This document shows positions 1 through 64,000 of a DNA stretch of 64,000 bases, in pieces. The position numbers and the translations under genes were made by a program. Position 1 is the stretch's first letter, and each line of letters starts with the position of its first letter. Below the pieces are notes generated by a model, which was not told the origin of the DNA, searched no databases, and saw only the letters and a list, made by a program, of their open reading frames with translations. The stretch spans positions 271,903 through 335,902 of the forward strand of contig JANZZV010000003.1 of NCBI GenBank assembly GCA_026419195.1, written 5' to 3'. This stretch comes from Fervidobacterium sp. (GTDB lineage: Bacteria > Thermotogota > Thermotogae > Thermotogales > Fervidobacteriaceae).

Positions 1-183
1 GCATTGAAAGGTGAATACTGCAACATGTATGAACGTGGTATAATTGACCCGGCAAAGGTCACAAGAAGTGCTCTCCAAAATGCCGCATCAATCGCAGGTA
101 TGTTGTTGACAACCGAAGTTCTTGTTGTTGAAAAACCTGAAGAGAAAAAGGGTGCATCAACTCCTGAAATGCCAGAATATTAA
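1..183 (+). CDS. groL: Chaperonin GroEL, C-terminal fragment
   Basis: The window opens inside this gene; 60 codons and the TAA stop are present. The residues cover the end of the equatorial domain, including the [19 protein letters not shown] and [15 protein letters not shown] segments that are strongly conserved in GroEL. The protein refolds other proteins in the cytoplasm inside a double-ring cage with GroES. The tail ends in [13 protein letters not shown] rather than the Gly-Gly-Met repeats of many mesophilic GroELs. A strong terminator follows directly, so groEL ends its transcription unit. Confidence 0.97.
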
Positions 184-196
184 TTAACAAAATGAT

Positions 197-235
197 AAAG
201 CCAGGGTGAATTTCCACCCTGGCTTTTTATTTTTT
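197..235 (+). terminator. Rho-independent terminator after groEL
   Basis: A perfect 11-bp stem (198-208 paired with 215-225, AAGCCAGGGTG) with a 6-base loop is followed by a T-rich run (TTTTTATTTTTT). Confidence 0.93.
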
Positions 236-272
236 GTGGTTCTCAATCTACAGCTCAAAAGGAGTTGTTTTT

Positions 273-794
273 ATGCGTGTGAGGCTTTTGGCCGTAACCG
301 ATATTCGTGGGACGATTGCTTTGAGCGAATTTGATAAAATAGACTGGTCAAGTAAAGAAGATAAACAATTTTTTAAAAAGATAACGATGCAATCCGGCGT
401 TGTAATCATGGGACGTAAGACATTCGAAACTATTGGTAAAAAGTTACCTCAAAGAGTTAATGTTGTATTAACTCACAACAGCGAATATGTTTTCGGTGAT
501 CTGTTACCAGACGTAGTATTATCAGGAAATTGTAAGAAAATTTTACAAGATCTTCTCGAACTTGGCTACAACGATGTTTGTGTTATTGGTGGTCAAAGTG
601 TTTTTACACAATTCGTACGCGAAGGCGCTGTAACAGACCTCTACTTAAGTATAGAGCCTATCGTACTTCCAAGTGGAATAAATTTGTTTAGCAATGAAAT
701 ATTGAAAAAGATGGAGTTAAAATTAGAAAATATCTTGAAATTAAACGATAAAGGCACAATAAACGTCCATTACGTGGTAAAAAGAGATGTTTAG
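273..794 (+). CDS. folA: Dihydrofolate reductase, Thermotoga type
   Basis: Cytoplasmic enzyme that reduces dihydrofolate to tetrahydrofolate with NADPH. The 173-aa protein has the family signature MGRKTFETIG, the strand LPQRVNVVLT and the nucleotide-binding VIGGQSVF segment. Its layout (short Met20 region, WSSKEDKQFFKKIT) resembles the dimeric Thermotoga maritima enzyme as I recall it. An upstream ATG at 234 lies inside the terminator T-run; the start at 273 follows an AAAAGGAG ribosome site and gives the usual N-terminus MRVRLLAV. It stands alone between groEL and an EF-G-like gene. Confidence 0.9.
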   Translation: MRVRLLAVTDIRGTIALSEFDKIDWSSKEDKQFFKKITMQSGVVIMGRKTFETIGKKLPQRVNVVLTHNSEYVFGDLLPDVVLSGNCKKILQDLLELGYNDVCVIGGQSVFTQFVREGAVTDLYLSIEPIVLPSGINLFSNEILKKMELKLENILKLNDKGTINVHYVVKRDV

Positions 795-830
795 ACGTAA
801 TGGGTCACTGTGGATTATAAAAGAGATGAT

Positions 831-858
831 TTGAAAAAAGCAAATATTTTGGTAAAAT
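831..858 (+). promoter_or_regulatory. Promoter for the EF-G-like gene
   Basis: TTGAAA (831-836), a 16-base spacer and TAAAAT (853-858), with TGG just before the -10 (extended -10). Transcription would start near 865, about 40 bases before the ATG at 905. Confidence 0.7.
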
Positions 859-904
859 ATACATCAGTGTATCGTTTCCAATAAGCATGCTTGGAGGTGG
901 GGAA

Positions 905-2962
905 ATGGTTTCAAAGGATAAACGAACGGTGGTACTTGTAGGACACAACGGTTCAGGTAAGTCCACTCTCATGGTTGCTGCGTTGAACATGGGTGGATTC
1001 AACGTGACAAGGAAAGAGATCGACTCAGACCCAATTGAGATGCATAGGGGAGCAAGTATAAACTCGCACGTTGGGACATTCAAATTTGAAGGAAAACAGT
1101 ATACGTTTATAGACACTCCTGGTTTCAGTGATTTTATAGGCGAGGTTATAAGCGCTGTATTCGTGTCTGAAAACGTACTTAGTGTGGTTAACGCAACAGC
1201 TGGTGTGGAAATTCAAACAGAAAGAACTTGGTCAATAGCAAACGAAATGGAAAAACCGATAATGGTATTTATCAACCAGATGGATAAAGAAAGGGCAAAC
1301 TTTGAGAATACACTTTCTTCTTTAAAAGAAAGATTTGAAGCAAAGATAGTACCTATCGTCTATCCGATAGGTGAGGAATCAAGTTTTAAAGGTTTTGTTG
1401 ATATACTTTCTGGTAAGGCATACATTTACGATGGAGGAAAATCTAAAGTATCCGAAATACCATCAGAAATAAAAGATAAAATTGACGAATTTAAAATGTC
1501 CATAATGGAAGACATCGTATCACTCGATGATGGCTTGATGGAAAAATACTTTGCAGAAGAACCGATCTCTCCCGCAGAACTAATAAGTGCCCTAAGAAAG
1601 GGGTACATTGAAAGGCAGGTAGTACCAGTACTTGTTGGTTCGGCAGAGAAAAACATAGGTATAGATTTCTTGCTAAGGATAATAAACGACATAGGTGCAA
1701 CACCTCTTGAGGCAAAACCTTACAAAGGTAAACTTGAAAACGGAGACGAAATACAAATAAATCCATCGGAAACAGACCCACTTGTAGGATACACATTCAA
1801 AGCTGTAGTTGATCCATTTGTTGGAAAATTAAGCTTTATAAAGATAATTTCTGGCAATATGAAACCTGGCGATTCGTTTAACAATGTGACAAGAAGCACG
1901 CAAGAAAAAGCTGGACATTTGTATTTTGCCAAAGGTAAAGATACGTACGAAGTAGACGAAGTTTCATGTGGTGACATCGTAGTATTACCAAAACTGAAAG
2001 AAAGTGGTGTCAAAGATACTATCACCCACAAGGATAGAAAACTTACAATCGTTCCTCCAGAATATCCAGAACCAATGATCTCAAAGAGCGTTAATCCAAA
2101 GTCAAAATCTGATATCGATAAGATAAGTAATGGGCTTAGCCGACTTGCAGATTCTGATCCAACATTTGCTTGGGAATTTGATCCAGAGACTTCGGAGACA
2201 GTTATTTCCGGTATTGGTGGTATGCATTTAGATGTAATGGTTGAAAGACTGAAAAACATTTTCGGTGTAGATGTTGAAGTTGGAAAACCGAAGATAGCTT
2301 ACAGAGAAACTATTCTCGGAAAAGCAACATCCGAACACAAGCACAAAAAGCAATCTGGTGGACATGGTCAATATGGGCATGTTAAGATCGAACTTGAACC
2401 AGCAGAGAGAGGCACAGGATTTGAGTTTGTTGATAAAATCGTTGGCGGTGTAATTCCAAGAAACTTCATTCCATCCGTTGAAAAAGGTATCAGAGAAGCT
2501 ATGAAAAAAGGTGTGCTTGCAGCATATCCTGTCGTTGATGTCAGAGTTACGCTTTTTGATGGTTCATATCACGAAGTTGATTCTTCAGACATATCGTTCC
2601 AGATTGCCGCTATTCAAGCATTCAAGAAAGGTATGCAACAAGCAAAGCCTGTCTTACTTGAGCCAGTAATGTATGTTGAAATATTCACACCGGATGAAAA
2701 TGCAGGAGATGTCATGGGAGACATAAGCTCAAGAAGAGGAAGACCCATGGGAATGGAACCAGCCGGTAAAGGTACAACAGTTGTTAAGGCTGAAGTGCCA
2801 CTTGCTGAAATGCTCGATTTTCAAGGAAGATTATCCTCCATTACAAGTGGTAGAGGGTACTTTACCATGAGATTTGCTAAATACGAAGTTGTGCCACCAA
2901 ACATCCAAGAAAAAATAATTGCTGAGCGCAAAAGATACCTTGAAGAACAAGCAGAAGAATAA
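905..2962 (+). CDS. Elongation factor G-like GTPase (EF-G paralogue)
   Basis: A 685-aa five-domain translational GTPase. The G1 loop is GHNGSGKS (residues 13-20) instead of the canonical GHVDAGKT. Switch II reads DTPGF (70-74), with Phe where EF-G has the catalytic His. The base-recognition motif is NQMD (124-127) rather than NKMD. Domains II to V follow, including a domain IV segment (GGHGQYGHVKIELEP) and a terminal domain with SSRRGRPMG. This matches the EF-G2/EF-G-like group more than housekeeping FusA, so it may be a slow or non-canonical GTPase. The start at 905 follows GGAGGTGG; the ATG at 887 has no ribosome site. It is flanked by its own promoter and terminator. Confidence 0.88.
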   Translation: MVSKDKRTVVLVGHNGSGKSTLMVAALNMGGFNVTRKEIDSDPIEMHRGASINSHVGTFKFEGKQYTFIDTPGFSDFIGEVISAVFVSENVLSVVNATAGVEIQTERTWSIANEMEKPIMVFINQMDKERANFENTLSSLKERFEAKIVPIVYPIGEESSFKGFVDILSGKAYIYDGGKSKVSEIPSEIKDKIDEFKMSIMEDIVSLDDGLMEKYFAEEPISPAELISALRKGYIERQVVPVLVGSAEKNIGIDFLLRIINDIGATPLEAKPYKGKLENGDEIQINPSETDPLVGYTFKAVVDPFVGKLSFIKIISGNMKPGDSFNNVTRSTQEKAGHLYFAKGKDTYEVDEVSCGDIVVLPKLKESGVKDTITHKDRKLTIVPPEYPEPMISKSVNPKSKSDIDKISNGLSRLADSDPTFAWEFDPETSETVISGIGGMHLDVMVERLKNIFGVDVEVGKPKIAYRETILGKATSEHKHKKQSGGHGQYGHVKIELEPAERGTGFEFVDKIVGGVIPRNFIPSVEKGIREAMKKGVLAAYPVVDVRVTLFDGSYHEVDSSDISFQIAAIQAFKKGMQQAKPVLLEPVMYVEIFTPDENAGDVMGDISSRRGRPMGMEPAGKGTTVVKAEVPLAEMLDFQGRLSSITSGRGYFTMRFAKYEVVPPNIQEKIIAERKRYLEEQAEE

Positions 2963-2991
2963 TCTAAAGCTAAGTCTAAATATCCTTAATA

Positions 2992-3030
2992 AAAAACCGA
3001 GGCATTTTCTACTGCCTCGGTTTTCATTTT
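2992..3030 (+). terminator. Rho-independent terminator after the EF-G-like gene
   Basis: An AACCGAGGCA / TGCCTCGGTT stem with a short loop (TTTTCTAC) is followed by TTTTCATTTTTT. Confidence 0.92.
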
Positions 3031-3084
3031 TTGTGTATAGGAAACACCACACGTTTAGAAGAATAAATAAATGGAGGTGAACTA

Positions 3085-4026
3085 ATGAAAAAAAGTAACT
3101 TGGTAAAGATACTCTTGGGTATATTCATAGCAATTGTTCTTATATTTATACTCTTTCTCATAGGTTACTCATCTTTCTTAGAAAAACAACTGTATGGCGA
3201 AAAATCAAGCCTTCTTCAGGCATGGAGAAATTACTTAAGTTATCTTTTTTCTCAAATACCGATTGTAAAAAACTTTGTAAAATATGAAAGCCTTGACATA
3301 ATGAGTGCTAAGGAATATTTTGAAAAAATTTACAATCAATATTCTATCCAACTCAACGAAAAATTAAAAGAACTGGAGAAAAAAGAACTGGAAATCGCAG
3401 AAAAATCAAAACAAATTGACAATATACTAAATTCTTTGAAATCAATTGAAGAAAGTTGGAAAGAACAAAGACTGAAAGAAGAATTGAACAAAGTTGAAGA
3501 CATTATAACATTAAAACGACTTCAAGACATAGTCGACACATTTTCTAATTCTGATCCTGCGCAATTGAGAAGATTGATGAGTTCCGATAACATGTCTGTT
3601 GAAACATTAGCAATTGTGCTTTCAAGATTGACACCAGATATAAGAGCAGAAATGATCCAGCAACTTACATCAGCTAACCCAACGAAAGCTGCACAAGTAG
3701 TTGAAAAAATTGGTGGAGTGGACCAGATAATAAGCGAGCTTGACCTTAGAACTGAAAGCTTGAGAAAAACAATAGAGGAAATGGTAACAACCGAAGCAGA
3801 AATTGTCACTCTGAGTGGATTTAGTAAAGGATTATCTGCATTTTTAAAAGAAATGAGCTATGAGCAATTATGGGATTTTATAACAAAGATAAGATCCAAA
3901 CCTGATCTTGTTTTTTACCTTATATCAAGTGTAGACAACCAAACAATGGTAAGGTTACTCAAGGACATAAAGGATAAGGATGAAGAACTGTTTATCCAAA
4001 TAATGAACAAGGGGGCAAAGTTTTGA
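3085..4026 (+). CDS. MotE-like flagellar membrane protein with coiled coil and MgtE-N-like region
   Basis: A 313-aa protein starting with a strong transmembrane helix (about residues 8-28). Next come a short hydrophilic stretch, a Lys/Glu-rich coiled coil (about 90-150), and a helical region (about 155-235) with the FliG/MgtE-N style pattern LRRLMSSDNMS...LSRLTPDIRAEMIQQL. Proteins with this layout (MotE) act as periplasmic chaperones for stator proteins in some flagellated bacteria. Here the gene opens the hook operon, ahead of fliK, and its stop is fused to the fliK start, so a flagellar role is likely. The start follows GGAGGTGA. The exact function is inferred from layout and context. Confidence 0.65.
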   Translation: MKKSNLVKILLGIFIAIVLIFILFLIGYSSFLEKQLYGEKSSLLQAWRNYLSYLFSQIPIVKNFVKYESLDIMSAKEYFEKIYNQYSIQLNEKLKELEKKELEIAEKSKQIDNILNSLKSIEESWKEQRLKEELNKVEDIITLKRLQDIVDTFSNSDPAQLRRLMSSDNMSVETLAIVLSRLTPDIRAEMIQQLTSANPTKAAQVVEKIGGVDQIISELDLRTESLRKTIEEMVTTEAEIVTLSGFSKGLSAFLKEMSYEQLWDFITKIRSKPDLVFYLISSVDNQTMVRLLKDIKDKDEELFIQIMNKGAKF

Positions 4027-7000
4027 GCAATATAGTAAATTTAGCAAAGATCTTTGAGATAGCCAATCCAGAGACGATAAAAACCGTAATAAATAAGATA
4101 CAAAATTCTGCAGACGCGAACGGAAAAACATTCGAAGAGGTTCTGCAGCAAGTTTTTTCACAATTGAATGATGAAAAACTTAAAGAAATTTCTGAAGATA
4201 ACAGCAATGCAATTAATCCAAGTCAAGCAATCGAAAAACAGAAAGGTAAAAATTCCACTTTACAAGCCTCATATGCAGATAAAAACAGCCAAAATCAACA
4301 AGTCTCTGAAAAGCCTGTCAATATTGACAAAGAAAGACCAACCGATATCAAAGATACCGAACAGAATTTAGTTATGGAAAACTCTGAAAGTACAGAAACA
4401 AGTGAAATAAACCAGAAAGATTTCGAAAATGACAATTCTCAGCTAATAAGATTAAATGTCAAAGATGAAAAATCAGGTATAACACAACAGTTACAAAGAT
4501 TTTTCGCACAAAAAATCTATACTACAGATCCAATAGACCAAAAACCTAACACAGACACTGGTGAAAACAAAAAGATGGATTATGTCACAAATTTCGAAAA
4601 TACACCCGAGTACTTGTCAAATAAGCAAAAAACTCTTCCAACCAAAGAACCTTTGCAATCTTTGAAAAGCATGGTAGGTGAGCTAAAAGACCGAACTCAC
4701 ACAAACAGTGGAGAAACTGTCGATTTAGAAAATATATACTTCGAACTTCCCAAAATAACCGAGTATCAAACCGGTAAAGATGCAAAGGTAGATAATCAGA
4801 AAGATACAACTCAACTATCAAATCAAGCAAATAATCCACAGTCACTGAATTTTGGCAATCAACAGAATTACATTAGTTACTCTGAAAACATGTTCAATGC
4901 AATACCAAGTAACATGCATTCTCACTCTCTATATACGAAGGAATCTGACAACAGGATTTCTGAAGATGTATTGCATTCTTACAACGAAATTGTTAATTTA
5001 ATCAAAGAAATGGAAAATCACACAAAGTCCTCCGCACCAAAAAATTCATCAGCTCCCGAAGACACAAGAACTTATGTTCAAATCCATCCACACAATGCTG
5101 AAATGAAAGCGAGTAAAGATGAAATCATTTCTGTTTCTATTGATAAACTCAAAGAAAAATTACCAGTTGCATTAGAATCACCAACGTTTATAAATTCGCA
5201 GTCACAAGGAAAAGATGATGCCCGTTACAAAAATAATATTGGTGATACAAACAACAGTTTAATGGAGACAAACTCAGAGCAAACGTTTAAACTGGTTGGC
5301 GATGCTAGCAAAGAGTTTGGAAAAACCAGCTACGGTAGTTACAATTCACTTGATCAAGACCTCCAGAAATTGAAGCAAATAGTAATAAGCTTTAATTACA
5401 TTGCGATTATTCAGAACAATATCGACAACTTAGATACAGTCAAACCAAACTTGGTCAATTACTCGAATGCTGAGAAATCAAACAAAACCAAGGCGCATGA
5501 TAATACCATCAAGCTAATACCACAAATAACTTCAGAGAACATCCAAAATACTTACAAACCACAAGAAACCTCTAAGAAACTTACTGGAAATTTAACAACT
5601 TCAAATCAACAAAACAACGAAAATGGTTCAATAATAAACAACAAACTACAAGGAGATATCAAAAAAACCAATGGAAATCTAACAATCTTCAATCAACAAA
5701 ACAACGAAAATAACTCAATAGCGAACAGAAAACCACAAGAAATTTATAGGAAAACTAATGAGAATGCAGCTATCTTCAAACAAGAAAACAATGAAAACAA
5801 CTTAACAATAAGCAATAGACTACAAGAAGTTCAAAGAAAAACAGACGAAGATTTGTCGGGACTTGATGTAGAGCCTAAGAGTTATAACAAGATACAGCAA
5901 GTGGATAATAATCATAGATATTTTGTGCATAGCGATACTGTTGAAATGGAAAAAATTCATTCAGTCAACAGCGAAAAAAGAATGCAAGAAGATATAGAAG
6001 TATCGCCCTTAGTACTTGTAAATCAAGCAGGTCAGCAAGCTTTTTCGTTGAAATACAACACATCAGAGGTTGAAAGAAAAAACGATAAATTTTCATCGAC
6101 TGATGTTGTAAACCCAGAAATCACAGACGTCAAGAAAAATGCAGAAAAGCCGAAAGTAGATGAAACTTCTGAATCTAAAACTTTAAACACAAATGAAAAC
6201 ATTGCTGAAGATCTCAAAGAAATTACAAGAGCAAGTGTAACAAATTTAGAAGATCGACGGATTGGTGAGCAAAGACAGCAAAATGAGAGTCAAATTGCAG
6301 ACAATCAATCTGCTTCTCAAACCAAGCAAACAAACGAAAGTAATAAATCTGACCAACGTGGACAACAAACCAAACAAAGTCAGTATAATGATACAAACAA
6401 TCAAGATAGTTTAAGGAAAAGTGCATCCGATTCAACGAAGAATAATATAGAAATAAAATCATTTCATGTAGAGTACAAAGAAAAATCTGAGAATAACGAA
6501 AAAGAAAATACATTAAACGGAGAAAAACCAAAAGTTTCAAATAAGTTTGTTGAAAGGTTAGCCGAATTAACCTACAAATTCTCTGAGCAAAAATTAGAAA
6601 CAGTTTCGAATGTTTTAAATGGAAAATACGAGTTAGCCGAGAGACTACAAGCCTCAAGAAACCTTGAGGAAATATACGAAAAAATACGTGAATTTGGCCT
6701 TTCAAACAGGCTTGAAGAAAGAATCCAAATGAAGCTTGTACCTCAAAATCTCGGTAATCTAGATGTTGAAATGAAAAAGGAAGGTAGACAATTAACTGTG
6801 CTTTTTGTTGCGGAAAATGAACGAGCAAAAGAAATTATAGAGAAAAACATATACGTGCTTCGAGAAAAATTGAGTTCGCTTGATTTTGATGTAAGGAATA
6901 TTGAAATTAGATTAAAGGAAGAAGAAAGATACTATGATCATGAGAAAAATCATCAACAATCAAATCAAAATAACCAAGATGAAAATAGAAGAAGATATAT

Positions 7001-7049
7001 GAAAACAGAGGTGAACGAAGATGATGATGAACGTGAATACGATATCTAA
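4023..7049 (+). CDS. fliK: Flagellar hook-length control protein FliK
   Basis: A very long (1008 aa), low-complexity protein rich in Asn, Gln, Lys, Glu and Ser, ending in a compact domain (about residues 870-985) with the Flg_hook pattern KLVPQNLGNLDVEMKKEG and LREKLSSLDFDVRNIEIRL. FliK is exported during hook growth and switches export specificity when the hook is complete; its flexible middle acts as the ruler. Residues 523-609 hold three tandem 29-residue repeats. The start is TTG, overlapping the previous stop (TTGA), after AAGGGGG. The position before flgD and flgE supports the call. It is much longer than enterobacterial FliK (about 400 aa). Confidence 0.88.
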   Translation: MSNIVNLAKIFEIANPETIKTVINKIQNSADANGKTFEEVLQQVFSQLNDEKLKEISEDNSNAINPSQAIEKQKGKNSTLQASYADKNSQNQQVSEKPVNIDKERPTDIKDTEQNLVMENSESTETSEINQKDFENDNSQLIRLNVKDEKSGITQQLQRFFAQKIYTTDPIDQKPNTDTGENKKMDYVTNFENTPEYLSNKQKTLPTKEPLQSLKSMVGELKDRTHTNSGETVDLENIYFELPKITEYQTGKDAKVDNQKDTTQLSNQANNPQSLNFGNQQNYISYSENMFNAIPSNMHSHSLYTKESDNRISEDVLHSYNEIVNLIKEMENHTKSSAPKNSSAPEDTRTYVQIHPHNAEMKASKDEIISVSIDKLKEKLPVALESPTFINSQSQGKDDARYKNNIGDTNNSLMETNSEQTFKLVGDASKEFGKTSYGSYNSLDQDLQKLKQIVISFNYIAIIQNNIDNLDTVKPNLVNYSNAEKSNKTKAHDNTIKLIPQITSENIQNTYKPQETSKKLTGNLTTSNQQNNENGSIINNKLQGDIKKTNGNLTIFNQQNNENNSIANRKPQEIYRKTNENAAIFKQENNENNLTISNRLQEVQRKTDEDLSGLDVEPKSYNKIQQVDNNHRYFVHSDTVEMEKIHSVNSEKRMQEDIEVSPLVLVNQAGQQAFSLKYNTSEVERKNDKFSSTDVVNPEITDVKKNAEKPKVDETSESKTLNTNENIAEDLKEITRASVTNLEDRRIGEQRQQNESQIADNQSASQTKQTNESNKSDQRGQQTKQSQYNDTNNQDSLRKSASDSTKNNIEIKSFHVEYKEKSENNEKENTLNGEKPKVSNKFVERLAELTYKFSEQKLETVSNVLNGKYELAERLQASRNLEEIYEKIREFGLSNRLEERIQMKLVPQNLGNLDVEMKKEGRQLTVLFVAENERAKEIIEKNIYVLREKLSSLDFDVRNIEIRLKEEERYYDHEKNHQQSNQNNQDENRRRYMKTEVNEDDDEREYDI
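5589..5849 (+). repeat. Three in-frame 87-base tandem repeats inside fliK
   Basis: Units at 5589-5675, 5676-5762 and 5763-5849 each encode 29 residues of the form N-L-T-x-x-N-Q-Q-N-N-E-N-x-S-I ... K-T-N-x. Units 1 and 2 are closest at base level; unit 3 has drifted. Confidence 0.85.
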
Positions 7050-7677
7050 TCTCTTTTCACAAGCGAACGATAGAACAACAAAAAAGGATCTCGATAAAGA
7101 AGCCTTCTTAAGACTTCTTCTGACGCAGTTAAAAAGCCAAGATCCACTTGAACCGATGAAAGATAGAGATTTTGTAGCCCAGATGTCTCAACTTTCTTCA
7201 CTTGAGCAGGTGATGAACATGAGTAAAGCAGTTCAAATGTTTGTTGACAACGCATCACAACTTTACAGAACCCAGGCTGTTTCGATGATAGGCAAAACAG
7301 CCGTAGTAAAAACGAATGTTATCAACGTTCAAAACGGTGTTGCTGAATCAAAGGTGTTTAAACTGGATTCACCTGCTAATATAATCATCAAAATATTTGA
7401 TGAGAATGGAAAACTTGTCAAAGAGGAGAAAATAGGACAAGTCGAAGCAGGGATGAGATTTTTTGCATGGGATGGCAAAGATGAAAAAGGTACAAAAGTA
7501 AAAGATGGAAAATATATTTTCAAAATACTGAAAACTGCAGCAGATGGAAGCTATGAGGAAATACCTTCAATCGAAAGTGGTAAAGTATCAGGTGTGCAGT
7601 TTGATAAAAATAAGATCAATATAGTTGTAAACAATAAAATTTACGATATATCACAAATATCAGAAATTTATGCGTAG
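7021..7677 (+). CDS. flgD: Flagellar hook assembly (capping) protein FlgD
   Basis: A 218-aa FlgD. The N-terminal export region has the family motif LRLLLTQLKSQDPLEPMKDRDFVAQMSQLSSLEQ split over residues 30-65. The C-terminal half is the Ig-like/tudor core with ENGKLVKEE and FAWDGKDEKGTKVKDGKY. FlgD caps the growing hook so that FlgE subunits can insert. The gene overlaps the fliK end by 29 bases; three consecutive ATG codons (7021, 7024, 7027) follow GAGGTGAACG, so the exact first residue is uncertain by two codons. Confidence 0.94.
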   Translation: MMMNVNTISNLFSQANDRTTKKDLDKEAFLRLLLTQLKSQDPLEPMKDRDFVAQMSQLSSLEQVMNMSKAVQMFVDNASQLYRTQAVSMIGKTAVVKTNVINVQNGVAESKVFKLDSPANIIIKIFDENGKLVKEEKIGQVEAGMRFFAWDGKDEKGTKVKDGKYIFKILKTAADGSYEEIPSIESGKVSGVQFDKNKINIVVNNKIYDISQISEIYA

Positions 7678-7689
7678 GGGTGAGTGTAT

Positions 7690-10005
7690 ATGATGAGATC
7701 ACTATACAGTGGTGTTACAGGCCTACAAGGTTTTCAACAAGAAATTGATGTTGTTAGTAACAACATCGCCAATGTAAACACAATCGGGTTTAAAGGTTCG
7801 CGTGTTACATACGCAACTAACTTTTCCCAGATTCTTGCAATGTCCCGCAGAGCCTCTGACAGTACAGGTGGCACAAACCCCAAGCAAATTGGTTACGGAA
7901 TACGTGTGGCATCGATTGATAAAATAATGAATCAAGGTAGCTTTCAAAACACCGGTAAGAAAACAGACCTTGCTATTCAAGGTGAAGGGTTCTTCATTCT
8001 TTCAAACGGTCAAAGACAATTCTATACGAGAGCAGGAAACTTCGATCTTGATTTACATGGAACCGTTGTGCAACCTACAACTGGACTGAAGTTACAAGGA
8101 TGGGTTGCAGAGGTAGATCCTGTTAGTGGTAGAAGAGTTGTGGATACTAACAAACCAATAGGAGATATAAAGATATCTTCAGGACTCAGTATGGCGGCCA
8201 AACAAACATCAAGAATGCAACTGGCAGGAAACTTGGATGCCAGAGTTGGCCCTGAAAAATTCGTTATTGCAGTTAATGGTTACGGTGGTAGAACGATAAA
8301 TACAAAAGTTTCCTTTGAAAGAGATTTTGGAGGTCTTGAGGATACGTTTGGAGATTATCAAATATACTTGGGAAAAATTGATGCAAATTTGGATGATAAA
8401 ATTGATGGAAAAATCTTTATTAAGTTTGACAAATTTGGGAATGTAGTAAACGCTGGCGCAATTAAGCAAAAACTATCAGGTACTGCCTCAAACGGAGTGC
8501 TTAGTATAACTACACCCATTCAACAGCAAGATGGAAACTACTTGTTTATAATAAGAGATAACACCGGAAGGATAGTAGATACAATATCAAGAAATGTTTT
8601 GAACGGCACTACAACAGAATCTATAACTTCCGAAAAACTTCAAAATGGTGCTACTTATTTTGTTGAAATTGCTGCTTCCACTCAGGAAATTGTTCCACTC
8701 GGATTGCAATTTGATTACCAAACAATTTCCTCAAATACTAATGGGCAGCTTTCAAGAAATTTTACAGTACAATACATCGTCGAAAATCTTGATGGTACAC
8801 CAACGACTGTACCTGCTCAAAACATAAATGCCCCTGGGACTCAAAGTGTCACAAGTAACGCTTTAACACCAGGTGTGCAGTACCGTGTTAAAATTTTGAT
8901 AAACGGAAAAGTTTTCGGCTCTGAGATTGTAACAGCTACTGACGTTGGAGGAGGAAATAGCAAAATATCTTTTGATTACACTCAAGGAAAGTATGGCATT
9001 GTAAGGGTAGTAAGAGACTCTGTGTCAGGTAATGCTGTGGGTACTTATAATATGTTATTAGTTAATGGAGCAAATGTAGTTTACGATAACAATTTTTTGA
9101 ACGGTAGTTCATACATAGACGAAATTTACCAACCATCGAAGATGGACTTACTTACAATTCCGGGTGCAGGTGAACCAAGATTTTACGAGGCAGACAATCC
9201 AACAAATTTTTCAGTAGTTTCATTTAAATCACCATTCTATACCACGTCCACACAAGTTTATGATTCTCTTGGAAATGCATACACACTGTATATAGATTTT
9301 GTCAAACTTGCCTCTGTTTACGGTGATAAAGAAAACGTTTGGGCGTTCAGAATCAGGAGTGCATCAGGTGAGAATATCAAGTACCTATCAAACTATGAAA
9401 CTGGAACGGAAATAACAAGTGGTAAGTACGGAATTGTAAGATTTGACAAAACTGGTAGGTTGGTTGGTGTAAATCCATTTGATCCTTCTACAGGTAAAGT
9501 TGTCGAGGGAGAAAATATAGATGCTATAATGTTCAATGCCGGGGAAAATGGTGATGGTATAGTCAAGATAAAACTTGACTTAAACAGCATGACCCAATTT
9601 GCTGCCCTTGCTGATGCGTTTGTGAAATATCAAGATGGAAATGCGCAAGGTGTTCTTGAATCTTTCTCCATTTCCGAAAATGGTGACATAATAGGCTCGT
9701 TCACAAATGGTTTAGTTGATACTCTTGGAAGAGTAGCTCTTGCAACATTCAACAACCCAGCAGGTCTTCTTGAACTTGGTAACTCACTCTACGGAGAAAG
9801 TTCAAACAGTGGAACAGCTAGAATAGGGCAACCGGGCAAGGGAGGATTTGGTTCCCTTATAGCAGGTGCACTTGAAATGTCGAATGTCGATTTATCCGAA
9901 GAATTCACAAAATTGATAATCGCTCAGAGAGGTTTCCAAGCAAATGCAAGAACTATTACAACCGCCGATCAGATACTCCAGGAAGTTGTAAATTTGAGAA
10001 GATAA
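7690..10005 (+). CDS. flgE: Flagellar hook protein FlgE
   Basis: An approximately 771-aa hook subunit. The N-terminus MMRSLYSGVTGLQGFQQEIDVVSNNIANVNTIGFK (broken here at residue 20) and the C-terminus LIIAQRGFQANARTI with TADQILQEV are the coiled D0 domain shared by rod and hook proteins. The D1 segment QGEGFFIL is also present. The middle (about residues 170-600) is far larger than in enterobacterial FlgE (about 400 aa) and contains Fn3/Ig-like sequence, probably surface-exposed domains. A GTG at 7684 lies in the ribosome site AGGGGTGAG; ATG 7690 (or 7693) is better placed. Confidence 0.93.
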   Translation: MMRSLYSGVTGLQGFQQEIDVVSNNIANVNTIGFKGSRVTYATNFSQILAMSRRASDSTGGTNPKQIGYGIRVASIDKIMNQGSFQNTGKKTDLAIQGEGFFILSNGQRQFYTRAGNFDLDLHGTVVQPTTGLKLQGWVAEVDPVSGRRVVDTNKPIGDIKISSGLSMAAKQTSRMQLAGNLDARVGPEKFVIAVNGYGGRTINTKVSFERDFGGLEDTFGDYQIYLGKIDANLDDKIDGKIFIKFDKFGNVVNAGAIKQKLSGTASNGVLSITTPIQQQDGNYLFIIRDNTGRIVDTISRNVLNGTTTESITSEKLQNGATYFVEIAASTQEIVPLGLQFDYQTISSNTNGQLSRNFTVQYIVENLDGTPTTVPAQNINAPGTQSVTSNALTPGVQYRVKILINGKVFGSEIVTATDVGGGNSKISFDYTQGKYGIVRVVRDSVSGNAVGTYNMLLVNGANVVYDNNFLNGSSYIDEIYQPSKMDLLTIPGAGEPRFYEADNPTNFSVVSFKSPFYTTSTQVYDSLGNAYTLYIDFVKLASVYGDKENVWAFRIRSASGENIKYLSNYETGTEITSGKYGIVRFDKTGRLVGVNPFDPSTGKVVEGENIDAIMFNAGENGDGIVKIKLDLNSMTQFAALADAFVKYQDGNAQGVLESFSISENGDIIGSFTNGLVDTLGRVALATFNNPAGLLELGNSLYGESSNSGTARIGQPGKGGFGSLIAGALEMSNVDLSEEFTKLIIAQRGFQANARTITTADQILQEVVNLRR

Positions 10006-10073
10006 TGATATACTAGAAACCTTAGCCATCGGTTGTGGAATTTGCAAGGTAAACTGAAGGAAGGAGTTTTCAA

Positions 10074-10277
10074 ATGATAAGACTCACAACACTTAATGGT
10101 AAAGAATTTTATCTAAACGCAGAATATATAGAAAAAGTCGAAGCAAATCCGGATACCACCATAACTCTGTTTAACGGAAAAAAGTATATTGTTGCAGATC
10201 CAGTTGAAGAAGTAATTAAAAAAATAATGGAATACAAAAAAAAGATCTCTTTACCCCCCGTGGTAGGTGAGGAATAG
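10074..10277 (+). CDS. flbD: FlbD family flagellar protein
   Basis: A 67-aa protein (MIRLTTLNGKEFYLNAEYIE at the start) with the family pattern IEKVEANPDTTITLFNGKKYIV and a C-terminal helix. FlbD proteins are small partners found just before motA in many Gram-positive and Thermotogales flagellar operons; their biochemical role is unclear. The ribosome site GAAGGAAGGAG is strong. The TAG stop shares its G with the motA GTG start. Confidence 0.93.
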   Translation: MIRLTTLNGKEFYLNAEYIEKVEANPDTTITLFNGKKYIVADPVEEVIKKIMEYKKKISLPPVVGEE

Positions 10278-11065
10278 TGGATATAACGGTTATAATTGGT
10301 GTTGTTCTTGGGTTTGGTATGATGATCTATGGTATAGTGAGCGGTGCCGGAGATTTTGCAACGTTTATAAACATACCTTCTCTTGTCATAACAGTTGGAG
10401 GAGCAATTTCATCTGCCATTACGGCAAACAAAAAGAATGTGGTTTTTGGAATTGTTAAAGTTATCATGAATGCTATAAAAGAACCCAAGATAGATTATGC
10501 AGGCACGTTGAGAACTCTTGTCAGTTTCTCTGAAAAAGCCCGTAGAGAAGGATTACTTTCACTTGAAGCTAACCTTGAAGAGATACAAGATCCGTTCTTT
10601 AAAAAGGCAGTGCAACTTGTCGTTGATGGTACAGAACCAGAAGTGTTAAAGAATATGATGGAAATTGAGATTGACATGGCAACTTCTGAATTGTTGGATC
10701 AAAAGGGATTTTTTGACTCACTTGGAACATTTGGACCGGCGTTTGGTATGATTGGTACACTTGTCGGATTGATTCAAATGTTGAAAAGTTTGAACAATCC
10801 CGAGACTCTTGGTCCTTCAATGGCTGTTGCACTGATAACAACACTTTACGGTTCGATACTTGCGAATATAGTTGGTATTCCTGTAGCAGAAAAGATCGCA
10901 AGACGAGCGGCAGATCTTGAACTATCCAAAAGAATGATCTTGGAAGGTGTACTTTCTATCCAAGCTGGTGAAAACCCAAGAGTACTTGAAGAAAAATTGA
11001 AGTCATATTTGCCGTCACAAGAACGTACAAAATATGAAGCCCAGGTCCAGGGAGCTGGTGCTTAG
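10277..11065 (+). CDS. motA: Flagellar stator protein MotA
   Basis: A 262-aa integral membrane protein with four predicted helices: two near the N-terminus (about residues 3-20 and 30-50) and two after a large cytoplasmic loop (GTFGPAFGMIGTLVGLIQML and the following VALITTLYGSILANIVGIPVA). With MotB it forms the proton-driven stator; the loop pushes on FliG. The GTG start is fused to the flbD stop (TAGTG) after GGTGAGG, and the stop is fused to the motB start in the same way. Confidence 0.96.
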   Translation: MDITVIIGVVLGFGMMIYGIVSGAGDFATFINIPSLVITVGGAISSAITANKKNVVFGIVKVIMNAIKEPKIDYAGTLRTLVSFSEKARREGLLSLEANLEEIQDPFFKKAVQLVVDGTEPEVLKNMMEIEIDMATSELLDQKGFFDSLGTFGPAFGMIGTLVGLIQMLKSLNNPETLGPSMAVALITTLYGSILANIVGIPVAEKIARRAADLELSKRMILEGVLSIQAGENPRVLEEKLKSYLPSQERTKYEAQVQGAGA

Positions 11066-11937
11066 TGGCTAAAAAGGAAAGGTGTGTCTGCAAATCTGTT
11101 CCTGAATGGCTTAATACCTACGGAGATATGGTGACATTACTACTTACATTTTTCGTTCTGTTGTTTTCAATGTCAACGATAACACCGGGAAAATTTCAAC
11201 AGGTGGTTGTGGGTATTACAGTCGCGCTAAAGGGAAATCCGCCAAGTGTTTTAACTGGCGGACAAACTTTGAGTGAAGAAGCTCTTATATCAAGCAAGCC
11301 CGGTGTTTATCAAGAACTTTTGAGAATATCCGAAGAGTACAAAGGAAAAATTACAATAGAAGATAAAGACGAAGGTACACTAATAACACTTAGTAATTTT
11401 AAAATATTCGATCCTGGTAGTGCAAGGCTAACTGCGGAAGCAAAGGAAATAATTGAAAAGCTCGGTGCTGTAGTGATTGAGCATACGTCGAATATTTTAG
11501 AAGTAAGAGGTTATGCAGATGATAGACCAGTCACACCGGATTCTATATACCCGTCAAATTGGCATTTGAGTAGCGCAAGGGCATCAAGTGTAGTTAATTT
11601 TTTATTAACGCAATTAAGGCAAAAAAGGTATGTTTTAAGATTAGCTGATATAAGGACAGGATTGTTTGACATTGACTATTTTTATTCGCCTGACAGATTC
11701 GTTCCCATCGGAAAAGGCGATGTGGACGTAAACAAAGAGCTTAAATCTTTGAAGGCAAACTACGATTTCGATATCTCAAAACTTCAAAGCGATTATGAGA
11801 GCGGTAAAATAACCTTTAATGAATATCAAACAAAAAAAGCGGAAATTACGTCTAAGTATAATAGAGATGTGGAAATAACAAGAAACAAACACAGAAAAAT
11901 TGAGATAATGATAAAGCGTGAGACAAGGGGTGGATGA
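11065..11937 (+). CDS. motB: Flagellar stator protein MotB with OmpA-like domain
   Basis: A 290-aa protein with one N-terminal transmembrane helix that starts at the proton-carrying Asp21 (YGDMVTLLLTFF). A periplasmic OmpA-like peptidoglycan-binding domain follows (EVRGYADDRPV, WHLSSARASSVVNFL). Between the late OmpA strand (DRFVPIGKGD, about residue 215) and the closing HRKIEIMI strand lies an unusual charged, helical insert of roughly 45 residues. The GTG start overlaps the motA stop. It anchors the MotA ring to the cell wall. Confidence 0.95.
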   Translation: MAKKERCVCKSVPEWLNTYGDMVTLLLTFFVLLFSMSTITPGKFQQVVVGITVALKGNPPSVLTGGQTLSEEALISSKPGVYQELLRISEEYKGKITIEDKDEGTLITLSNFKIFDPGSARLTAEAKEIIEKLGAVVIEHTSNILEVRGYADDRPVTPDSIYPSNWHLSSARASSVVNFLLTQLRQKRYVLRLADIRTGLFDIDYFYSPDRFVPIGKGDVDVNKELKSLKANYDFDISKLQSDYESGKITFNEYQTKKAEITSKYNRDVEITRNKHRKIEIMIKRETRGG

Positions 11938-11939
11938 TA

Positions 11940-12461
11940 ATGCCAGAAGAAATGGAACAGCAAGAACAAGCCGGTAAGAAACCGAACCCTATAATGGGAA
12001 TTGTAAAAATTTTGGTTATTCCTCTAATTATTTCGTTGGTTGTTAGCTTGACTGTATTTTTTGTCTTAGGTTCCAACAGACAACCACAAGAAACACAACA
12101 AGAACAACAAATGACAACACCTACGCAAATTAAAGCTGTTGTTATACAAGCTGGTAAGTTCCAAACGTTTATGCTTAAAGGTGGAAGAGATGTGGTAGTT
12201 GTAGATTCCCTGACTCTACTTGTCGGAAGTGAACCGTGCAGAGCTGCTGTGGCTGACAAAAATGATGAAATTATGGATGCTCTAAGTACCATCTTTTTAA
12301 GCAAAGAAAGATTTGAGCTTACCACTCCAGCAGGGCTTGATTTGTTGAAAAAGCAGATACGCGAGGCGGTGAATGAAATCACAGGGTTCACTGGTGAAAA
12401 AGAAAAATTCGGTGTTATTAATGTTTACATATACGTTAAATCAATAAGCAGTGTTCAATAA
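11940..12461 (+). CDS. fliL: Flagellar basal body-associated protein FliL
   Basis: A 173-aa single-pass membrane protein: acidic/Gln-rich cytoplasmic tip, helix at about residues 20-42 (VKILVIPLIISLVVSLTVFF), a Gln-rich linker, then the FliL domain ending in FGVINVYIYVKSISSVQ. FliL surrounds or supports stator units next to the motor. An ATG at 11934 overlaps the motB stop; the one at 11940 is better spaced from AAGGGGTGG. It is the last gene before a 94-base gap ahead of fliM. Confidence 0.85.
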   Translation: MPEEMEQQEQAGKKPNPIMGIVKILVIPLIISLVVSLTVFFVLGSNRQPQETQQEQQMTTPTQIKAVVIQAGKFQTFMLKGGRDVVVVDSLTLLVGSEPCRAAVADKNDEIMDALSTIFLSKERFELTTPAGLDLLKKQIREAVNEITGFTGEKEKFGVINVYIYVKSISSVQ

Positions 12462-12555
12462 GTTCGTAATCCAATCTTTTTCACACTTGCTTGTGACCAT
12501 GTAGCATAACAGTAAATAGTTAACGATCAGTAATCGAGAGAGTGAGGTGTCTCAC

Positions 12556-13545
12556 TTGTCAGATGTACTTAGTCAAGAGGAAATAGATCGTTTGTTATCT
12601 GCGCTATCTCAAGGCGAAGTTAGTATAGAGGAAGTAAAGAAAGAACGCGAAGAAAAAAAGATTCGCACCTATGATTTTTTACGACCGCAAAAATTTTCTA
12701 AAGAGCAAATCAGAACCGTTCAAATGATCCATGAAAACTTTGCAAGAAGTGTCTCAACTTATTTCTCTGGAAAATTAAGATCTTTTACCTCTGTCAACGT
12801 TGTTGGTATAGACCAGCTTACGTATGATGAGTACATGAAATCCATAGGTAATCCTTCTTTTATAACAATTTTCACAGCAAGGGAATTTGTTGGGAGCGCG
12901 ATACTCAATACAAGTCTTGAAATATTCTATGGTATATTGGATGTGTTACTTGGAGGACCAGGTGAAATCGTTGATGTGAAAAGAATACCAACTGAAATAG
13001 AGATGGGAATAATTAAGAAAGAGATAGTAAATATACTCACAGCACTCTCACAAGCTTGGATTTCAATCCATCCTTTCATACCCGTTGTTGAATCAACAGA
13101 GACTAACCCACAATTTGTCCAAATCGTACCAAGTAATGAAATGGTTCTTGCAGTTACATTTTTTGTAAATTTTGGAAAAGTCGAAGGTTATATGAGTATA
13201 TGTTGGCCTTCATCTGTCATTGAGCCTATAGGCGAAAAACTAACAACACAGAGTTGGTTTAAGGTAAAGCAAAAAGAAATCACTCAAGAGTTAATTGATA
13301 ATCTAAAGGAGAACATAAAAAAGACGAAGGTAGAAGTTATTGCAAAGATTGGAGAAACAGTTTTGACTCTTGGTGAGATACTCACCTTGGAGGCAGGAGA
13401 TGTAATAAGATTGAAAGAACACTATGACGAACCTATAAAAGTTGAAGTTAACGAAAAGGTAAAGTTTTTTGGAAAACCAGGTCAATACAAAGGAAATTAC
13501 GCAGTTAAAATCACTCAAGTCATAGAGGAAGGTGAAGAAGAATGA
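12556..13545 (+). CDS. fliM: Flagellar motor switch protein FliM
   Basis: An approximately 329-aa protein. The N-terminal CheY-binding peptide LSQEEIDRLLSAL is followed by the central FliM domain (about residues 45-225, with PQKFSKEQIR and MIHENFARSVSTYFSG) and the C-terminal SpoA/FliN-like domain (VEVIAKIGETVLTLGEILTLEAGDVI, split). I choose the TTG at 12556 because GTGAGGTG sits 6 bases ahead and the product begins MSDVLSQEE as usual for FliM; the GTG at 12547 lies in that ribosome site. It forms part of the cytoplasmic C-ring that sets rotation direction. Confidence 0.95.
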   Translation: MSDVLSQEEIDRLLSALSQGEVSIEEVKKEREEKKIRTYDFLRPQKFSKEQIRTVQMIHENFARSVSTYFSGKLRSFTSVNVVGIDQLTYDEYMKSIGNPSFITIFTAREFVGSAILNTSLEIFYGILDVLLGGPGEIVDVKRIPTEIEMGIIKKEIVNILTALSQAWISIHPFIPVVESTETNPQFVQIVPSNEMVLAVTFFVNFGKVEGYMSICWPSSVIEPIGEKLTTQSWFKVKQKEITQELIDNLKENIKKTKVEVIAKIGETVLTLGEILTLEAGDVIRLKEHYDEPIKVEVNEKVKFFGKPGQYKGNYAVKITQVIEEGEEE

Positions 13546-14630
13546 TGATGGGAAACGAATTCCTTTCTCAAGAGGAACTTGACGCGTTACTTGGTCAAAT
13601 TGCAAAAGTTGAATCGTTGACTGATATAGAAAAAGATATGATAGGAGAAGTTGGGAATATTATACTTGGTGCTGGCGCAACTGCACTGTCAAATATTTTG
13701 GGCAGGAAAGTTGATATATCCACACCGGAGGTCGAAGTAAAGACTCTAAAAAGTCTCAGAGAGGAAATAAAAGGAGAAAAGGTTTGTGTTGTTATCCATT
13801 TTGAAGGAGCAGTAGAAGGACTTAACGCACTTGTACTTGAGAAGAGAACAGCTGCGCAGATTGCAGATATAATGATGGGTGGTGTTGGAAAAATAGAAAG
13901 CGACGAACTCGATGAATTAAAATTAAGTGCAGTTGGTGAATCAATGAATCAAATGATGGGATCTGCTGCGACATCGCTATCAGATATGATCAAAAAACCG
14001 GTCAATATAACTCCACCTGCTGTTGAAATATTAGACTTTAGTAGACAAGATGTCAAATTCCCACCGATAGGCGATGAAAGTGAGAAAGTGGCGAAAGTGA
14101 ACTTCAATATGTCTGTAGAAGAACTTGAATCGGCAAGGTTTTTTCTTGCAATGCCTATACCTTTTGTAAAAAAATTGCACGAAATGATCTTTGGTGCTAC
14201 TACTTTTGAATCCAAACCAGCTGCACAAACTGCACAAAAACCTTCCACTACCGTTTCACAAGGATTTACACCACCAAAAAAAGAAGAAAAACCAGTGGTA
14301 GCAGCAAGACCTGTTCAATTTGAAGACTTTGGTAAAACATCGACTGTTGAACAAAAACCACAAGTTATCGATGAAAGATTGCAATTGCTTTTTGATGTAC
14401 CGCTAAATGTTACAGTTGAGCTCGGACGAACCAAACTAACACTAAAAGAAGTTATGGAACTTGGCGTTGGTTCACTTATAGAATTGGATAAACTTACTGG
14501 CGAACCTGTTGATGTATATGTGAATAATAAGTTAATAGCACGCGGAGAAGTTGTCGTGATAGATGAAAACTTTGGTGTCAGAATCACCGAGATAGTTAGC
14601 CCAAAGGAACGATTGTACGGAATTAAATAA
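13542..14630 (+). CDS. fliY: Flagellar motor switch phosphatase FliY (CheC-FliN fusion)
   Basis: A 362-aa protein combining a FliM-like N-terminal peptide (FLSQEELDALLGQI), a CheC-type phosphatase region with two E-x2-N style active motifs (IGEVGNIILGAGA and VGESMNQMMGSAA), a Pro/Lys-rich linker (about 230-285), and a C-terminal FliN/SpoA domain (LNVTVELGRTKLTLKEVMEL). FliY sits in the C-ring and removes phosphate from CheY. The ATGA overlap with fliM and the ribosome site AGGAAGGTGA support translational coupling. Last gene of the block. Confidence 0.95.
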   Translation: MMMGNEFLSQEELDALLGQIAKVESLTDIEKDMIGEVGNIILGAGATALSNILGRKVDISTPEVEVKTLKSLREEIKGEKVCVVIHFEGAVEGLNALVLEKRTAAQIADIMMGGVGKIESDELDELKLSAVGESMNQMMGSAATSLSDMIKKPVNITPPAVEILDFSRQDVKFPPIGDESEKVAKVNFNMSVEELESARFFLAMPIPFVKKLHEMIFGATTFESKPAAQTAQKPSTTVSQGFTPPKKEEKPVVAARPVQFEDFGKTSTVEQKPQVIDERLQLLFDVPLNVTVELGRTKLTLKEVMELGVGSLIELDKLTGEPVDVYVNNKLIARGEVVVIDENFGVRITEIVSPKERLYGIK

Positions 14631-14634
14631 ACAT

Positions 14635-14670
14635 AAATCCGGGATTTAATCTTGCGCAAATCCCGGATTT
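14635..14670. terminator. Shared terminator hairpin between fliY and the GH1 gene
   Basis: A 13-bp stem, 14635-14647 (AAATCCGGGATTT) paired with 14658-14670, with a 10-base loop. It sits between two convergent genes and could stop transcription from both sides. The T-runs on each side are weak. Confidence 0.8.
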
Positions 14671-14680
14671 AGCTTTACGT

Positions 14681-15997
14681 TCAGCTTTTCAAGAATTCCT
14701 TAAGCCAATAGGCACTTTTTTTCAATATTCGCTTCTGTGTGTTGTAATCTATATAAACGATACCGAATCTCTTTGAATAACCATATGCCCATTCGAAGTT
14801 ATCCACAAGTGACCATATGAAATATCCTTTTAAGTTTACGCCAGCGTTTATAGCTTCAAGTGCCTTTTCAAAATGTTTTACGAGATACTCTATTCTGTAA
14901 TCGTCCTCTACTTTTCCATTCACTACTTTGTCAGGTCCTGCCATACCATTTTCGGTGATATACAAAGGTAATCTATACCTCTCCTTGAGATAAACAAGCA
15001 TGTCAAACAGTCCTTGTGGATAAATTTCCCATCCCATCTCCGTTTTCGGAAGGTTACCTTGTACGTAAGAAAATCTCATAGGATTGCTTTCATCATGGAT
15101 AACTAAAGTTCGGGTATAGTAGTTAACACCAAAGAAATCTATCGGTGTTGATATTATATTTTGCTCATCTTCTGGCACATTTATTCCCATCTCAATATAA
15201 TTTTTCACAGCTTCTTCTGGATACTTTCCAAACACTACAGGATCATAAAACCATGCATTAACAACTTTGTCCACAATACTTGCCATTAGAAAGCTTTCTG
15301 GTCTTGAGTCACCTGGCTCTACTTTCATTGCGACGTTTGTTATACCAATTTGGCCATCTTTTATTTCTTCCCTAAATGCCATCACAGCATGTCCATGTGA
15401 ACGCAGTAAATTATGTGCGGCTATGATAGCTTCTTGTAAATTTTTATGCCCTGGTGCATGTTCTCCAGTGAAATACCCAAGGAAAGATGAACACCATGGT
15501 TCATTCAATGTTATCCAGTGTTTTACCCTATCTCCAAGTTCATTAAACATCAGTGTTGCATATGCTCTAAAGTACATGGCAGTATCTGGATTTAACCATC
15601 CACCTTTTTCGTACAACGCATATGGTAAATCCCAATGATATAGTGTTATGAAAGGTGTTATGTTATTTTCAAGTAGCTCGTCAACCAATCGATTATAGAA
15701 ATCAAGCCCTTTTTGATTTATATTCTTCCCATCTGGCATAACCCTTGACCAGGAGATGGAAAATCTATACGCATCAAGTCCTATCTCTTTCATTATAGCT
15801 ACATCTTCCCTGTATCTGTGATAATGATCACATGCAATATCACCGGTGTCACCATTAAGAATTTTTCCTGATGTGTGAGAAAAGACATCCCAAATGGACG
15901 GGCCTCTTCCGTCTTCCTTTGCAGCGCCTTCTATTTGATAAGCCGCTGTGGCTGTACCAAAAATAAAATTTTTCGGAAAGTCAGACCTCTTAACCAT
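14681..15997 (-). CDS. bglA: Glycoside hydrolase family 1 beta-glucosidase
   Basis: A 438-aa cytoplasmic beta-glycosidase (no signal peptide) that releases glucose from cellobiose and related beta-glucosides. The N-terminus has F-x-F-G-x-A-T-A-A-Y-Q-I-E-G, typical of GH1. The acid/base Glu is in TLNEPW (E166) and the nucleophile is in ITENG near residue 350. The closing W-x-L-x-D-N-F-E-W-x-x-G-Y motif binds sugar. The start at 15997 follows GTGAGGTGAGG; an open frame extends 13 codons further upstream without a ribosome site. It ends a long minus-strand gene run. Confidence 0.95.
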   Translation of the reverse strand: MVKRSDFPKNFIFGTATAAYQIEGAAKEDGRGPSIWDVFSHTSGKILNGDTGDIACDHYHRYREDVAIMKEIGLDAYRFSISWSRVMPDGKNINQKGLDFYNRLVDELLENNITPFITLYHWDLPYALYEKGGWLNPDTAMYFRAYATLMFNELGDRVKHWITLNEPWCSSFLGYFTGEHAPGHKNLQEAIIAAHNLLRSHGHAVMAFREEIKDGQIGITNVAMKVEPGDSRPESFLMASIVDKVVNAWFYDPVVFGKYPEEAVKNYIEMGINVPEDEQNIISTPIDFFGVNYYTRTLVIHDESNPMRFSYVQGNLPKTEMGWEIYPQGLFDMLVYLKERYRLPLYITENGMAGPDKVVNGKVEDDYRIEYLVKHFEKALEAINAGVNLKGYFIWSLVDNFEWAYGYSKRFGIVYIDYNTQKRILKKSAYWLKEFLKS

Positions 15998-16058
15998 TAT
16001 CCTCACCTCACTTCTTGAATAATTCAACTTGAACAATTCATCACAACTGCTCTTTCAC

Positions 16059-16637
16059 TTACTTTTCTAAAACTTTCTCAGATTCAGGATTATCAATTCT
16101 TAGTTTCGAACTTCGAATATCGTTTGTCTGCTTTGCAAGGTAAGAGTTGGCTACCGCCGAGAATATTCCGAGTAACATAACAACGGGTAATAATCCATAA
16201 ATAGCAGAAGAACCTATGAGCACACTACCGACGAGAAATTGTGTAATGTTGTTCGTTACCATACCTATGATACTAACACCAACAATACTGAACAGATGTG
16301 ATTTTGAAGCTAATCCTTGGAAAAAAGCAGCACTTAAACTACCCAAAAATCCCATGAAAAAGCCAGGTGTAAGAAAAGTACCAGACAATACCGAGCCAAT
16401 CAAAGACTTCAACACCGCAAGTAATACACCATCTGCTATGTTTTCGTAATATGAAAAGTACAAGACGAGAAAATTAGAAAATCCCCATTTTCCTCCTGGC
16501 ACGGGAAACGGAATCAAGCCTTCGACCACGTACACTACACTACTAAGTGCTGTGAAGACACCAAAGATTACCACGTCTGTGCGTCTGCGTTCTTTTGAAA
16601 ACTTCTGAATTCTATTATCATCCGATTGGGGACACAT
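16059..16637 (-). CDS. Gx-transporter/HepS component I-like membrane protein
   Basis: A 192-aa hydrophobic protein with five to six predicted helices and Gly-rich segments (GGKWGFSNF, TPGFFMGFLGSL, MVTNNITQFLVGS). This resembles the family annotated as Gx transporter or heptaprenyl diphosphate synthase component I, which looks like a small ECF-type substrate-binding membrane protein. The partner NusG domain II gene just upstream is its usual neighbour. The start at 16637 has a strong GGGAGGAAG ribosome site inside the upstream gene, so the two genes overlap by 70 bases. Substrate unknown. Confidence 0.75.
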   Translation of the reverse strand: MCPQSDDNRIQKFSKERRRTDVVIFGVFTALSSVVYVVEGLIPFPVPGGKWGFSNFLVLYFSYYENIADGVLLAVLKSLIGSVLSGTFLTPGFFMGFLGSLSAAFFQGLASKSHLFSIVGVSIIGMVTNNITQFLVGSVLIGSSAIYGLLPVVMLLGIFSAVANSYLAKQTNDIRSSKLRIDNPESEKVLEK

Positions 16638-16927
16638 ATTATACTTCCTCCCGGCCCAATTTTACCTGTCTTTTCACAAATCTTATCAGGACAATCCGAA
16701 TCAGTCACCCAAATTAATCTTCCGTCGTAGTGTAAGGTTGTTATGTACTTTCCCTGCTTATTTTTAATCTCCAAATTACCTGGTTTAAATATCTTGTAAG
16801 TTTCTTGACCAGCTATTTTTACAACTACCTCCTTCGTATTTGGTAAAATTCTAAACTTTCCAAACAGAATGCTTACAAGCGAGATGAAAATTATAATAAA
16901 AATAACAACAAAATCAGCTTTTTTCAA
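16568..16927 (-). CDS. NusG domain II-containing membrane-anchored protein
   Basis: A 119-aa protein with one N-terminal helix (about residues 5-24) and a small extracytoplasmic beta domain. The domain carries the family pattern CPDKICEKTG followed by KIGPGGSIICVPNRMIIEF. Despite the name, it is not a transcription factor; such proteins occur beside Gx transporter-like and redox membrane proteins. It overlaps the hutI stop by four bases and the next gene by 70 bases in another frame. The last residues (RSFQKNADAQTW) lie beyond the usual end of the domain. Confidence 0.75.
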   Translation of the reverse strand: MKKADFVVIFIIIFISLVSILFGKFRILPNTKEVVVKIAGQETYKIFKPGNLEIKNKQGKYITTLHYDGRLIWVTDSDCPDKICEKTGKIGPGGSIICVPNRMIIEFRSFQKNADAQTW

Positions 16928-18123
16928 ACTACCATCCTTCCATCTATAAAAACGTGTTCAACAAAATTTTCTTGGAACATATATGGTACGTCAAGAAAAT
17001 CAGATGTTTTCCAAATTATTAAATCGGCCGGAAAGTCAGGTTTGATGATTCCAGATCTAAATCCAAGCAAATGTGCACTATTAACCGTGTATGCATTTAA
17101 TACTTCTTCTGGTTCCATATTTAGAAATCTAATAGCTAAATGCATTACAAAAGCCGGTAAATAAATTGGACACGAGCCCGGGTTAAAATCAGAGCCTAAA
17201 GCTACCGGTATACCAGAATCTATTAATTTCCTCGCAGGAGCGTACGATTCGCCAAGATAAAAACTCGTAGAAGGCATTAGGGTTGCCATTGTGTTGCTTT
17301 TTGAAAGAATTTGTATGTCTTCATCTGAGATTTTCAATACATGATCAACACTTACGGCCCCAATGTTGGCTCCGAATATTGATGCTCCAACATTTTCTAT
17401 CTCGTCCGCATGCAACCTAACTTTAAAACCAAGATTTTTTGCTTTTGAAAAGAAATCCTGAAGCTCTTGTGGCAAATAAACACCTTTATCAACAAACGCG
17501 TCAACAAACTCAGCTAATTTTTCTACTTTAACAACGTCAAGTAAATTTTTCATAGCTTCAATATACTCTTTAACAGTATCTTCATCTTTCTTTTCAGAGT
17601 CCATCAAAGGTTTTGCATGAAGCCCCAGAAACGTGCTTGCAATTTTATTTGGTAAGTCAGCTCTCAATTTTTTTATAACCCTCAGTTGCTTTAGCTCGTT
17701 TTCCAAATCAAGTCCATAACCACTCTTACACTCCAAGCCGACAACACCGTAAGAAGTGAGTTTGCTGATGTAAGATTTACTAGTCAAATATAAATCATCC
17801 TCTGTCGCACTCTTAACAAATCTTGATGTATAGTAAATTCCTCCACCAGCGTTTAATATCTCAATATAACTCTTACCCTTAGCTCTCATTAAGAATTCTT
17901 TTGCTCTCGATCCAATAAACGGTATATGGGTATGCGCATCAAAAAATCCAGGAGTCACCAACAATGCGTGCATATCCGCATTTTTATGTTTTCTGATATC
18001 TACAATCTTTCCATCTTCGATAACTATGTCCACGTCGAAATCTTCTGTTATACGTTTCATTTCATCACCTTTAGCTGGTTGAACAACAGGACTTAATAGT
18101 CTATCCGCGTTTATAGTAAACAT
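16924..18123 (-). CDS. hutI: Imidazolonepropionase
   Basis: A 399-aa amidohydrolase that opens the imidazolone ring in histidine breakdown. The metal-binding DAHTHIPFIGSR motif lies near residue 62. The substrate-contact YTSRF, the CKSGYGL segment, an HADE motif and the DFNPGSCP catalytic loop all fit HutI better than other amidohydrolases. No other hut genes lie nearby. It starts 6 bases after the end of rdgB in a tight minus-strand operon. Confidence 0.9.
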   Translation of the reverse strand: MFTINADRLLSPVVQPAKGDEMKRITEDFDVDIVIEDGKIVDIRKHKNADMHALLVTPGFFDAHTHIPFIGSRAKEFLMRAKGKSYIEILNAGGGIYYTSRFVKSATEDDLYLTSKSYISKLTSYGVVGLECKSGYGLDLENELKQLRVIKKLRADLPNKIASTFLGLHAKPLMDSEKKDEDTVKEYIEAMKNLLDVVKVEKLAEFVDAFVDKGVYLPQELQDFFSKAKNLGFKVRLHADEIENVGASIFGANIGAVSVDHVLKISDEDIQILSKSNTMATLMPSTSFYLGESYAPARKLIDSGIPVALGSDFNPGSCPIYLPAFVMHLAIRFLNMEPEEVLNAYTVNSAHLLGFRSGIIKPDFPADLIIWKTSDFLDVPYMFQENFVEHVFIDGRMVV

Positions 18124-18129
18124 TCCACA

Positions 18130-18738
18130 TCACTTCCCATGGTTATTCAGTTCTCCAAGCTTGATTAGTATGTCAAACAATTTTCTAAAGGCTATGCTTC
18201 TATGACTTATAATTTTCTTAACATCTTCTCCGAGTTCTCCAAATGTCTTATCATAACCATCCGGAACGAATATCGGATCATACCCAAAACCTTGGTCGCC
18301 ACGTATTTGATATGAAATTATACCCTCAACATGACCTTCTACGGAAACCAAGAAACTATTGAGTGGATTATAATACGACGCAACACAAACAAATCTTGCT
18401 TTTCTTTCTTCTTGACTCTTAAAATTCTTCATCAATTGGAGGATACTTTCCATTTTCTGAACATAACTTGCACCTTCCATGTACCTTGCAGACATAACAC
18501 CCGGGAATCCATCAAGAGCCTTTATGGAAAGCCCCGAATCATCAGCTATAACTGGTCCATTTACGTATTTTCCATATTCTATAGCTTTTATAATTGAGTT
18601 CTCAAGAAAAGTTTCACCATCCTCAACGACGTCTATCTCGGTATCTACATTTAACAACTCAACAAAATCAGGTGCAACAAGTTTGATTTCATAAGCTTTA
18701 TGTTTGTTCTTACTTGCTATATAGATTGTAAATGCCAA
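18130..18738 (-). CDS. rdgB: Non-canonical purine NTP pyrophosphatase (RdgB/HAM1)
   Basis: A 202-aa house-cleaning enzyme that hydrolyses dITP, ITP and XTP to monophosphates. Visible motifs are ASKNKHKAYEI at the N-terminus, the DDSGLSIKALDGFPGVMSAR core and GDQGFGYDPIF, with SHRSIAFRKL near the end. One base separates it from uvrA upstream, so two genome-protection genes sit together. Confidence 0.95.
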   Translation of the reverse strand: MAFTIYIASKNKHKAYEIKLVAPDFVELLNVDTEIDVVEDGETFLENSIIKAIEYGKYVNGPVIADDSGLSIKALDGFPGVMSARYMEGASYVQKMESILQLMKNFKSQEERKARFVCVASYYNPLNSFLVSVEGHVEGIISYQIRGDQGFGYDPIFVPDGYDKTFGELGEDVKKIISHRSIAFRKLFDILIKLGELNNHGK

Positions 18739-18739
18739 A

Positions 18740-21502
18740 TCAATCCCTCCAAAGAACCGACTTTAGATATTTACCTGTCCAAGAATTAACATTTGTCGCA
18801 ACCTCTTCTGGAGTTCCAGTTGCAACAATATATCCTCCATTATCTCCACCATCCGGTCCAAGGTCAATTATGTAATCTGCACATTTTATTATGTCAAGAT
18901 TATGTTCAATGACAATAACCGTATTACCCTTATCTACTAACCTGTTGAGCACGTCAATTAACTTTTTAACATCTTCAAAGTGCAAACCAACTGTTGGTTC
19001 ATCAAGTATGTACAAAGTTTTCCCCGTCGCCTTCTTTCTGAGCTCAGAGGCCAGTTTTACCCTTTGTGCTTCACCACCTGATAGTGTAGTAGCTGGTTGT
19101 CCGAGTTTTATATAGCCAAGACCAACGTCAGATAGCACCTGCAATGTATCTTTTATATTAGGTATATTTTTGAAAAACTCAAGTGCTTCGTCAACAGTCA
19201 TATCAAGCACGTCTGCAATGTTTTTGCCCTTGTAAGTTACCTCTAATGTTTCGGAATTGTACCTTGTACCTTTACATACTTCACATTCAACGTAAACTTC
19301 TGGAAGAAACATCATTTCAATCTTCACAACACCTTGTCCACTACAAGCCTCACATCTTCCGCCTTTGACATTAAAACTGAATCTGCCTTTATCATAACCT
19401 CGAGCTTTTGCTTCTGGTGTCATCGCGAATAACTCCCTAATACTGTCGAAAACCTTTGTGTAAGTAGCCGGATTACTTCTTGGGGTTCTTCCTATCGGAG
19501 ACTGGTCTATGGCAATTATTTTATCTATCCACTCAACGCCTTCTATTTTCTCGTATTCGCCAGTTTCATATTTTGTTTTGTACAGTTTATTAGAGATCGC
19601 AGGGTAAAGTGTATCCAGTATTAACGAACTTTTTCCAGAACCACTGACACCTGTTACGCATATAAATGTTCCAAGCGGAAATTCAACAGTTATATTTTTC
19701 AAATTATTGTGCTTTGCTCCTGTTATCCTGATAAACCTTCCGTTACCTTTTCTTCTTTCTCTAGGTGTATCTATGCGCAATTTACCGGACAAGTACTTGC
19801 CGGTTAACGAGTCTTCTGACTTTAGCAATTCATCAACAGTACCTGAGAACACTATATATCCGCCGTTGACACCTGCTCCAGGTCCTATATCGATTACATA
19901 GTCCGCATTTTTAATAACATCTTCATCGTGTTCAACAACGATTACCGTATTTCCAAGATCTCTTAATTGTTTTAACATGCTTATCAGTTTATCATTATCC
20001 CTTTGATGCAATCCTATGGTTGGTTCGTCAAGCACATAAATAACACCGGTCAATCTTGAACCAATTTGAGTCGCAAGCCTTATCCTCTGCGCCTCTCCTC
20101 CAGAAAGTGTACGCACATTACGTGATAAAGTGATGTAACCTAAGCCGACTTGTTCTAAGAAATCTAATCTTTTTTCTATTTCATTTATTAATTCGTGTAT
20201 AGCCTCTAGTTGTCTAAACGTCAGTGAACTTTTTAAATTTCTAACTAACTGCAATTCTCTTGATATAGGTAATTCTGTGAAATCGACGATACTAAGTCCA
20301 TTGATTGTAATACTCAAAGCCTCATGTCTTAACCTTTTGCCTTTACAAGTTTGACAGGTTCTTTCAACGAAAAAATTTTCTACAAGCCATTCTCTTGTTT
20401 CTTCAGAAGAGTATTCTTCGTAACGTTCTTTTACAAGTGCGACTATTCCTTCAAAATATTGTGTACCATAAAGTATTGCCTGCTTCACTTCATCGGGTTG
20501 ATGAAAGAATGATTTTTCTGGAAATCCTCCGTACTCTCTTACAATCCTTTCAATCCTTCTTGGAAGCCATCCATCACTTTTGTGTCCTATTTTTAGACCT
20601 TGTGACACAGGCTTATCTTCTTCAAAAAGTGAATCTTCATCAACTTCAAGTTTGAACCCCAAGCCGTGACAATCGGGACATGCACCGTATGGACTGTTAA
20701 AAGAAAATAATTTCGGAGTAATTTCTGGCATAGAAAAACCACACGATAAACAAGAAAGCTTTTCAGAATACAGATGCTCATGTCCTCCATCTTCCGTACG
20801 TACAAGCACAAAACCGTTTCCTTCTTTTAGTGATAATTCAATCGATTGAAACATTCTATGTGGATCCGCACCGTTCACAGAAAGTCTATCAATAACCAAG
20901 TTAATATTATGACGAACGTTCTTATTCAACTCCGGCACTTCTTCAAGTCTGTAAACTTTACCATCCACCTCTATCCTTGTAAAACCACGATTGATGAACG
21001 AATCAAATTCATCTTTAAAAGTACCTTTCTTTTCACGTGCGATAGGAGCTAGTATTAAGATCCTTCCGTTGGTGAAGTTTTGTTTAATATGACTTAGTAT
21101 CTCATCAACACTCATTTTTTGAAGTTTCTTCCCACAACTTGGACAATGTGGTATACCAATTTGGGCATACAGTACCCTTAAATAATCGTATATTTCCGTA
21201 ACTGTACCCACAGTTGAACGCGGATTGTGAGATACACTTTTTTGATCAATCGCTATTGAGGGGGAGAGACCTTCTATACTCTCAACGTCTGGCTTTTTCA
21301 ATTCACCTATGAATTGTCTTGCGTACGTTGACAGACTTTCCAAATAGCGTCTTTGTCCTTCGATAAAAATTGTATCCATCGCCAAAGAACTCTTCCCAGA
21401 ACCAGAAAGCCCCGTTATTACCACAAACCTATTTTTAGGTATCTCAATATCGATACCCTTCAAATTATGAACTCTAGCTCCCTTTACAAGTATTTTGTCC
21501 AT
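18740..21502 (-). CDS. uvrA: Excinuclease ABC subunit A
   Basis: A 920-aa damage-recognition ATPase of nucleotide excision repair. Two ABC modules are seen: Walker [10 protein letters not shown] near residue 32 and GVSGSGKSS near 620, with signatures [13 protein letters not shown] and [13 protein letters not shown]. Zinc modules include CLSCGF...CPDCHG in the first half and CEACSGQG...CEVCKG in the second. Length is normal. It lies between a small membrane protein gene and rdgB with 4- and 1-base gaps. Confidence 0.98.
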
Positions 21503-21506
21503 TATA

Positions 21507-21866
21507 TTATTTCCTAAACCTCCTCAAGAATGCAGCGGAAAGAACAAATAACATTATTATACCAAAAAACAGCGCCTCTACACTCAAAGCTATTAGTTTT
21601 CTTCTCACGTCGTCCGGTGACAAGTAACCGTATGCCCTAACTTGAAACGGAAAAAACCATGTTATAGCCATTATCGCAAATATAACCACCATGGTTATAA
21701 AGGCAGTTCTCAGGGTAGACCATGTATCATCAATATCGTTTCTGAGCCTTTCGATTTTAAAATTCAGTTCTTGAATATCTCTCTCATATCTTTCAATATG
21801 CTCATCAAGTTTTTCTAAAGACTCGAACAATTTCTTCTCAAGTTCTTCTTTTTCCAAACATTTCAC
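21507..21866 (-). CDS. Small coiled-coil protein with two membrane helices, unknown function
   Basis: A 119-aa protein I do not recognise. Residues 1-48 are highly charged (Glu/Lys/Arg) and likely form a coiled coil; helices follow at about 52-72 ([19 protein letters not shown]) and 90-112. The tail is basic (RRFRK). The ribosome site AGAGGTGA precedes the ATG. It sits 9 bases after mgtE and 4 bases before uvrA, so it is co-transcribed with both. It might serve as a membrane adaptor, but nothing in the sequence proves this. Confidence 0.75.
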
Positions 21867-21875
21867 CTCTTTAAA

Positions 21876-23219
21876 TTATACTCTCAAGATGGCATGAGCT
21901 ATATAGAAATAAATCATTATACCTCCAAGGTCTGCTAATGTTGTTATAAGTGGACCAGACATCAAAGCTGGATCTATGTGAAATACTTTACCTATAAATG
22001 GCAACATAGAGCCTAAGGTATTTGCAAAAACTATTATAATTAAAAGGGAAATCGCTGCTGAGAAATTCACCATTACGTTATTAGATATCATAAACCCTCT
22101 CAAAAATAGCACGCCACCAAGTATACTACCAATTATCAAACCAATGGATAGTTCCCTAATTAAAACACGCCACCAATCTTTCATTTCTATTTCACCTAAG
22201 GCCATACTCCTTATTACCAACGTACTACTTTGTCCTCCGGCATTACCACCAGCATCGACCATCGTGGTCATGAATGCTGCAACAATTGGAATAGCTGCAA
22301 GAAACTCTTCAAACCGATGCACAATAAATGCATTTACACTTTCTAATAACAATAAACCAACAAGCCATGGTAATCTGTTTTTAATAAATACCAAGGGAGA
22401 TGTGTGGAAATACGAAGTTCTTGTTTCACTCATACCAGCCATTCTATGCATGTCTTCCGTTGTCTCTTCCTCGATTATATCTACTATATCATCGATTATA
22501 ATAACACCAACAAGCCTCATGTCGTTATCCACAACGGCGATAGCATTTAAGTCATACTTTTTCATAATTTCTGCAACTTCTTCTTGGTCCGTTGTTGTCT
22601 TAACGTACGGTGGATCTGGTGTAAAAACTTCCTCAACCAAGGCATCGGGTTCGGCAAATATCAAATCTTCTAAACGAACAGTTCCAATGAGTGTTTTATC
22701 TTCTTCAACAACGAAGATCGTATAAATAGTTTCAGCATCTTTTCCAAACTTGCGCACTTTTTCTAAAGCCTGTTGAATGTTCATTGTCTTTGCAACATAA
22801 ACAAAGTAAGGTGACATTAGCCTTCCAGCTGAATTTTCTGGATAATTTAAAATTTCTATTGTCTGTTCTCTTTCACTTTTCGGCAAAAATGAGAGAAGCT
22901 TAGTCACAACATCGGCAGGCAACTCATCAAGTAATTCTACGCGGTCGGCTGGATTCATGTTTCTTATTATAGACTTTATTTCATCATCGGTGAGCATACG
23001 TACTAACTCGAATTGCTCATCAGGCTCAAGTTTGGAAAAGACTTCCGCTGCTACGTCTTTGTGTAATAGGCGGAAGATAATAGCTTTTTCCGAAGTTTCA
23101 AGTTCCTCTATCATCTCAAAGACGATGTTTGGATCTTGGTCTTCCAAAAGAAATTTGAGTGTTCTGAAATCACCACGTTCGATGAGCTTCCTTACGTCAA
23201 CTTGGAATCTGACCTTCAT
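21876..23219 (-). CDS. mgtE: Magnesium transporter MgtE
   Basis: A 447-aa Mg2+ channel/transporter. An N-terminal superhelical MgtE-N domain (about residues 25-130, with ELPADVVTKLLSFLPKSER) is followed by two CBS domains (about 130-255) that sense Mg2+. The C-terminal membrane domain has five helices, with the pore motif GGNAGGQSSTL and a second loop near SGPLITTLADLGG. The start follows GGGGAGG. A promoter about 160 bases upstream leaves a long leader that may be regulatory. First gene of the minus-strand run. Confidence 0.96.
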   Translation of the reverse strand: MKVRFQVDVRKLIERGDFRTLKFLLEDQDPNIVFEMIEELETSEKAIIFRLLHKDVAAEVFSKLEPDEQFELVRMLTDDEIKSIIRNMNPADRVELLDELPADVVTKLLSFLPKSEREQTIEILNYPENSAGRLMSPYFVYVAKTMNIQQALEKVRKFGKDAETIYTIFVVEEDKTLIGTVRLEDLIFAEPDALVEEVFTPDPPYVKTTTDQEEVAEIMKKYDLNAIAVVDNDMRLVGVIIIDDIVDIIEEETTEDMHRMAGMSETRTSYFHTSPLVFIKNRLPWLVGLLLLESVNAFIVHRFEEFLAAIPIVAAFMTTMVDAGGNAGGQSSTLVIRSMALGEIEMKDWWRVLIRELSIGLIIGSILGGVLFLRGFMISNNVMVNFSAAISLLIIIVFANTLGSMLPFIGKVFHIDPALMSGPLITTLADLGGIMIYFYIAHAILRV

Positions 23220-23387
23220 TCATAACAAACCTCCCCTTTAAGTTTTTGTGCTTCATGGTGGTTGATTAGATAGGCAGCAACTCGGGTACTCCACAGAAAA
23301 TCACCTCGCTTCACATGAAATTGTACAAAGATAAGGCTTAATAGACATCCAACACATAAGCAAAAGCAAACTAATCCTGTTTAATTT
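23220..23387 (-). promoter_or_regulatory. Long 5' leader of mgtE, possible metal-responsive RNA
   Basis: From the predicted start near 23381 to the mgtE ATG are about 160 transcribed bases with no open frame of note. The part near 23255-23315 (minus strand) has GGTGATT, able to pair with AATCAACC around one bulged base, enclosing a GC-richer segment (GTGGAGTACCCGAGTTGCTGCC). mgtE genes are often under an M-box (Mg2+) riboswitch, but I could not match the M-box consensus elements here. No clear terminator stem with a T-run precedes the gene. Confidence 0.4.
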
Positions 23388-23396
23388 ATTATACCA
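23388..23396 (-). promoter_or_regulatory. Extended -10 promoter for mgtE
   Basis: On the minus strand the sequence reads TGGTATAAT, an extended -10 box. No convincing -35 box is seen. Confidence 0.6.
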
Positions 23397-23538
23397 AACT
23401 TTTCTTAGCTTATGCTACCTCAATTTTTGAATTTTTCGTTAATTATACTTTTACCTTTCATCATTCTACATTTCCCTTAATTCCATCATCCAACGCAATG
23501 GCATTTCAAAAAATATAATGCAAATATTTTGAACTTTA
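23397..23538. other. AT-rich intergenic spacer between mgtE and leuS promoters
   Basis: This is the non-coding middle of the only gap longer than 300 bases in the window (23220-23603). I see no RNA gene, repeat or open frame with a ribosome site in it. Confidence 0.6.
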
Positions 23539-23547
23539 TGATATAAT
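23539..23547 (+). promoter_or_regulatory. Extended -10 promoter for leuS
   Basis: TGATATAAT, an extended -10 box, lies about 57 bases before the leuS ATG. The -35 region is not clear. Confidence 0.6.
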
Positions 23548-23603
23548 TTATTGATAGACTTTCAGATATCAGAAAATTTTTATACAAACGGAGGGACGTT
23601 GAG

Positions 23604-26060
23604 ATGAAGGAGTATAAACCTCAGGAAATTGAGAATAAATGGCAAAAAGTATGGGATGAAAGAGGTGTTTTTAAAACACCGCAGTATTCGGAAAAGAAGA
23701 AGTACTACGCGCTTGTCATGTTCCCTTATCCTTCCGGTACTCTGCATGTTGGTCATGTAAAAAATTACGTTATTGGAGATATTGTTGCGAGATACAAAAG
23801 AATGCAAGGTTATAACGTATTACATCCGTTCGGTTACGATGCATTCGGACTTCCTGCAGAAAACGCTGCTATTGCACACAAAATTCACCCAAAAAAGTGG
23901 ACGCTTGATAATATAAATACAATACGCAGTCAGATTAGAAAAATCGGTATCAGTTACGATTGGGATAGGGAAGTTATAACATGTATGGAGGACTATTACA
24001 AATGGACTCAGTGGATTTTTTTAAAATTGTATGAAGCTGGATTAGCTTATAAGAAACCAGGAGCAGTAAATTGGTGCCCAAGTTGTCAAACAGTACTTGC
24101 CAACGAACAAGTAAAGGAAGGTAAATGTGAACGCTGCGGCACAACGGTCACAATGAAGTACCTTGAACAGTGGTATTTCAAAATAACAGATTATGCGGAA
24201 AAATTGCTCGAAGGCCTTGACAGATTGCAAGGCTGGCCAGAACATGTGAAGATAATGCAAAGAAATTGGATAGGAAAAAGTGTAGGAGCGGAAGTTGATT
24301 TCCCAGTTGAAGGGATGGATAAAAAGATAAAGATATTTACAACAAGACCTGATACAATTTATGGTGTCACATTCATGGCTATTGCTCCTGAATCACCACT
24401 TGTAATGGAGCTTGTTACAGAAGAGTACCGTGAAGAAGTCGAAAAGTTCTTAGCAAAGGTTGCTCTTGAAGACAGATTTAAAAGAACTAGTCTTGAAGCT
24501 AAGAAAGAGGGAGTTTTTGTTGGTAGATACGCAATTAATCCGCTGACAAATGAAAAAATACCTATTTACGTTGCAAATTATATACTTTACGAATATGGTA
24601 CAGGCGCTATAATGGCTGTCCCCGCACATGATCAACGGGATTTTGACTTTGCTAAGACATATAATTTGCCAATCAAACAAGTCATAAAACCTGAAGATGG
24701 TGAGTGGAACATTCAGGAAAAACCATATGAGTCAGAAGGAATAATGGTAAACAGTGGTCCATTTGACGGTTTAAAAAGCGCTGAAGGCAAGGAAGCGGTA
24801 ATGGAATATATTCAAAAAAAAGGTTTTGGTAAAAAGAGTGTTCAGTACAAACTTAGAGACTGGCTCATATCAAGACAAAGATACTGGGGTGCACCAATTC
24901 CTGTGATTTATTGCGAAAAATGCGGTATAGTACCCGTTCCAGAAAAAGATCTACCAGTGAAATTACCTGAAAACGTAGAATTTTTACCAACAGGTCAGTC
25001 ACCACTAACGTTGAGTGAAGAGTTCAAACACTCAATATGTCCAAAATGTGGCAGTCACGCACACAGAGAAGTTGAGACCATGGACACATTCGTAGACAGC
25101 TCATGGTACTACTTAAGATACGTGAATCCAAAAGATGATCATAAACCTTTTGACACAAACGATGTAAATTACTGGTTACCAGTTGATCAATACATAGGTG
25201 GTGTAGAACACGCCGTGTTGCATTTACTTTATTCAAGATTTATAACCAAAGTGCTTTATGATCTGGGATATATAAATTTTGATGAACCATTTGAAAACCT
25301 TTTTACGCAAGGAATGATTTATAAAGATGGCTGGAAAATGAGTAAGTCGAAAGGAAATGTGGTCTCACCAGACGAAATGATTGAAAAATATGGTGCTGAT
25401 ACACTTAGAATGTATATACTCTTTATGGCCCCACCGGAAAAGGACGCTGAATGGAATGACGCGGGTATAGAAGGAGTGAACAGATTTGTAAAAAGACTGT
25501 GGAACAATTTCTATAAAGTTCTTGAAATAATAAAACAAAACAACGACGATAATGCTGCGTTTGGAAAAGAAGAGAAAAACCTAAGAAGGAAATTGCATTA
25601 TATGATTAAGAAAATAAAGGAAGATATAGAAGGTGGATTCAAATTTAACACAGCAATAGCTGGCTTAATGGAGTTTAATAATCAACTGAGTGACTATTTA
25701 GAAAACACAAAGTCACCAAACAAAAAACTTTTGGAAGAGGTGGCTGAGAAACTTGTACTCATACTCTCACCTTTTGCCCCACATATGGCAGAGGAGATGT
25801 GGAGCGATCTTGGCAAAAATACACTGATAGTCGAGGAGAAATGGCCAGATTATGATGCAAATGCTCTCAAAGAAGACGAATTAACTGTTGTGGTGCAAGT
25901 GAATGGTAAGGTAAGAGGGAGAATAACGATACCTGCAGACTTATCGGAAGAAGACGTGAAAAAAGTAGCCTTGGAGAATGTTTCAAAAGTCATCGAAGGA
26001 AAAAACATCAACAATATATTCTATGTCAAAGGTAAACTTGTTAATATAGTAGTTAACTAA
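23604..26060 (+). CDS. leuS: Leucyl-tRNA synthetase
   Basis: An 818-aa class I synthetase charging tRNA-Leu. The HIGH-type motif is HVGH (residues 48-51) and the KMSKS loop (KMSKSKGN) is near residue 578. A zinc knuckle (CPSCQTVL...CERCGTT) lies near 155-180. The CP1 editing domain has the TTRPDTIYG motif near 250. A second Cys cluster (CEKCGI...CPKCGS) precedes the tRNA-binding part. The start follows GGAGGGACG. Confidence 0.98.
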   Translation: MKEYKPQEIENKWQKVWDERGVFKTPQYSEKKKYYALVMFPYPSGTLHVGHVKNYVIGDIVARYKRMQGYNVLHPFGYDAFGLPAENAAIAHKIHPKKWTLDNINTIRSQIRKIGISYDWDREVITCMEDYYKWTQWIFLKLYEAGLAYKKPGAVNWCPSCQTVLANEQVKEGKCERCGTTVTMKYLEQWYFKITDYAEKLLEGLDRLQGWPEHVKIMQRNWIGKSVGAEVDFPVEGMDKKIKIFTTRPDTIYGVTFMAIAPESPLVMELVTEEYREEVEKFLAKVALEDRFKRTSLEAKKEGVFVGRYAINPLTNEKIPIYVANYILYEYGTGAIMAVPAHDQRDFDFAKTYNLPIKQVIKPEDGEWNIQEKPYESEGIMVNSGPFDGLKSAEGKEAVMEYIQKKGFGKKSVQYKLRDWLISRQRYWGAPIPVIYCEKCGIVPVPEKDLPVKLPENVEFLPTGQSPLTLSEEFKHSICPKCGSHAHREVETMDTFVDSSWYYLRYVNPKDDHKPFDTNDVNYWLPVDQYIGGVEHAVLHLLYSRFITKVLYDLGYINFDEPFENLFTQGMIYKDGWKMSKSKGNVVSPDEMIEKYGADTLRMYILFMAPPEKDAEWNDAGIEGVNRFVKRLWNNFYKVLEIIKQNNDDNAAFGKEEKNLRRKLHYMIKKIKEDIEGGFKFNTAIAGLMEFNNQLSDYLENTKSPNKKLLEEVAEKLVLILSPFAPHMAEEMWSDLGKNTLIVEEKWPDYDANALKEDELTVVVQVNGKVRGRITIPADLSEEDVKKVALENVSKVIEGKNINNIFYVKGKLVNIVVN

Positions 26061-26115
26061 AGCAATTTATAGCTATAGTTTTTATAACCAATAACTTTAG
26101 AGAGGAGGAAAGAAG

Positions 26116-27096
26116 ATGAAAAGAGTAACAAAGATACTCGTATTGTTAAGTTTGTTTTTTGCCGCTCTTTTATTTTCACAACAAGAGATCGTCGCAGTAG
26201 TCAACGGAAGGATTATCACCATGGATGAATGGAACAGAGAAGCCAACATTCAAAAGCTCTTATTTGACATCCAAAATTCAAACGAGGTATTTCACCAAAT
26301 TTTGACTACTTCACAAGAAGGTGTAATATTAATCGAAAGATATAAACTCAAAGTTCTTGACACACTTATAAGAAAGATTGCCTTTGTGCAGTTTGCAGAA
26401 AGTTTAAAGGTAGCGCCAACCGATGCAACCGTCAAAAATGATGTGGAAAACGAAATAAAGAAGATGCTAACCGATTTGAAAATGACAGAAGCACAACTGA
26501 ACGACTATCTTGTAAAACTTGGAATGGGGCAACTTGAAGATTACAGACAAAGACTATATATGCAGCGTAGATATTCGCTTGCTCTTGCAAATGTTTATAT
26601 ATACTACTTAGATCAAGAAGCGAAAACTCAGTATGAAAAAAACAAAGAAAAGTACAATGTTCCAACACAATATGATTTAATCGTTTTCAAGACAAAGGAT
26701 AAAACAAGTGCTGATAACATAAGACAAGAGTTAATTAAAAACACACCTGTTGACGAAATAGCAAAGAAGTACAATATAAATAACTACATAAACGGATTTG
26801 TAAATCAAAACGATACAAGCAAAGTGCCACAAAGCCTCTGGGTGCTAATTACAAACGTATCTAAGGGAACTATTTTACCAGTACAAAGCGTTGCTGGTGA
26901 GTTTTACATAATTCGCGTAAGGGATGTAAAATTAGGTGGAGCAAGAACATTTGAAGAAGTTAAAGAAGAGATTAAAAAAGAATTGCTGAACGCCAAACAA
27001 GATGAAGTGAGGGAAAAGGTTTCTAAGGACTTTGAAGAGTTTTACAAGAAATCAAAGATAGAAATAAGATACAAAAGCCAAATAATAAAGCAGTAA
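26116..27096 (+). CDS. Secreted SurA/PrsA-like foldase with weak parvulin region
   Basis: A 326-aa exported protein. A signal peptide (basic MKR, then a hydrophobic stretch to about residue 20 ending LLFSQQ) precedes the SurA N-terminal pattern EIVAVVNGRIITMDEWNRE. A helical region follows, then YDLIVFKTKD...IRQELIKNTPVDEIAKKY, which resembles a parvulin peptidyl-prolyl isomerase fold in outline only. There is no lipobox Cys. It probably helps fold envelope or outer-sheath (toga) proteins. Strong ribosome site GAGGAGGAAAG. Confidence 0.75.
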   Translation: MKRVTKILVLLSLFFAALLFSQQEIVAVVNGRIITMDEWNREANIQKLLFDIQNSNEVFHQILTTSQEGVILIERYKLKVLDTLIRKIAFVQFAESLKVAPTDATVKNDVENEIKKMLTDLKMTEAQLNDYLVKLGMGQLEDYRQRLYMQRRYSLALANVYIYYLDQEAKTQYEKNKEKYNVPTQYDLIVFKTKDKTSADNIRQELIKNTPVDEIAKKYNINNYINGFVNQNDTSKVPQSLWVLITNVSKGTILPVQSVAGEFYIIRVRDVKLGGARTFEEVKEEIKKELLNAKQDEVREKVSKDFEEFYKKSKIEIRYKSQIIKQ

Positions 27097-27112
27097 CCAT
27101 TTGCAAGACCGA

Positions 27113-28162
27113 ATGAAAACAATGAACAAAGATACTACTACTTTCGAAGGACGACTGAAAAGAAGAATAAAAATATCTGTTGTGGGAATAGTTTTTGTAT
27201 TTACAGTTGGGACTTTATATTACTGGATTTTTGAAAAGATCCCGTTTTTAGAAGCGTTGTTTTTCACTGGTATAACAATCTCAACGGTAGGATATGGTAT
27301 TCCCAAGGAACTATCGCCGCATGGAAAATTGTTTACATTGTTACTCATATTAGTTGGACTTTCGTTTGTATTGTACAGTATTTCTTATATTACCGCAACA
27401 ATCGTTGAAGGTGAGCTTGGAAAAGTCTTCAAAAACAGACGTGTTGAAAGAAGGGTTTCAAAGATGAAATCTCATGTTATCGTCGTCGGGGTTGGTAACA
27501 TAGGTACGCAGGTGGTAAAACAACTGCTTAGATACGAAAATTACGTTGTGGCTATAGACAAAAATTTAGACGAAGAAACTGCCCTGAGCAGAATTCCTAA
27601 CGGCAAAGAAAAATTAGTATTAATCAACGGTGACGCAACAAGTGAAGATACACTTATAAAAGCTGGCATAAATCAAGCAAGGGCATTGATAACTACTCTA
27701 CCAGACGATGCGTTGAACATATTCGTTGCCTTAACAGCAAAGAACTTGAATCATAACCTTTACATAGTGTCTAACATATCGAATATAGCAAATCTAACAA
27801 AGTTCATATACGCTGGTGTTGACTATCCAATAGCTACTGCAGAAATTGCGGGTGTGAAGATAGTAGAGACTGTTGTACAAAAAAGAAGTCGAGAAGATGT
27901 GTTGGATATATTAAATATAAAAGATAAGATTTTCAAAGTAGAGGTCGTCGACATTAGAAACACAAAACTTGCAAAGAAGAAAATAGAAGATTTAAGGTTA
28001 AAGGAAAATTATAACCTTTTTATAGTTGCTGTTATAAAAGATAATGACTTTTTGCTTGGGCCATCTAAGAACCATGTAATCAATGAAGATGAGAAATTGG
28101 TTGTTTTTGGAGAAGAGCGAGGACTTGAAAGATTTAGAAAAGACTTTCTTGAGAAAATATAA
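27113..28162 (+). CDS. Two-helix potassium channel with TrkA-N (RCK) domain
   Basis: An approximately 349-aa ion channel. Two transmembrane helices (about residues 20-40 and 80-105) flank the selectivity filter TISTVGYG. A Rossmann-type RCK domain begins [14 protein letters not shown] near 120, with an acidic residue (AIDKN) ending the second strand; a TrkA-C-like part follows. RCK domains open or close such channels in response to ligands or nucleotides. The start is uncertain: ATG 27113 or 27122, or TTG 27101; none has a good ribosome site. Confidence 0.9.
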
Positions 28163-28199
28163 GAGAAAAAACAATAAAGAAGTCTTAGGAGGGAACCTT

Positions 28200-29246
28200 A
28201 TGAAATTGAAGACGATGACTATGGAATGGACAGGTGACAGTCTAATACTCGTAGACCAAAGAAGACTTCCTTTTGAGGAAGTTTACGTTACATGTGCAGA
28301 TTATAGGGCTGTAGCACTTGCCATAAGAGAGATGGTTGTAAGAGGTGCACCGGCCATAGGAGCATCAGCTGCATTTGGATACGTGCTTGGTGCAAAGGAG
28401 ATACTCAAAAAAAGCTATAATTATGAACAAGTTGTTTCGCAAATGAGAAATGTTAAGGAAACCCTTGGAAGAACCCGCCCAACCGCTGTTAATTTGTTCT
28501 GGGCCCTCGAAAGAATGGAAAAAAGATTGTTATCTCATGGAAAATACGAAGGTTTGATTAGGATTTTGGAAGAAGAAGCAATGACAATAGCTAAGGAGGA
28601 CATAGAGGTTAATAAGGCTATTGGCAGAAATGGCGCCGAATTAATCAAAGACGGATTTACTGTGCTAACACACTGCAATGCTGGAGCCCTTGCAACAGTG
28701 GATTATGGAACAGCACTTGGTGTGTTGCGGGCCGCTAAAGAACAAGGCAAACGAATCAGAGTATTCGTTGACGAGACAAGACCTTATCTACAAGGTGCAA
28801 GACTAACTGCATGGGAACTTATGAAAGATGGATTTGATGTAACACTTATAAGTGATAATATGGCAGGTTGGGTTATGAAACAAGGTAAGATCAATGCGGT
28901 GATAGTTGGTGCTGATAGAATAGCAGCAAATGGTGACGTAGCAAACAAAATAGGCACTTACATGGTGGCAGTACTTGCGAAAAAGCACAACATCCCATTT
29001 TATGTTGCTGCTCCGACAAGTACCTTAGACTTATCACTCAGTAACGGTATGCAGATTCCCATTGAAGAACGCTCACATGAAGAAGTAGCCACATGCGGAG
29101 GCAAAAGGATAGCACCCAACAACGTAAATGTTTATAATCCGGCATTCGATGTCACAGAACATGAACTTGTGACTGCAATTATAACAGAGAAGGGAATTGT
29201 GTATCCACCGTATGAAGAAAACCTAAGAAAATTGTTGGGAGAGTGA
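28200..29246 (+). CDS. mtnA: S-methyl-5-thioribose-1-phosphate isomerase
   Basis: A 348-aa enzyme of methionine salvage that converts methylthioribose-1-phosphate to methylthioribulose-1-phosphate. Diagnostic motifs are [32 protein letters not shown] (catalytic Cys), [18 protein letters not shown] and [18 protein letters not shown] (catalytic Asp). The start at 28200 follows TAGGAGGGAAC; an open frame runs 39 codons further upstream into the channel gene but is not a likely start. Confidence 0.97.
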
Positions 29247-29253
29247 ATAATCT

Positions 29254-30525
29254 ATGGTAGATCTAAAGTTGCTGAGAAAATCGCCGGAGATTTTTTACGA
29301 AGCTCTGAGAAAAAGAAATCAATCAACCGAAATATTAGATGAAATAATCGCTCTTGACAAAGAGTGGAGAAACTACCTTAATACTGTGAACAATCTTAAA
29401 GCAAAAAGAAATGAACTGTCAAAACTTGTTGCTAAGTACAAAGCTGAAGGTAGGTCAGAAGTTGAGGATATAATTTCAGAAAGCAAAAAGATAGGTGATG
29501 AAATAACCCAGTACGAGGCAAAACAAAAAGAACTTGAAGACAAAATGTTCGAGCTTGCTTTGTACATCCCAAACATCCCCCATGAGAGTGTACCTGTTGG
29601 GAAAGACGAAACAGAAAATGTTGAAATAAGAAAATGGGGAGAACCAAGGAAATTTGACTTTGAACCAAAAGCACATTGGGATATCGGTCCGGAACTTGGC
29701 ATGCTTGATTTCGATAGGGGTGCTAAGTTAAGTGGGTCAAGGTTCACGGTGATGTTTGGTGCAATTGCCAAACTTGAAAGGGCTATAGCTCAATTTATGC
29801 TCGATGTACACACACAAAATGGTTACACAGAAGTAAATGTTCCGCACCTTGTAAAAAGAGAAACTATAACAGCCACGGGGCAACTACCAAAGTTTTCTGA
29901 AGAACTTTACACATGTGAAAAGGATGATTTATTCCTTATCCCAACTGCGGAGGTGTCACTTGTAGCATTGCATATTAATGAAATTATTGAAGAAAGTAAA
30001 CTTCCTATAAAATATACAGCTTTCACCCCATGCTATAGAAGAGAGGCGGGAAGTTATGGAAAAGATGTACGAGGACTTATCAGACAACATCAGTTTGAAA
30101 AAGTTGAATTAGTGTGGTTTACAACACCAGAAAGATCATTTGAAGATCTTGAACAATTAACACGTGATGCGGAAAAAATATTACAATTACTTGAATTACC
30201 TTACCGAGTTATCGCATTGTGTACAGGCGATCTAGGATTTGCCGCTGCTAAGACGTACGATATCGAGGTGTGGTTACCATCTTACAATGCATATAAAGAA
30301 ATTTCTTCGTGTAGTAACGTTACAGATTTTCAAGCACGCAGAGGAAACATGAGATACAGAACAAAGGATGGTAAGATAAATTACGTTCATACTTTAAATG
30401 GTTCAGGTCTTGCAATTGGAAGAACACTTGTTGCCATTATCGAGAATTATCAAAATTCTGATGGAACAATAACCGTTCCAAGAGTCTTAAGACCATATAT
30501 GGGAGTAGATATAATTGGAAAGTAA
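29254..30525 (+). CDS. serS: Seryl-tRNA synthetase
   Basis: A 423-aa class II synthetase that charges tRNA-Ser and initiates selenocysteine-type charging in organisms that use it. The N-terminal half (about 30-100) is the long antiparallel coiled-coil arm that contacts the tRNA variable loop. Motif 2 is [25 protein letters not shown] (split near residue 270). Motif 3 is near [20 protein letters not shown]. Length is normal. It starts 7 bases after the mtnA stop. Confidence 0.98.
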
Positions 30526-30573
30526 AAATAGTTCTTATGTCAAATGAAACTTACAAAGGGTGAGTATTTGTAC

Positions 30574-32469
30574 ATGAAAGATACTTTCAAAAGCAGAGAA
30601 ATGATAGACAAGATTCGCAAAATGAACTACGATGAGCTTTACAAATTTGCAAATCAAATAAGAGAATACATGATCTCGGTGATCTCTCAAAATGGTGGGC
30701 ATCTTGCAAGCAACCTTGGTACAGTGGAACTCACGTTGGCACTGTATCGAGTATTTGATCCATTTGATGACTACATAATCTGGGACACTGGGCATCAAGC
30801 TTATACACACAAATTGTTAACTGGTCGTTGGGAAGAATTCAAAACACTCAGAAAGTTCGGTGGAATTTCCGGATTTACAAATATATTCGAGAGCGAAGTT
30901 GACAGGTTTGGTGCTGGCCACGTTGGTACTTCAATAGCAGCTGCTCTTGGGATTGAAAAAGCACTGAACTTGGAGGGTAAGAAAGCAAACGTTTTAGTGA
31001 TAATAGGAGACGGAGCATTGACCAGTGGTCAAGCACTCGAAGCCTTAAATCAGATTAAGAGCCAAAATTCAAAGATTAAAATAATTTTGAACAGCAATGG
31101 AATGAGTATTTCTAAGAACGTTGGAGGACTTTCGATGTTATTAGAAACACTCAGAACAAATAAAATTTACTTAACACTTAAAGAAAGCATAAAGAAAGGT
31201 ATGAATGATAATGTCGAGTTTGAATTGAAAAAAATCCGTGAAGCCTTGAAAGTTGCATTAATTGGCGAAGATTTCTTCGAATCTATAGGCTTAAAACATT
31301 TTGGACCAGTGGATGGACACGATCTAAAAATCTTAGAAGAAGCCTTTAAGCAAATAAAGGGCTATCCATACCCAACTGTGTTAACTGTTTTTACCGTGAA
31401 AGGGAAGGGTTACACCCATTCAGAAACCAACCCTACGAGATATCATGGTGTAGAAAAATTTGATCCGGATTCAGGAGACTTTGACAAACCTGAAGATACG
31501 TTCTCTTACAGCGAGGTATTCGGAAGAGTTATCACTAAATTAGCAAAAGATGACAGAAAAATCGTGGCGCTAACCGCCGCAATGCCAGATGGCACGGGAC
31601 TGAGTACATTTGCCAAATCGTTTCCAGAAAGATTCATAGATCTTGGTATTACAGAACAGTCCGTAGTAACATACGCAGGTGGGCTTGCTTTAATGGGTTA
31701 CAAGCCTGTTGTTGCCATATATTCAACTTTTCTTCAAAGAGCGTACGATCAGATAGTCCACGATATAGCACTCCAAAACCTTAATGTTTTGTTTACCATA
31801 GATAGGGCTGGACTTGTGGGAACAGATGGACCAACTCATCACGGTGTTTTTGACATTGCTTATCTAAGAAGTATTCCCAGATTAAAAATTCTTACTCCAA
31901 TCAATGCATCAGACCTGGTAAGTATGCTGTATGCTATTTTAACGCAGCGTGACAAATACAAAGGTCCAATAGCAATTAGGTATCCACGCGATGTTGAATT
32001 TGGAAATTTAGACAAGATTTGTGATAAAATAGAACACGAAGACCCATTTAAGTGGAAAATATTGGTAAAAGGAAAAAATATAGCTTTACTTAGCGTTGGA
32101 ACTATTACACAAGAATATATTGAAATGTGCAAAAGAAATGATTATACGCTCGTTGGAGTAAGAAGTGTGAAACCATTTGACGAACAAGTCCTAGAAAATG
32201 TAATTCATGAACATAATTTCATTTTCACGATAGAAGAGGCATGTCTATTAGGGGGGTTTGGAGAAGGTTTATCTTGCCATTATGTGAACAACTTATCTTG
32301 GAAGTATCCGGAGACCAAGATATTTAATCTTGGAATTCCAGATGAATTCATCCAACATGGAACAAGAAAAGAATTGTTGAAATTGGTAGGTCTTGATAAC
32401 AAAAGTGTAGAAATCGTTGTAAAAGAGACTGTTGAGAAATACCTGATGAAAGGAGTGAAAAATTTATGA
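30574..32469 (+). CDS. dxs: 1-deoxy-D-xylulose-5-phosphate synthase
   Basis: An approximately 631-aa thiamine-diphosphate enzyme that joins pyruvate and glyceraldehyde 3-phosphate in the first step of the MEP isoprenoid pathway. The ThDP motif is GDGALTSGQALEALN. The transketolase-type pyrimidine-binding domain holds GITEQS and DRAGLVGTDGPTHHGVFD. I choose ATG 30574, about 9 bases after AAAGGGTGAG; ATG 30544 is upstream of that ribosome site. The stop is fused to the next start (ATGA). Confidence 0.97.
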   Translation: MKDTFKSREMIDKIRKMNYDELYKFANQIREYMISVISQNGGHLASNLGTVELTLALYRVFDPFDDYIIWDTGHQAYTHKLLTGRWEEFKTLRKFGGISGFTNIFESEVDRFGAGHVGTSIAAALGIEKALNLEGKKANVLVIIGDGALTSGQALEALNQIKSQNSKIKIILNSNGMSISKNVGGLSMLLETLRTNKIYLTLKESIKKGMNDNVEFELKKIREALKVALIGEDFFESIGLKHFGPVDGHDLKILEEAFKQIKGYPYPTVLTVFTVKGKGYTHSETNPTRYHGVEKFDPDSGDFDKPEDTFSYSEVFGRVITKLAKDDRKIVALTAAMPDGTGLSTFAKSFPERFIDLGITEQSVVTYAGGLALMGYKPVVAIYSTFLQRAYDQIVHDIALQNLNVLFTIDRAGLVGTDGPTHHGVFDIAYLRSIPRLKILTPINASDLVSMLYAILTQRDKYKGPIAIRYPRDVEFGNLDKICDKIEHEDPFKWKILVKGKNIALLSVGTITQEYIEMCKRNDYTLVGVRSVKPFDEQVLENVIHEHNFIFTIEEACLLGGFGEGLSCHYVNNLSWKYPETKIFNLGIPDEFIQHGTRKELLKLVGLDNKSVEIVVKETVEKYLMKGVKNL

Positions 32470-32795
32470 AATTCCAGACAGAATACGGAGAAGTCGAAAT
32501 AACTGTAAATGCCATCAGAAAACTTGTTTACTTAGCTGTTATGGAAACTTATGGACCAATAAGCATAGGAACAGATAATTGGTTTTCAAAATGGTTTTCC
32601 TCAGAAGAAGGAAAAATAAAAGTTGAAGAGGATGAATATGGAAGAATCACTGTAGATATATTCGTCGAAGTTGAATACGGTACAAAGGTTACAGAAGTTG
32701 GAAGAAATATAGAGGAAAACGTAAAACACAAACTTTCTCACTTTGCAAATTGCGACAACGTGGAAGTCAACGTCCACATCATTGGTGTAAGATAG
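32466..32795 (+). CDS. Asp23/Gls24 family protein
   Basis: A 109-aa protein with the family pattern YGEVEITVNAIRKLVYLAVMETYG at the N-terminus and VDIFVEVEYGTKVTEVGRNIEENVKHKL later. Asp23-type proteins are small, abundant and often placed just before DAK2/FakA genes, as here. The molecular role is not settled; roles in envelope stress and fatty-acid kinase function have been suggested. The ATG overlaps the dxs stop, after AAGGAGTG. Confidence 0.92.
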   Translation: MKFQTEYGEVEITVNAIRKLVYLAVMETYGPISIGTDNWFSKWFSSEEGKIKVEEDEYGRITVDIFVEVEYGTKVTEVGRNIEENVKHKLSHFANCDNVEVNVHIIGVR

Positions 32796-32810
32796 AAATG
32801 AGGTGATAAT

Positions 32811-34427
32811 TTGACCACAAGCATAAATGGAGTTGAATTGAAAGGTATCTTCATGAAAGGTACCGAAAATTTGTTGGCCCATAGAGACGAGATAAACGCA
32901 CTAAATGTTTTTCCGGTGCCTGATGGAGACACTGGCTCAAATATGAGCTCAACATTGCTTGAAGCTTGCAAATATCTGGAAAATCTCAGCGACACAAAAT
33001 TGAAAAATGTGCTTGATGCAATCAAGCGTGGAACACTGATGGGGGCAAGGGGAAATTCTGGAGTTATACTTTCCCAAATCTTTCGAGGTTTTTGCGAAGC
33101 ACTTGATAAAAAATCAAAACTTACAGTGGCTGATTTTGTAAAAGGAATTAAAAGCTCTAAAGAAGTTGCATACAAAGCAGTTTTAAAACCTGTCGAAGGT
33201 ACTATATTAACTGTTGTTAGAATGTTGGATGAGCACTCAAGAGAACTAGCATCTTTGGAGAGCTTTGAACAACTTTTTGAAAAAATGGAAGAAATTGCAT
33301 TAGATGCCGTGAAAAAAACACCTTCTCTTTTACCTAAGCTCAGAGAAGCCAACGTTGTCGATGCCGGTGCCAAAGGGCTTTATTACATTATCCAAGGATT
33401 CAAAATGTACATGCTTGGCGATACAAGGATCAATTTGGAAGGCGTTGAAACAAAACCTGCAGAAGAAATATCGATAGCCCTCGAAGAATTAAAATACCAA
33501 TATTGTACAGAATTGATTGTTCAAACAAAGAAAGTGATATCTGTTAACGAACGACAAATACTTGAGTCATACTTAAACGAAATTGGTGATTCTGTGGTGT
33601 TCTTTGTCCAGGACGATGTGATAAAGTTGCATGTGCATACAAATAATCCAGGTAACGTTATAGAGAGGTTTTTAAAACATGGCGACCTTGTTAAGGTGAA
33701 GATAGATAACATGAAAATGCAACACGAACACGTTGCAGGAGAGTTATATGCCAAGAAAGAAAGGAAAAAACTTGCATTTGTCTCAGTTTCCCCGGGTGAA
33801 GGTATATCAAAGGTGCTCAAAGATCTTGGAGTAGACGAGATCGTTTCAGGAGGGCAATCGATGAATCCAAGTATGGCAGATATACTCGATGCTGTAAGAA
33901 GAGCAAACGCTGAACATGTGATAGTATTCCCAAACAATTCCAACATAATCCTTGCGGCGGAACAAGCTGCAAAAGTTGCTGAAAAAGAAGGAATCAAAGT
34001 GATAGTCATAAAAACAACAAATGTGCAAGAAAATATAATGGGAATGATTTACAAAATCGGCGAGGAACCTGAAGAGGTAGTAAATAGTATAAACGAAAAT
34101 ATCCAAAAAACTGTGGCTATATCAATAACTATAGCGGTAAGAGATTCAAAGTATTCTGGCGAGAAGATTAAAAAAGGAGAATATCTAGGTTTTCTAGCCA
34201 AGGAATTAGTTTCTCATCACAGAAATCTTCCAAACGTACTTGATAAAATCTATCAAAAATGCAAAATGGAGGAAAAGGAAATCTTAACAGTATTTGTTGG
34301 TTTAAATGCAACACCAATTGAACAGAGTATCGTTGAAAAATATACAAAAAAGAAATACCCAAATATACAAATCGAATTTCTACAAGGTGGTCAACCACAT
34401 TACCCATTTTTGATGATGGTAGAATAA
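32811..34427 (+). CDS. DAK2 domain protein (YloV/FakA type)
   Basis: A 538-aa protein with an N-terminal DAK2 kinase-like domain (NVFPVPDGDTGSNMSSTLLEA near residue 28 and GARGNSGVILSQIFRGF near 74, both ATP/Mg-binding). A middle domain and a C-terminal DegV-like part (about 320-538) follow. In Staphylococcus the equivalent FakA phosphorylates fatty acids presented by FakB; the same is inferred here. No FakB gene is in the window. It has a TTG start after GAGGTGATAAT. Confidence 0.92.
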   Translation: MTTSINGVELKGIFMKGTENLLAHRDEINALNVFPVPDGDTGSNMSSTLLEACKYLENLSDTKLKNVLDAIKRGTLMGARGNSGVILSQIFRGFCEALDKKSKLTVADFVKGIKSSKEVAYKAVLKPVEGTILTVVRMLDEHSRELASLESFEQLFEKMEEIALDAVKKTPSLLPKLREANVVDAGAKGLYYIIQGFKMYMLGDTRINLEGVETKPAEEISIALEELKYQYCTELIVQTKKVISVNERQILESYLNEIGDSVVFFVQDDVIKLHVHTNNPGNVIERFLKHGDLVKVKIDNMKMQHEHVAGELYAKKERKKLAFVSVSPGEGISKVLKDLGVDEIVSGGQSMNPSMADILDAVRRANAEHVIVFPNNSNIILAAEQAAKVAEKEGIKVIVIKTTNVQENIMGMIYKIGEEPEEVVNSINENIQKTVAISITIAVRDSKYSGEKIKKGEYLGFLAKELVSHHRNLPNVLDKIYQKCKMEEKEILTVFVGLNATPIEQSIVEKYTKKKYPNIQIEFLQGGQPHYPFLMMVE

Positions 34428-34478
34428 GCAGCTGAATGATTCTGTTGTAAAATCAAAAATCCGAATACGAGGTGTTTT

Positions 34479-34928
34479 ATGCGCGAAGTTATGAAAGTAT
34501 CGAATGTTGATGATAGGTACATTTATTTGTCGTTAAGTGTAAGTGAAACAACCTGTTCAACGTGCGCTATAGCTGGTTCTTGTTCAATTAAAGAAAGTGG
34601 TAAAGAGCTGAGAATATTAAAAAATTCTGTGAGAAAGGAATTTTTACCGTTGGCTCCTGGGGATATAGTCGTTGTTGATATGAAGTACAATCAAGCTGTA
34701 CTTTCATTAATAGTTTATGGGATACCGCTCTTGGGATTTATCGTAGGTATATTGTTAGGTTATTTTCTTAAATTATCAGACATAGCATCTTTTATTATAG
34801 GTATACTACTTGCTGGTGGAAGTACTGTTGTATCACGTACATTCGATAAAAAATACAAAATAGATATATTAGATGTAAAGCATCAAAACTTAACAAAAGA
34901 TCTTATTTCTGAATACACGGAGAACTAG
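34479..34928 (+). CDS. rseC: RseC/MucC-like membrane protein (SoxR-reducing family)
   Basis: A 149-aa protein with an N-terminal Cys-rich cytoplasmic segment (CSTCAIAGSC, about residues 26-35), then VRKEFLPLAPGDIVVVDM and two transmembrane helices (about 75-92 and 98-115). This is the layout of RseC, which takes part in reduction of iron-sulfur SoxR and envelope stress control elsewhere. No sigma-E genes are near. The start follows CGAGGTG. Confidence 0.85.
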   Translation: MREVMKVSNVDDRYIYLSLSVSETTCSTCAIAGSCSIKESGKELRILKNSVRKEFLPLAPGDIVVVDMKYNQAVLSLIVYGIPLLGFIVGILLGYFLKLSDIASFIIGILLAGGSTVVSRTFDKKYKIDILDVKHQNLTKDLISEYTEN

Positions 34929-34981
34929 CACCCCATTTTTACTTTTCAAAAAAGTTTGCTTTTCCCACAGGGGGGATAAAA

Positions 34982-35740
34982 GTGATTTATTCTTTCAAAG
35001 AAGGAGTTTCTGAAAAAGGTTGGGTTGTAATAGTACATGGACTTGGTGAACACATAGGTAGATACGAAAAATTAATCAATATACTAAAAGAATCATCTTA
35101 CGGCGTGATTGGATTTGACCTGCCAGGTCATGGTAAAAGTTCTGGAAAACGTGGTCATACTTGTATTGAAGATGTACTGGAAATAATAGATGAACTAACT
35201 AAACAAACAAAATCTTTCTCGCTGTTTGGGCACAGTCTTGGTGGATTAATAGCCATAAGATACGCTCAAACAAGACCACAAAAAGTTGAAAAACTTATTG
35301 TCTCATCACCGGCATTGTACATTAAACCAAGTAACTCGCAGAAGATAATATTAAACCTATTTGCATACACTTTGCCAAGTTTGGCAGTTAGCAACGGCAT
35401 AGAGCCAAGATTACTCTCTCGAAACATGGAAGCTGTACAAAAGTACATTTCCGATCCACTTGTTCATGATAGAATATCTATAAAGCTTGGTAAAAGCATG
35501 CTCAAAAACTTGCAAAATGCACACGAACAAGTTGAAAGAATAACATGTCCTGTTGCCATATTAGTTGGTACTGAAGATAAAGTAACTCCTCCACATGGTG
35601 CAAGAAGCTTTTATGAGAGGTTAAAAGTTAAGAAGATACTAAGAGAGTTTGAAGGTGGATACCATGAATTATTTGAAGATCCAGAATATTCTGAGCAATT
35701 TTATAAAGAAGTGATAAAATTTCTACAAGAAGACTTCTAA
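34982..35740 (+). CDS. Alpha/beta hydrolase, monoacylglycerol-lipase-like
   Basis: A 252-aa cytoplasmic serine hydrolase. It has the oxyanion-region HGLGEHIGRYEKL, the GFDLPGHGKSSGKRGH segment typical of monoglyceride lipases, the nucleophile elbow GHSLGG, the acid in VGTEDKVTPP and the terminal His in GGYHELFED. It probably cleaves short lipid esters. The GTG start follows CAGGGGGGATAAA. Confidence 0.9.
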   Translation: MIYSFKEGVSEKGWVVIVHGLGEHIGRYEKLINILKESSYGVIGFDLPGHGKSSGKRGHTCIEDVLEIIDELTKQTKSFSLFGHSLGGLIAIRYAQTRPQKVEKLIVSSPALYIKPSNSQKIILNLFAYTLPSLAVSNGIEPRLLSRNMEAVQKYISDPLVHDRISIKLGKSMLKNLQNAHEQVERITCPVAILVGTEDKVTPPHGARSFYERLKVKKILREFEGGYHELFEDPEYSEQFYKEVIKFLQEDF

Positions 35741-35756
35741 TTAGGAGAGATAAAGT

Positions 35757-36200
35757 ATGTACAAAACACGATTGGGTGATTTTGACTTGAACGAAAATGA
35801 AATACTCTTTTTCCCCGAAGGTATCCCTGGATTCGAAAGTTTAAAAAAGTTTGCGATTATAGCTTTAGAAGAGACAAGACCTATATTTTGGCTTGTAAGC
35901 CTCGAGGATGAAACTGTTGCATTACCCATAATAGATCCATGGATTGTAGAAGAAGACTATGAGGTTGAATTATCACAAAATGAATTACAAATACTTAAAA
36001 TAGAAGATCCAAATGATTTAGTAGTATGGTGTGTTGTAACTATACCAATTGGAAAACCGGAGGAAACAACTGTAAATCTCAAAGCACCGATCGTAATAAA
36101 TCTAAAAAATGGGATAGGATTGCAAGTAATATTGGAAAAATATGAGCTAAAACATCAAATAAAAAAAAAGTATGACCCAACGCTGAAAAGTGGTGATTAA
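35757..36200 (+). CDS. fliW: Flagellar assembly factor FliW
   Basis: A 147-aa protein with the FliW pattern [19 protein letters not shown], then [19 protein letters not shown] and the closing [19 protein letters not shown]. FliW binds both flagellin and CsrA; when flagellin is exported, free FliW releases CsrA control of flagellin mRNA. It lies directly before csrA, the standard pair, although the flagellar structural genes are 20 kb away. Ribosome site AGGAGAG. Confidence 0.96.
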
Positions 36201-36201
36201 A

Positions 36202-36453
36202 ATGCTTGTTTTGTCCAGAAAAATAGGTGAAAGCATTATAATAGGGGATAATATAGAAATTAAGGTTTTGAAGATAGAAGGTGGAAGCGTAAAAATTGGT
36301 GTAATAGCTCCACCAAGTGTAAGAGTTTACAGGCAAGAAATATATAAAAATGTCGCAGAGCAAAATAAACAAGCCATTACAGAAACGCCTGAAAAATTAA
36401 AGGAAATAACCTATTTAAAGGAGGTTTTGAAAAATGTCAATAAAAATCGATGA
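36202..36453 (+). CDS. csrA: Translational regulator CsrA
   Basis: An 83-aa homodimeric RNA-binding protein that blocks ribosome sites containing GGA. It starts [20 protein letters not shown], the invariant CsrA N-terminus, followed by [32 protein letters not shown] 36202 is right; the GTG at 36190 lies in the ribosome site AGTGGTGA. The last 20 bases overlap gatC, so the gatC ribosome site AAAGGAGG lies inside csrA. Confidence 0.97.
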
Positions 36454-36721
36454 TAAACTCATCCAACACCTTTCGAAACTCTCAAGATTGACCGTTTCTG
36501 ACATCCAGAAGCTAAAAAACGATCTACAAAAGATCTTGGACTACTTCGAAATACTTTCAGAAGTAAACACCGAAAACGTGGAACCAATGTATACTCCTAT
36601 AGAAGAAAGCTTTGAACCACGTTCAGCAGAACCTAAAAGTTGTGAAAATGTGCAAGAAATTATAGATAACTTTCCAGATAGAGTTGGTAGACTGATAAAA
36701 GTGCCAGGGATTTACGGATAA
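36434..36721 (+). CDS. gatC: Glutamyl/aspartyl-tRNA amidotransferase subunit C
   Basis: A 95-aa subunit with the GatC pattern [15 protein letters not shown] and the conserved [20 protein letters not shown]. It stabilises the GatA/GatB complex that converts Glu-tRNA-Gln and Asp-tRNA-Asn to the amidated forms. gatA and gatB are not in the window. Translation starts inside csrA. Confidence 0.95.
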
Positions 36722-36728
36722 ATCTGCT

Positions 36729-37097
36729 ATGGAGAAACTGTGCAAACCCAAAAAAGATTGGCAAATAGCAGAAAATTTAGCGGTAGAATATTTAGAAAAG
36801 GCTAAAAGATATAAAATACTCGAAAAGAATTTTAGAACTCCTTTTGGAGAGATAGACATAATAGCGTGCTGCAAAGATGTGGTAATATTTGTCGAAGTCA
36901 AATCTGGAAATGGAAAACGCATACTACCTTCTGAACGTGTTGATAAAGAAAAATTCGATAAAATCATAAAAGTTGCAGAGTACTATTTGGAACATCGTTT
37001 GAAAGATAAAATTTATACTAAAGTACAGATCGATGTTGTGGAAGTTGTAGGTTCAGCGATTAAACACTACGAAGATATAGGGTGGGATTTCAGTTGA
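36729..37097 (+). CDS. YraN/UPF0102 family nuclease-like protein
   Basis: A 122-aa protein of the UPF0102 family, which has a restriction-endonuclease-like fold. Visible are A-E-N-L-A-V-E-Y-L near residue 15, the [20 protein letters not shown] core with the D...E-V-K nuclease motif (about residues 43-57), and VQIDVVEV near the end. Function in cells is not established. The stop overlaps the smpB TTG start. Confidence 0.92.
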
Positions 37098-37543
37098 AAA
37101 TAATAGCTACAAACAAAAAAGCTTACACTGATTACTTAATCAACGAAACATACGAGGCAGGAATCGTTTTGGTTGGTACGGAAGTTAAATCATTAAGAGA
37201 ACATGGAGCAAGCTTCAAGGACTCATTTTGCAAAGTTAAAGACGGTGAACTTTGGCTATTGAATCTACATATACCACCTTACCGATTTGGTAACATATAC
37301 AACCACGAACCGGAAAGACCAAGAAAACTGTTGTTACACAGAAAAGAGATAGATAGAATATGGGGTAAAATAAGGCAAGAAGGTTATACTATCATCCCAA
37401 CGAAGATTTACTTCAATAACCAAGGGAAGGTCAAAGTAGAAATAGCAGTAGCAAAGGGTAAAAAGAGTTATGATAAACGTGAAGAGATAAAGAAAAAAGA
37501 AACACAAAAAAAGATAAAAGAGTACTTAAAATACAACAAATAA
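37094..37543 (+). CDS. smpB: SsrA-binding protein SmpB
   Basis: A 149-aa tmRNA partner in rescue of stalled ribosomes. Motifs: [26 protein letters not shown] (split near residue 30), [24 protein letters not shown] and the basic tail [19 protein letters not shown] choose TTG 37094 (fused to the upstream TGA) because AGGGTGGG lies 8 bases ahead; the GTG at 37082 is inside that site. Confidence 0.96.
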
Positions 37544-37569
37544 AAGTCTTTGAAGGGAGATGTATAACT

Positions 37570-38292
37570 ATGGAAATTACCAAGCTGTTAGAAGAAAAAA
37601 TTTCACAGTTTCATGTCGATTACAAACCACTCACCGTTGAAGTGGACAAAAATATAAAAATCAACGAATTTATAGATCACACAAACTTAAAGCCAACAGC
37701 TACAAGTGATGAAATAAAGAAATTGTGCGAAGAGGCTTTACAATATAACTTCAAAGGAGTGTGTGTTAATCCTTCTTTTGTGCCTATGGTGCGCGATTTA
37801 CTGAATGGTAGTAATGTGTTAACAGTAACAGTTGTTGGTTTCCCACTCGGTACTACAAGTACAATGGCAAAGGTTTATGAAACAAAATGGGTCGTAGAAA
37901 ACGGTGCTCAAGAAGTTGATATGGTTATCCATATAGGAAAACTAAAAGAAAAAGATTATGAATATGTGTATAATGACATAAAAGCTGTGGTTGAAGCAGC
38001 AAATGTTCCTGTAAAAGTTATAATCGAGACATGTTACTTAACTGATGAAGAAAAGGTTGCCGCAAGTTTTCTTTCAAAACTTGCAGGTGCGGCTTTTGTT
38101 AAGACTTCAACTGGTTTTGGAACATTCGGTGCAAAGTTTGAAGACGTACAATTAATGCACTGGGCAGTTGATGGTCAGATAGAAATTAAAGCATCAGGCG
38201 GCATAAAAACTTATGAAGATGCTTTAAAAATGATAACAGCAGGGGCGACTCGGATAGGCACCAGCTCAGGTGTATCGATCGTAAAAAAATGA
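37570..38292 (+). CDS. deoC: Deoxyribose-phosphate aldolase
   Basis: A 240-aa TIM-barrel aldolase that cleaves deoxyribose 5-phosphate to glyceraldehyde 3-phosphate and acetaldehyde. The Schiff-base Lys is K178 (GAAFVKTSTGFG), with the second active Lys at K207 (EIKASGGIK). The early IDHTNLKPTAT motif and the VVGFPLG segment fit DeoC. It pairs functionally with the pyrimidine-nucleoside phosphorylase at 56815. Confidence 0.97.
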   Translation: MEITKLLEEKISQFHVDYKPLTVEVDKNIKINEFIDHTNLKPTATSDEIKKLCEEALQYNFKGVCVNPSFVPMVRDLLNGSNVLTVTVVGFPLGTTSTMAKVYETKWVVENGAQEVDMVIHIGKLKEKDYEYVYNDIKAVVEAANVPVKVIIETCYLTDEEKVAASFLSKLAGAAFVKTSTGFGTFGAKFEDVQLMHWAVDGQIEIKASGGIKTYEDALKMITAGATRIGTSSGVSIVKK

Positions 38293-38307
38293 AAAGCTAG
38301 ATAAGCG

Positions 38308-38329
38308 ATCCGGATTCTTGAATCCGGAT
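38308..38329 (+). other. Perfect inverted repeat between deoC and glgD
   Basis: A 10-base arm (ATCCGGATTC) is followed after 2 bases by its exact complement. No T-run follows, so it may be a weak terminator, a processing hairpin or a binding site. It lies 24 bases before the glgD start. Confidence 0.6.
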
Positions 38330-38352
38330 TTGAGAAAACAGGGGGGATTCTT

Positions 38353-39468
38353 GTGAAGGTACTTGGATTGATTTTGGCTGGAGGAAAGAGTGATGCACTG
38401 GGAAAGCTAGTGTTCAAGAGAGCAAGCGCCGCCTTACCTGTTTTTGGTAAATACAGAGCAATAGATTTCACACTAAGTAATATGGTAAACTCTGGAATAT
38501 ACAAAGTTGGCGTTTTAACTCAATATAACCCCAGAAGTCTGATGGACCATCTTGGTTCTGGGAAGGAATGGGACCTTGATAGAAAACACGGTGGACTGTA
38601 CATATTACAACCTTACTTAGGAATGACAGGGGAATATTGGTACAGAGGTACAGCTGACGCATTGTTTCAAAACACAACTATGTTACGACGCGGGGACGAA
38701 GATTATGTCTTAATAGGCTCCGGTGATCATATATACAAAGTGTTGTATAATGATATGTTCAGTTATCACTTTGCAAAAGGTGCCGATGTAACTTTGATGG
38801 TTAAAGAATTAGACGAAACATACGATATTAAGGATTATGGAGTGGTAGTTACAGAAGCAGATGGTAGAATAAAAGAGATACACGAAAAAGTCCAAAACCC
38901 CCCATCAAGAAAGGCGTTTCTTGGTGTTTACTTCATAAACAAATATCTGCTCCTTGATCTGTTGTATGATACAGTTCCAGCGGGCAAATACGATTTGCTA
39001 TTGGATGTGATAATTCCCAATCTTGATAAATTGAGGGTATACGCTTACGAGTTTAACGGATATTGGAGAAACATCAAGAAAGGTATCAGTGAATATTATA
39101 AAACAAACATGGAAGTAGTTAACAACAGAAAAATACGCGAAGAGCTCTTCTTAAAATACGGAAAGGTATACACAAAATTGAAAGATTATCCACCAGCAAA
39201 ATACACAGGTACTGCAAGAGTCTCAAATTCGATGATAGCAGACGGTTGCATAATATCTGGAACGGTAAGAAATTCGGTTATATTCAGGGGTGTAGTCATA
39301 AGGGCAGGAGCACGAGTTGAAAATTCAATAATAATGCAAGATTCAGTAATTGAGGAAGGTGCAGTTGTTAAAAACGCAATAATCGATAAAAATTGTGTTG
39401 TCAGAGCCGAACAAGTGCTTGTAGGTGATTTTGAGCCTGTAGTACTTGAAAAGTGGATGGTTATTTAG
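38353..39468 (+). CDS. glgD: Glucose-1-phosphate adenylyltransferase, GlgD-type subunit
   Basis: A 371-aa nucleotidyltransferase-like protein. The N-terminus reads LILAGGKSDALGKLVFKR, so the catalytic G-x-G-x-R-L loop of GlgC is altered, while FGKYRAIDFTLSNMVNSGI is kept. The C-terminal part has hexapeptide repeats. In Firmicutes GlgD is the weakly active or regulatory partner of GlgC. It is followed by glgC after 15 bases. GTG start after GGGGGGATT. Confidence 0.93.
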   Translation: MKVLGLILAGGKSDALGKLVFKRASAALPVFGKYRAIDFTLSNMVNSGIYKVGVLTQYNPRSLMDHLGSGKEWDLDRKHGGLYILQPYLGMTGEYWYRGTADALFQNTTMLRRGDEDYVLIGSGDHIYKVLYNDMFSYHFAKGADVTLMVKELDETYDIKDYGVVVTEADGRIKEIHEKVQNPPSRKAFLGVYFINKYLLLDLLYDTVPAGKYDLLLDVIIPNLDKLRVYAYEFNGYWRNIKKGISEYYKTNMEVVNNRKIREELFLKYGKVYTKLKDYPPAKYTGTARVSNSMIADGCIISGTVRNSVIFRGVVIRAGARVENSIIMQDSVIEEGAVVKNAIIDKNCVVRAEQVLVGDFEPVVLEKWMVI

Positions 39469-39483
39469 TCAGGGGGGCTGCAA

Positions 39484-40731
39484 ATGAAAAACGTAATCGG
39501 ACTAATCCTTGCTGGAGGGCAAGGTACACGCTTAGGTGTGTTAACCGAAAAAATTCCAAAACCTGCTGTACAATTTGGTGGAAAATACAGAATTATAGAT
39601 TTTACACTGAGTAATTGTGTAAACTCCGGTATATACAGAATAGGTGTATTAACACAATACAGACCTCATCTTTTAAACAAACATATAGGGATTGGCAAAC
39701 CTTGGGATCTTGATAGGAAAGGTGGAGGTGTAACCATTCTCCAACCTTATTCGACGTTGACAGAAAGTGTATGGTACAAAGGAACTGCTGATGCTGTATA
39801 TCAAAACATAGAATTTATTGAGGAGTACGATCCTGAGTACATAGTTGTCCTGTCAGGTGATCATATCTACTCCATGGATTACAGTGAATTTGTTTATTAT
39901 CATATTTCAAAAGGTGCCCTTGCAACTATTGCGTGCATGGAAGTACCTCTTAGCGAAGCACACAGGTTTGGTATAATGATAACAGACATAGATAACAAGA
40001 TAATAGACTTTCAAGAAAAACCAAGAGAACCTAAATCGAACCTTGCATCACTTGGTATATACGTTTTTACCTGGGAATTTATAAAACAAATGTTAATTGA
40101 TGATGCGAGAGATGAAAAAAGTGATCATGACTTTGGTAAAAATGTAATACCAAAAATTCTCTCAACGGAAAAAGTTTACGCTTATCCATTTGAAGGCTAC
40201 TGGCAAGATGTTGGAACAATACAATCTTACTGGGAAACAAATCTTGAACTTGTTAGACCTATACCCCCGTTTAATCTACACGATCCTAACTGGCGCATTT
40301 ACACACGTTCTGAGGAAATGCAACCAGCATATGTGTCAGAAAGTGGTGAGGTTAGGAATTCTATAATAAGTGAAGGATGTGAAATATACGGATATGTCGA
40401 AAATAGCGTTATATCTCAGGGTGTTTTAATTGGTGAAGGTAGTGTGATTAAAAATAGTGTCATTATGACGAAAGTAGAAATCGGTAGCAATGTTATAATC
40501 GAAGACTCAATAATAGCCGAGAATACTATAATAAAAGACGGTTGTAAGATAGGAATCGGAAAATTCGCAGAAAGTAAGTACGATAAAAAAGTGTACAACT
40601 CTGACATTACAGTTATAGGTATGGACAGTATTTTAGAAGAAAACTGCTCCTTAGGAAAAAATGTTGTTGTAGGGAATGATAGAATCATACCAAAGGGTAC
40701 ACAAATAGAAAGTGGAGGATTCTTCATGTGA
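39484..40731 (+). CDS. glgC: Glucose-1-phosphate adenylyltransferase, catalytic subunit GlgC
   Basis: A 415-aa enzyme forming ADP-glucose from ATP and glucose 1-phosphate for glycogen synthesis. It has the intact loop [21 protein letters not shown] (split), [11 protein letters not shown], the sugar-binding FQEKPREPK and a left-handed beta-helix tail with repeats such as [21 protein letters not shown] (split). Forms a heteromer with GlgD just upstream. Ribosome site AGGGGGGC. Confidence 0.97.
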
Positions 40732-40785
40732 GCCTTTTAAATACCAGCTATCAAGCATCAATCAAATGTTTGGGGAGGAGTCGTT

Positions 40786-41772
40786 CTGGATCTTTATTTT
40801 ATAAAAGTTAGGGCACGGAGTAAGGGTACAGCAGAGGATATAGTAGGATACTTCTTTGGGAAAACCAACAGTGCTCCCGATTATGATTTTATTGTTGTGC
40901 CTATTCGATACGCGAACATGCTTGACGAAATAACGCTTGATGAAAAATTAAATGATTTTAAAGAAAAGATCGAGAAAGTAAGAAAACAAATAAAAGAATT
41001 ACCTGGAACATACGACATATCTCTCGCTTTTATATCTTATCTTAACAACATAATGAATCGGAGAGGAAAAATTCCCCTTGGTATTGAATTTTCCACAGCT
41101 ATAAAAGAAAATGACGAAGAAGTTTTAAGAGTTATTATATCAGATCTTTTAGAAGAATGGAGTCCAAAAATGGATGTTAACATAAAATTCGAAGGCATGT
41201 TACTTGAGGAATACTCCGCACTCACATTTTTAGAAATACAAGAAGATTTTACAGACGAAAACGTTGTTAAAGTGTACTCTCGACCAGACGTAGTCGATTT
41301 AATAGAAGTGTTCCCAGTAATAGATCCGATAAATGGCTCAACAGTCATGCAATTTGATATCGGTGACAAAATGCCAGTAGTTATATTAAATCCTGGAAAG
41401 TATGAAAAACAATTAAGAGAAAAACTACCGAAGTTTGATCTACAAAAAATTTCTATTGAGGGGACTATAGTAAGCAAAGAACTCATAAAAGTCAGAGGAG
41501 GAAGCTTATATTTAGTCAAATTGGAACTGTTTGAAGGAATACTTGCAAAATCACTTGTAAGCCCTGCTTTGAAAATTTTAAGTGATGAATCTTATTTTTT
41601 AAAAAAACAAAAGCAAGTTTTCGAAGGTAAAGAGTATATAAAAGAAGAAATACCAAGACAAATAAGGGTAGAGGTACCACCTACAACAGGTTCTGAATTG
41701 CTTATCTCATTCATGACCACACTGCTTATAACCGGTGCTTTATTAATAATAATTTATTTATTTACAAAATAA
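40786..41772 (+). CDS. Tail-anchored protein of unknown function, probable CTG start
   Basis: A protein of about 328 aa if begun at CTG 40786; I do not recognise the family. The frame is open from 40741 and has no ATG, GTG or TTG until GTG 40897, which lacks a ribosome site. CTG 40786 lies 5-7 bases after the strong GGGGAGGAG (40772-40780). The protein is mostly soluble, with a Lys/Glu-rich helix (about residues 50-70), a likely beta-rich middle (RPDVVDLIEVFPVIDP) and one C-terminal transmembrane helix (last 25 residues, ending YLFTK). It follows glgC by 54 bases and precedes the IspF fusion. Confidence 0.75.
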   Translation: MDLYFIKVRARSKGTAEDIVGYFFGKTNSAPDYDFIVVPIRYANMLDEITLDEKLNDFKEKIEKVRKQIKELPGTYDISLAFISYLNNIMNRRGKIPLGIEFSTAIKENDEEVLRVIISDLLEEWSPKMDVNIKFEGMLLEEYSALTFLEIQEDFTDENVVKVYSRPDVVDLIEVFPVIDPINGSTVMQFDIGDKMPVVILNPGKYEKQLREKLPKFDLQKISIEGTIVSKELIKVRGGSLYLVKLELFEGILAKSLVSPALKILSDESYFLKKQKQVFEGKEYIKEEIPRQIRVEVPPTTGSELLISFMTTLLITGALLIIIYLFTK

Positions 41773-41824
41773 TCTATCCATTCTATCCATTAGTTCGATG
41801 AATGCAAAATTTTGAGGTGGTAAT

Positions 41825-42805
41825 TTGGAAATAACAAAAATCAATCAATCAAATATTGAAGAAATTTCAAAGCTAATATACGAAGATAAAAAAGAATTTT
41901 TCGACGAATTGTTCGGAAGTAAAGCAATAAAATATATATTGGATGCTCTTTCAAAAGACATCCCACCATTTGTAAAACAAAATTCGTTAGTACTCAGGGG
42001 TGCGGATAAGATTAAGGGGGTTTTGTTATACTCTGACAAAGCAGGATTTAGGCATGGGTATCAAAAATGGTTTGGGATACTTGGATTTAAAATATTCCCA
42101 GTAGGTTCAAAGATGATATACATAATTGAAAGGATACTGATGGATTTTTCAATCAATGACTTGTACATAGTTTCTCTTACTGGTGAAATGAAAGAATATC
42201 TGCTGTACAAATTCATCAAAGAAAACAGATATAAAAGGATCATTGTTGATACCTTCGATTACGAATTCTTCCAAAAATTTGGTTTTCAAGAAGAAAAACC
42301 TGTCCATCAGAAGATGAAAAGACTTTCGAAACTCTCTGATTATAAAACATTTACTGGTATAGGTTGGGACACTCACCCACTTGTGGAAAACAGGCAACTT
42401 GTGTTGGGCGGGGTAGAAATTGAATCAAATCTTGGTCTATTTGGCCATTCTGATGCAGATGTTTTATGTCACGCAATCATAGATAGTATCGTTGGTATAA
42501 CACATAAAAAAGATATTGGAACAATATTTCCGGAAAATGAATTAAATAAAGGTAGAAGAAGCCTTGATATGTTGTGTGAAATAGTAAAGTATATTAGCTC
42601 TACAGGATTCTTTGCTTCTTCCGTAGATTGTGTTATAATCTCTCCGGTAAGACTTAAAAACTACAGAGAAGAAATCATCAAAAGTTTAGAAGAGGTATTA
42701 AACTGCCCAGTCTCCGTGAAATTCAAAAGTGGGAACGATGTATACCCAGAATCCCAAATGAAAGGTATTACAGCCATATGTGTCAGTAATATTGATAAGA
42801 TATAA
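41825..42805 (+). CDS. ispF: GNAT-like domain fused to a divergent IspF (MECDP synthase) domain
   Basis: A 326-aa protein in two parts. Residues 1-170 resemble a GNAT acetyltransferase in outline (VLRGADKIKGVLLYSD, then FEFFQKFGFQEE-like ending). Residues 172-326 align with IspF: GIGWDTHPLV keeps the metal Asp and His, GHSDADVLCHAIIDSIVG keeps the second metal His, and DIGTIFPE is present. However, the normal DTD after FP is ENE, and the C-terminal TTTE-x9-GRGEG motif is replaced by KSGN...SQMKG, which removes one expected metal-ligand Glu. IspF normally closes the cyclodiphosphate in the MEP pathway; activity here is uncertain. TTG start after GAGGTGG. Confidence 0.8.
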   Translation: MEITKINQSNIEEISKLIYEDKKEFFDELFGSKAIKYILDALSKDIPPFVKQNSLVLRGADKIKGVLLYSDKAGFRHGYQKWFGILGFKIFPVGSKMIYIIERILMDFSINDLYIVSLTGEMKEYLLYKFIKENRYKRIIVDTFDYEFFQKFGFQEEKPVHQKMKRLSKLSDYKTFTGIGWDTHPLVENRQLVLGGVEIESNLGLFGHSDADVLCHAIIDSIVGITHKKDIGTIFPENELNKGRRSLDMLCEIVKYISSTGFFASSVDCVIISPVRLKNYREEIIKSLEEVLNCPVSVKFKSGNDVYPESQMKGITAICVSNIDKI

Positions 42806-42853
42806 TTAAATGTTTAGTGATTCAAAACACTCGAATCGGAGGTGGAAAACTTT

Positions 42854-43408
42854 ATGGTTAATTCGTACATAAAAACAACTGAGGATAAGATGAAAAAGTC
42901 AGTTGAGAAGATTTCAGAAGAGCTAAAACACTTAAGAACAGGTAGGGCTTCTCCTGCTGTTTTAGAGGAAATAAAAGTAGATTATTACGGCGTTCCTACT
43001 CCCGTCCTTCAAGTAGCCCAAGTAACCACCGAAGAAAGGCAATTAATCATTAAACCTTGGGAAAGGAACCTACTAAGTGCGATTGAAAAGGCTATACTTG
43101 CAAGTGATCTTGGATTAACACCTGTTAACGATGGTAGTGTAATACGCTTGACATTTCCGACACCTACTACTGAACAACGCCAAAAATGGGTTAAGAAGGC
43201 AAAAGAGATAGTGGAAGAAGGTAAAATAGCGGTAAGAAATATAAGAAGGGATATTATCAAAGAAATTAAGGATAAAAAGAAAGATGGAGAGATATCTGAA
43301 GACGACGAAAAAAGGCTCGAAAAGGAAATACAAAATATCACAGATAAGTATGTAGCCGAACTTGATAAGCTGTTTGAAAAAAAGGAAAAGGAGATAATGG
43401 AATTTTGA
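42854..43408 (+). CDS. frr: Ribosome recycling factor
   Basis: A 184-aa factor that splits the post-termination ribosome with EF-G. Typical motifs: [48 protein letters not shown] and [16 protein letters not shown] 42854 follows CGGAGGTGG by about 9 bases; the GTG at 42842 lies inside that site. The stop overlaps the uppS start. Confidence 0.97.
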
Positions 43409-44115
43409 GCTTAAGTGGACAGATTCAACATATTGCTTTTATAATGGATGGAAACGGCCGGTGGGCAAAAAGGCAAGGTAAACCAAGAACATATGGACAT
43501 TACGTAGGTGCTTATAAGATAGAAGATGTGGTTAGATGGTGCGCAAATCGTGGTGTTAAATACACCACGTTTTACGCTTTTTCCACCGAGAATTGGAAAA
43601 GGCCAAAAGAAGAAGTAAACTTTATATTGAATTTGCTTGTGGAAAAAATAGACGAGTTTTATGAGAGAATGCATAAAGAAAATGTGAGACTGAGATTCAT
43701 CGGGCGTTTAGATGAGCTAGCAGATACTGTAAAGAAAAAGTGTGAGTACTATCAGGAAAAAACAAAAAACAACAGTAAAATCCAGGCAATAATGGCGTTC
43801 AATTATGGTGGAAGGTACGAAATAATAGACGCTGTAAAAAAAATCATCGATGATACAAGAAATGATAAATTAAATATAGATTCTTTAGATGACAGCACAT
43901 TTAGAAACTACCTGTACGCACCGGATATACCCGACCCAGATCTTGTTATTCGTACTTCAGGAGAAATGCGGGTGAGTAACTTTCTTATTTGGCAAATAGC
44001 ATACAGCGAACTTTATTTCTCAAATTTGTTGTGGCCGGAATTTTCAGAAGAAGAACTTCAAAAAGCTATAGACGAATATACCAAGAGGGATAGGCGTTTC
44101 GGGGGGATAAAATGA
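43405..44115 (+). CDS. uppS: Undecaprenyl diphosphate synthase (cis-prenyltransferase)
   Basis: A 236-aa enzyme that extends farnesyl diphosphate to the C55 carrier lipid for cell wall synthesis. Motifs: [23 protein letters not shown] (split near residue 10), [26 protein letters not shown] and [23 protein letters not shown] start fused to the frr stop (TTGA). Confidence 0.97.
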
Positions 44116-44954
44116 CAGCAGAAAGTTCGAGCAATCTGAGAAAAGAAACCATTCAGAGGACTATCAGTGCGTTTATCGTTGCACCATTTGTAGTTCTGTG
44201 CTTTTTATCATATACCAGCTTGGTTGGTCTTGTTGCAGCTATAGTTATGATCTGCTCAGCGGAGTTATTTTTCACAACGATAAAGAAATACAACATATGG
44301 TTATCTTTTACTTATACAGCTGTGGTTACAACTTATCCAATATTGTATGGAATAACTTTTAGAAAGTATCCTATGGAGTTACTTGCAATTATTTATATTA
44401 CGGGTATTGTAATTGCCTTAAATCGCGTGAAAAATCGAGATATTATAACAGAAGTTTATTTTGCTTATTCAACGGCACTTATTTACATAGCGTTTTTATT
44501 GTCTTTTTTTATACCTATTTACGATGAATTTGGTCCGGCATTGGCATTACTTACACTAACAATTTCGTGGGCATATGATAGCTTTGCTTACGCTTTTGGA
44601 ATGTTGTTTGGAAAACATAAGTTTGGCAGTTACTATAGCCCGAACAAAAGCTGGGAAGGCTTCGTAGGAGGTATATTTGGTACGTTCATTTACATTGTTT
44701 TTTACCAGTTAGTAGCTAATACCGTTTTTAAATCCAACATGCAATTGGATTTAATTTTGAAAATAACATTCGCTATAGTTACTGGTTTACTCGATACTTT
44801 CGGAGATATATTCGAATCATCTATAAAAAGACATTATAACGTTAAGCATATGGGTAATCTCATGCCAGGACATGGCGGTATGCTTGACAGAATCGACGGA
44901 TTACTTTTTATAACCCCTGTTATTTATATCCTTTTGAGTATAACGTACAAGTGA
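44112..44954 (+). CDS. cdsA: Phosphatidate cytidylyltransferase
   Basis: A 280-aa integral membrane enzyme making CDP-diacylglycerol. Seven to eight hydrophobic helices are visible. The signature near the C-terminus is split over [16 protein letters not shown] and [33 protein letters not shown] (S-x8-R-x2-K-D-x-G-x-x-x-P-G-H-G-G-x-x-D-R-x-D pattern). It overlaps uppS by ATGA. Normally dxr and rseP follow; here alaS follows. Confidence 0.95.
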
Positions 44955-44973
44955 TCTGCGGAGGTGTAAATGG

Positions 44974-47574
44974 ATGAAATTTATGACAAGTGAAGAGATC
45001 AGGGAAGCTTATCTTAGCTTCTTCGAAACAAAAGGACACAAAAGACTACCAAGCGCGTCTCTTATCCCTGACGATCCTCAACTGATGTTCACGGTCGCGG
45101 GAATGGTACCTTTCAAACCAATATTCTGGGGTAAAGTAGAGCCAGTGTACACAAGGGTTACAACATGTCAAAAATGCGTGAGAACAAATGATATAGAAAA
45201 TGTTGGAAGAACACCCAGACATCACACTTTCTTTGAAATGCTTGGAAATTTTTCATTTGGTGATTATTTCAAAAAAGAAGCTATACAATGGGCTTGGGAA
45301 TTTGTAACAGAAGTATTGCAAATGCCGGAAGAAAAACTTTGGGTTTCTGTTTACGAAAACGATGATGAAGCCTACGAAATCTGGAAAAACATCGGTGTTC
45401 CTGAAAGAAAGATCGTACGTATGGGAAAAGAAGATAATTTCTGGGGTCCAGCAGGTCCAACTGGTCCTTGTGGTCCTTGCTCAGAGATATTTTACGACAC
45501 AGGAATTCAAGTACCTGTACCAGAAGGACAAGATCCTACACCAGCTAATACAGATGGTAGGTACATCGAAATTTGGAATCTTGTTTTCACAGAATTTTAC
45601 CAAGACGAAGAGGGAAAACTCCATCCACTCCCCAAAAAGAACATAGATACCGGTGCTGGTCTTGAGAGAATATCTGCCATGATGCAGGGAGTCTACTGGA
45701 ATTTTGATACAGATCTTTTTAAACCTATTATCCAAAGAATCGAAAGTGTGCTGAATGTATCATACAAATCAGATCAAACAAAAGATATCTCGATAAGAGT
45801 TATAGCAGACCATGTAAGAGCGGTAACATTTATGATAGCAGATGGTGTTTTACCCTCAAATGAAGGTAGAGGATACGTACTTAGAAGAATTTTAAGAAGA
45901 GCATTAAGACATGGAGTGTTACTTGGTGCGAGAGAACCATTTTTGTATAAAATCGTTGATAGTGTCGTAAATAAAATGAAGACAATCTATCCTGAAATCG
46001 CTGAAAAGCAAGGTTTTGCGGAAAATGTAATAAAAAGCGAGGAATTTAAATTTATAAACAACCTCTCAAAAGGTTTAGAGATAGTTCAAAAAATTGTACA
46101 AAGTGCAGGTAAAATTTCTGCTGAAGATGCATTTAAACTCTACGACACATATGGATTTCCAATTGATATTCTAAAAGATATAGCAAAAGAAAATAGCTAT
46201 GAACTCGACGAAGAGGGATTTTACAAACATCTTGAATCTCAACGTGAAAGATCAAGAAAAGCTCAAGGTGAGATCGAATTTGCACAAAAGACTGGATATG
46301 AAAATCTTGACGTTGAAGTGATTTTCGTTGGTTACGAATCGCTTGAAACAGATGCGACAATTCTTAAGATACGTTCAAGTAACAGTTTTGTTGACAGTGT
46401 AGAAGGGAGTAACTTAGAAGTGGAGCTGGTACTTGATACAACTCCATTCTATGCAGAGAAAGGTGGTCAGGTTGCCGACACTGGTATTATATACGCAGAA
46501 AACGCGCAATTTAACGTCGAATACGTTTATTCACCTGTTGAAGGCATAATTGTCCACAAAGGAAGGCTCACCGGAAAATTGTTAGTTGGTCAAAAAGTAC
46601 ATGCCAAAGTTGATGAAAACAAGCGGAAATCGACTATGAGGAACCATACTGCAACACACCTTTTACATGCAGCCTTAAGAAGAGTGCTTGGTTCACACGT
46701 CAGGCAAGCGGGTTCTTTGGTTGAACCAACAAGATTAAGGTTTGATTTTACTCACTACAAGGCACTAACGAAAGAAGAAATAGATAGTATTGAAAATATA
46801 GTTAACGAAGTTATATTAAAAGCCATACCAACTGAGACGGAAATTAAAAGTTATGATGAAGCAGTTAAAGAAGGTGCAATTGCACTTTTTGAAGAAAAAT
46901 ATGGTGATTTCGTTCGCGTTGTAAAGGTTTCTGATTTCAGTGAAGAACTCTGTGGAGGAACACATGTCAAAAATACAGGAGAAATAGGCTTATTTAAAAT
47001 AGTTTCCGAGACTGCAGTAAGTGCGGGTGTGAGAAGAATAGAAGCCCTAACAGGAACGAATGCTTTGGTTTATTTAAGAGAAAACGAGGAGATTATCGAA
47101 TTACTAAAAGAAGAACTTGAATCTTCAAAATCAGAACTCTTACTGAAAGTAAAAAAATTGAAAGAAGAAAAGAAAAACTTAGAGAAAGAACTAGCCGAAG
47201 TTAAAAGAAAACTAATAAATCCGGAACAAATTGCAAGTTTATCTAAAACCTATGATAAAGTTCGTTACGTCTCGGCCGTCTTTGAAAAACTTGAACCAGA
47301 TATTCTAAAAGAACTTACAGATGATGTTTCAGAAAGAGTTAAAGGAATCGTATTACTTATTTCAAAAATGGATGATAAAATTATCTTGACCGTCAAGGTC
47401 CCAAAAGAACTTTCAGTTGATTACCATGCTGGCAACATAGCTAAGGTTGTTTCGAAAGTACTCGGTGGTGGTGGTGGCGGGAGCACAACGTTTGCGCAGG
47501 CCGGAGGTAGGTACTTTGATAAGTTGGAAGAAGCTTTGACAGTTTTTGAAAAAATGATTAGAAAGGAAGTGTAG
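44974..47574 (+). CDS. alaS: Alanyl-tRNA synthetase
   Basis: An 866-aa class II synthetase. The aminoacylation core is at the N-terminus ([31 protein letters not shown], split). The editing domain has the zinc-binding HTATHLLHA and [13 protein letters not shown]. The C-terminal part has a coiled coil (about 715-750) and the DHHA1-type end with a [15 protein letters not shown] segment. Strong ribosome site CGGAGGTG. Confidence 0.98.
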
Positions 47575-47576
47575 TA

Positions 47577-48590
47577 ATGTTTGGTAGGTCTGATCTCGGA
47601 ATAGACTTAGGTACTGCCAATACATTAGTTTACGTAAGAGGAAAAGGGATAGTTTTGAATGAACCATCGGTAATCTCTATAAACACCGAAACAAATGAGA
47701 TAATCAAAGTAGGTGTAGAAGCAAAAAAAATGATAGGTAAAACACCTTCTTTCATACAAGCCATACGACCTTTGAAAGATGGTGTTATCGCTGACTATGA
47801 TGTTGCACTCGCTATGCTTACATACTTTATTGGCAAAGCACAGGAGAAATTTTCCTTATTCAGACCAAGAGTAGTAATAGGCGTTCCTTATGGAGTTACC
47901 GAAGTTGAAAGTAGAGCTTTACTCACAGCTGGTAAAGAAGCAGGTGCAAAAAAGGTTTTTCTTATAGAAGAACCGATGGCAACTGCAATCGGAGCCGGAT
48001 TACCCGTTGAGGAACCGCAAGGAAGTATGGTAATTGATATAGGTGGTGGAACAACTGAAGCAGCTGTGATTTCGCTCGGTTCAATCGTAACAGCAAATTC
48101 TTCACGTATTGCAGGTGACGAATTTGATGAAGCCATAATCCAATATGTAAGGGAAATCTACAGAGTAACAATAGGTGTTCGAACAGCTGAGCGCGTAAAG
48201 ATAGAAATTGGAAACGTTTATCCATTGAAAGAATTTGACGAACTTCAAACTGAAGTGGTTGGTATAGAACTTTCAAGTGGATTACCAAAGAAATTGATAC
48301 TTACTGGTGGAGAAATAAGAGAAGCCATAAAATCAACAGCAATGCAAATAGTTGAAACAGCAAAAGCAACACTTGAAAAAACTCCTCCTGAGCTTGTTGC
48401 CGATATAACGGAAAAAGGGATAGTAGTTGCCGGTGGAGGCTCCTTACTCAGAGGCATATGTGAATTACTTGAAAAGGAAACAGGTATAAAGGTTACCAGG
48501 GCTGATGATCCAATGAGTTGTGTTGCTAAAGGTGCCGGAATGGTTCTTGACAAAATGGACATACTTGCGAGGCTGAAGAGTGTAGAATGA
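47577..48590 (+). CDS. mreB: Rod shape-determining protein MreB
   Basis: A 337-aa bacterial actin that guides wall synthesis along the cell cylinder. Phosphate 1 loop [31 protein letters not shown], the phosphate 2 loop [17 protein letters not shown] and the adenosine motif [13 protein letters not shown] are all present. It follows alaS by 2 bases and overlaps mreC by ATGA. Confidence 0.98.
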
Positions 48591-49228
48591 AAACTAACAT
48601 CTTAGCTTTGGTTTTTCTATTTCTAATTTTTGTTATGTTCTTAGATATATTTACAAACAACCTAATTTCAACGAATTTGCATACTGTATTGTATAAGTTG
48701 TCCACTCCTTTATACAACGTAAGAACAAACCTGGAACAAGTTTTTGAGAAAGAACACAATACTATTAACGTAACATTATTTGGTGATACTCGTCCAACAG
48801 CACTTAGGGTTCTAAGCGTAGATTCAAAAGGTATCTACGTAAGAAATGTAGAAAAAAAGGGGATAGTGATTAGTGCAACAGATGGTTCGTTGATAGGTTT
48901 TGTAAAAAAGACCGGTAGCGTGGGATATGTATCTAAATGGTGGGAGGAGGAGTTCCCAGTTACAATAGAGTCAAGTGAGGGAACTGATGTAAACTTCAAG
49001 GTCAAAGTTGTAGGTTACTATAGCAATTATCGGATTGAAATTCCTGATCCAAGTCCTGTCAACGATGGTAAAGTATATATGTCGGAATATCTACCGTACG
49101 GGAAGTTGTTAAAATCATTTGGACTTTCTATTGGAGAATATCAAAACGGTGTATTTAAAATGTCAATTCCGAAAATCCCAGAATATGTTCTTATTTTGGA
49201 AAAATATGAACCGAACGGGGGGAATTAA
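48587..49228 (+). CDS. mreC: Rod shape-determining protein MreC
   Basis: A 213-aa single-pass protein linking MreB to the periplasmic wall machinery. One N-terminal helix (about residues 5-22), then a beta-rich domain with [41 protein letters not shown] and [19 protein letters not shown]. It is shorter than E. coli MreC (367 aa) and lacks the long coiled coil. mreD is not seen next to it. Confidence 0.88.
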
Positions 49229-49230
49229 TC

Positions 49231-49812
49231 ATGGAGTATGAAAGACTTTCTCACGAAGAATTATTACAAAAAGTTAGAGAACTCGAAGATGAAATTTTCA
49301 GATTAAGAATGAGAGAATCAGAACTTGAGATGTTACTTAACGAATATTCTTCTATAATGAAAAAGCAGTTTGAAGTTTTTGATGACTTCATAAAAGATGT
49401 TGGAACAAGAAGAATGATAGATCCTCTTACCAGGGTGTACTCGAAAGAACATATGATGAAATTACTATCTTACTACCATCAAAAGGCGTTCGAAGAAAAT
49501 TTTGGATATGCATTAATTACGGTTACAATTGATGGTTTTGAGAAGATGGAACAAATCGAAAAAGAACAAGCACTTTTAAGCACAGGTAAGCTCTTAAAAG
49601 AACTCGTCAGAGTTCCTCTTGATAGTGTTGGAAGAACTTCAGAAAATCAATTCATGATACTTCTCACAGAGGTGAATAAAGAGAATAGCCAAAAGGTTAA
49701 AGAAAGAATAGAAAATGCATTAGCACTTCACAATATTCCAGCATCAGTAAAAATTTCCAATTATCCTGATGACTCAACAAACATAGAAGAACTTGTAAAG
49801 AAAGTAGAGTAA
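49231..49812 (+). CDS. Degenerate GGDEF-domain protein
   Basis: A 193-aa protein with an N-terminal coiled coil (about residues 5-45) and a GGDEF-like fold. The entry motif IDPLTRVYSKEHMMKLL (DxLT) is kept, but the catalytic R-x-G-G-D-E-F is RTSENQF, so cyclic-di-GMP synthesis is not expected. It could be a binding or scaffolding protein. It sits 2 bases after mreC and before murA, the place where mreD or other wall genes are common. Ribosome site GGGGGGAAT. Confidence 0.8.
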   Translation: MEYERLSHEELLQKVRELEDEIFRLRMRESELEMLLNEYSSIMKKQFEVFDDFIKDVGTRRMIDPLTRVYSKEHMMKLLSYYHQKAFEENFGYALITVTIDGFEKMEQIEKEQALLSTGKLLKELVRVPLDSVGRTSENQFMILLTEVNKENSQKVKERIENALALHNIPASVKISNYPDDSTNIEELVKKVE

Positions 49813-49839
49813 TCAAAAGAGTAAAGGAGTATAACGCGT

Positions 49840-51111
49840 ATGGGATCAATAATTGTCGAAAGAAGTGTTTTGGATGGTGAGGTTGAAATCTCGGGAGCGA
49901 AGAATTCAGCTTTACCTCTTCTTGCTGCTACGTTGCTAACCGATGAAGAAGTGGTACTACATAAGGTTCCTGTTTTATCTGATGTAGAAACAATGATAGA
50001 CATATTAAGAACAGCTGGCAAGAATGTCTTTTTTAACAAAGAAAGTGGTACAGTAAAAATTTCAGGTAAGATTCTTTCAACGCATGTACCGTATGATCTT
50101 GTTAGAAAGATGAGAGCCTCTTTTAACGTTCTCGGACCGATAGCTGCATTGATGGGCGAATCAAGCACACCGTTACCAGGAGGTTGTGCTATAGGGGTTA
50201 GACCCGTTGATTTCCACCTTGAAGGTCTGAAAAGATTAGGTTTTGAGATCACTTACGATCATGGCGAAATTCTTGCAAAACGTGGAAAAAAGGACGAAGA
50301 AACATCTGTATATCTACCATTTCCCAGCGTTGGTGCCACAGAACACATAATGAGTACAGCAGCTATACTTCCTGGTATAACAATTATAGAAAATGCTGCA
50401 ATGGAACCAGAAATAGTTGACTTACAAAACCTACTCAACAAAATGGGAGCAAAAATTTCGGGCGCTGGTACAAGTAAAATAATTGTTGAAGGTGTAAGGC
50501 AATTACACGGTTGTGAGCATACAATAATACCTGACAGAATAGAAGCAGGAACGTATGCTATTGGTATACTTTCAACAGGAGGAAATGGATTGATAAAAAA
50601 TATCGTTCCAGAGCATCTTGATGCGCTTTGGTTTACCCTAGAAAGAACGGGCGCAATTGTGAAAAAAGGAAAAAATGAAGTAGAGTTGAAGACTTGGCAT
50701 AGATGGAAAGGTTGTGATATAAACGTATTACCTTATCCAGGTTTTCCGACAGATTTGCAACCACAGATAATAGTTTACCTATCCTTAGCGCAAGGAACAA
50801 GTACAGTAACGGAAAATGTATTCAAAACCAGATTCGCACACGTTGGTGAGCTTGTCAGAATGGGGGCAGATATGAAAATAATTGAAAATACAGTTTTCAT
50901 AAACGGTGTCGAAAAATTGCAAGGCACAACAGTTATGGGAACAGATTTGAGAGCAACAGCAGCGCTGGTTATCGCTGGGCTATCAGCTGAGGGTAAGACA
51001 GAAGTAACACATGTGGAGCATATCTTTAGAGGTTACGAAAATGTTGTTGAGAAATTCAGAAAACTTGGAGCTAAGGTAGATTACATACCCGGAGGTGCAC
51101 CAGAAATTTGA
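49840..51111 (+). CDS. murA: UDP-N-acetylglucosamine 1-carboxyvinyltransferase
   Basis: A 423-aa enzyme of the first committed step of peptidoglycan synthesis. The phosphoenolpyruvate-attacking Cys is C116 in [16 protein letters not shown], so fosfomycin sensitivity at this residue is possible. Also visible are [29 protein letters not shown] and FPTDLQPQ. The stop is fused to the next gene start (TTGA). Confidence 0.97.
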
Positions 51112-52922
51112 AAGAAAACACCAAATTTCCTATAGTACTAAATAAAAGAAACTTTTGGCTTTTCTTAATCGATAATTTACTACTTATCCTTGCCGGTTTA
51201 AATGCACTGTTTGTGAGATTTGGTTTTGACTTCAAAGAAATGTCGAAATTTTCAAAAGGAGTTTACATACTCATCGCAGTTACAATAATGTCAAATATAC
51301 TGAATGGTACTTACAAAATAATATGGCGTTATGCTACCCCCAAGGAGTTTATCGTACTTCTGAGGGGGCTATTTTTTGGTTACGCTTTTACTTTGATGAT
51401 AATTTATTTTTCGCACGTTGCTTCTTTACCACGTTCAGTTGGAATGCTTACTTTTCTTGGAAGTTACTTCCTACTTGTAAGTGCAAGGTTATTTTACCAA
51501 TTTTTTATAAACTGGAGAAGAAAAAGCGGAAAACGTATAGGGATTATAGGAGCAGGTGATGTTGGTGTATTATTACTCAACGAAATAAAGCGCACAAATT
51601 ATGGTTATGTGGTTGCATTCTTTGATGACGATCCGACAAAAATAGGTAGATATATAGCCGGAGTAAAGATTTTTGGTTCGATTGATAGTATAAATACCTA
51701 CCTACCAACACTTGAAATAGAAGAATTGATTGTTGCAATTCCATCTGCTTCAAAAGAGCTTATGAACAAAATAGTGTCAAATGTAGACACAAGTAGGATA
51801 AGTATTAAAACATTTCACTCCATATCGCAGCTTTTAAACAAAGAACCAACGATCAGTGATTTGAGAGAAATATCCATCCAGGATATAATAGGTCGAGAGC
51901 CTGTTGACGTGGATATCTCATCTATCAGTCAGTACATATCAGGGAAAACTGTACTTATCACTGGCGCTGGTGGAAGCATAGGTTCTGAAATAGCAAGGCA
52001 AGTTTCAAAATTTTCACCAAAAAAACTTATAATTCTTGGAAGAGGAGAAAACAGCATTTACGAAATATTTAACGAGTTAAAATCAGACTATTCTCAGCTT
52101 GACATCCAGCCAGTGGTTGCCGATGTATCCGATGAAAAACATATTGAAAAAATTTTTGAACAGCTGAAACCAGAAATTGTGTTTCATGCAGCAGCTCATA
52201 AGCACGTATTTTTTATGCAATCAAATCTTTACGAGGCACTAAGAGTTAATGTACTTGGAACGATAAACCTTGCGAAGATATCGTGCAAACACCAAGTTGA
52301 GAGATTCGTTTTTATTTCCACTGATAAGGCAGTTAACCCCTCTTCTTACATGGGCATGAGTAAGCGCATAGCAGAGATCTACCTACTCTCGATTCCCGAT
52401 AGTTGTCAAACGTACTTTTCCATTGTGAGGTTTGGAAACGTTATAGGTAGTAGAGGCAGTGTGCTATGGAAATTCAAAAAACAAATAGAACAAGGGATGC
52501 CTGTTACTATCACAGACCCGAGGATGAAAAGGTATTGGATGAGTATATCTGAAGCTGTTTCGCTCGTTATACAAGCCGGTGCATTTTCAAAAGGTAAAGA
52601 ATTATTTGTACTTGATATGGGTGAACAGATTCCTGTTGAACAAGTAGCAAAATCACTTGCAAAAATTATGGGAAAACAGAATATAGAAATTAAATATACC
52701 GGTGCATTGCCTGGTGAAAAACTTGAAGAAGAACTATTTTACAGCTTTGAAAAACCAGAGAAAACATCACATCCAAAGATAAGTCGAATAAGTTACAACA
52801 TTACGAAATTATCCATAGAGGAAATAGAAGATTACGTAAAAAAAATAATGGAAACGTATCTTCTGGGAAACGAAAAGCAAGCAAGCGAATTAATAAAAAA
52901 ACTAATTCATATCTATCATTGA
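51108..52922 (+). CDS. CapD/FlaA1-type membrane nucleotide-sugar dehydratase
   Basis: A 604-aa protein with four N-terminal transmembrane helices (about residues 15-125), a first Rossmann domain ([14 protein letters not shown], about 145) and a C-terminal SDR domain ([16 protein letters not shown], about 283; FHAAAHKHV). The catalytic region reads [18 protein letters not shown], the SMK type in which Met replaces Tyr, as in UDP-GlcNAc 4,6-dehydratases of the WbpM/PglF group. Probably makes a 4-keto-6-deoxy sugar for surface glycans. Overlaps hslO by 7 bases, convergently. Confidence 0.92.
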
Positions 52923-53794
52923 TTTTTTCTTTTGTCTTCAAGAATTTTTTGAAGTTCGTCTTTTTCAAAAACATATTGATTACCACACCATTTGCAAGTT
53001 ATTTCCGCTTTAGCTTCTGCAATTAGTTCGTAAATATCACTTATATCAAGAACTTTCAACGATTCAAACGCTTTTTGCCTGCTACAGTTACACCCAAAAA
53101 CTACATTCATTTCTTCAAATAGTATAGCATCAGTATTTAGAACAAACCTTACAATATCTTCTAACGAATTATTTTTCATCATTGAGCTTACTGAGAAATC
53201 TTTCAGTCTTTCCTCAATTTTTTCAACAATACTATATGAAAGGTTTTTATCAAGAATTTGTACAGCTATACCACCAGCACTCACCACTCCATTCCCATCC
53301 ATCAAAACACCTAATGCAAAGGCGGATGGTAATTGTTCTGATTTAGTATAATAATATGCTATATCCTCGGCAATTTCCCCGGAAATAATTGGCACTTTTG
53401 AAACATAAGGATATTTTAATCCAATATCTCTTACAACCGTCAGCTCACCTTTACCTATTGCATTCTTTACATCGAATTTACCAAGCGAGTTTGGTTCAAG
53501 CTCGAAATTGGTATTACTTATATAACCTCTAACTGTACCTTTGGCATTCGCCTGACTAGCAACATTACCAGCTGGACCTGTTGAGGAGATAAGGAAAGTT
53601 ATCACCTCTCTCTCAGAAAGCCAAGGTATAACTAAACTACTGGCTGTAACAAGCCTACCAAGTACAACCGTTGGAAGGTATCCCAGTTTATGCCTGTTTC
53701 TTAAATCATCAACAATATCTCTTGAATCAATTGCCGATAATCTTAACATACCCTCGTAAGCTGTACCAAAAATTAGCCTTCCCACGTAAACCAC
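52916..53794 (-). CDS. hslO: Redox-regulated chaperone Hsp33
   Basis: An approximately 292-aa holdase activated by oxidation. The zinc-binding Cys pairs are CNC near residue 239 and CKWC near 270. Core motifs: VVLGRLVTASSLVIPWL, GPAGNVASQANAKGTVRGYI and PIISGEIAEDIAYYYTKSEQLPSAFALGV (split). The start is uncertain: GTG 53794 gives the usual MVYVG-type N-terminus, GTG 53785 has the best ribosome site, and the frame is open to TTG 53815. Useful to an anaerobe exposed to oxygen. Confidence 0.93.
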   Translation of the reverse strand: MVYVGRLIFGTAYEGMLRLSAIDSRDIVDDLRNRHKLGYLPTVVLGRLVTASSLVIPWLSEREVITFLISSTGPAGNVASQANAKGTVRGYISNTNFELEPNSLGKFDVKNAIGKGELTVVRDIGLKYPYVSKVPIISGEIAEDIAYYYTKSEQLPSAFALGVLMDGNGVVSAGGIAVQILDKNLSYSIVEKIEERLKDFSVSSMMKNNSLEDIVRFVLNTDAILFEEMNVVFGCNCSRQKAFESLKVLDISDIYELIAEAKAEITCKWCGNQYVFEKDELQKILEDKRKNQ

Positions 53795-53838
53795 CCTTTT
53801 CTTTTTATTTTTCAAGCTAAGTTCTCTTATTCTAAAAT

Positions 53839-53867
53839 ATTATAGCAAAAATCGCAATTTTTGAAAA
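53839..53867 (-). promoter_or_regulatory. Promoter for hslO
   Basis: On the minus strand TGCTATAAT (extended -10) is preceded by TTTTCA after a 17-base spacer. The -35 overlaps that of the divergent promoter. Confidence 0.6.
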
Positions 53868-53888
53868 ATAACAAAAAGGTGGTATAAT
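53861..53888 (+). promoter_or_regulatory. Promoter for the unknown 202-aa protein
   Basis: TTGAAA (53861-53866), a 16-base spacer and TATAAT (53883-53888) with TGG ahead. A leader of about 85 bases follows. Confidence 0.75.
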
Positions 53889-53981
53889 ATTCCATGAATT
53901 TGGGAACATATATACCAAAATGTAAGAAAGCCTATAAATGTTTTAACTTTAATAGTTTTAATTCCAAAAGGGGAGGATTGC

Positions 53982-54590
53982 ATGCCTACTTTAGAAGTTT
54001 CAAAAATGGAAGAATTAATATCCAGGGTACCAGGGGTAAAGGCTGTTAAAATCGTAGGTGATGGCTCAAATTTGCATGAAATTCATATAATTACATCTAG
54101 CGATAAAAGCCCAAAACAACTTGTTAGGGATATAGAAACTGTTGTTCTCGCAAGCACCGGTATAAGACTTGACAGAAAAATCATTTCAATAGCACAAATT
54201 GAAAGTGATATCAAAGTTCAAAAAGTACTACCGTATCAACTCTCTAATTTGAGGATAGAAAACATAGATGAAAGAAATCTCAGAGTAACCGTTACAATAG
54301 AACACGGCGAAGAAGAATTCTATGGAGAATTTTCCGGACCGAAAACTACAAGAAATCTACCAAAACTTGTTGGCAACGCAGTTCTTAACGCTCTATCTGA
54401 GGTTCACGATTTTGCATTATCTTTCGACGACGTTGCGGAGGTTTATTTTGTTGGCAAAAAATATGTACTTGTTCATATCACCAAACAGTATAACGGCATT
54501 GAAGAAAGCATCATAGGAACTGCCATTAATGATGGAAACTTTGAAAGAGCTGTGGCAGAAGCTGTGCTCGACGCCTTCAGAAGAATTTAG
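53982..54590 (+). CDS. Conserved-looking protein of unknown function
   Basis: A 202-aa soluble protein I do not recognise. Two halves are visible. Residues 1-85 look like a small alpha/beta (ACT-like) domain: VPGVKAVKIVGDGSNLHEIHII, then VLASTGIRLDRKIISIAQI. Residues 90-202 form an alternating strand-helix pattern with FYGEFSGP, LVGNAVLNALSEV and the end AVAEAVLDAFRRI. It has its own promoter and a strong terminator, so it is expressed alone. Ribosome site GGGGAGG. Confidence 0.8.
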   Translation: MPTLEVSKMEELISRVPGVKAVKIVGDGSNLHEIHIITSSDKSPKQLVRDIETVVLASTGIRLDRKIISIAQIESDIKVQKVLPYQLSNLRIENIDERNLRVTVTIEHGEEEFYGEFSGPKTTRNLPKLVGNAVLNALSEVHDFALSFDDVAEVYFVGKKYVLVHITKQYNGIEESIIGTAINDGNFERAVAEAVLDAFRRI

Positions 54591-54616
54591 CTTTTCAAAA
54601 TATTTTCGTTCGGCTA

Positions 54617-54676
54617 AAAAAACAAAAAGGGCAAAAATTGTAGTTTAAGAAGAGATTTTTGCCCTTTTTGTTTTTT
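54617..54676 (+). terminator. Terminator with 22-bp stem
   Basis: 54617-54638 pairs perfectly with 54655-54676 around a 16-base loop. The stem holds a GGGC/GCCC core and A-tract/T-tract ends, and so can act in both directions. Confidence 0.92.
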
Positions 54677-54735
54677 AAAAACAAAAATTTAACAATGTTA
54701 CACGTAACTTTTGATAAACCAGACAAAAAAACTCT

Positions 54736-54765
54736 TTGACAAAAGGTAACTTTCGGTGATATAAT
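54736..54765 (+). promoter_or_regulatory. Promoter for the two-component operon
   Basis: TTGACA (54736-54741), an 18-base spacer and TATAAT (54760-54765), with TGA before the -10. This is the best consensus match in the window. Confidence 0.85.
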
Positions 54766-54804
54766 TGTAAAAGAAGACAATCTTAATTTAAGGAGGTTTT
54801 ATAA

Positions 54805-55524
54805 ATGGCTAAAAAGACGATTATGATCATCGACGATCAACCTGAGATTTTGGAATTGGTTAGTTTTACATTACAAAAAGAAGGTTACGATATTGTACCT
54901 GTTGAAGATGCAGAAAAAGCACTTCAGGAGCTTAAAGAAAAAGATATCGACATGTTTATAGTTGACATTATGCTTCCGAATATGGATGGGTTTGAATTTG
55001 TAAGAACGATAAGAGCTACCGATAAACACAAACTCACACCTGTTATCTTTTTAAGTGCTAAGGGAGAAGAATTTGATAAAGTCTTGGGGCTCGAACTTGG
55101 AGCGGATGATTACATAGTCAAGCCATTTAGCGTTAGAGAATTGCTTGCGAGAATAAGGGCAGTTTTCAGAAGGATGCAACTTGGAACGGTTGTAAAAGAA
55201 GAAAAACCAAAGAAAATAGTTGCAAAAGACCTTGAAATCGATATAGATAAGTACGAAGTGAGGGTGAAAGGTAGGAAAGTAAGTCTAACACCCCTTGAAT
55301 TTGATCTTTTAAGATTTTTAGCAGAGAACGAAGGCAAGGTTTTTTCAAGGGATGTATTACTTGATAGACTCTGGGGTTATGATTACTTTGGTGACACACG
55401 CACTGTGGATGTTCATATAAGAAGGCTGAGAACAAAAATCGAGGAAGATCCTTCCAACCCAAGATACGTGGTAACAGTCAGAGGTAAAGGATACAAGTTC
55501 AGAGACCCAGGAAAGGAAGAATAA
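54805..55524 (+). CDS. OmpR/PhoB-family response regulator
   Basis: A 239-aa regulator. The receiver domain (1-120) has the acidic pocket IIDDQ, the phospho-acceptor Asp54 (FIVDIMLPNMDG), LSAKGEE and Lys106 (DDYIVKPF). The C-terminal winged helix (about 140-235) ends in the family pattern VDVHIRRLRTKIEEDPSNPRYVVTVRGKGYKF (split). It is the partner of the histidine kinase downstream. PhoB-like by sequence style; the signal is unknown. Start after AGGAGGTTT. Confidence 0.95.
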   Translation: MAKKTIMIIDDQPEILELVSFTLQKEGYDIVPVEDAEKALQELKEKDIDMFIVDIMLPNMDGFEFVRTIRATDKHKLTPVIFLSAKGEEFDKVLGLELGADDYIVKPFSVRELLARIRAVFRRMQLGTVVKEEKPKKIVAKDLEIDIDKYEVRVKGRKVSLTPLEFDLLRFLAENEGKVFSRDVLLDRLWGYDYFGDTRTVDVHIRRLRTKIEEDPSNPRYVVTVRGKGYKFRDPGKEE

Positions 55525-55531
55525 TCAAAAA

Positions 55532-56818
55532 ATGATAATATTTTCAATTCTATCTTCTATAGCCGCAATTATATTTTTCATATTGTTTGTAATATACAAA
55601 AGGTCAGTTAACATCTTTAGCAAATATCTTAATAAAATAGCTATAACAATAGGGGAGGAGATAGGTTCGCCTCCCTTATATATCTATGAGAAAATAAGAA
55701 AAAGATTACAAGAACTCGAAGACAGAATTTCTGAAAGTGAAAGAGAAAGAAAAAACATATTTACAATCCTAAATAACATTACCGACCCGATTATCATCGT
55801 CAGGGGAGATGGTGTCGTTACCTTTGCAAACATAGCAGGCAGGGATGTAACAAGACCAGGCGTAGAAGGTAGGAAGGTTTATGATGTGGTTGAGAACTAT
55901 CATTTACTTGAAATGTTTGAGAAAGCACTTGAAAGTGGAGAAATTCAAAGTGGTGATGTAACTATATCTACCGGTGGAGAAACAAGATATTACGATGCAA
56001 AGATAGTACCTATAAAATTTGATCAGGAAAGTGAAAGATATATTATCGTTTTGCACGATACGACAAAAGAGAAACAACTTGACAGGTTGAGAAGAGAATT
56101 TATATCAAATGTCTCCCACGAGTTGAGAACACCACTTACGTCTATACATGGATATGCTGAAGCCCTTTTAGATGATGATCTATCAAACAAGGAACTTGTC
56201 AGAAGATTTCTCGGCATAATCGAGAGTGAATCAGCGCGAATGACAAGATTGATAAACGACCTACTTGATTTAGAAAAACTAGAATCCGGAGATGCAAAGT
56301 TTAACTTTACAGAGGTTGATTTGTGTAACGTTATACAAAGAGTTATGACCATCCTTGAGCCATTAGCTGGAGATTACGGAGTAGAGCTGAACACAGAATG
56401 TGGATGCCAATTAGTTGTTTACGGTGATTTTGACAGATTAGTGCAATTATCCCTTAACTTAGTTGACAACGCTGTTAAATATACATCGATTAAAGATTCT
56501 GGTGAGAAGAAAGTATTCGTGAAATGCTACGAAAAAGAGGATAAGGTTGTACTTGAAGTACGTGACACCGGTCCTGGCATCCCAGAAGATGCACAACGAA
56601 GACTTTTTGAAAGATTTTACAGAGTAGACAAAGCAAGAAGTAGAAAAGTTGGTGGTACGGGTCTTGGACTCTCAATAGTGAAAATGATCGCAGAAAAACA
56701 CAAAGCAATTATAAATTTTGAAAGTAAAGTAGGTGAAGGAACGATATTTAGGGTTTATTTTGACAAGTATCCCATCGAAAAAGCTATTACTCAACGCTCT
56801 AAGGGGGAAATGAAATGA
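55532..56818 (+). CDS. Sensor histidine kinase, PhoR-like
   Basis: A 428-aa kinase. One N-terminal helix (about 3-22), a short coiled stretch, a PAS domain (about 72-175), HisKA with His196 in SNVSHELRTPLTS, and the ATPase domain with N box NLVDNAVKY, G1 DTGPGIPEDAQ and G2 GGTGLGLSIVK. There is no large periplasmic sensor, so the PAS domain probably senses an internal signal or a partner protein. Overlaps the phosphorylase gene by ATGA. Confidence 0.95.
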   Translation: MIIFSILSSIAAIIFFILFVIYKRSVNIFSKYLNKIAITIGEEIGSPPLYIYEKIRKRLQELEDRISESERERKNIFTILNNITDPIIIVRGDGVVTFANIAGRDVTRPGVEGRKVYDVVENYHLLEMFEKALESGEIQSGDVTISTGGETRYYDAKIVPIKFDQESERYIIVLHDTTKEKQLDRLRREFISNVSHELRTPLTSIHGYAEALLDDDLSNKELVRRFLGIIESESARMTRLINDLLDLEKLESGDAKFNFTEVDLCNVIQRVMTILEPLAGDYGVELNTECGCQLVVYGDFDRLVQLSLNLVDNAVKYTSIKDSGEKKVFVKCYEKEDKVVLEVRDTGPGIPEDAQRRLFERFYRVDKARSRKVGGTGLGLSIVKMIAEKHKAIINFESKVGEGTIFRVYFDKYPIEKAITQRSKGEMK

Positions 56819-58119
56819 GAGCTTACGACGTGATACTAAAAAAAAGAAATGGTGAAAAGCTCACACGAGAAGAGATAGAATTCATAGTAAATGGTTACGT
56901 AAAAGGTGAGATACCTGACTACCAGATGGCAGCATTCTTGATGGCCGTTTATTTCAGACATATGGATGATGAAGAACGTGCTGTTCTCACAGAAGTTATG
57001 GCAAATTCTGGTGATAAAGTTGATTTGTCATCTATTCCAGGAATAAAGATCGACAAACATTCCACAGGTGGAGTGGGGGATAAAACAACGTTAGTTGTGG
57101 GGCCTATCGTTGCCTCACTTGGGGTACCTGTCGCAAAAATGTCTGGAAGAGCGCTTGGACACACTGGAGGTACTATTGATAAACTTGAATCAATTCCTGG
57201 CTTCAGAACTTCACTTAGCGAAGACGAGTTTTTTGAAAACGTGAAAAAAATAAACATAGCTATAATAGGTCAAACAGCTAACCTTGTACCAGCAGATAAA
57301 AAGATATACGCACTCAGAGATGCAACAGCAACCGTAGATGAGGTATCACTAATTGCTGCAAGCATAATGAGCAAAAAACTTGCTGGTGGAGCTGATGGAT
57401 ACGTACTTGATGTAAAAGTAGGTAGCGGTGCTTTTATGAAAACCATACAACAAGCCACACAACTTGCACAAGCGATGGTAGGAATAGCTAAATCTCATGG
57501 AAAAAAGGCTGTCGCTGTTCTAACAAACATGGATGTACCACTTGGAAAGATGATAGGAAATTCCCTTGAGGTACTGGAAGCAATAGAAACACTTAAAGGA
57601 AAAGGCCCTGAGGATTTCACAGAACTTTGTATCAACTTATCAGCATGGATGTGTTATTTGGCAGAGAAGGGTTCGTTCGATGAATGCTTAAAGATGTCGG
57701 AAAACGCGCTAAAAAGCGGAGCAGCCTTAGAAAAATTTAGACAGCTTGTTCAATATCAAAATGGCAACTCAGAGGTTGTTGACAGGCCATTAGAAATTTT
57801 GCCAATATCAACCACCTTAGTGGAATTTAAGGCAAATAAAGAAGGATACATAAGTGCAATCGACACTGAAAAAATAGGTATTGCTTGTAATCATCTTGGC
57901 AGTGGAAGAAAGACAAAAGAAGATACGATCGATCATAGTGTGGGAATCGAAATATGTAAAAAGCTAGGTGATTATGTACGTCACGGAGATACTTTAGCAA
58001 AGCTTTACATCAGCCAAAAAAGTGAACTTGATCAAGCAATACGCTTACTCGAAGAAAGTTACAGGATATCCAATCAAAAACCCATGTTAAAACCTTTAAT
58101 ACTCGGTGTAATACAATAA
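56815..58119 (+). CDS. pdp: Pyrimidine-nucleoside phosphorylase
   Basis: A 434-aa enzyme that splits uridine and thymidine with phosphate to base and (deoxy)ribose 1-phosphate. Signature KIDKHSTGGVGDKTTLVVGP near residue 80, SGRALGHTGGTIDKLESIPG near 118, then the Lys-rich ADGYVLDVKVGSGAFMKT. The C-terminal PYNP domain has the ISAIDTEKIGIACNHLGSGR pattern. It is in the same operon as the two-component pair, an unexpected neighbour, and works upstream of DeoC. Confidence 0.95.
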   Translation: MRAYDVILKKRNGEKLTREEIEFIVNGYVKGEIPDYQMAAFLMAVYFRHMDDEERAVLTEVMANSGDKVDLSSIPGIKIDKHSTGGVGDKTTLVVGPIVASLGVPVAKMSGRALGHTGGTIDKLESIPGFRTSLSEDEFFENVKKINIAIIGQTANLVPADKKIYALRDATATVDEVSLIAASIMSKKLAGGADGYVLDVKVGSGAFMKTIQQATQLAQAMVGIAKSHGKKAVAVLTNMDVPLGKMIGNSLEVLEAIETLKGKGPEDFTELCINLSAWMCYLAEKGSFDECLKMSENALKSGAALEKFRQLVQYQNGNSEVVDRPLEILPISTTLVEFKANKEGYISAIDTEKIGIACNHLGSGRKTKEDTIDHSVGIEICKKLGDYVRHGDTLAKLYISQKSELDQAIRLLEESYRISNQKPMLKPLILGVIQ

Positions 58120-58138
58120 GAGCAGAATGTAAAAATCG

Positions 58139-58178
58139 AAGCGGGCTTTGTAGACTATTTGTCAGCCCGCTTTTTTAT
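58139..58178 (+). terminator. Rho-independent terminator after pdp
   Basis: An AAGCGGGCT stem pairs with AGCCCGCTT (58139-58147 with 58164-58172), followed by TTTTTATTTT. Confidence 0.93.
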
Positions 58179-58228
58179 TTTAATTTTACTTTAAATTCGA
58201 TTCAAATCTGGAAAAATATCTTATGGTA

Positions 58229-58237
58229 TGATATAAT
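58229..58237 (+). promoter_or_regulatory. Extended -10 promoter
   Basis: TGATATAAT about 37 bases before the GTG at 58274. The -35 is weak. Confidence 0.6.
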
Positions 58238-58273
58238 AATTAGGAAAAAAGTCGAAATTGGGGTGGCGGAGCG

Positions 58274-59848
58274 GTGGAAAAAACAAAGTTGTACTTTATC
58301 ATATGTCTCATAATAACACTAATAACTGCAACAGTCACAGTTGCGCAGATTTTTTTAATAAATAACAAAGTCTTCACACCAAAAAACGGCTATTTTTCAG
58401 AAGAACAATTAAGAGACATGGGTTTCAACATAGTGAAAAACGGAAAAATTTATTTGATATACAACAGAAAGCTCATCGTCGGTTCAGATGGAGATGTTCT
58501 AATAGATTTTGAGCAGTACATACCCAACGCCTATTTGTTCACAAACGGTAACCTATTAGTTAAACAAGAAATTATTGTAAGTTTCCTTAAATTATCTAAG
58601 ATCGGTGAAATTTTTTTTGATAAGCCAATCTCCATTTCCTCTGTAAAATATGACGAGGACGAATTAATTATCTCAACAACATCTGAATTATCAGAGGAAC
58701 TATTCGATGTGAACTACTCAAACGGAACGCTAATCGTAAAAATAACACCGGCAGATATGCCGAAAAATATTTCAAATGGGATAAATGTGTCTAAGTCAAA
58801 CGGTACGGTCCTTTTAAGTCTTTCAAAGCAGCTTGAAGATTATGACGTATTGTTATACGATAAGAATATTATCGTAAGGCTCACACCATTAACTAAGAAA
58901 ATAGAATATTCAAAAAAAGTGGAAAACTTTGCAGGTAGATCGTTTATCGTAAACTATCTGATAGCCGATCCAAAGTATGTTAATATTGTGCCTTTAATAC
59001 CAAAAAAGGGTATCGGTAGTACTTCAATGTTGAACAACATACTCTCTGAAAACGGTTTTCAACACGGAGTCAATGCGAATTACTTTGATCCAGCAACAGG
59101 TTTACCAATAGATATAGTTATAGCTAATGGTAGAGTTCTATCACATCGATATGGACTAAGACCCATGTTCATTCAAACAACTGATAACAAAGTTTTCATA
59201 GGGAAAAACTATGTTGATATAACAATAAGAATTGGGGAAATACTCTTGCTTGTGAAAGGTGTTAATACCAAAGCACTTGGAGAGGTAAACCTATACACTT
59301 ATGAGTTTGCTCTTTCAATTCCAAAAGACATTTCCAAGACATATTTTGTTGTGAAAAACAACAAAATATATTCTGAAGGCTATGTGCAATACGTCCCTTC
59401 GAATTCTATGGTTATTATGATGAGTAACGAGATAAGAAAAAAATTCTTCCGCACAAACGTCATAGGTCTTACTGTATCACTTGAACTGTACACAGACAAC
59501 GGATTTAAAATTAAAAATGCTGTTGGAGCAGGACCTTTACTTATTCAAGAAGGAAAAATAATATCTGATGCAAACGAAGAGAAACTTAGATACGGCGGAG
59601 GTATTCCAACAACACGAACAGACAGGACGATAATCGCTGTTAAAGAAGGAAAGGTGCATCTAATAACTATAGAAGGCTTTAACGCTGCTGGTATGAATTT
59701 CGACGAGGCTGCTCAGTTTTTGTTGTCTAAGGGATACGAATCTGCGATGATGCTCGATGGTGGTGGTTCAACATCAATGGTATACTCAAATAGATATGTA
59801 ACAAACGGTTCTCCAAGAAATATACCGGTCGCTCTCGGGTTAAAGTAA
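58274..59848 (+). CDS. Secreted phosphodiester glycosidase-like (NAGPA domain) protein
   Basis: A 524-aa protein with an N-terminal membrane anchor or signal (about residues 6-28), a region of about 200 aa of beta-rich sequence resembling an AMIN-like or copper-amine-oxidase-like module, then the NAGPA domain (about 235-524): GVNANYFDP, GGGIPTTRTDRTIIAV and MLDGGGSTSMVY. NAGPA removes GlcNAc from phosphodiesters in animals; bacterial members are tied to exopolysaccharide or wall glycans. GTG start after GGGGTGGCGG. Confidence 0.85.
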   Translation: MEKTKLYFIICLIITLITATVTVAQIFLINNKVFTPKNGYFSEEQLRDMGFNIVKNGKIYLIYNRKLIVGSDGDVLIDFEQYIPNAYLFTNGNLLVKQEIIVSFLKLSKIGEIFFDKPISISSVKYDEDELIISTTSELSEELFDVNYSNGTLIVKITPADMPKNISNGINVSKSNGTVLLSLSKQLEDYDVLLYDKNIIVRLTPLTKKIEYSKKVENFAGRSFIVNYLIADPKYVNIVPLIPKKGIGSTSMLNNILSENGFQHGVNANYFDPATGLPIDIVIANGRVLSHRYGLRPMFIQTTDNKVFIGKNYVDITIRIGEILLLVKGVNTKALGEVNLYTYEFALSIPKDISKTYFVVKNNKIYSEGYVQYVPSNSMVIMMSNEIRKKFFRTNVIGLTVSLELYTDNGFKIKNAVGAGPLLIQEGKIISDANEEKLRYGGGIPTTRTDRTIIAVKEGKVHLITIEGFNAAGMNFDEAAQFLLSKGYESAMMLDGGGSTSMVYSNRYVTNGSPRNIPVALGLK

Positions 59849-60325
59849 ATTTTCTAATTTCAATTTTTCCAAAAACTCCTCAATAAAAAAGCCTTTCGTG
59901 ATTTTCTTATCTATAGCCTGTTTTGCAAGTCTATCAACATAATTATTAAGTGAATTGTTATGATGCGCTTTTATTTTCAAGAAGTTTATACTCATTCCTT
60001 TTTTAATATACTCTTCTACAAAAGTTACGTAAAATTTTGTAAGCTTTGTATTAGCACTCCATTCTCCAGAAATCCACTTATAAAGTCCCTCGTAATCATG
60101 AAAAATGTCCAAGCGTAAAAAACCTTGCTTAAAAGAAGAATATATACCGTACATGACCGATAGTATCTCTCCTGAAACATTTCTATGAATCGCAAGTTTA
60201 GAAGTGAGAGCAAACTGGAATTCTTCTATCACTTTTGAATCTGAAGATTTTATTATACCTGCACATGAAGTTAAACCATTCTTAAAACTACCATCTGTAT
60301 ACACTATCACATTTTTATCAACCAT
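59840..60325 (-). CDS. rnhA: Ribonuclease H (type I-like)
   Basis: A 161-aa nuclease that cuts RNA in RNA-DNA hybrids. It has YTDGSF (first catalytic Asp), NVSGEILSV (Glu), HDYEGL (Asp) and NNYVDRLAK (final Asp). Shape resembles the viral/Thermotoga-style RNase HI variants with short insertions. Overlaps the glycosidase end by 9 bases, convergently. First part of a minus-strand run is upstream to its right. Confidence 0.85.
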   Translation of the reverse strand: MVDKNVIVYTDGSFKNGLTSCAGIIKSSDSKVIEEFQFALTSKLAIHRNVSGEILSVMYGIYSSFKQGFLRLDIFHDYEGLYKWISGEWSANTKLTKFYVTFVEEYIKKGMSINFLKIKAHHNNSLNNYVDRLAKQAIDKKITKGFFIEEFLEKLKLENLL

Positions 60326-60330
60326 ACTAA

Positions 60331-61296
60331 TTACTCCTTAACATCACCTTTCAAATAATATTTCCAATAGGTTCTTAAAAAAATCAAAATAGGGAGTGCA
60401 ATTAACACTCCAGCAAAACCTATCAAGCTCGTAAAAATAAATATCGAAATTAAGATAACGAACCAATGCAACTTAAGATTATTTCCCTGTATTTTTGGAC
60501 CATAAAACCATGATTCAAGTTGATTGACAATAATCAAAATAATTGTTAAAAGTACAACTTTTCTTAAACCACCAGTTGAGATAGCCAATAGGTACATAGG
60601 CACAGCCGATACAACTTGCCCCACAAATGGGAAAAAACCTCCAAGAAACATCAAAACACCAAGTGCAATAGCAGAATGGATGTTTAGGAAAAACAAACCA
60701 ATGGTAACAAGTACAGCACTGATTAACGAAACAAGCACTTGTCCTCTGATATACGTTCTTACACCTTTGAAAAACTCATACGAAAATCTTTCACCATAAC
60801 TTGGTTGATCAATAAAGAAAAATTGGAGATTATCCTTAAAATGTTCCTTTATACTCTCTATACCGACTAACGTAACCACCAAAAGCATAACCATCGAAAT
60901 TAAAGAAGGAAGAACACTCAAGATTTTATTTAAAATGCTAAGCATTATCGATGTTACATTCGATTTTAATTCGTTTAACAAACTAACAAGCCAACTTGGA
61001 AAGTGACTACCAGTTCTAAGGTTTTTTGTATTTTCAAAGATATTTTGGATTTGTTCTACAGTCGTTGGAACAAAAGAGATTATCGAATAAGAAAAAAGAA
61101 AAATTACGAAAACGTACACTATTATAGCAATCCATTTTTTTCCTGTTCTCTTCACCACAAGGTCGTAGGGGACACTCAGTACAATGGAAAAATAAAAACC
61201 AAGAACAAGCGCCCCAACAACAAACGGCACTTTCCATGAAAGAAAAAGGAACAACAAAAAATAAATTAGAACTATCCAGCCATCTTTATTAACCAT
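60331..61296 (-). CDS. AI-2E/PerM family permease
   Basis: A 321-aa membrane protein with seven to eight helices. The family pattern includes [19 protein letters not shown] and [21 protein letters not shown] (split), with a periplasmic helix pair between. Members export quorum signal AI-2 or act as Na+/H+ antiporters in others; substrate unknown. Start at ATG 61296 after GGAAGG rather than TTG 61302. It overlaps the mgsA end by 8 bases. Confidence 0.88.
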
Positions 61297-61693
61297 CTTC
61301 AACGCCTTCCGATTCCTGTATTATCTTCTTTTCTATTTCAAGAACAAGAGCCTCGGCGGTTGCAAGGTTAGTAGCTAGAGGAACATTGTGCACATCACAA
61401 ACTCTGAGAAGTGCACTAACATCTGGTTCATGCGGCTGAGCAGTTAGCGGATCGCGTAAAAATATAACAAAATCTATCTCACCATTAACTATCATTGAGC
61501 CTATCTGCAAGTCACCTCCGTAAGGTCCAGACTCAAATTTATTTACTTTCAGTCCTATCTTTTCTTCAATAATTGTACCCGTGGATTTAGTAGCATAAAG
61601 CTGACATCTTTCGAAAACTTTTTTCCATTCTTTTACAAACATGGCAAGATCGAGCTTTTTCTTATCGTGGGCTATCAAAGCTACTTTCTGCAT
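61289..61693 (-). CDS. mgsA: Methylglyoxal synthase
   Basis: A 134-aa enzyme converting dihydroxyacetone phosphate to methylglyoxal and phosphate. Phosphate loop and catalytic segment: [19 protein letters not shown] (catalytic Asp in this Gly-rich loop) and [20 protein letters not shown]. The final helix carries [15 protein letters not shown], as in E. coli. Confidence 0.96.
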
Positions 61694-61714
61694 AGATTCA
61701 CCACCTTAATATAA

Positions 61715-62692
61715 TTACACACTAAGCTTTTTAATACCTTCTCTTATCTTTTCTAAGTCCTTTTTATCAGCCACGAGTATACCATTTTCTGTTTCAACAA
61801 CAACAATATCACTTACACCAATAACAATAGTGGGCTTAGTAGACTTGACAAACACATTTTCACCATCAATCACCACTGACCTATCACTATTTTTGACGCC
61901 TATTTCCTCCAAACTTTTCCAGTTACCCACATCCGACCAGGAAAATTGAGCTTTAACAACAAAAATCTTATCAGCCTTTTCCATCAAAGCATAATCTATA
62001 CTTATCGATGGAACTTTTTCATATATCTCAAATATACTGTCAGAGTTTAAAAAAGGAGTTATAACATTAGGTGCGTGTTTCATCATTTGATCGATAAAAT
62101 ACTCTTTCTTCCACATAAACATACCACTGTTCCAAAAGAAATTTCCCGATTCAAGATAATCAACTGCGACTTCGTAACGTGGTTTTTCGTGAAATCTCTT
62201 TACTCTTGCTACATTTTCAGAAATATCAGCATCAACTTCTATATATCCATATCCCGTTTCCGGCCTCGTTGGAACAATACCAAAAGTTATTATACCATCT
62301 TGCTTTTCTAGAAGCTCCATACCTACTTTAACCGAATTCCAAAACGCTTCTTTATCTGGTATATAGTGATCAGCTGGAACAACCAAAACAATCTCCCCAT
62401 AGCTTGCTTTCAACGTAGCAAAAGTGCACGCTGCAGCGGTATTTTTTTTAAGAGGTTCAAGCAAGACGTTTTCCTTTGGAAGTTCGGAAAGTTCATTGTA
62501 CGTTTGTTTTGCATAAACCTCGTTTGTTACAACAAAAATATCCTCTAAACTAACAAAATAATTTATTCTATCAAATGTCTCACGAATTAAACTTTTATCA
62601 CTAAATAATTTCAAAAACTGTTTCGGCGTTTGATTTGTTGACAATGGCCAAAACCTTTCGCCGCTACCACCAGCTAAGATAACCACCTTCAT
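61715..62692 (-). CDS. manC: Mannose-1-phosphate guanylyltransferase
   Basis: A 325-aa nucleotidyltransferase forming GDP-mannose. LAGGSGERFWPLSTNQTPKQFL at the N-terminus, VVPADHYI, RPETGYGYIE, FHEKPRYEVAVDYL and FFWNSGMFMWK are diagnostic. It lacks the C-terminal isomerase domain of two-domain ManC. It follows the UDP-GlcNAc 2-epimerase gene by 3 bases; together they supply surface polysaccharide. Confidence 0.95.
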   Translation of the reverse strand: MKVVILAGGSGERFWPLSTNQTPKQFLKLFSDKSLIRETFDRINYFVSLEDIFVVTNEVYAKQTYNELSELPKENVLLEPLKKNTAAACTFATLKASYGEIVLVVPADHYIPDKEAFWNSVKVGMELLEKQDGIITFGIVPTRPETGYGYIEVDADISENVARVKRFHEKPRYEVAVDYLESGNFFWNSGMFMWKKEYFIDQMMKHAPNVITPFLNSDSIFEIYEKVPSISIDYALMEKADKIFVVKAQFSWSDVGNWKSLEEIGVKNSDRSVVIDGENVFVKSTKPTIVIGVSDIVVVETENGILVADKKDLEKIREGIKKLSV

Positions 62693-62695
62693 TAC

Positions 62696-63760
62696 TTATC
62701 CCTCCTTGAAATTTAGAAGAACATCAACTATTTTTCTTGCTGCATCACCAGTACCATACATACCAGCAGGGTACTTCTTTTGACTACTCTCGAAAACCTT
62801 TTCATACATATTAGTCTCATCGCACAATACATTCCAACCGGTTTCAACCAACTCTTTCCATCCTGTGTCTGGCATTACTACTACCGCCTGTTTCCCAGCA
62901 AAATACGCTTCTTTTTGTAACCCTCCACTATCTGTAACTATCTTCCATGAATTCTTAACTAAACCCATCAAATTTAGATAATCCACAGGCGGTATCAGAA
63001 CAACGGAATCCAACAAAAACCATAATCCAAACTCATCTATCCTCCTTTTTGTCCTTGGATGAACCGGAAAGACTACTGTTTTCGCCTTGCTTATCATTGA
63101 AATCTGACTTAGAATACTTAATAACCTTTCCCTGCTATCCACGTTAAAATCTCTGTGCAAGGTTACAAGAACATACTCTCCTTCAGACAAATTAAGTTCA
63201 CTGAAAACATCGAACCTGAAATTTTTCTCCATAATCAAGAATAAATCGTACATAACATCACCAACAAAATACACACCTTTTTTTGTACCTTCTCTTGCAA
63301 GATTTTCGACTGCCCGTTGTGTTGGACACAGCAAAATTTTTGAAACATGGTCTGTCACAACTCTATTAATCTCCTCGGGCATATCTTTCGGTTCTTGTCT
63401 GATTCCAGCCTCAACATGGGCTACTGGAATCTTTAGCTTTGCACCAACAAGTGCACCTGCTAAAGTAGTGTTGGTATCACCATACACAATGATAAAATCA
63501 GGTTTTTCTCTTATTACTACCTTCTCAAACTCAATCATTATTTTTCCAGTCATTTCGCCATGATTACCTGACCCAACATTGAGAAAGTAATCAGGTTTTC
63601 TAATCCCCAGAACTTCGAAAAACACATCAGACATATTAGCATCGTAATGTTGTCCAGAATGGACTAATATCTCATTCACATGTAACCTTTCAAACTCTCT
63701 GTGCAAAACTGCTTCTTTTATAAACTGAGGTCTTGCACCTACTAAAGATACAACCTTCAA
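62696..63760 (-). CDS. wecB: UDP-N-acetylglucosamine 2-epimerase (non-hydrolysing)
   Basis: A 354-aa enzyme that interconverts UDP-GlcNAc and UDP-ManNAc. It begins MKVVSLVGARPQFIKEAVL; later VYGDTNTTLAGALVGAKLKIPVAHVEAGIR (split near residue 100), VTLHRDFNVDSRERL and VTDSGGLQKEAYFAGKQ. I choose TTG 63760, which sits 7 bases after AAAAGGGGTG; the GTG at 63769 is part of that site. Confidence 0.95.
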   Translation of the reverse strand: MKVVSLVGARPQFIKEAVLHREFERLHVNEILVHSGQHYDANMSDVFFEVLGIRKPDYFLNVGSGNHGEMTGKIMIEFEKVVIREKPDFIIVYGDTNTTLAGALVGAKLKIPVAHVEAGIRQEPKDMPEEINRVVTDHVSKILLCPTQRAVENLAREGTKKGVYFVGDVMYDLFLIMEKNFRFDVFSELNLSEGEYVLVTLHRDFNVDSRERLLSILSQISMISKAKTVVFPVHPRTKRRIDEFGLWFLLDSVVLIPPVDYLNLMGLVKNSWKIVTDSGGLQKEAYFAGKQAVVVMPDTGWKELVETGWNVLCDETNMYEKVFESSQKKYPAGMYGTGDAARKIVDVLLNFKEG

Positions 63761-63796
63761 GTAAAACACCCCTTTTAAGAAATTCCAAGCAAGATA

Positions 63797-63805
63797 ATTA
63801 TATCA
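63797..63805 (-). promoter_or_regulatory. Extended -10 promoter for the wecB-manC-mgsA run
   Basis: TGATATAAT on the minus strand, about 40 bases before the wecB start. Confidence 0.6.
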
Positions 63806-63814
63806 TAAAAATTG

Positions 63815-63823
63815 TGGTATAAT
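63815..63823 (+). promoter_or_regulatory. Extended -10 promoter for the transferase gene at 63858
   Basis: TGGTATAAT on the + strand, 35 bases before the ATG and nearly back to back with the minus-strand promoter. Confidence 0.6.
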
Positions 63824-63857
63824 TTGAATTAAGTCTCCAACAAAGGAGGTAGTTTAG

Positions 63858-64000
63858 ATGATATCAAGCACAGCAAAAATTGGTAAAAACGTAGTTATTG
63901 GGGAAAACGTCGTAATCGAAGACAACGTTACAATTCAAGATAATGTTACCATCGGACACAATGTTGTAATTAGAAGAGATACGTTTATTCAGGAAGGTTG
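63858..64000 (+). CDS. Hexapeptide-repeat acyltransferase, 5' part
   Basis: The window ends inside this gene. The first 47 residues are left-handed beta-helix repeats (AKIGKNVVIGENVVIEDNVTI, then IGHNVVIRR), typical of sugar N- or O-acetyltransferases such as WbpD-like enzymes. Lying opposite the wecB gene, it probably acetylates a nucleotide sugar. Strong ribosome site AAAGGAGGT. Function of the missing part cannot be judged. Confidence 0.8.
   Translation, partial: MISSTAKIGKNVVIGENVVIEDNVTIQDNVTIGHNVVIRRDTFIQEG

Follow-up and report, generated by a model that had tools for sequence, protein, structure and literature searches.

The window, a 64,000-nucleotide stretch of a Fervidobacterium sp. 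genome, carries on its forward strand a gene in which a GNAT-like coding region precedes an IspF (YgbB) domain. The features discussed below are as follows; E. coli numbering is used for IspF residues where a comparison is made.

39484-42805, + strand: neighbourhood of a glgC-like gene, a DUF4899 gene and the ispF fusion (tblastn synteny)
40897-41772, + strand: DUF4899 gene (Pfam E 1.6e-80), with a hydrophobic stretch at the C-terminus
41814-41820 (approximate), + strand: GAGGTGG, a putative Shine-Dalgarno-like sequence 5' of the TTG start (from the sequence)
41825-42805, + strand: ispF fusion gene, 326 aa, TTG start (ORF call, Pfam; architecture the same in 20/20 family genomes)
41825-42340, + strand: predicted degenerate GNAT domain, N-terminal, residues 1-172 (hhalign, AF2, Foldseek)
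42179-42184, + strand: T119/G120, site of the missing ~10-residue acetyl-CoA P-loop segment (merged alignment, motif count)
42353-42790, + strand: IspF (YgbB) domain, residues 177-322 (PF02542, TIGR00151)
42368-42376, + strand: Zn ligands D182 and H184 (E. coli D8 and H10), invariant in 64/64 Thermotogota sequences
42470-42472, + strand: third Zn ligand, H216 (E. coli H42, in VLCHA), invariant in the alignment
42725-42736, + strand: K301-S302-G303-N304 in place of T132-T133-T134-E135, second-metal/diphosphate site (alignment)
42743-42748, + strand: Y307-P308 in place of G138-F139, trimer cavity mouth (20/20 fusions; cavity role: PMC2151065)
42788-42790, + strand: N322 in place of L153, cavity floor (Asn/Asp in 20/20 fusions)

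The match of the IspF domain to PF02542 spans the whole domain (E 8.3e-38; 130.6 bits against a cut-off of 26.7). Its score against the NCBIfam ispF equivalog TIGR00151 (110 bits) does not reach the cut-off of 116.45, so we file the protein as a divergent IspF-domain protein and, on score, not as an equivalog; three further fused members fall below this cut-off too, and an unfused relative (L003) passes it at 156 bits. Residues 1-172 match no family in Pfam or NCBIfam. Neither database gives an IspD cytidylyltransferase match in the N-terminal part, so the protein is not an IspDF enzyme. Chance, a frameshift or an assembly error behind the ORF was excluded, since every one of the 20 family genomes shows the same ORF with the same architecture and residues; a normal motif recoverable by frameshift correction, an outcome raised with the original prediction, is thus not supported.

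A whole-genome search found one IspF copy in the window's genome, which is 97.7% complete. The second, canonical ispF that the original prediction suggested looking for is absent from this genome, and the fusion is the only copy. Indeed, each of the 20 genomes of the Fervidobacterium/Thermosipho family (five genera) has exactly one IspF, in a frame of ~330-360 aa, and the 20 fusions can be aligned from end to end. The other two Thermotogales families have IspF without the GNAT-derived N-terminal domain (N-domain). A glgC-like gene lies 5' of the fusion throughout the family genomes, with frr and uppS 3' of it in Fervidobacterium-type genera; the DUF4899 gene adjoins the fusion in several genera and is missing at that position in genus g4. 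Since all 20 fusions align fully and the glgC-like gene is always upstream, the ancestor of the family most likely already carried the fusion. Scanning 84,980 species genomes for the N-domain pattern gave matches only in Fervidobacterium, Thermosipho and one Thermotogota MAG, and none on plasmids; the pattern is degenerate, and such scans may miss distant relatives. In a literature search of mainly open-access papers, we found no report on a Thermotogota IspF or a GNAT-IspF fusion, and no assay or structure for any Thermotogota IspF.

The GNAT-like outline first ascribed to the ~170 N-terminal residues is borne out by both profile homology and structure modelling. A profile of 20 N-domains weakly matched two ORFs that are GNAT acetyltransferases by Pfam, and a search with one of these gathered further Thermotogales GNATs, including one (L131) from the window's own genome. 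The N-domain HMM aligns collinearly and over nearly the full length with many of these proteins (best E 4.6e-6), and hhalign aligned the N-domain with the Thermotogales GNAT profile over 154 columns (Prob 96.9, E 2e-10; Prob 98.0 in global mode). The 19 rows of the GNAT profile include one unrelated ORF picked by length (L129, 391 aa), which was excluded from the merged alignment and P-loop motif count described below. Because the E-values come from a single comparison, with relatives gathered by a related search, we treat them as supportive rather than independent. Of five AF2 models of the full-length protein, only two were confident; because IspF matches dominated the Foldseek results for the full-length protein (TM to target about 0.9), a separate model was made of the N-domain. 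The model of the N-domain alone (pLDDT 85.9, pTM 0.83) has the beta-alpha order of a GNAT, and the PDB entries that Foldseek listed for it share the GNAT fold, with a best E of 4.5e-6 and TMq reaching 0.67; the pseudo-acetyltransferase domain of O-GlcNAcase (3zj0, 6r45) is among them. Judged by profiles and model together, residues 1-172 are a true GNAT descendant.

This descendant appears to have lost the means to bind acetyl-CoA in the usual way. In the merged alignment, the P-loop stretch (VDKNYRGMGY in paralogues, for example) is missing from all 20 fusions, and the beta5-alpha4 segment containing Asn/Ala is likewise deleted in 20/20. The motif [QR]xxGx[GA], corresponding to the consensus Gln/Arg-x-x-Gly-x-Gly/Ala that serves in pyrophosphate binding (PMC4964394), occurs in 18/18 GNAT relatives and 0/20 fusions, and we therefore do not file the fusion as an acetyltransferase. 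Loss of the acetyl-CoA loop predicts that the N-domain cannot act as a normal acetyltransferase, and the proposal of an acetyltransferase-like partner is, in the catalytic sense, unsupported. Stand-alone Thermotogales GNATs (L131 of the window's genome, L113 and L114) share collinear, near full-length homology with the N-domain; they are separate genes that keep an RxxGxG P-loop, whereas neither is true of the fusions. The N-domain is under strong purifying selection. Its pairwise dN/dS is about 0.04-0.18, comparable to that of the IspF half, for pairs with estimable dS; many pairs are close to or past dS saturation. About 29 N-domain positions are invariant across the five genera, including the charged or aromatic residues R76, Y79, W82, K96, D112 and R166. 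Given the low dN/dS, the N-domain is most likely in use.

The IspF domain combines an intact zinc site with a rewritten second-metal site. The Zn ligands Asp8, His10 and His42 are kept in 20/20 fusions, and H34, S35, D46, D56 and G58 are invariant in the family; the Zn ligands, His34-Ser35, Asp56 and a Ser/Thr at 133 are features that the window protein has in common with the IspF/YgbB family, along with the fold. Conservation of the metal Asp and His of GIGWDTH and of the His in HSDADV had been noted correctly, but the latter (H34 = H208) is not a metal ligand, the third Zn ligand being H42 (H216). The changes of FPDTD to FPENE, with E237 at the position of D63, and of TTTE...GRGEG to KSGN...SQMKG are as originally described: A131-T132-T133-T134-E135 aligns with F300-K301-S302-G303-N304, and the alignment runs without an indel from there up to the GRGEG block. 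Two length changes outside this block were missed in the first reading, namely the loss of one residue at A100 of the cytidine loop, found in 20/20 fusions, and a shortened loop before VSVKFK.

In published IspF structures, Thr133 contacts the alpha-phosphate, Thr132 can contact the beta-phosphate and Glu135 is the ligand of the second metal (PMC2151065). Residue 135 was reported to be strictly Asp/Glu over 450 sequences (PMC2151065), and to be Glu in 81% and Asp in 18% of 854 sequences (PMC3927217). Residue 133 is Ser or Thr in all 20 fusions, keeping a hydroxyl for the alpha-phosphate, whereas the acidic residue at 135 is absent, with Asn in 20/20. In an alignment of 64 Thermotogota IspFs, K132 is combined with N135 in 60/60 members of families f1, f2 and f3 (Thermotogales), f9, f10 and f11, and T132 and E135 are kept in 4/4 sequences from the deep families f6-f8. 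Set against the published Asp/Glu rule, this marks a lineage-wide departure in the Thermotogota. Most carriers are unfused, N135 being found in 40/40 sampled relatives as well as in the fusions, and the unfused IspFs of Thermotogaceae and other Thermotogota have the same K-[ST]-[GAS]-N motif. The fusion as the cause of the motif was accordingly ruled out. The alignment of Thermotogales homologues, a comparison suggested at the outset, thus separates the rewritten motif from the fusion, two traits that had been presented as one joined feature, and indicates that the motif is the older of the two. Lys132 is not unique to Thermotogota; PDB entry 6nmo carries K132 with E135, so only Asn135 is unusual. 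The Lys/Ser/Asn set, together with Zn, may dispense with Mg2+ or hold Mg2+ in another way. As a separate observation, the ribose-contacting D56 of E. coli is replaced by Asn in 8/8 f9 IspFs (L097-L104) and by Ser or Asn in 6/6 f10 IspFs (L105-L110), and is conserved elsewhere; f9 IspFs also lack about four residues around 139-142.

A second set of changes concerns the central cavity of the trimer. In other IspFs this cavity binds IPP, GPP and FPP and is lined or guarded by Phe7, Arg142, Phe139 and the main-chain amide of Phe139 (PMC2151065), and its floor is a ring that includes Leu155 of B. cenocepacia IspF (PMC3927217), equivalent to E. coli Leu153 by a numbering offset of +2. All 20 fusions have V9T, G138Y and F139P, and just one keeps Arg142. 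Residue 153 is Asn or Asp in 20/20 fusions and Gln or Glu in 2/2 f11 sequences; in the unfused IspFs with the K/N motif it is Leu (37/38), and Gly-Phe is often kept at 138-139. A Pro at 139 is unable to donate a main-chain amide hydrogen bond. These substitutions suggest that the isoprenoid site of the cavity has been lost, and that the pseudo-GNAT at the N-terminal end may replace it as a control or assembly element; control through the cavity is itself described as unproven in one of the papers just cited.

The two f11 IspFs (L111:631-1422, + strand; L112:439-1290, - strand) form the sister group of the fused clade (support 94/84) and have N-terminal extensions of their own, ~115-125 aa long, with GTG starts preceded by Shine-Dalgarno-like sequences. 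At their ends the extensions show a helix-strand-'GF' pattern that recalls the C-terminal half of a GNAT, and they might hint at a wider origin of the fusion; the homology is not significant, with an hhalign Prob of 1.5 against the GNAT-derived N-domain.

The genomic context points to a conventional role for the enzyme. Genes for ispG, ispH and ispE are present in 20/20 family genomes, and ispD and dxr in 18/18 of those with ≥90% completeness, the IspD of the window's genome being a separate gene elsewhere in that genome; HMG-CoA reductase was found in 0/20. With a sole IspF, the five other MEP genes searched for present and no HMG-CoA reductase, the fusion must almost certainly supply MEcPP. 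The original prediction offered either a retuned MEP-pathway enzyme or a repurposed one, and the gene content favours the former: the fusion protein is almost certainly a working MEcPP cyclase.

We propose, and consider it probable, that this sole-copy working IspF bears a non-catalytic pseudo-GNAT module together with a Lys/Ser/Asn diphosphate site and a rewritten cavity. The C-terminal domain would most likely build the usual IspF trimer and cyclise CDP-methylerythritol 2-phosphate at its intact Asp/His/His zinc site, with the Lys/Ser/Asn set taking the diphosphate in place of a Mg2+ held by Glu135, as it would in unfused IspFs across most Thermotogota. The GNAT-fold domain, lacking the acetyl-CoA loop and maintained by selection, would sit at the N-terminal end of the trimer whose isoprenoid cavity is rewritten in the fused clade. 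Here it probably serves assembly or regulation, most likely holding trimers in a larger assembly or sensing a ligand. A stronger version, which we regard as doubtful, is that Thermotogota IspFs form a Zn-only, one-metal class in which Lys132/Asn135 substitute for the Mg2+ held by Glu135 and that, in Fervidobacterium/Thermosipho, a CoA-dead GNAT has also taken over allosteric or assembly control from a cavity lost through F139P, G138Y, R142X and L153N.

Other readings differ mainly in the role they give to the N-domain. It might be a mere appendage for thermostability or folding, with no ligand or partner, in keeping with its confinement to one thermophilic family and its lack of a recognised ligand-site signature. 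The other Thermotogales families, which count thermophiles such as Thermotoga among them, use IspF without an N-domain, and the invariant charged and aromatic residues listed above suggest a specific role; we therefore think the appendage reading unlikely, though not negligible. Considerably less probable is a bifunctional protein joining an active acetyltransferase to IspF. The GNAT fold and ancestry would fit, and an atypical P-loop does not always abolish GNAT activity (MtAAC(2')-Ic and PseH; PMC4964394), but in the fusions the P-loop and beta5-alpha4 segments are deleted rather than just substituted, and no member has a significant Pfam GNAT match. That the N-domain is left over from a read-through fusion and is now decaying seems very improbable: P-loop loss is compatible with decay, yet decay predicts relaxed selection and truncated N-domains, neither of which was found in the 20 genomes, where dN/dS is far under 1 and the ~29 invariant positions persist.

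For the IspF domain, the alternative is that it has been repurposed, catalysing some other reaction and having given up MEcPP synthesis. Divergence of the active-site and cavity residues and the score under the equivalog cut-off are what repurposing might produce. Against this, no second ispF accompanies the fusion in any of the 20 genomes, which encode the downstream IspG and IspH steps and have no HMG-CoA reductase; the Zn site and substrate residues of the fusion are intact, and unfused IspFs from relatives that use the MEP pathway have the swapped motif too, so we give repurposing little credence.

The nearest architectural precedent for the proposed cyclase with a pseudo-GNAT module is IspDF of Campylobacter and Helicobacter (1w55, 8xhu), in which an N-terminal alpha/beta domain likewise precedes IspF in one chain; there the partner is a catalytic IspD, whereas in Fervidobacterium it is the GNAT descendant. 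Pseudo-GNATs inside larger proteins are known from the central domain of Eis (PMC4964394) and the HAT-like domain of O-GlcNAcase (3zj0/6r45), both of GNAT fold and described as inactive; their host enzymes differ from IspF, and the likeness noted is one of fold. A pseudo-GNAT fixed across a family on an essential enzyme, with intact GNAT relatives persisting in the same genomes, offers a clean case of a catalytic domain becoming a structural or regulatory module. As a target for antibacterials and antimalarials IspF is well established, and a lineage without the acidic second-metal ligand, a trait common to several Thermotogota families, provides natural material for testing the need for the second IspF metal.

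Several MEP genes showed unusual features in passing. The sole ispF of genome G085 (C7:407989-408445) is split over three frames, by frameshifts or sequencing errors. Genome G016, from the same genus as the window, has two dxr and two ispG genes in two linked pairs (C1:731391-734969 and C1:1342386-1346008), and its relatives differ in this respect. In the window's genome, the open frame that contains ispH (G000:C1:76021-76815) runs to ~887 aa and is a probable IspH fusion; ispH frames are ~710-880 aa in genera g1-g3, compared with ~270-330 aa in most relatives.
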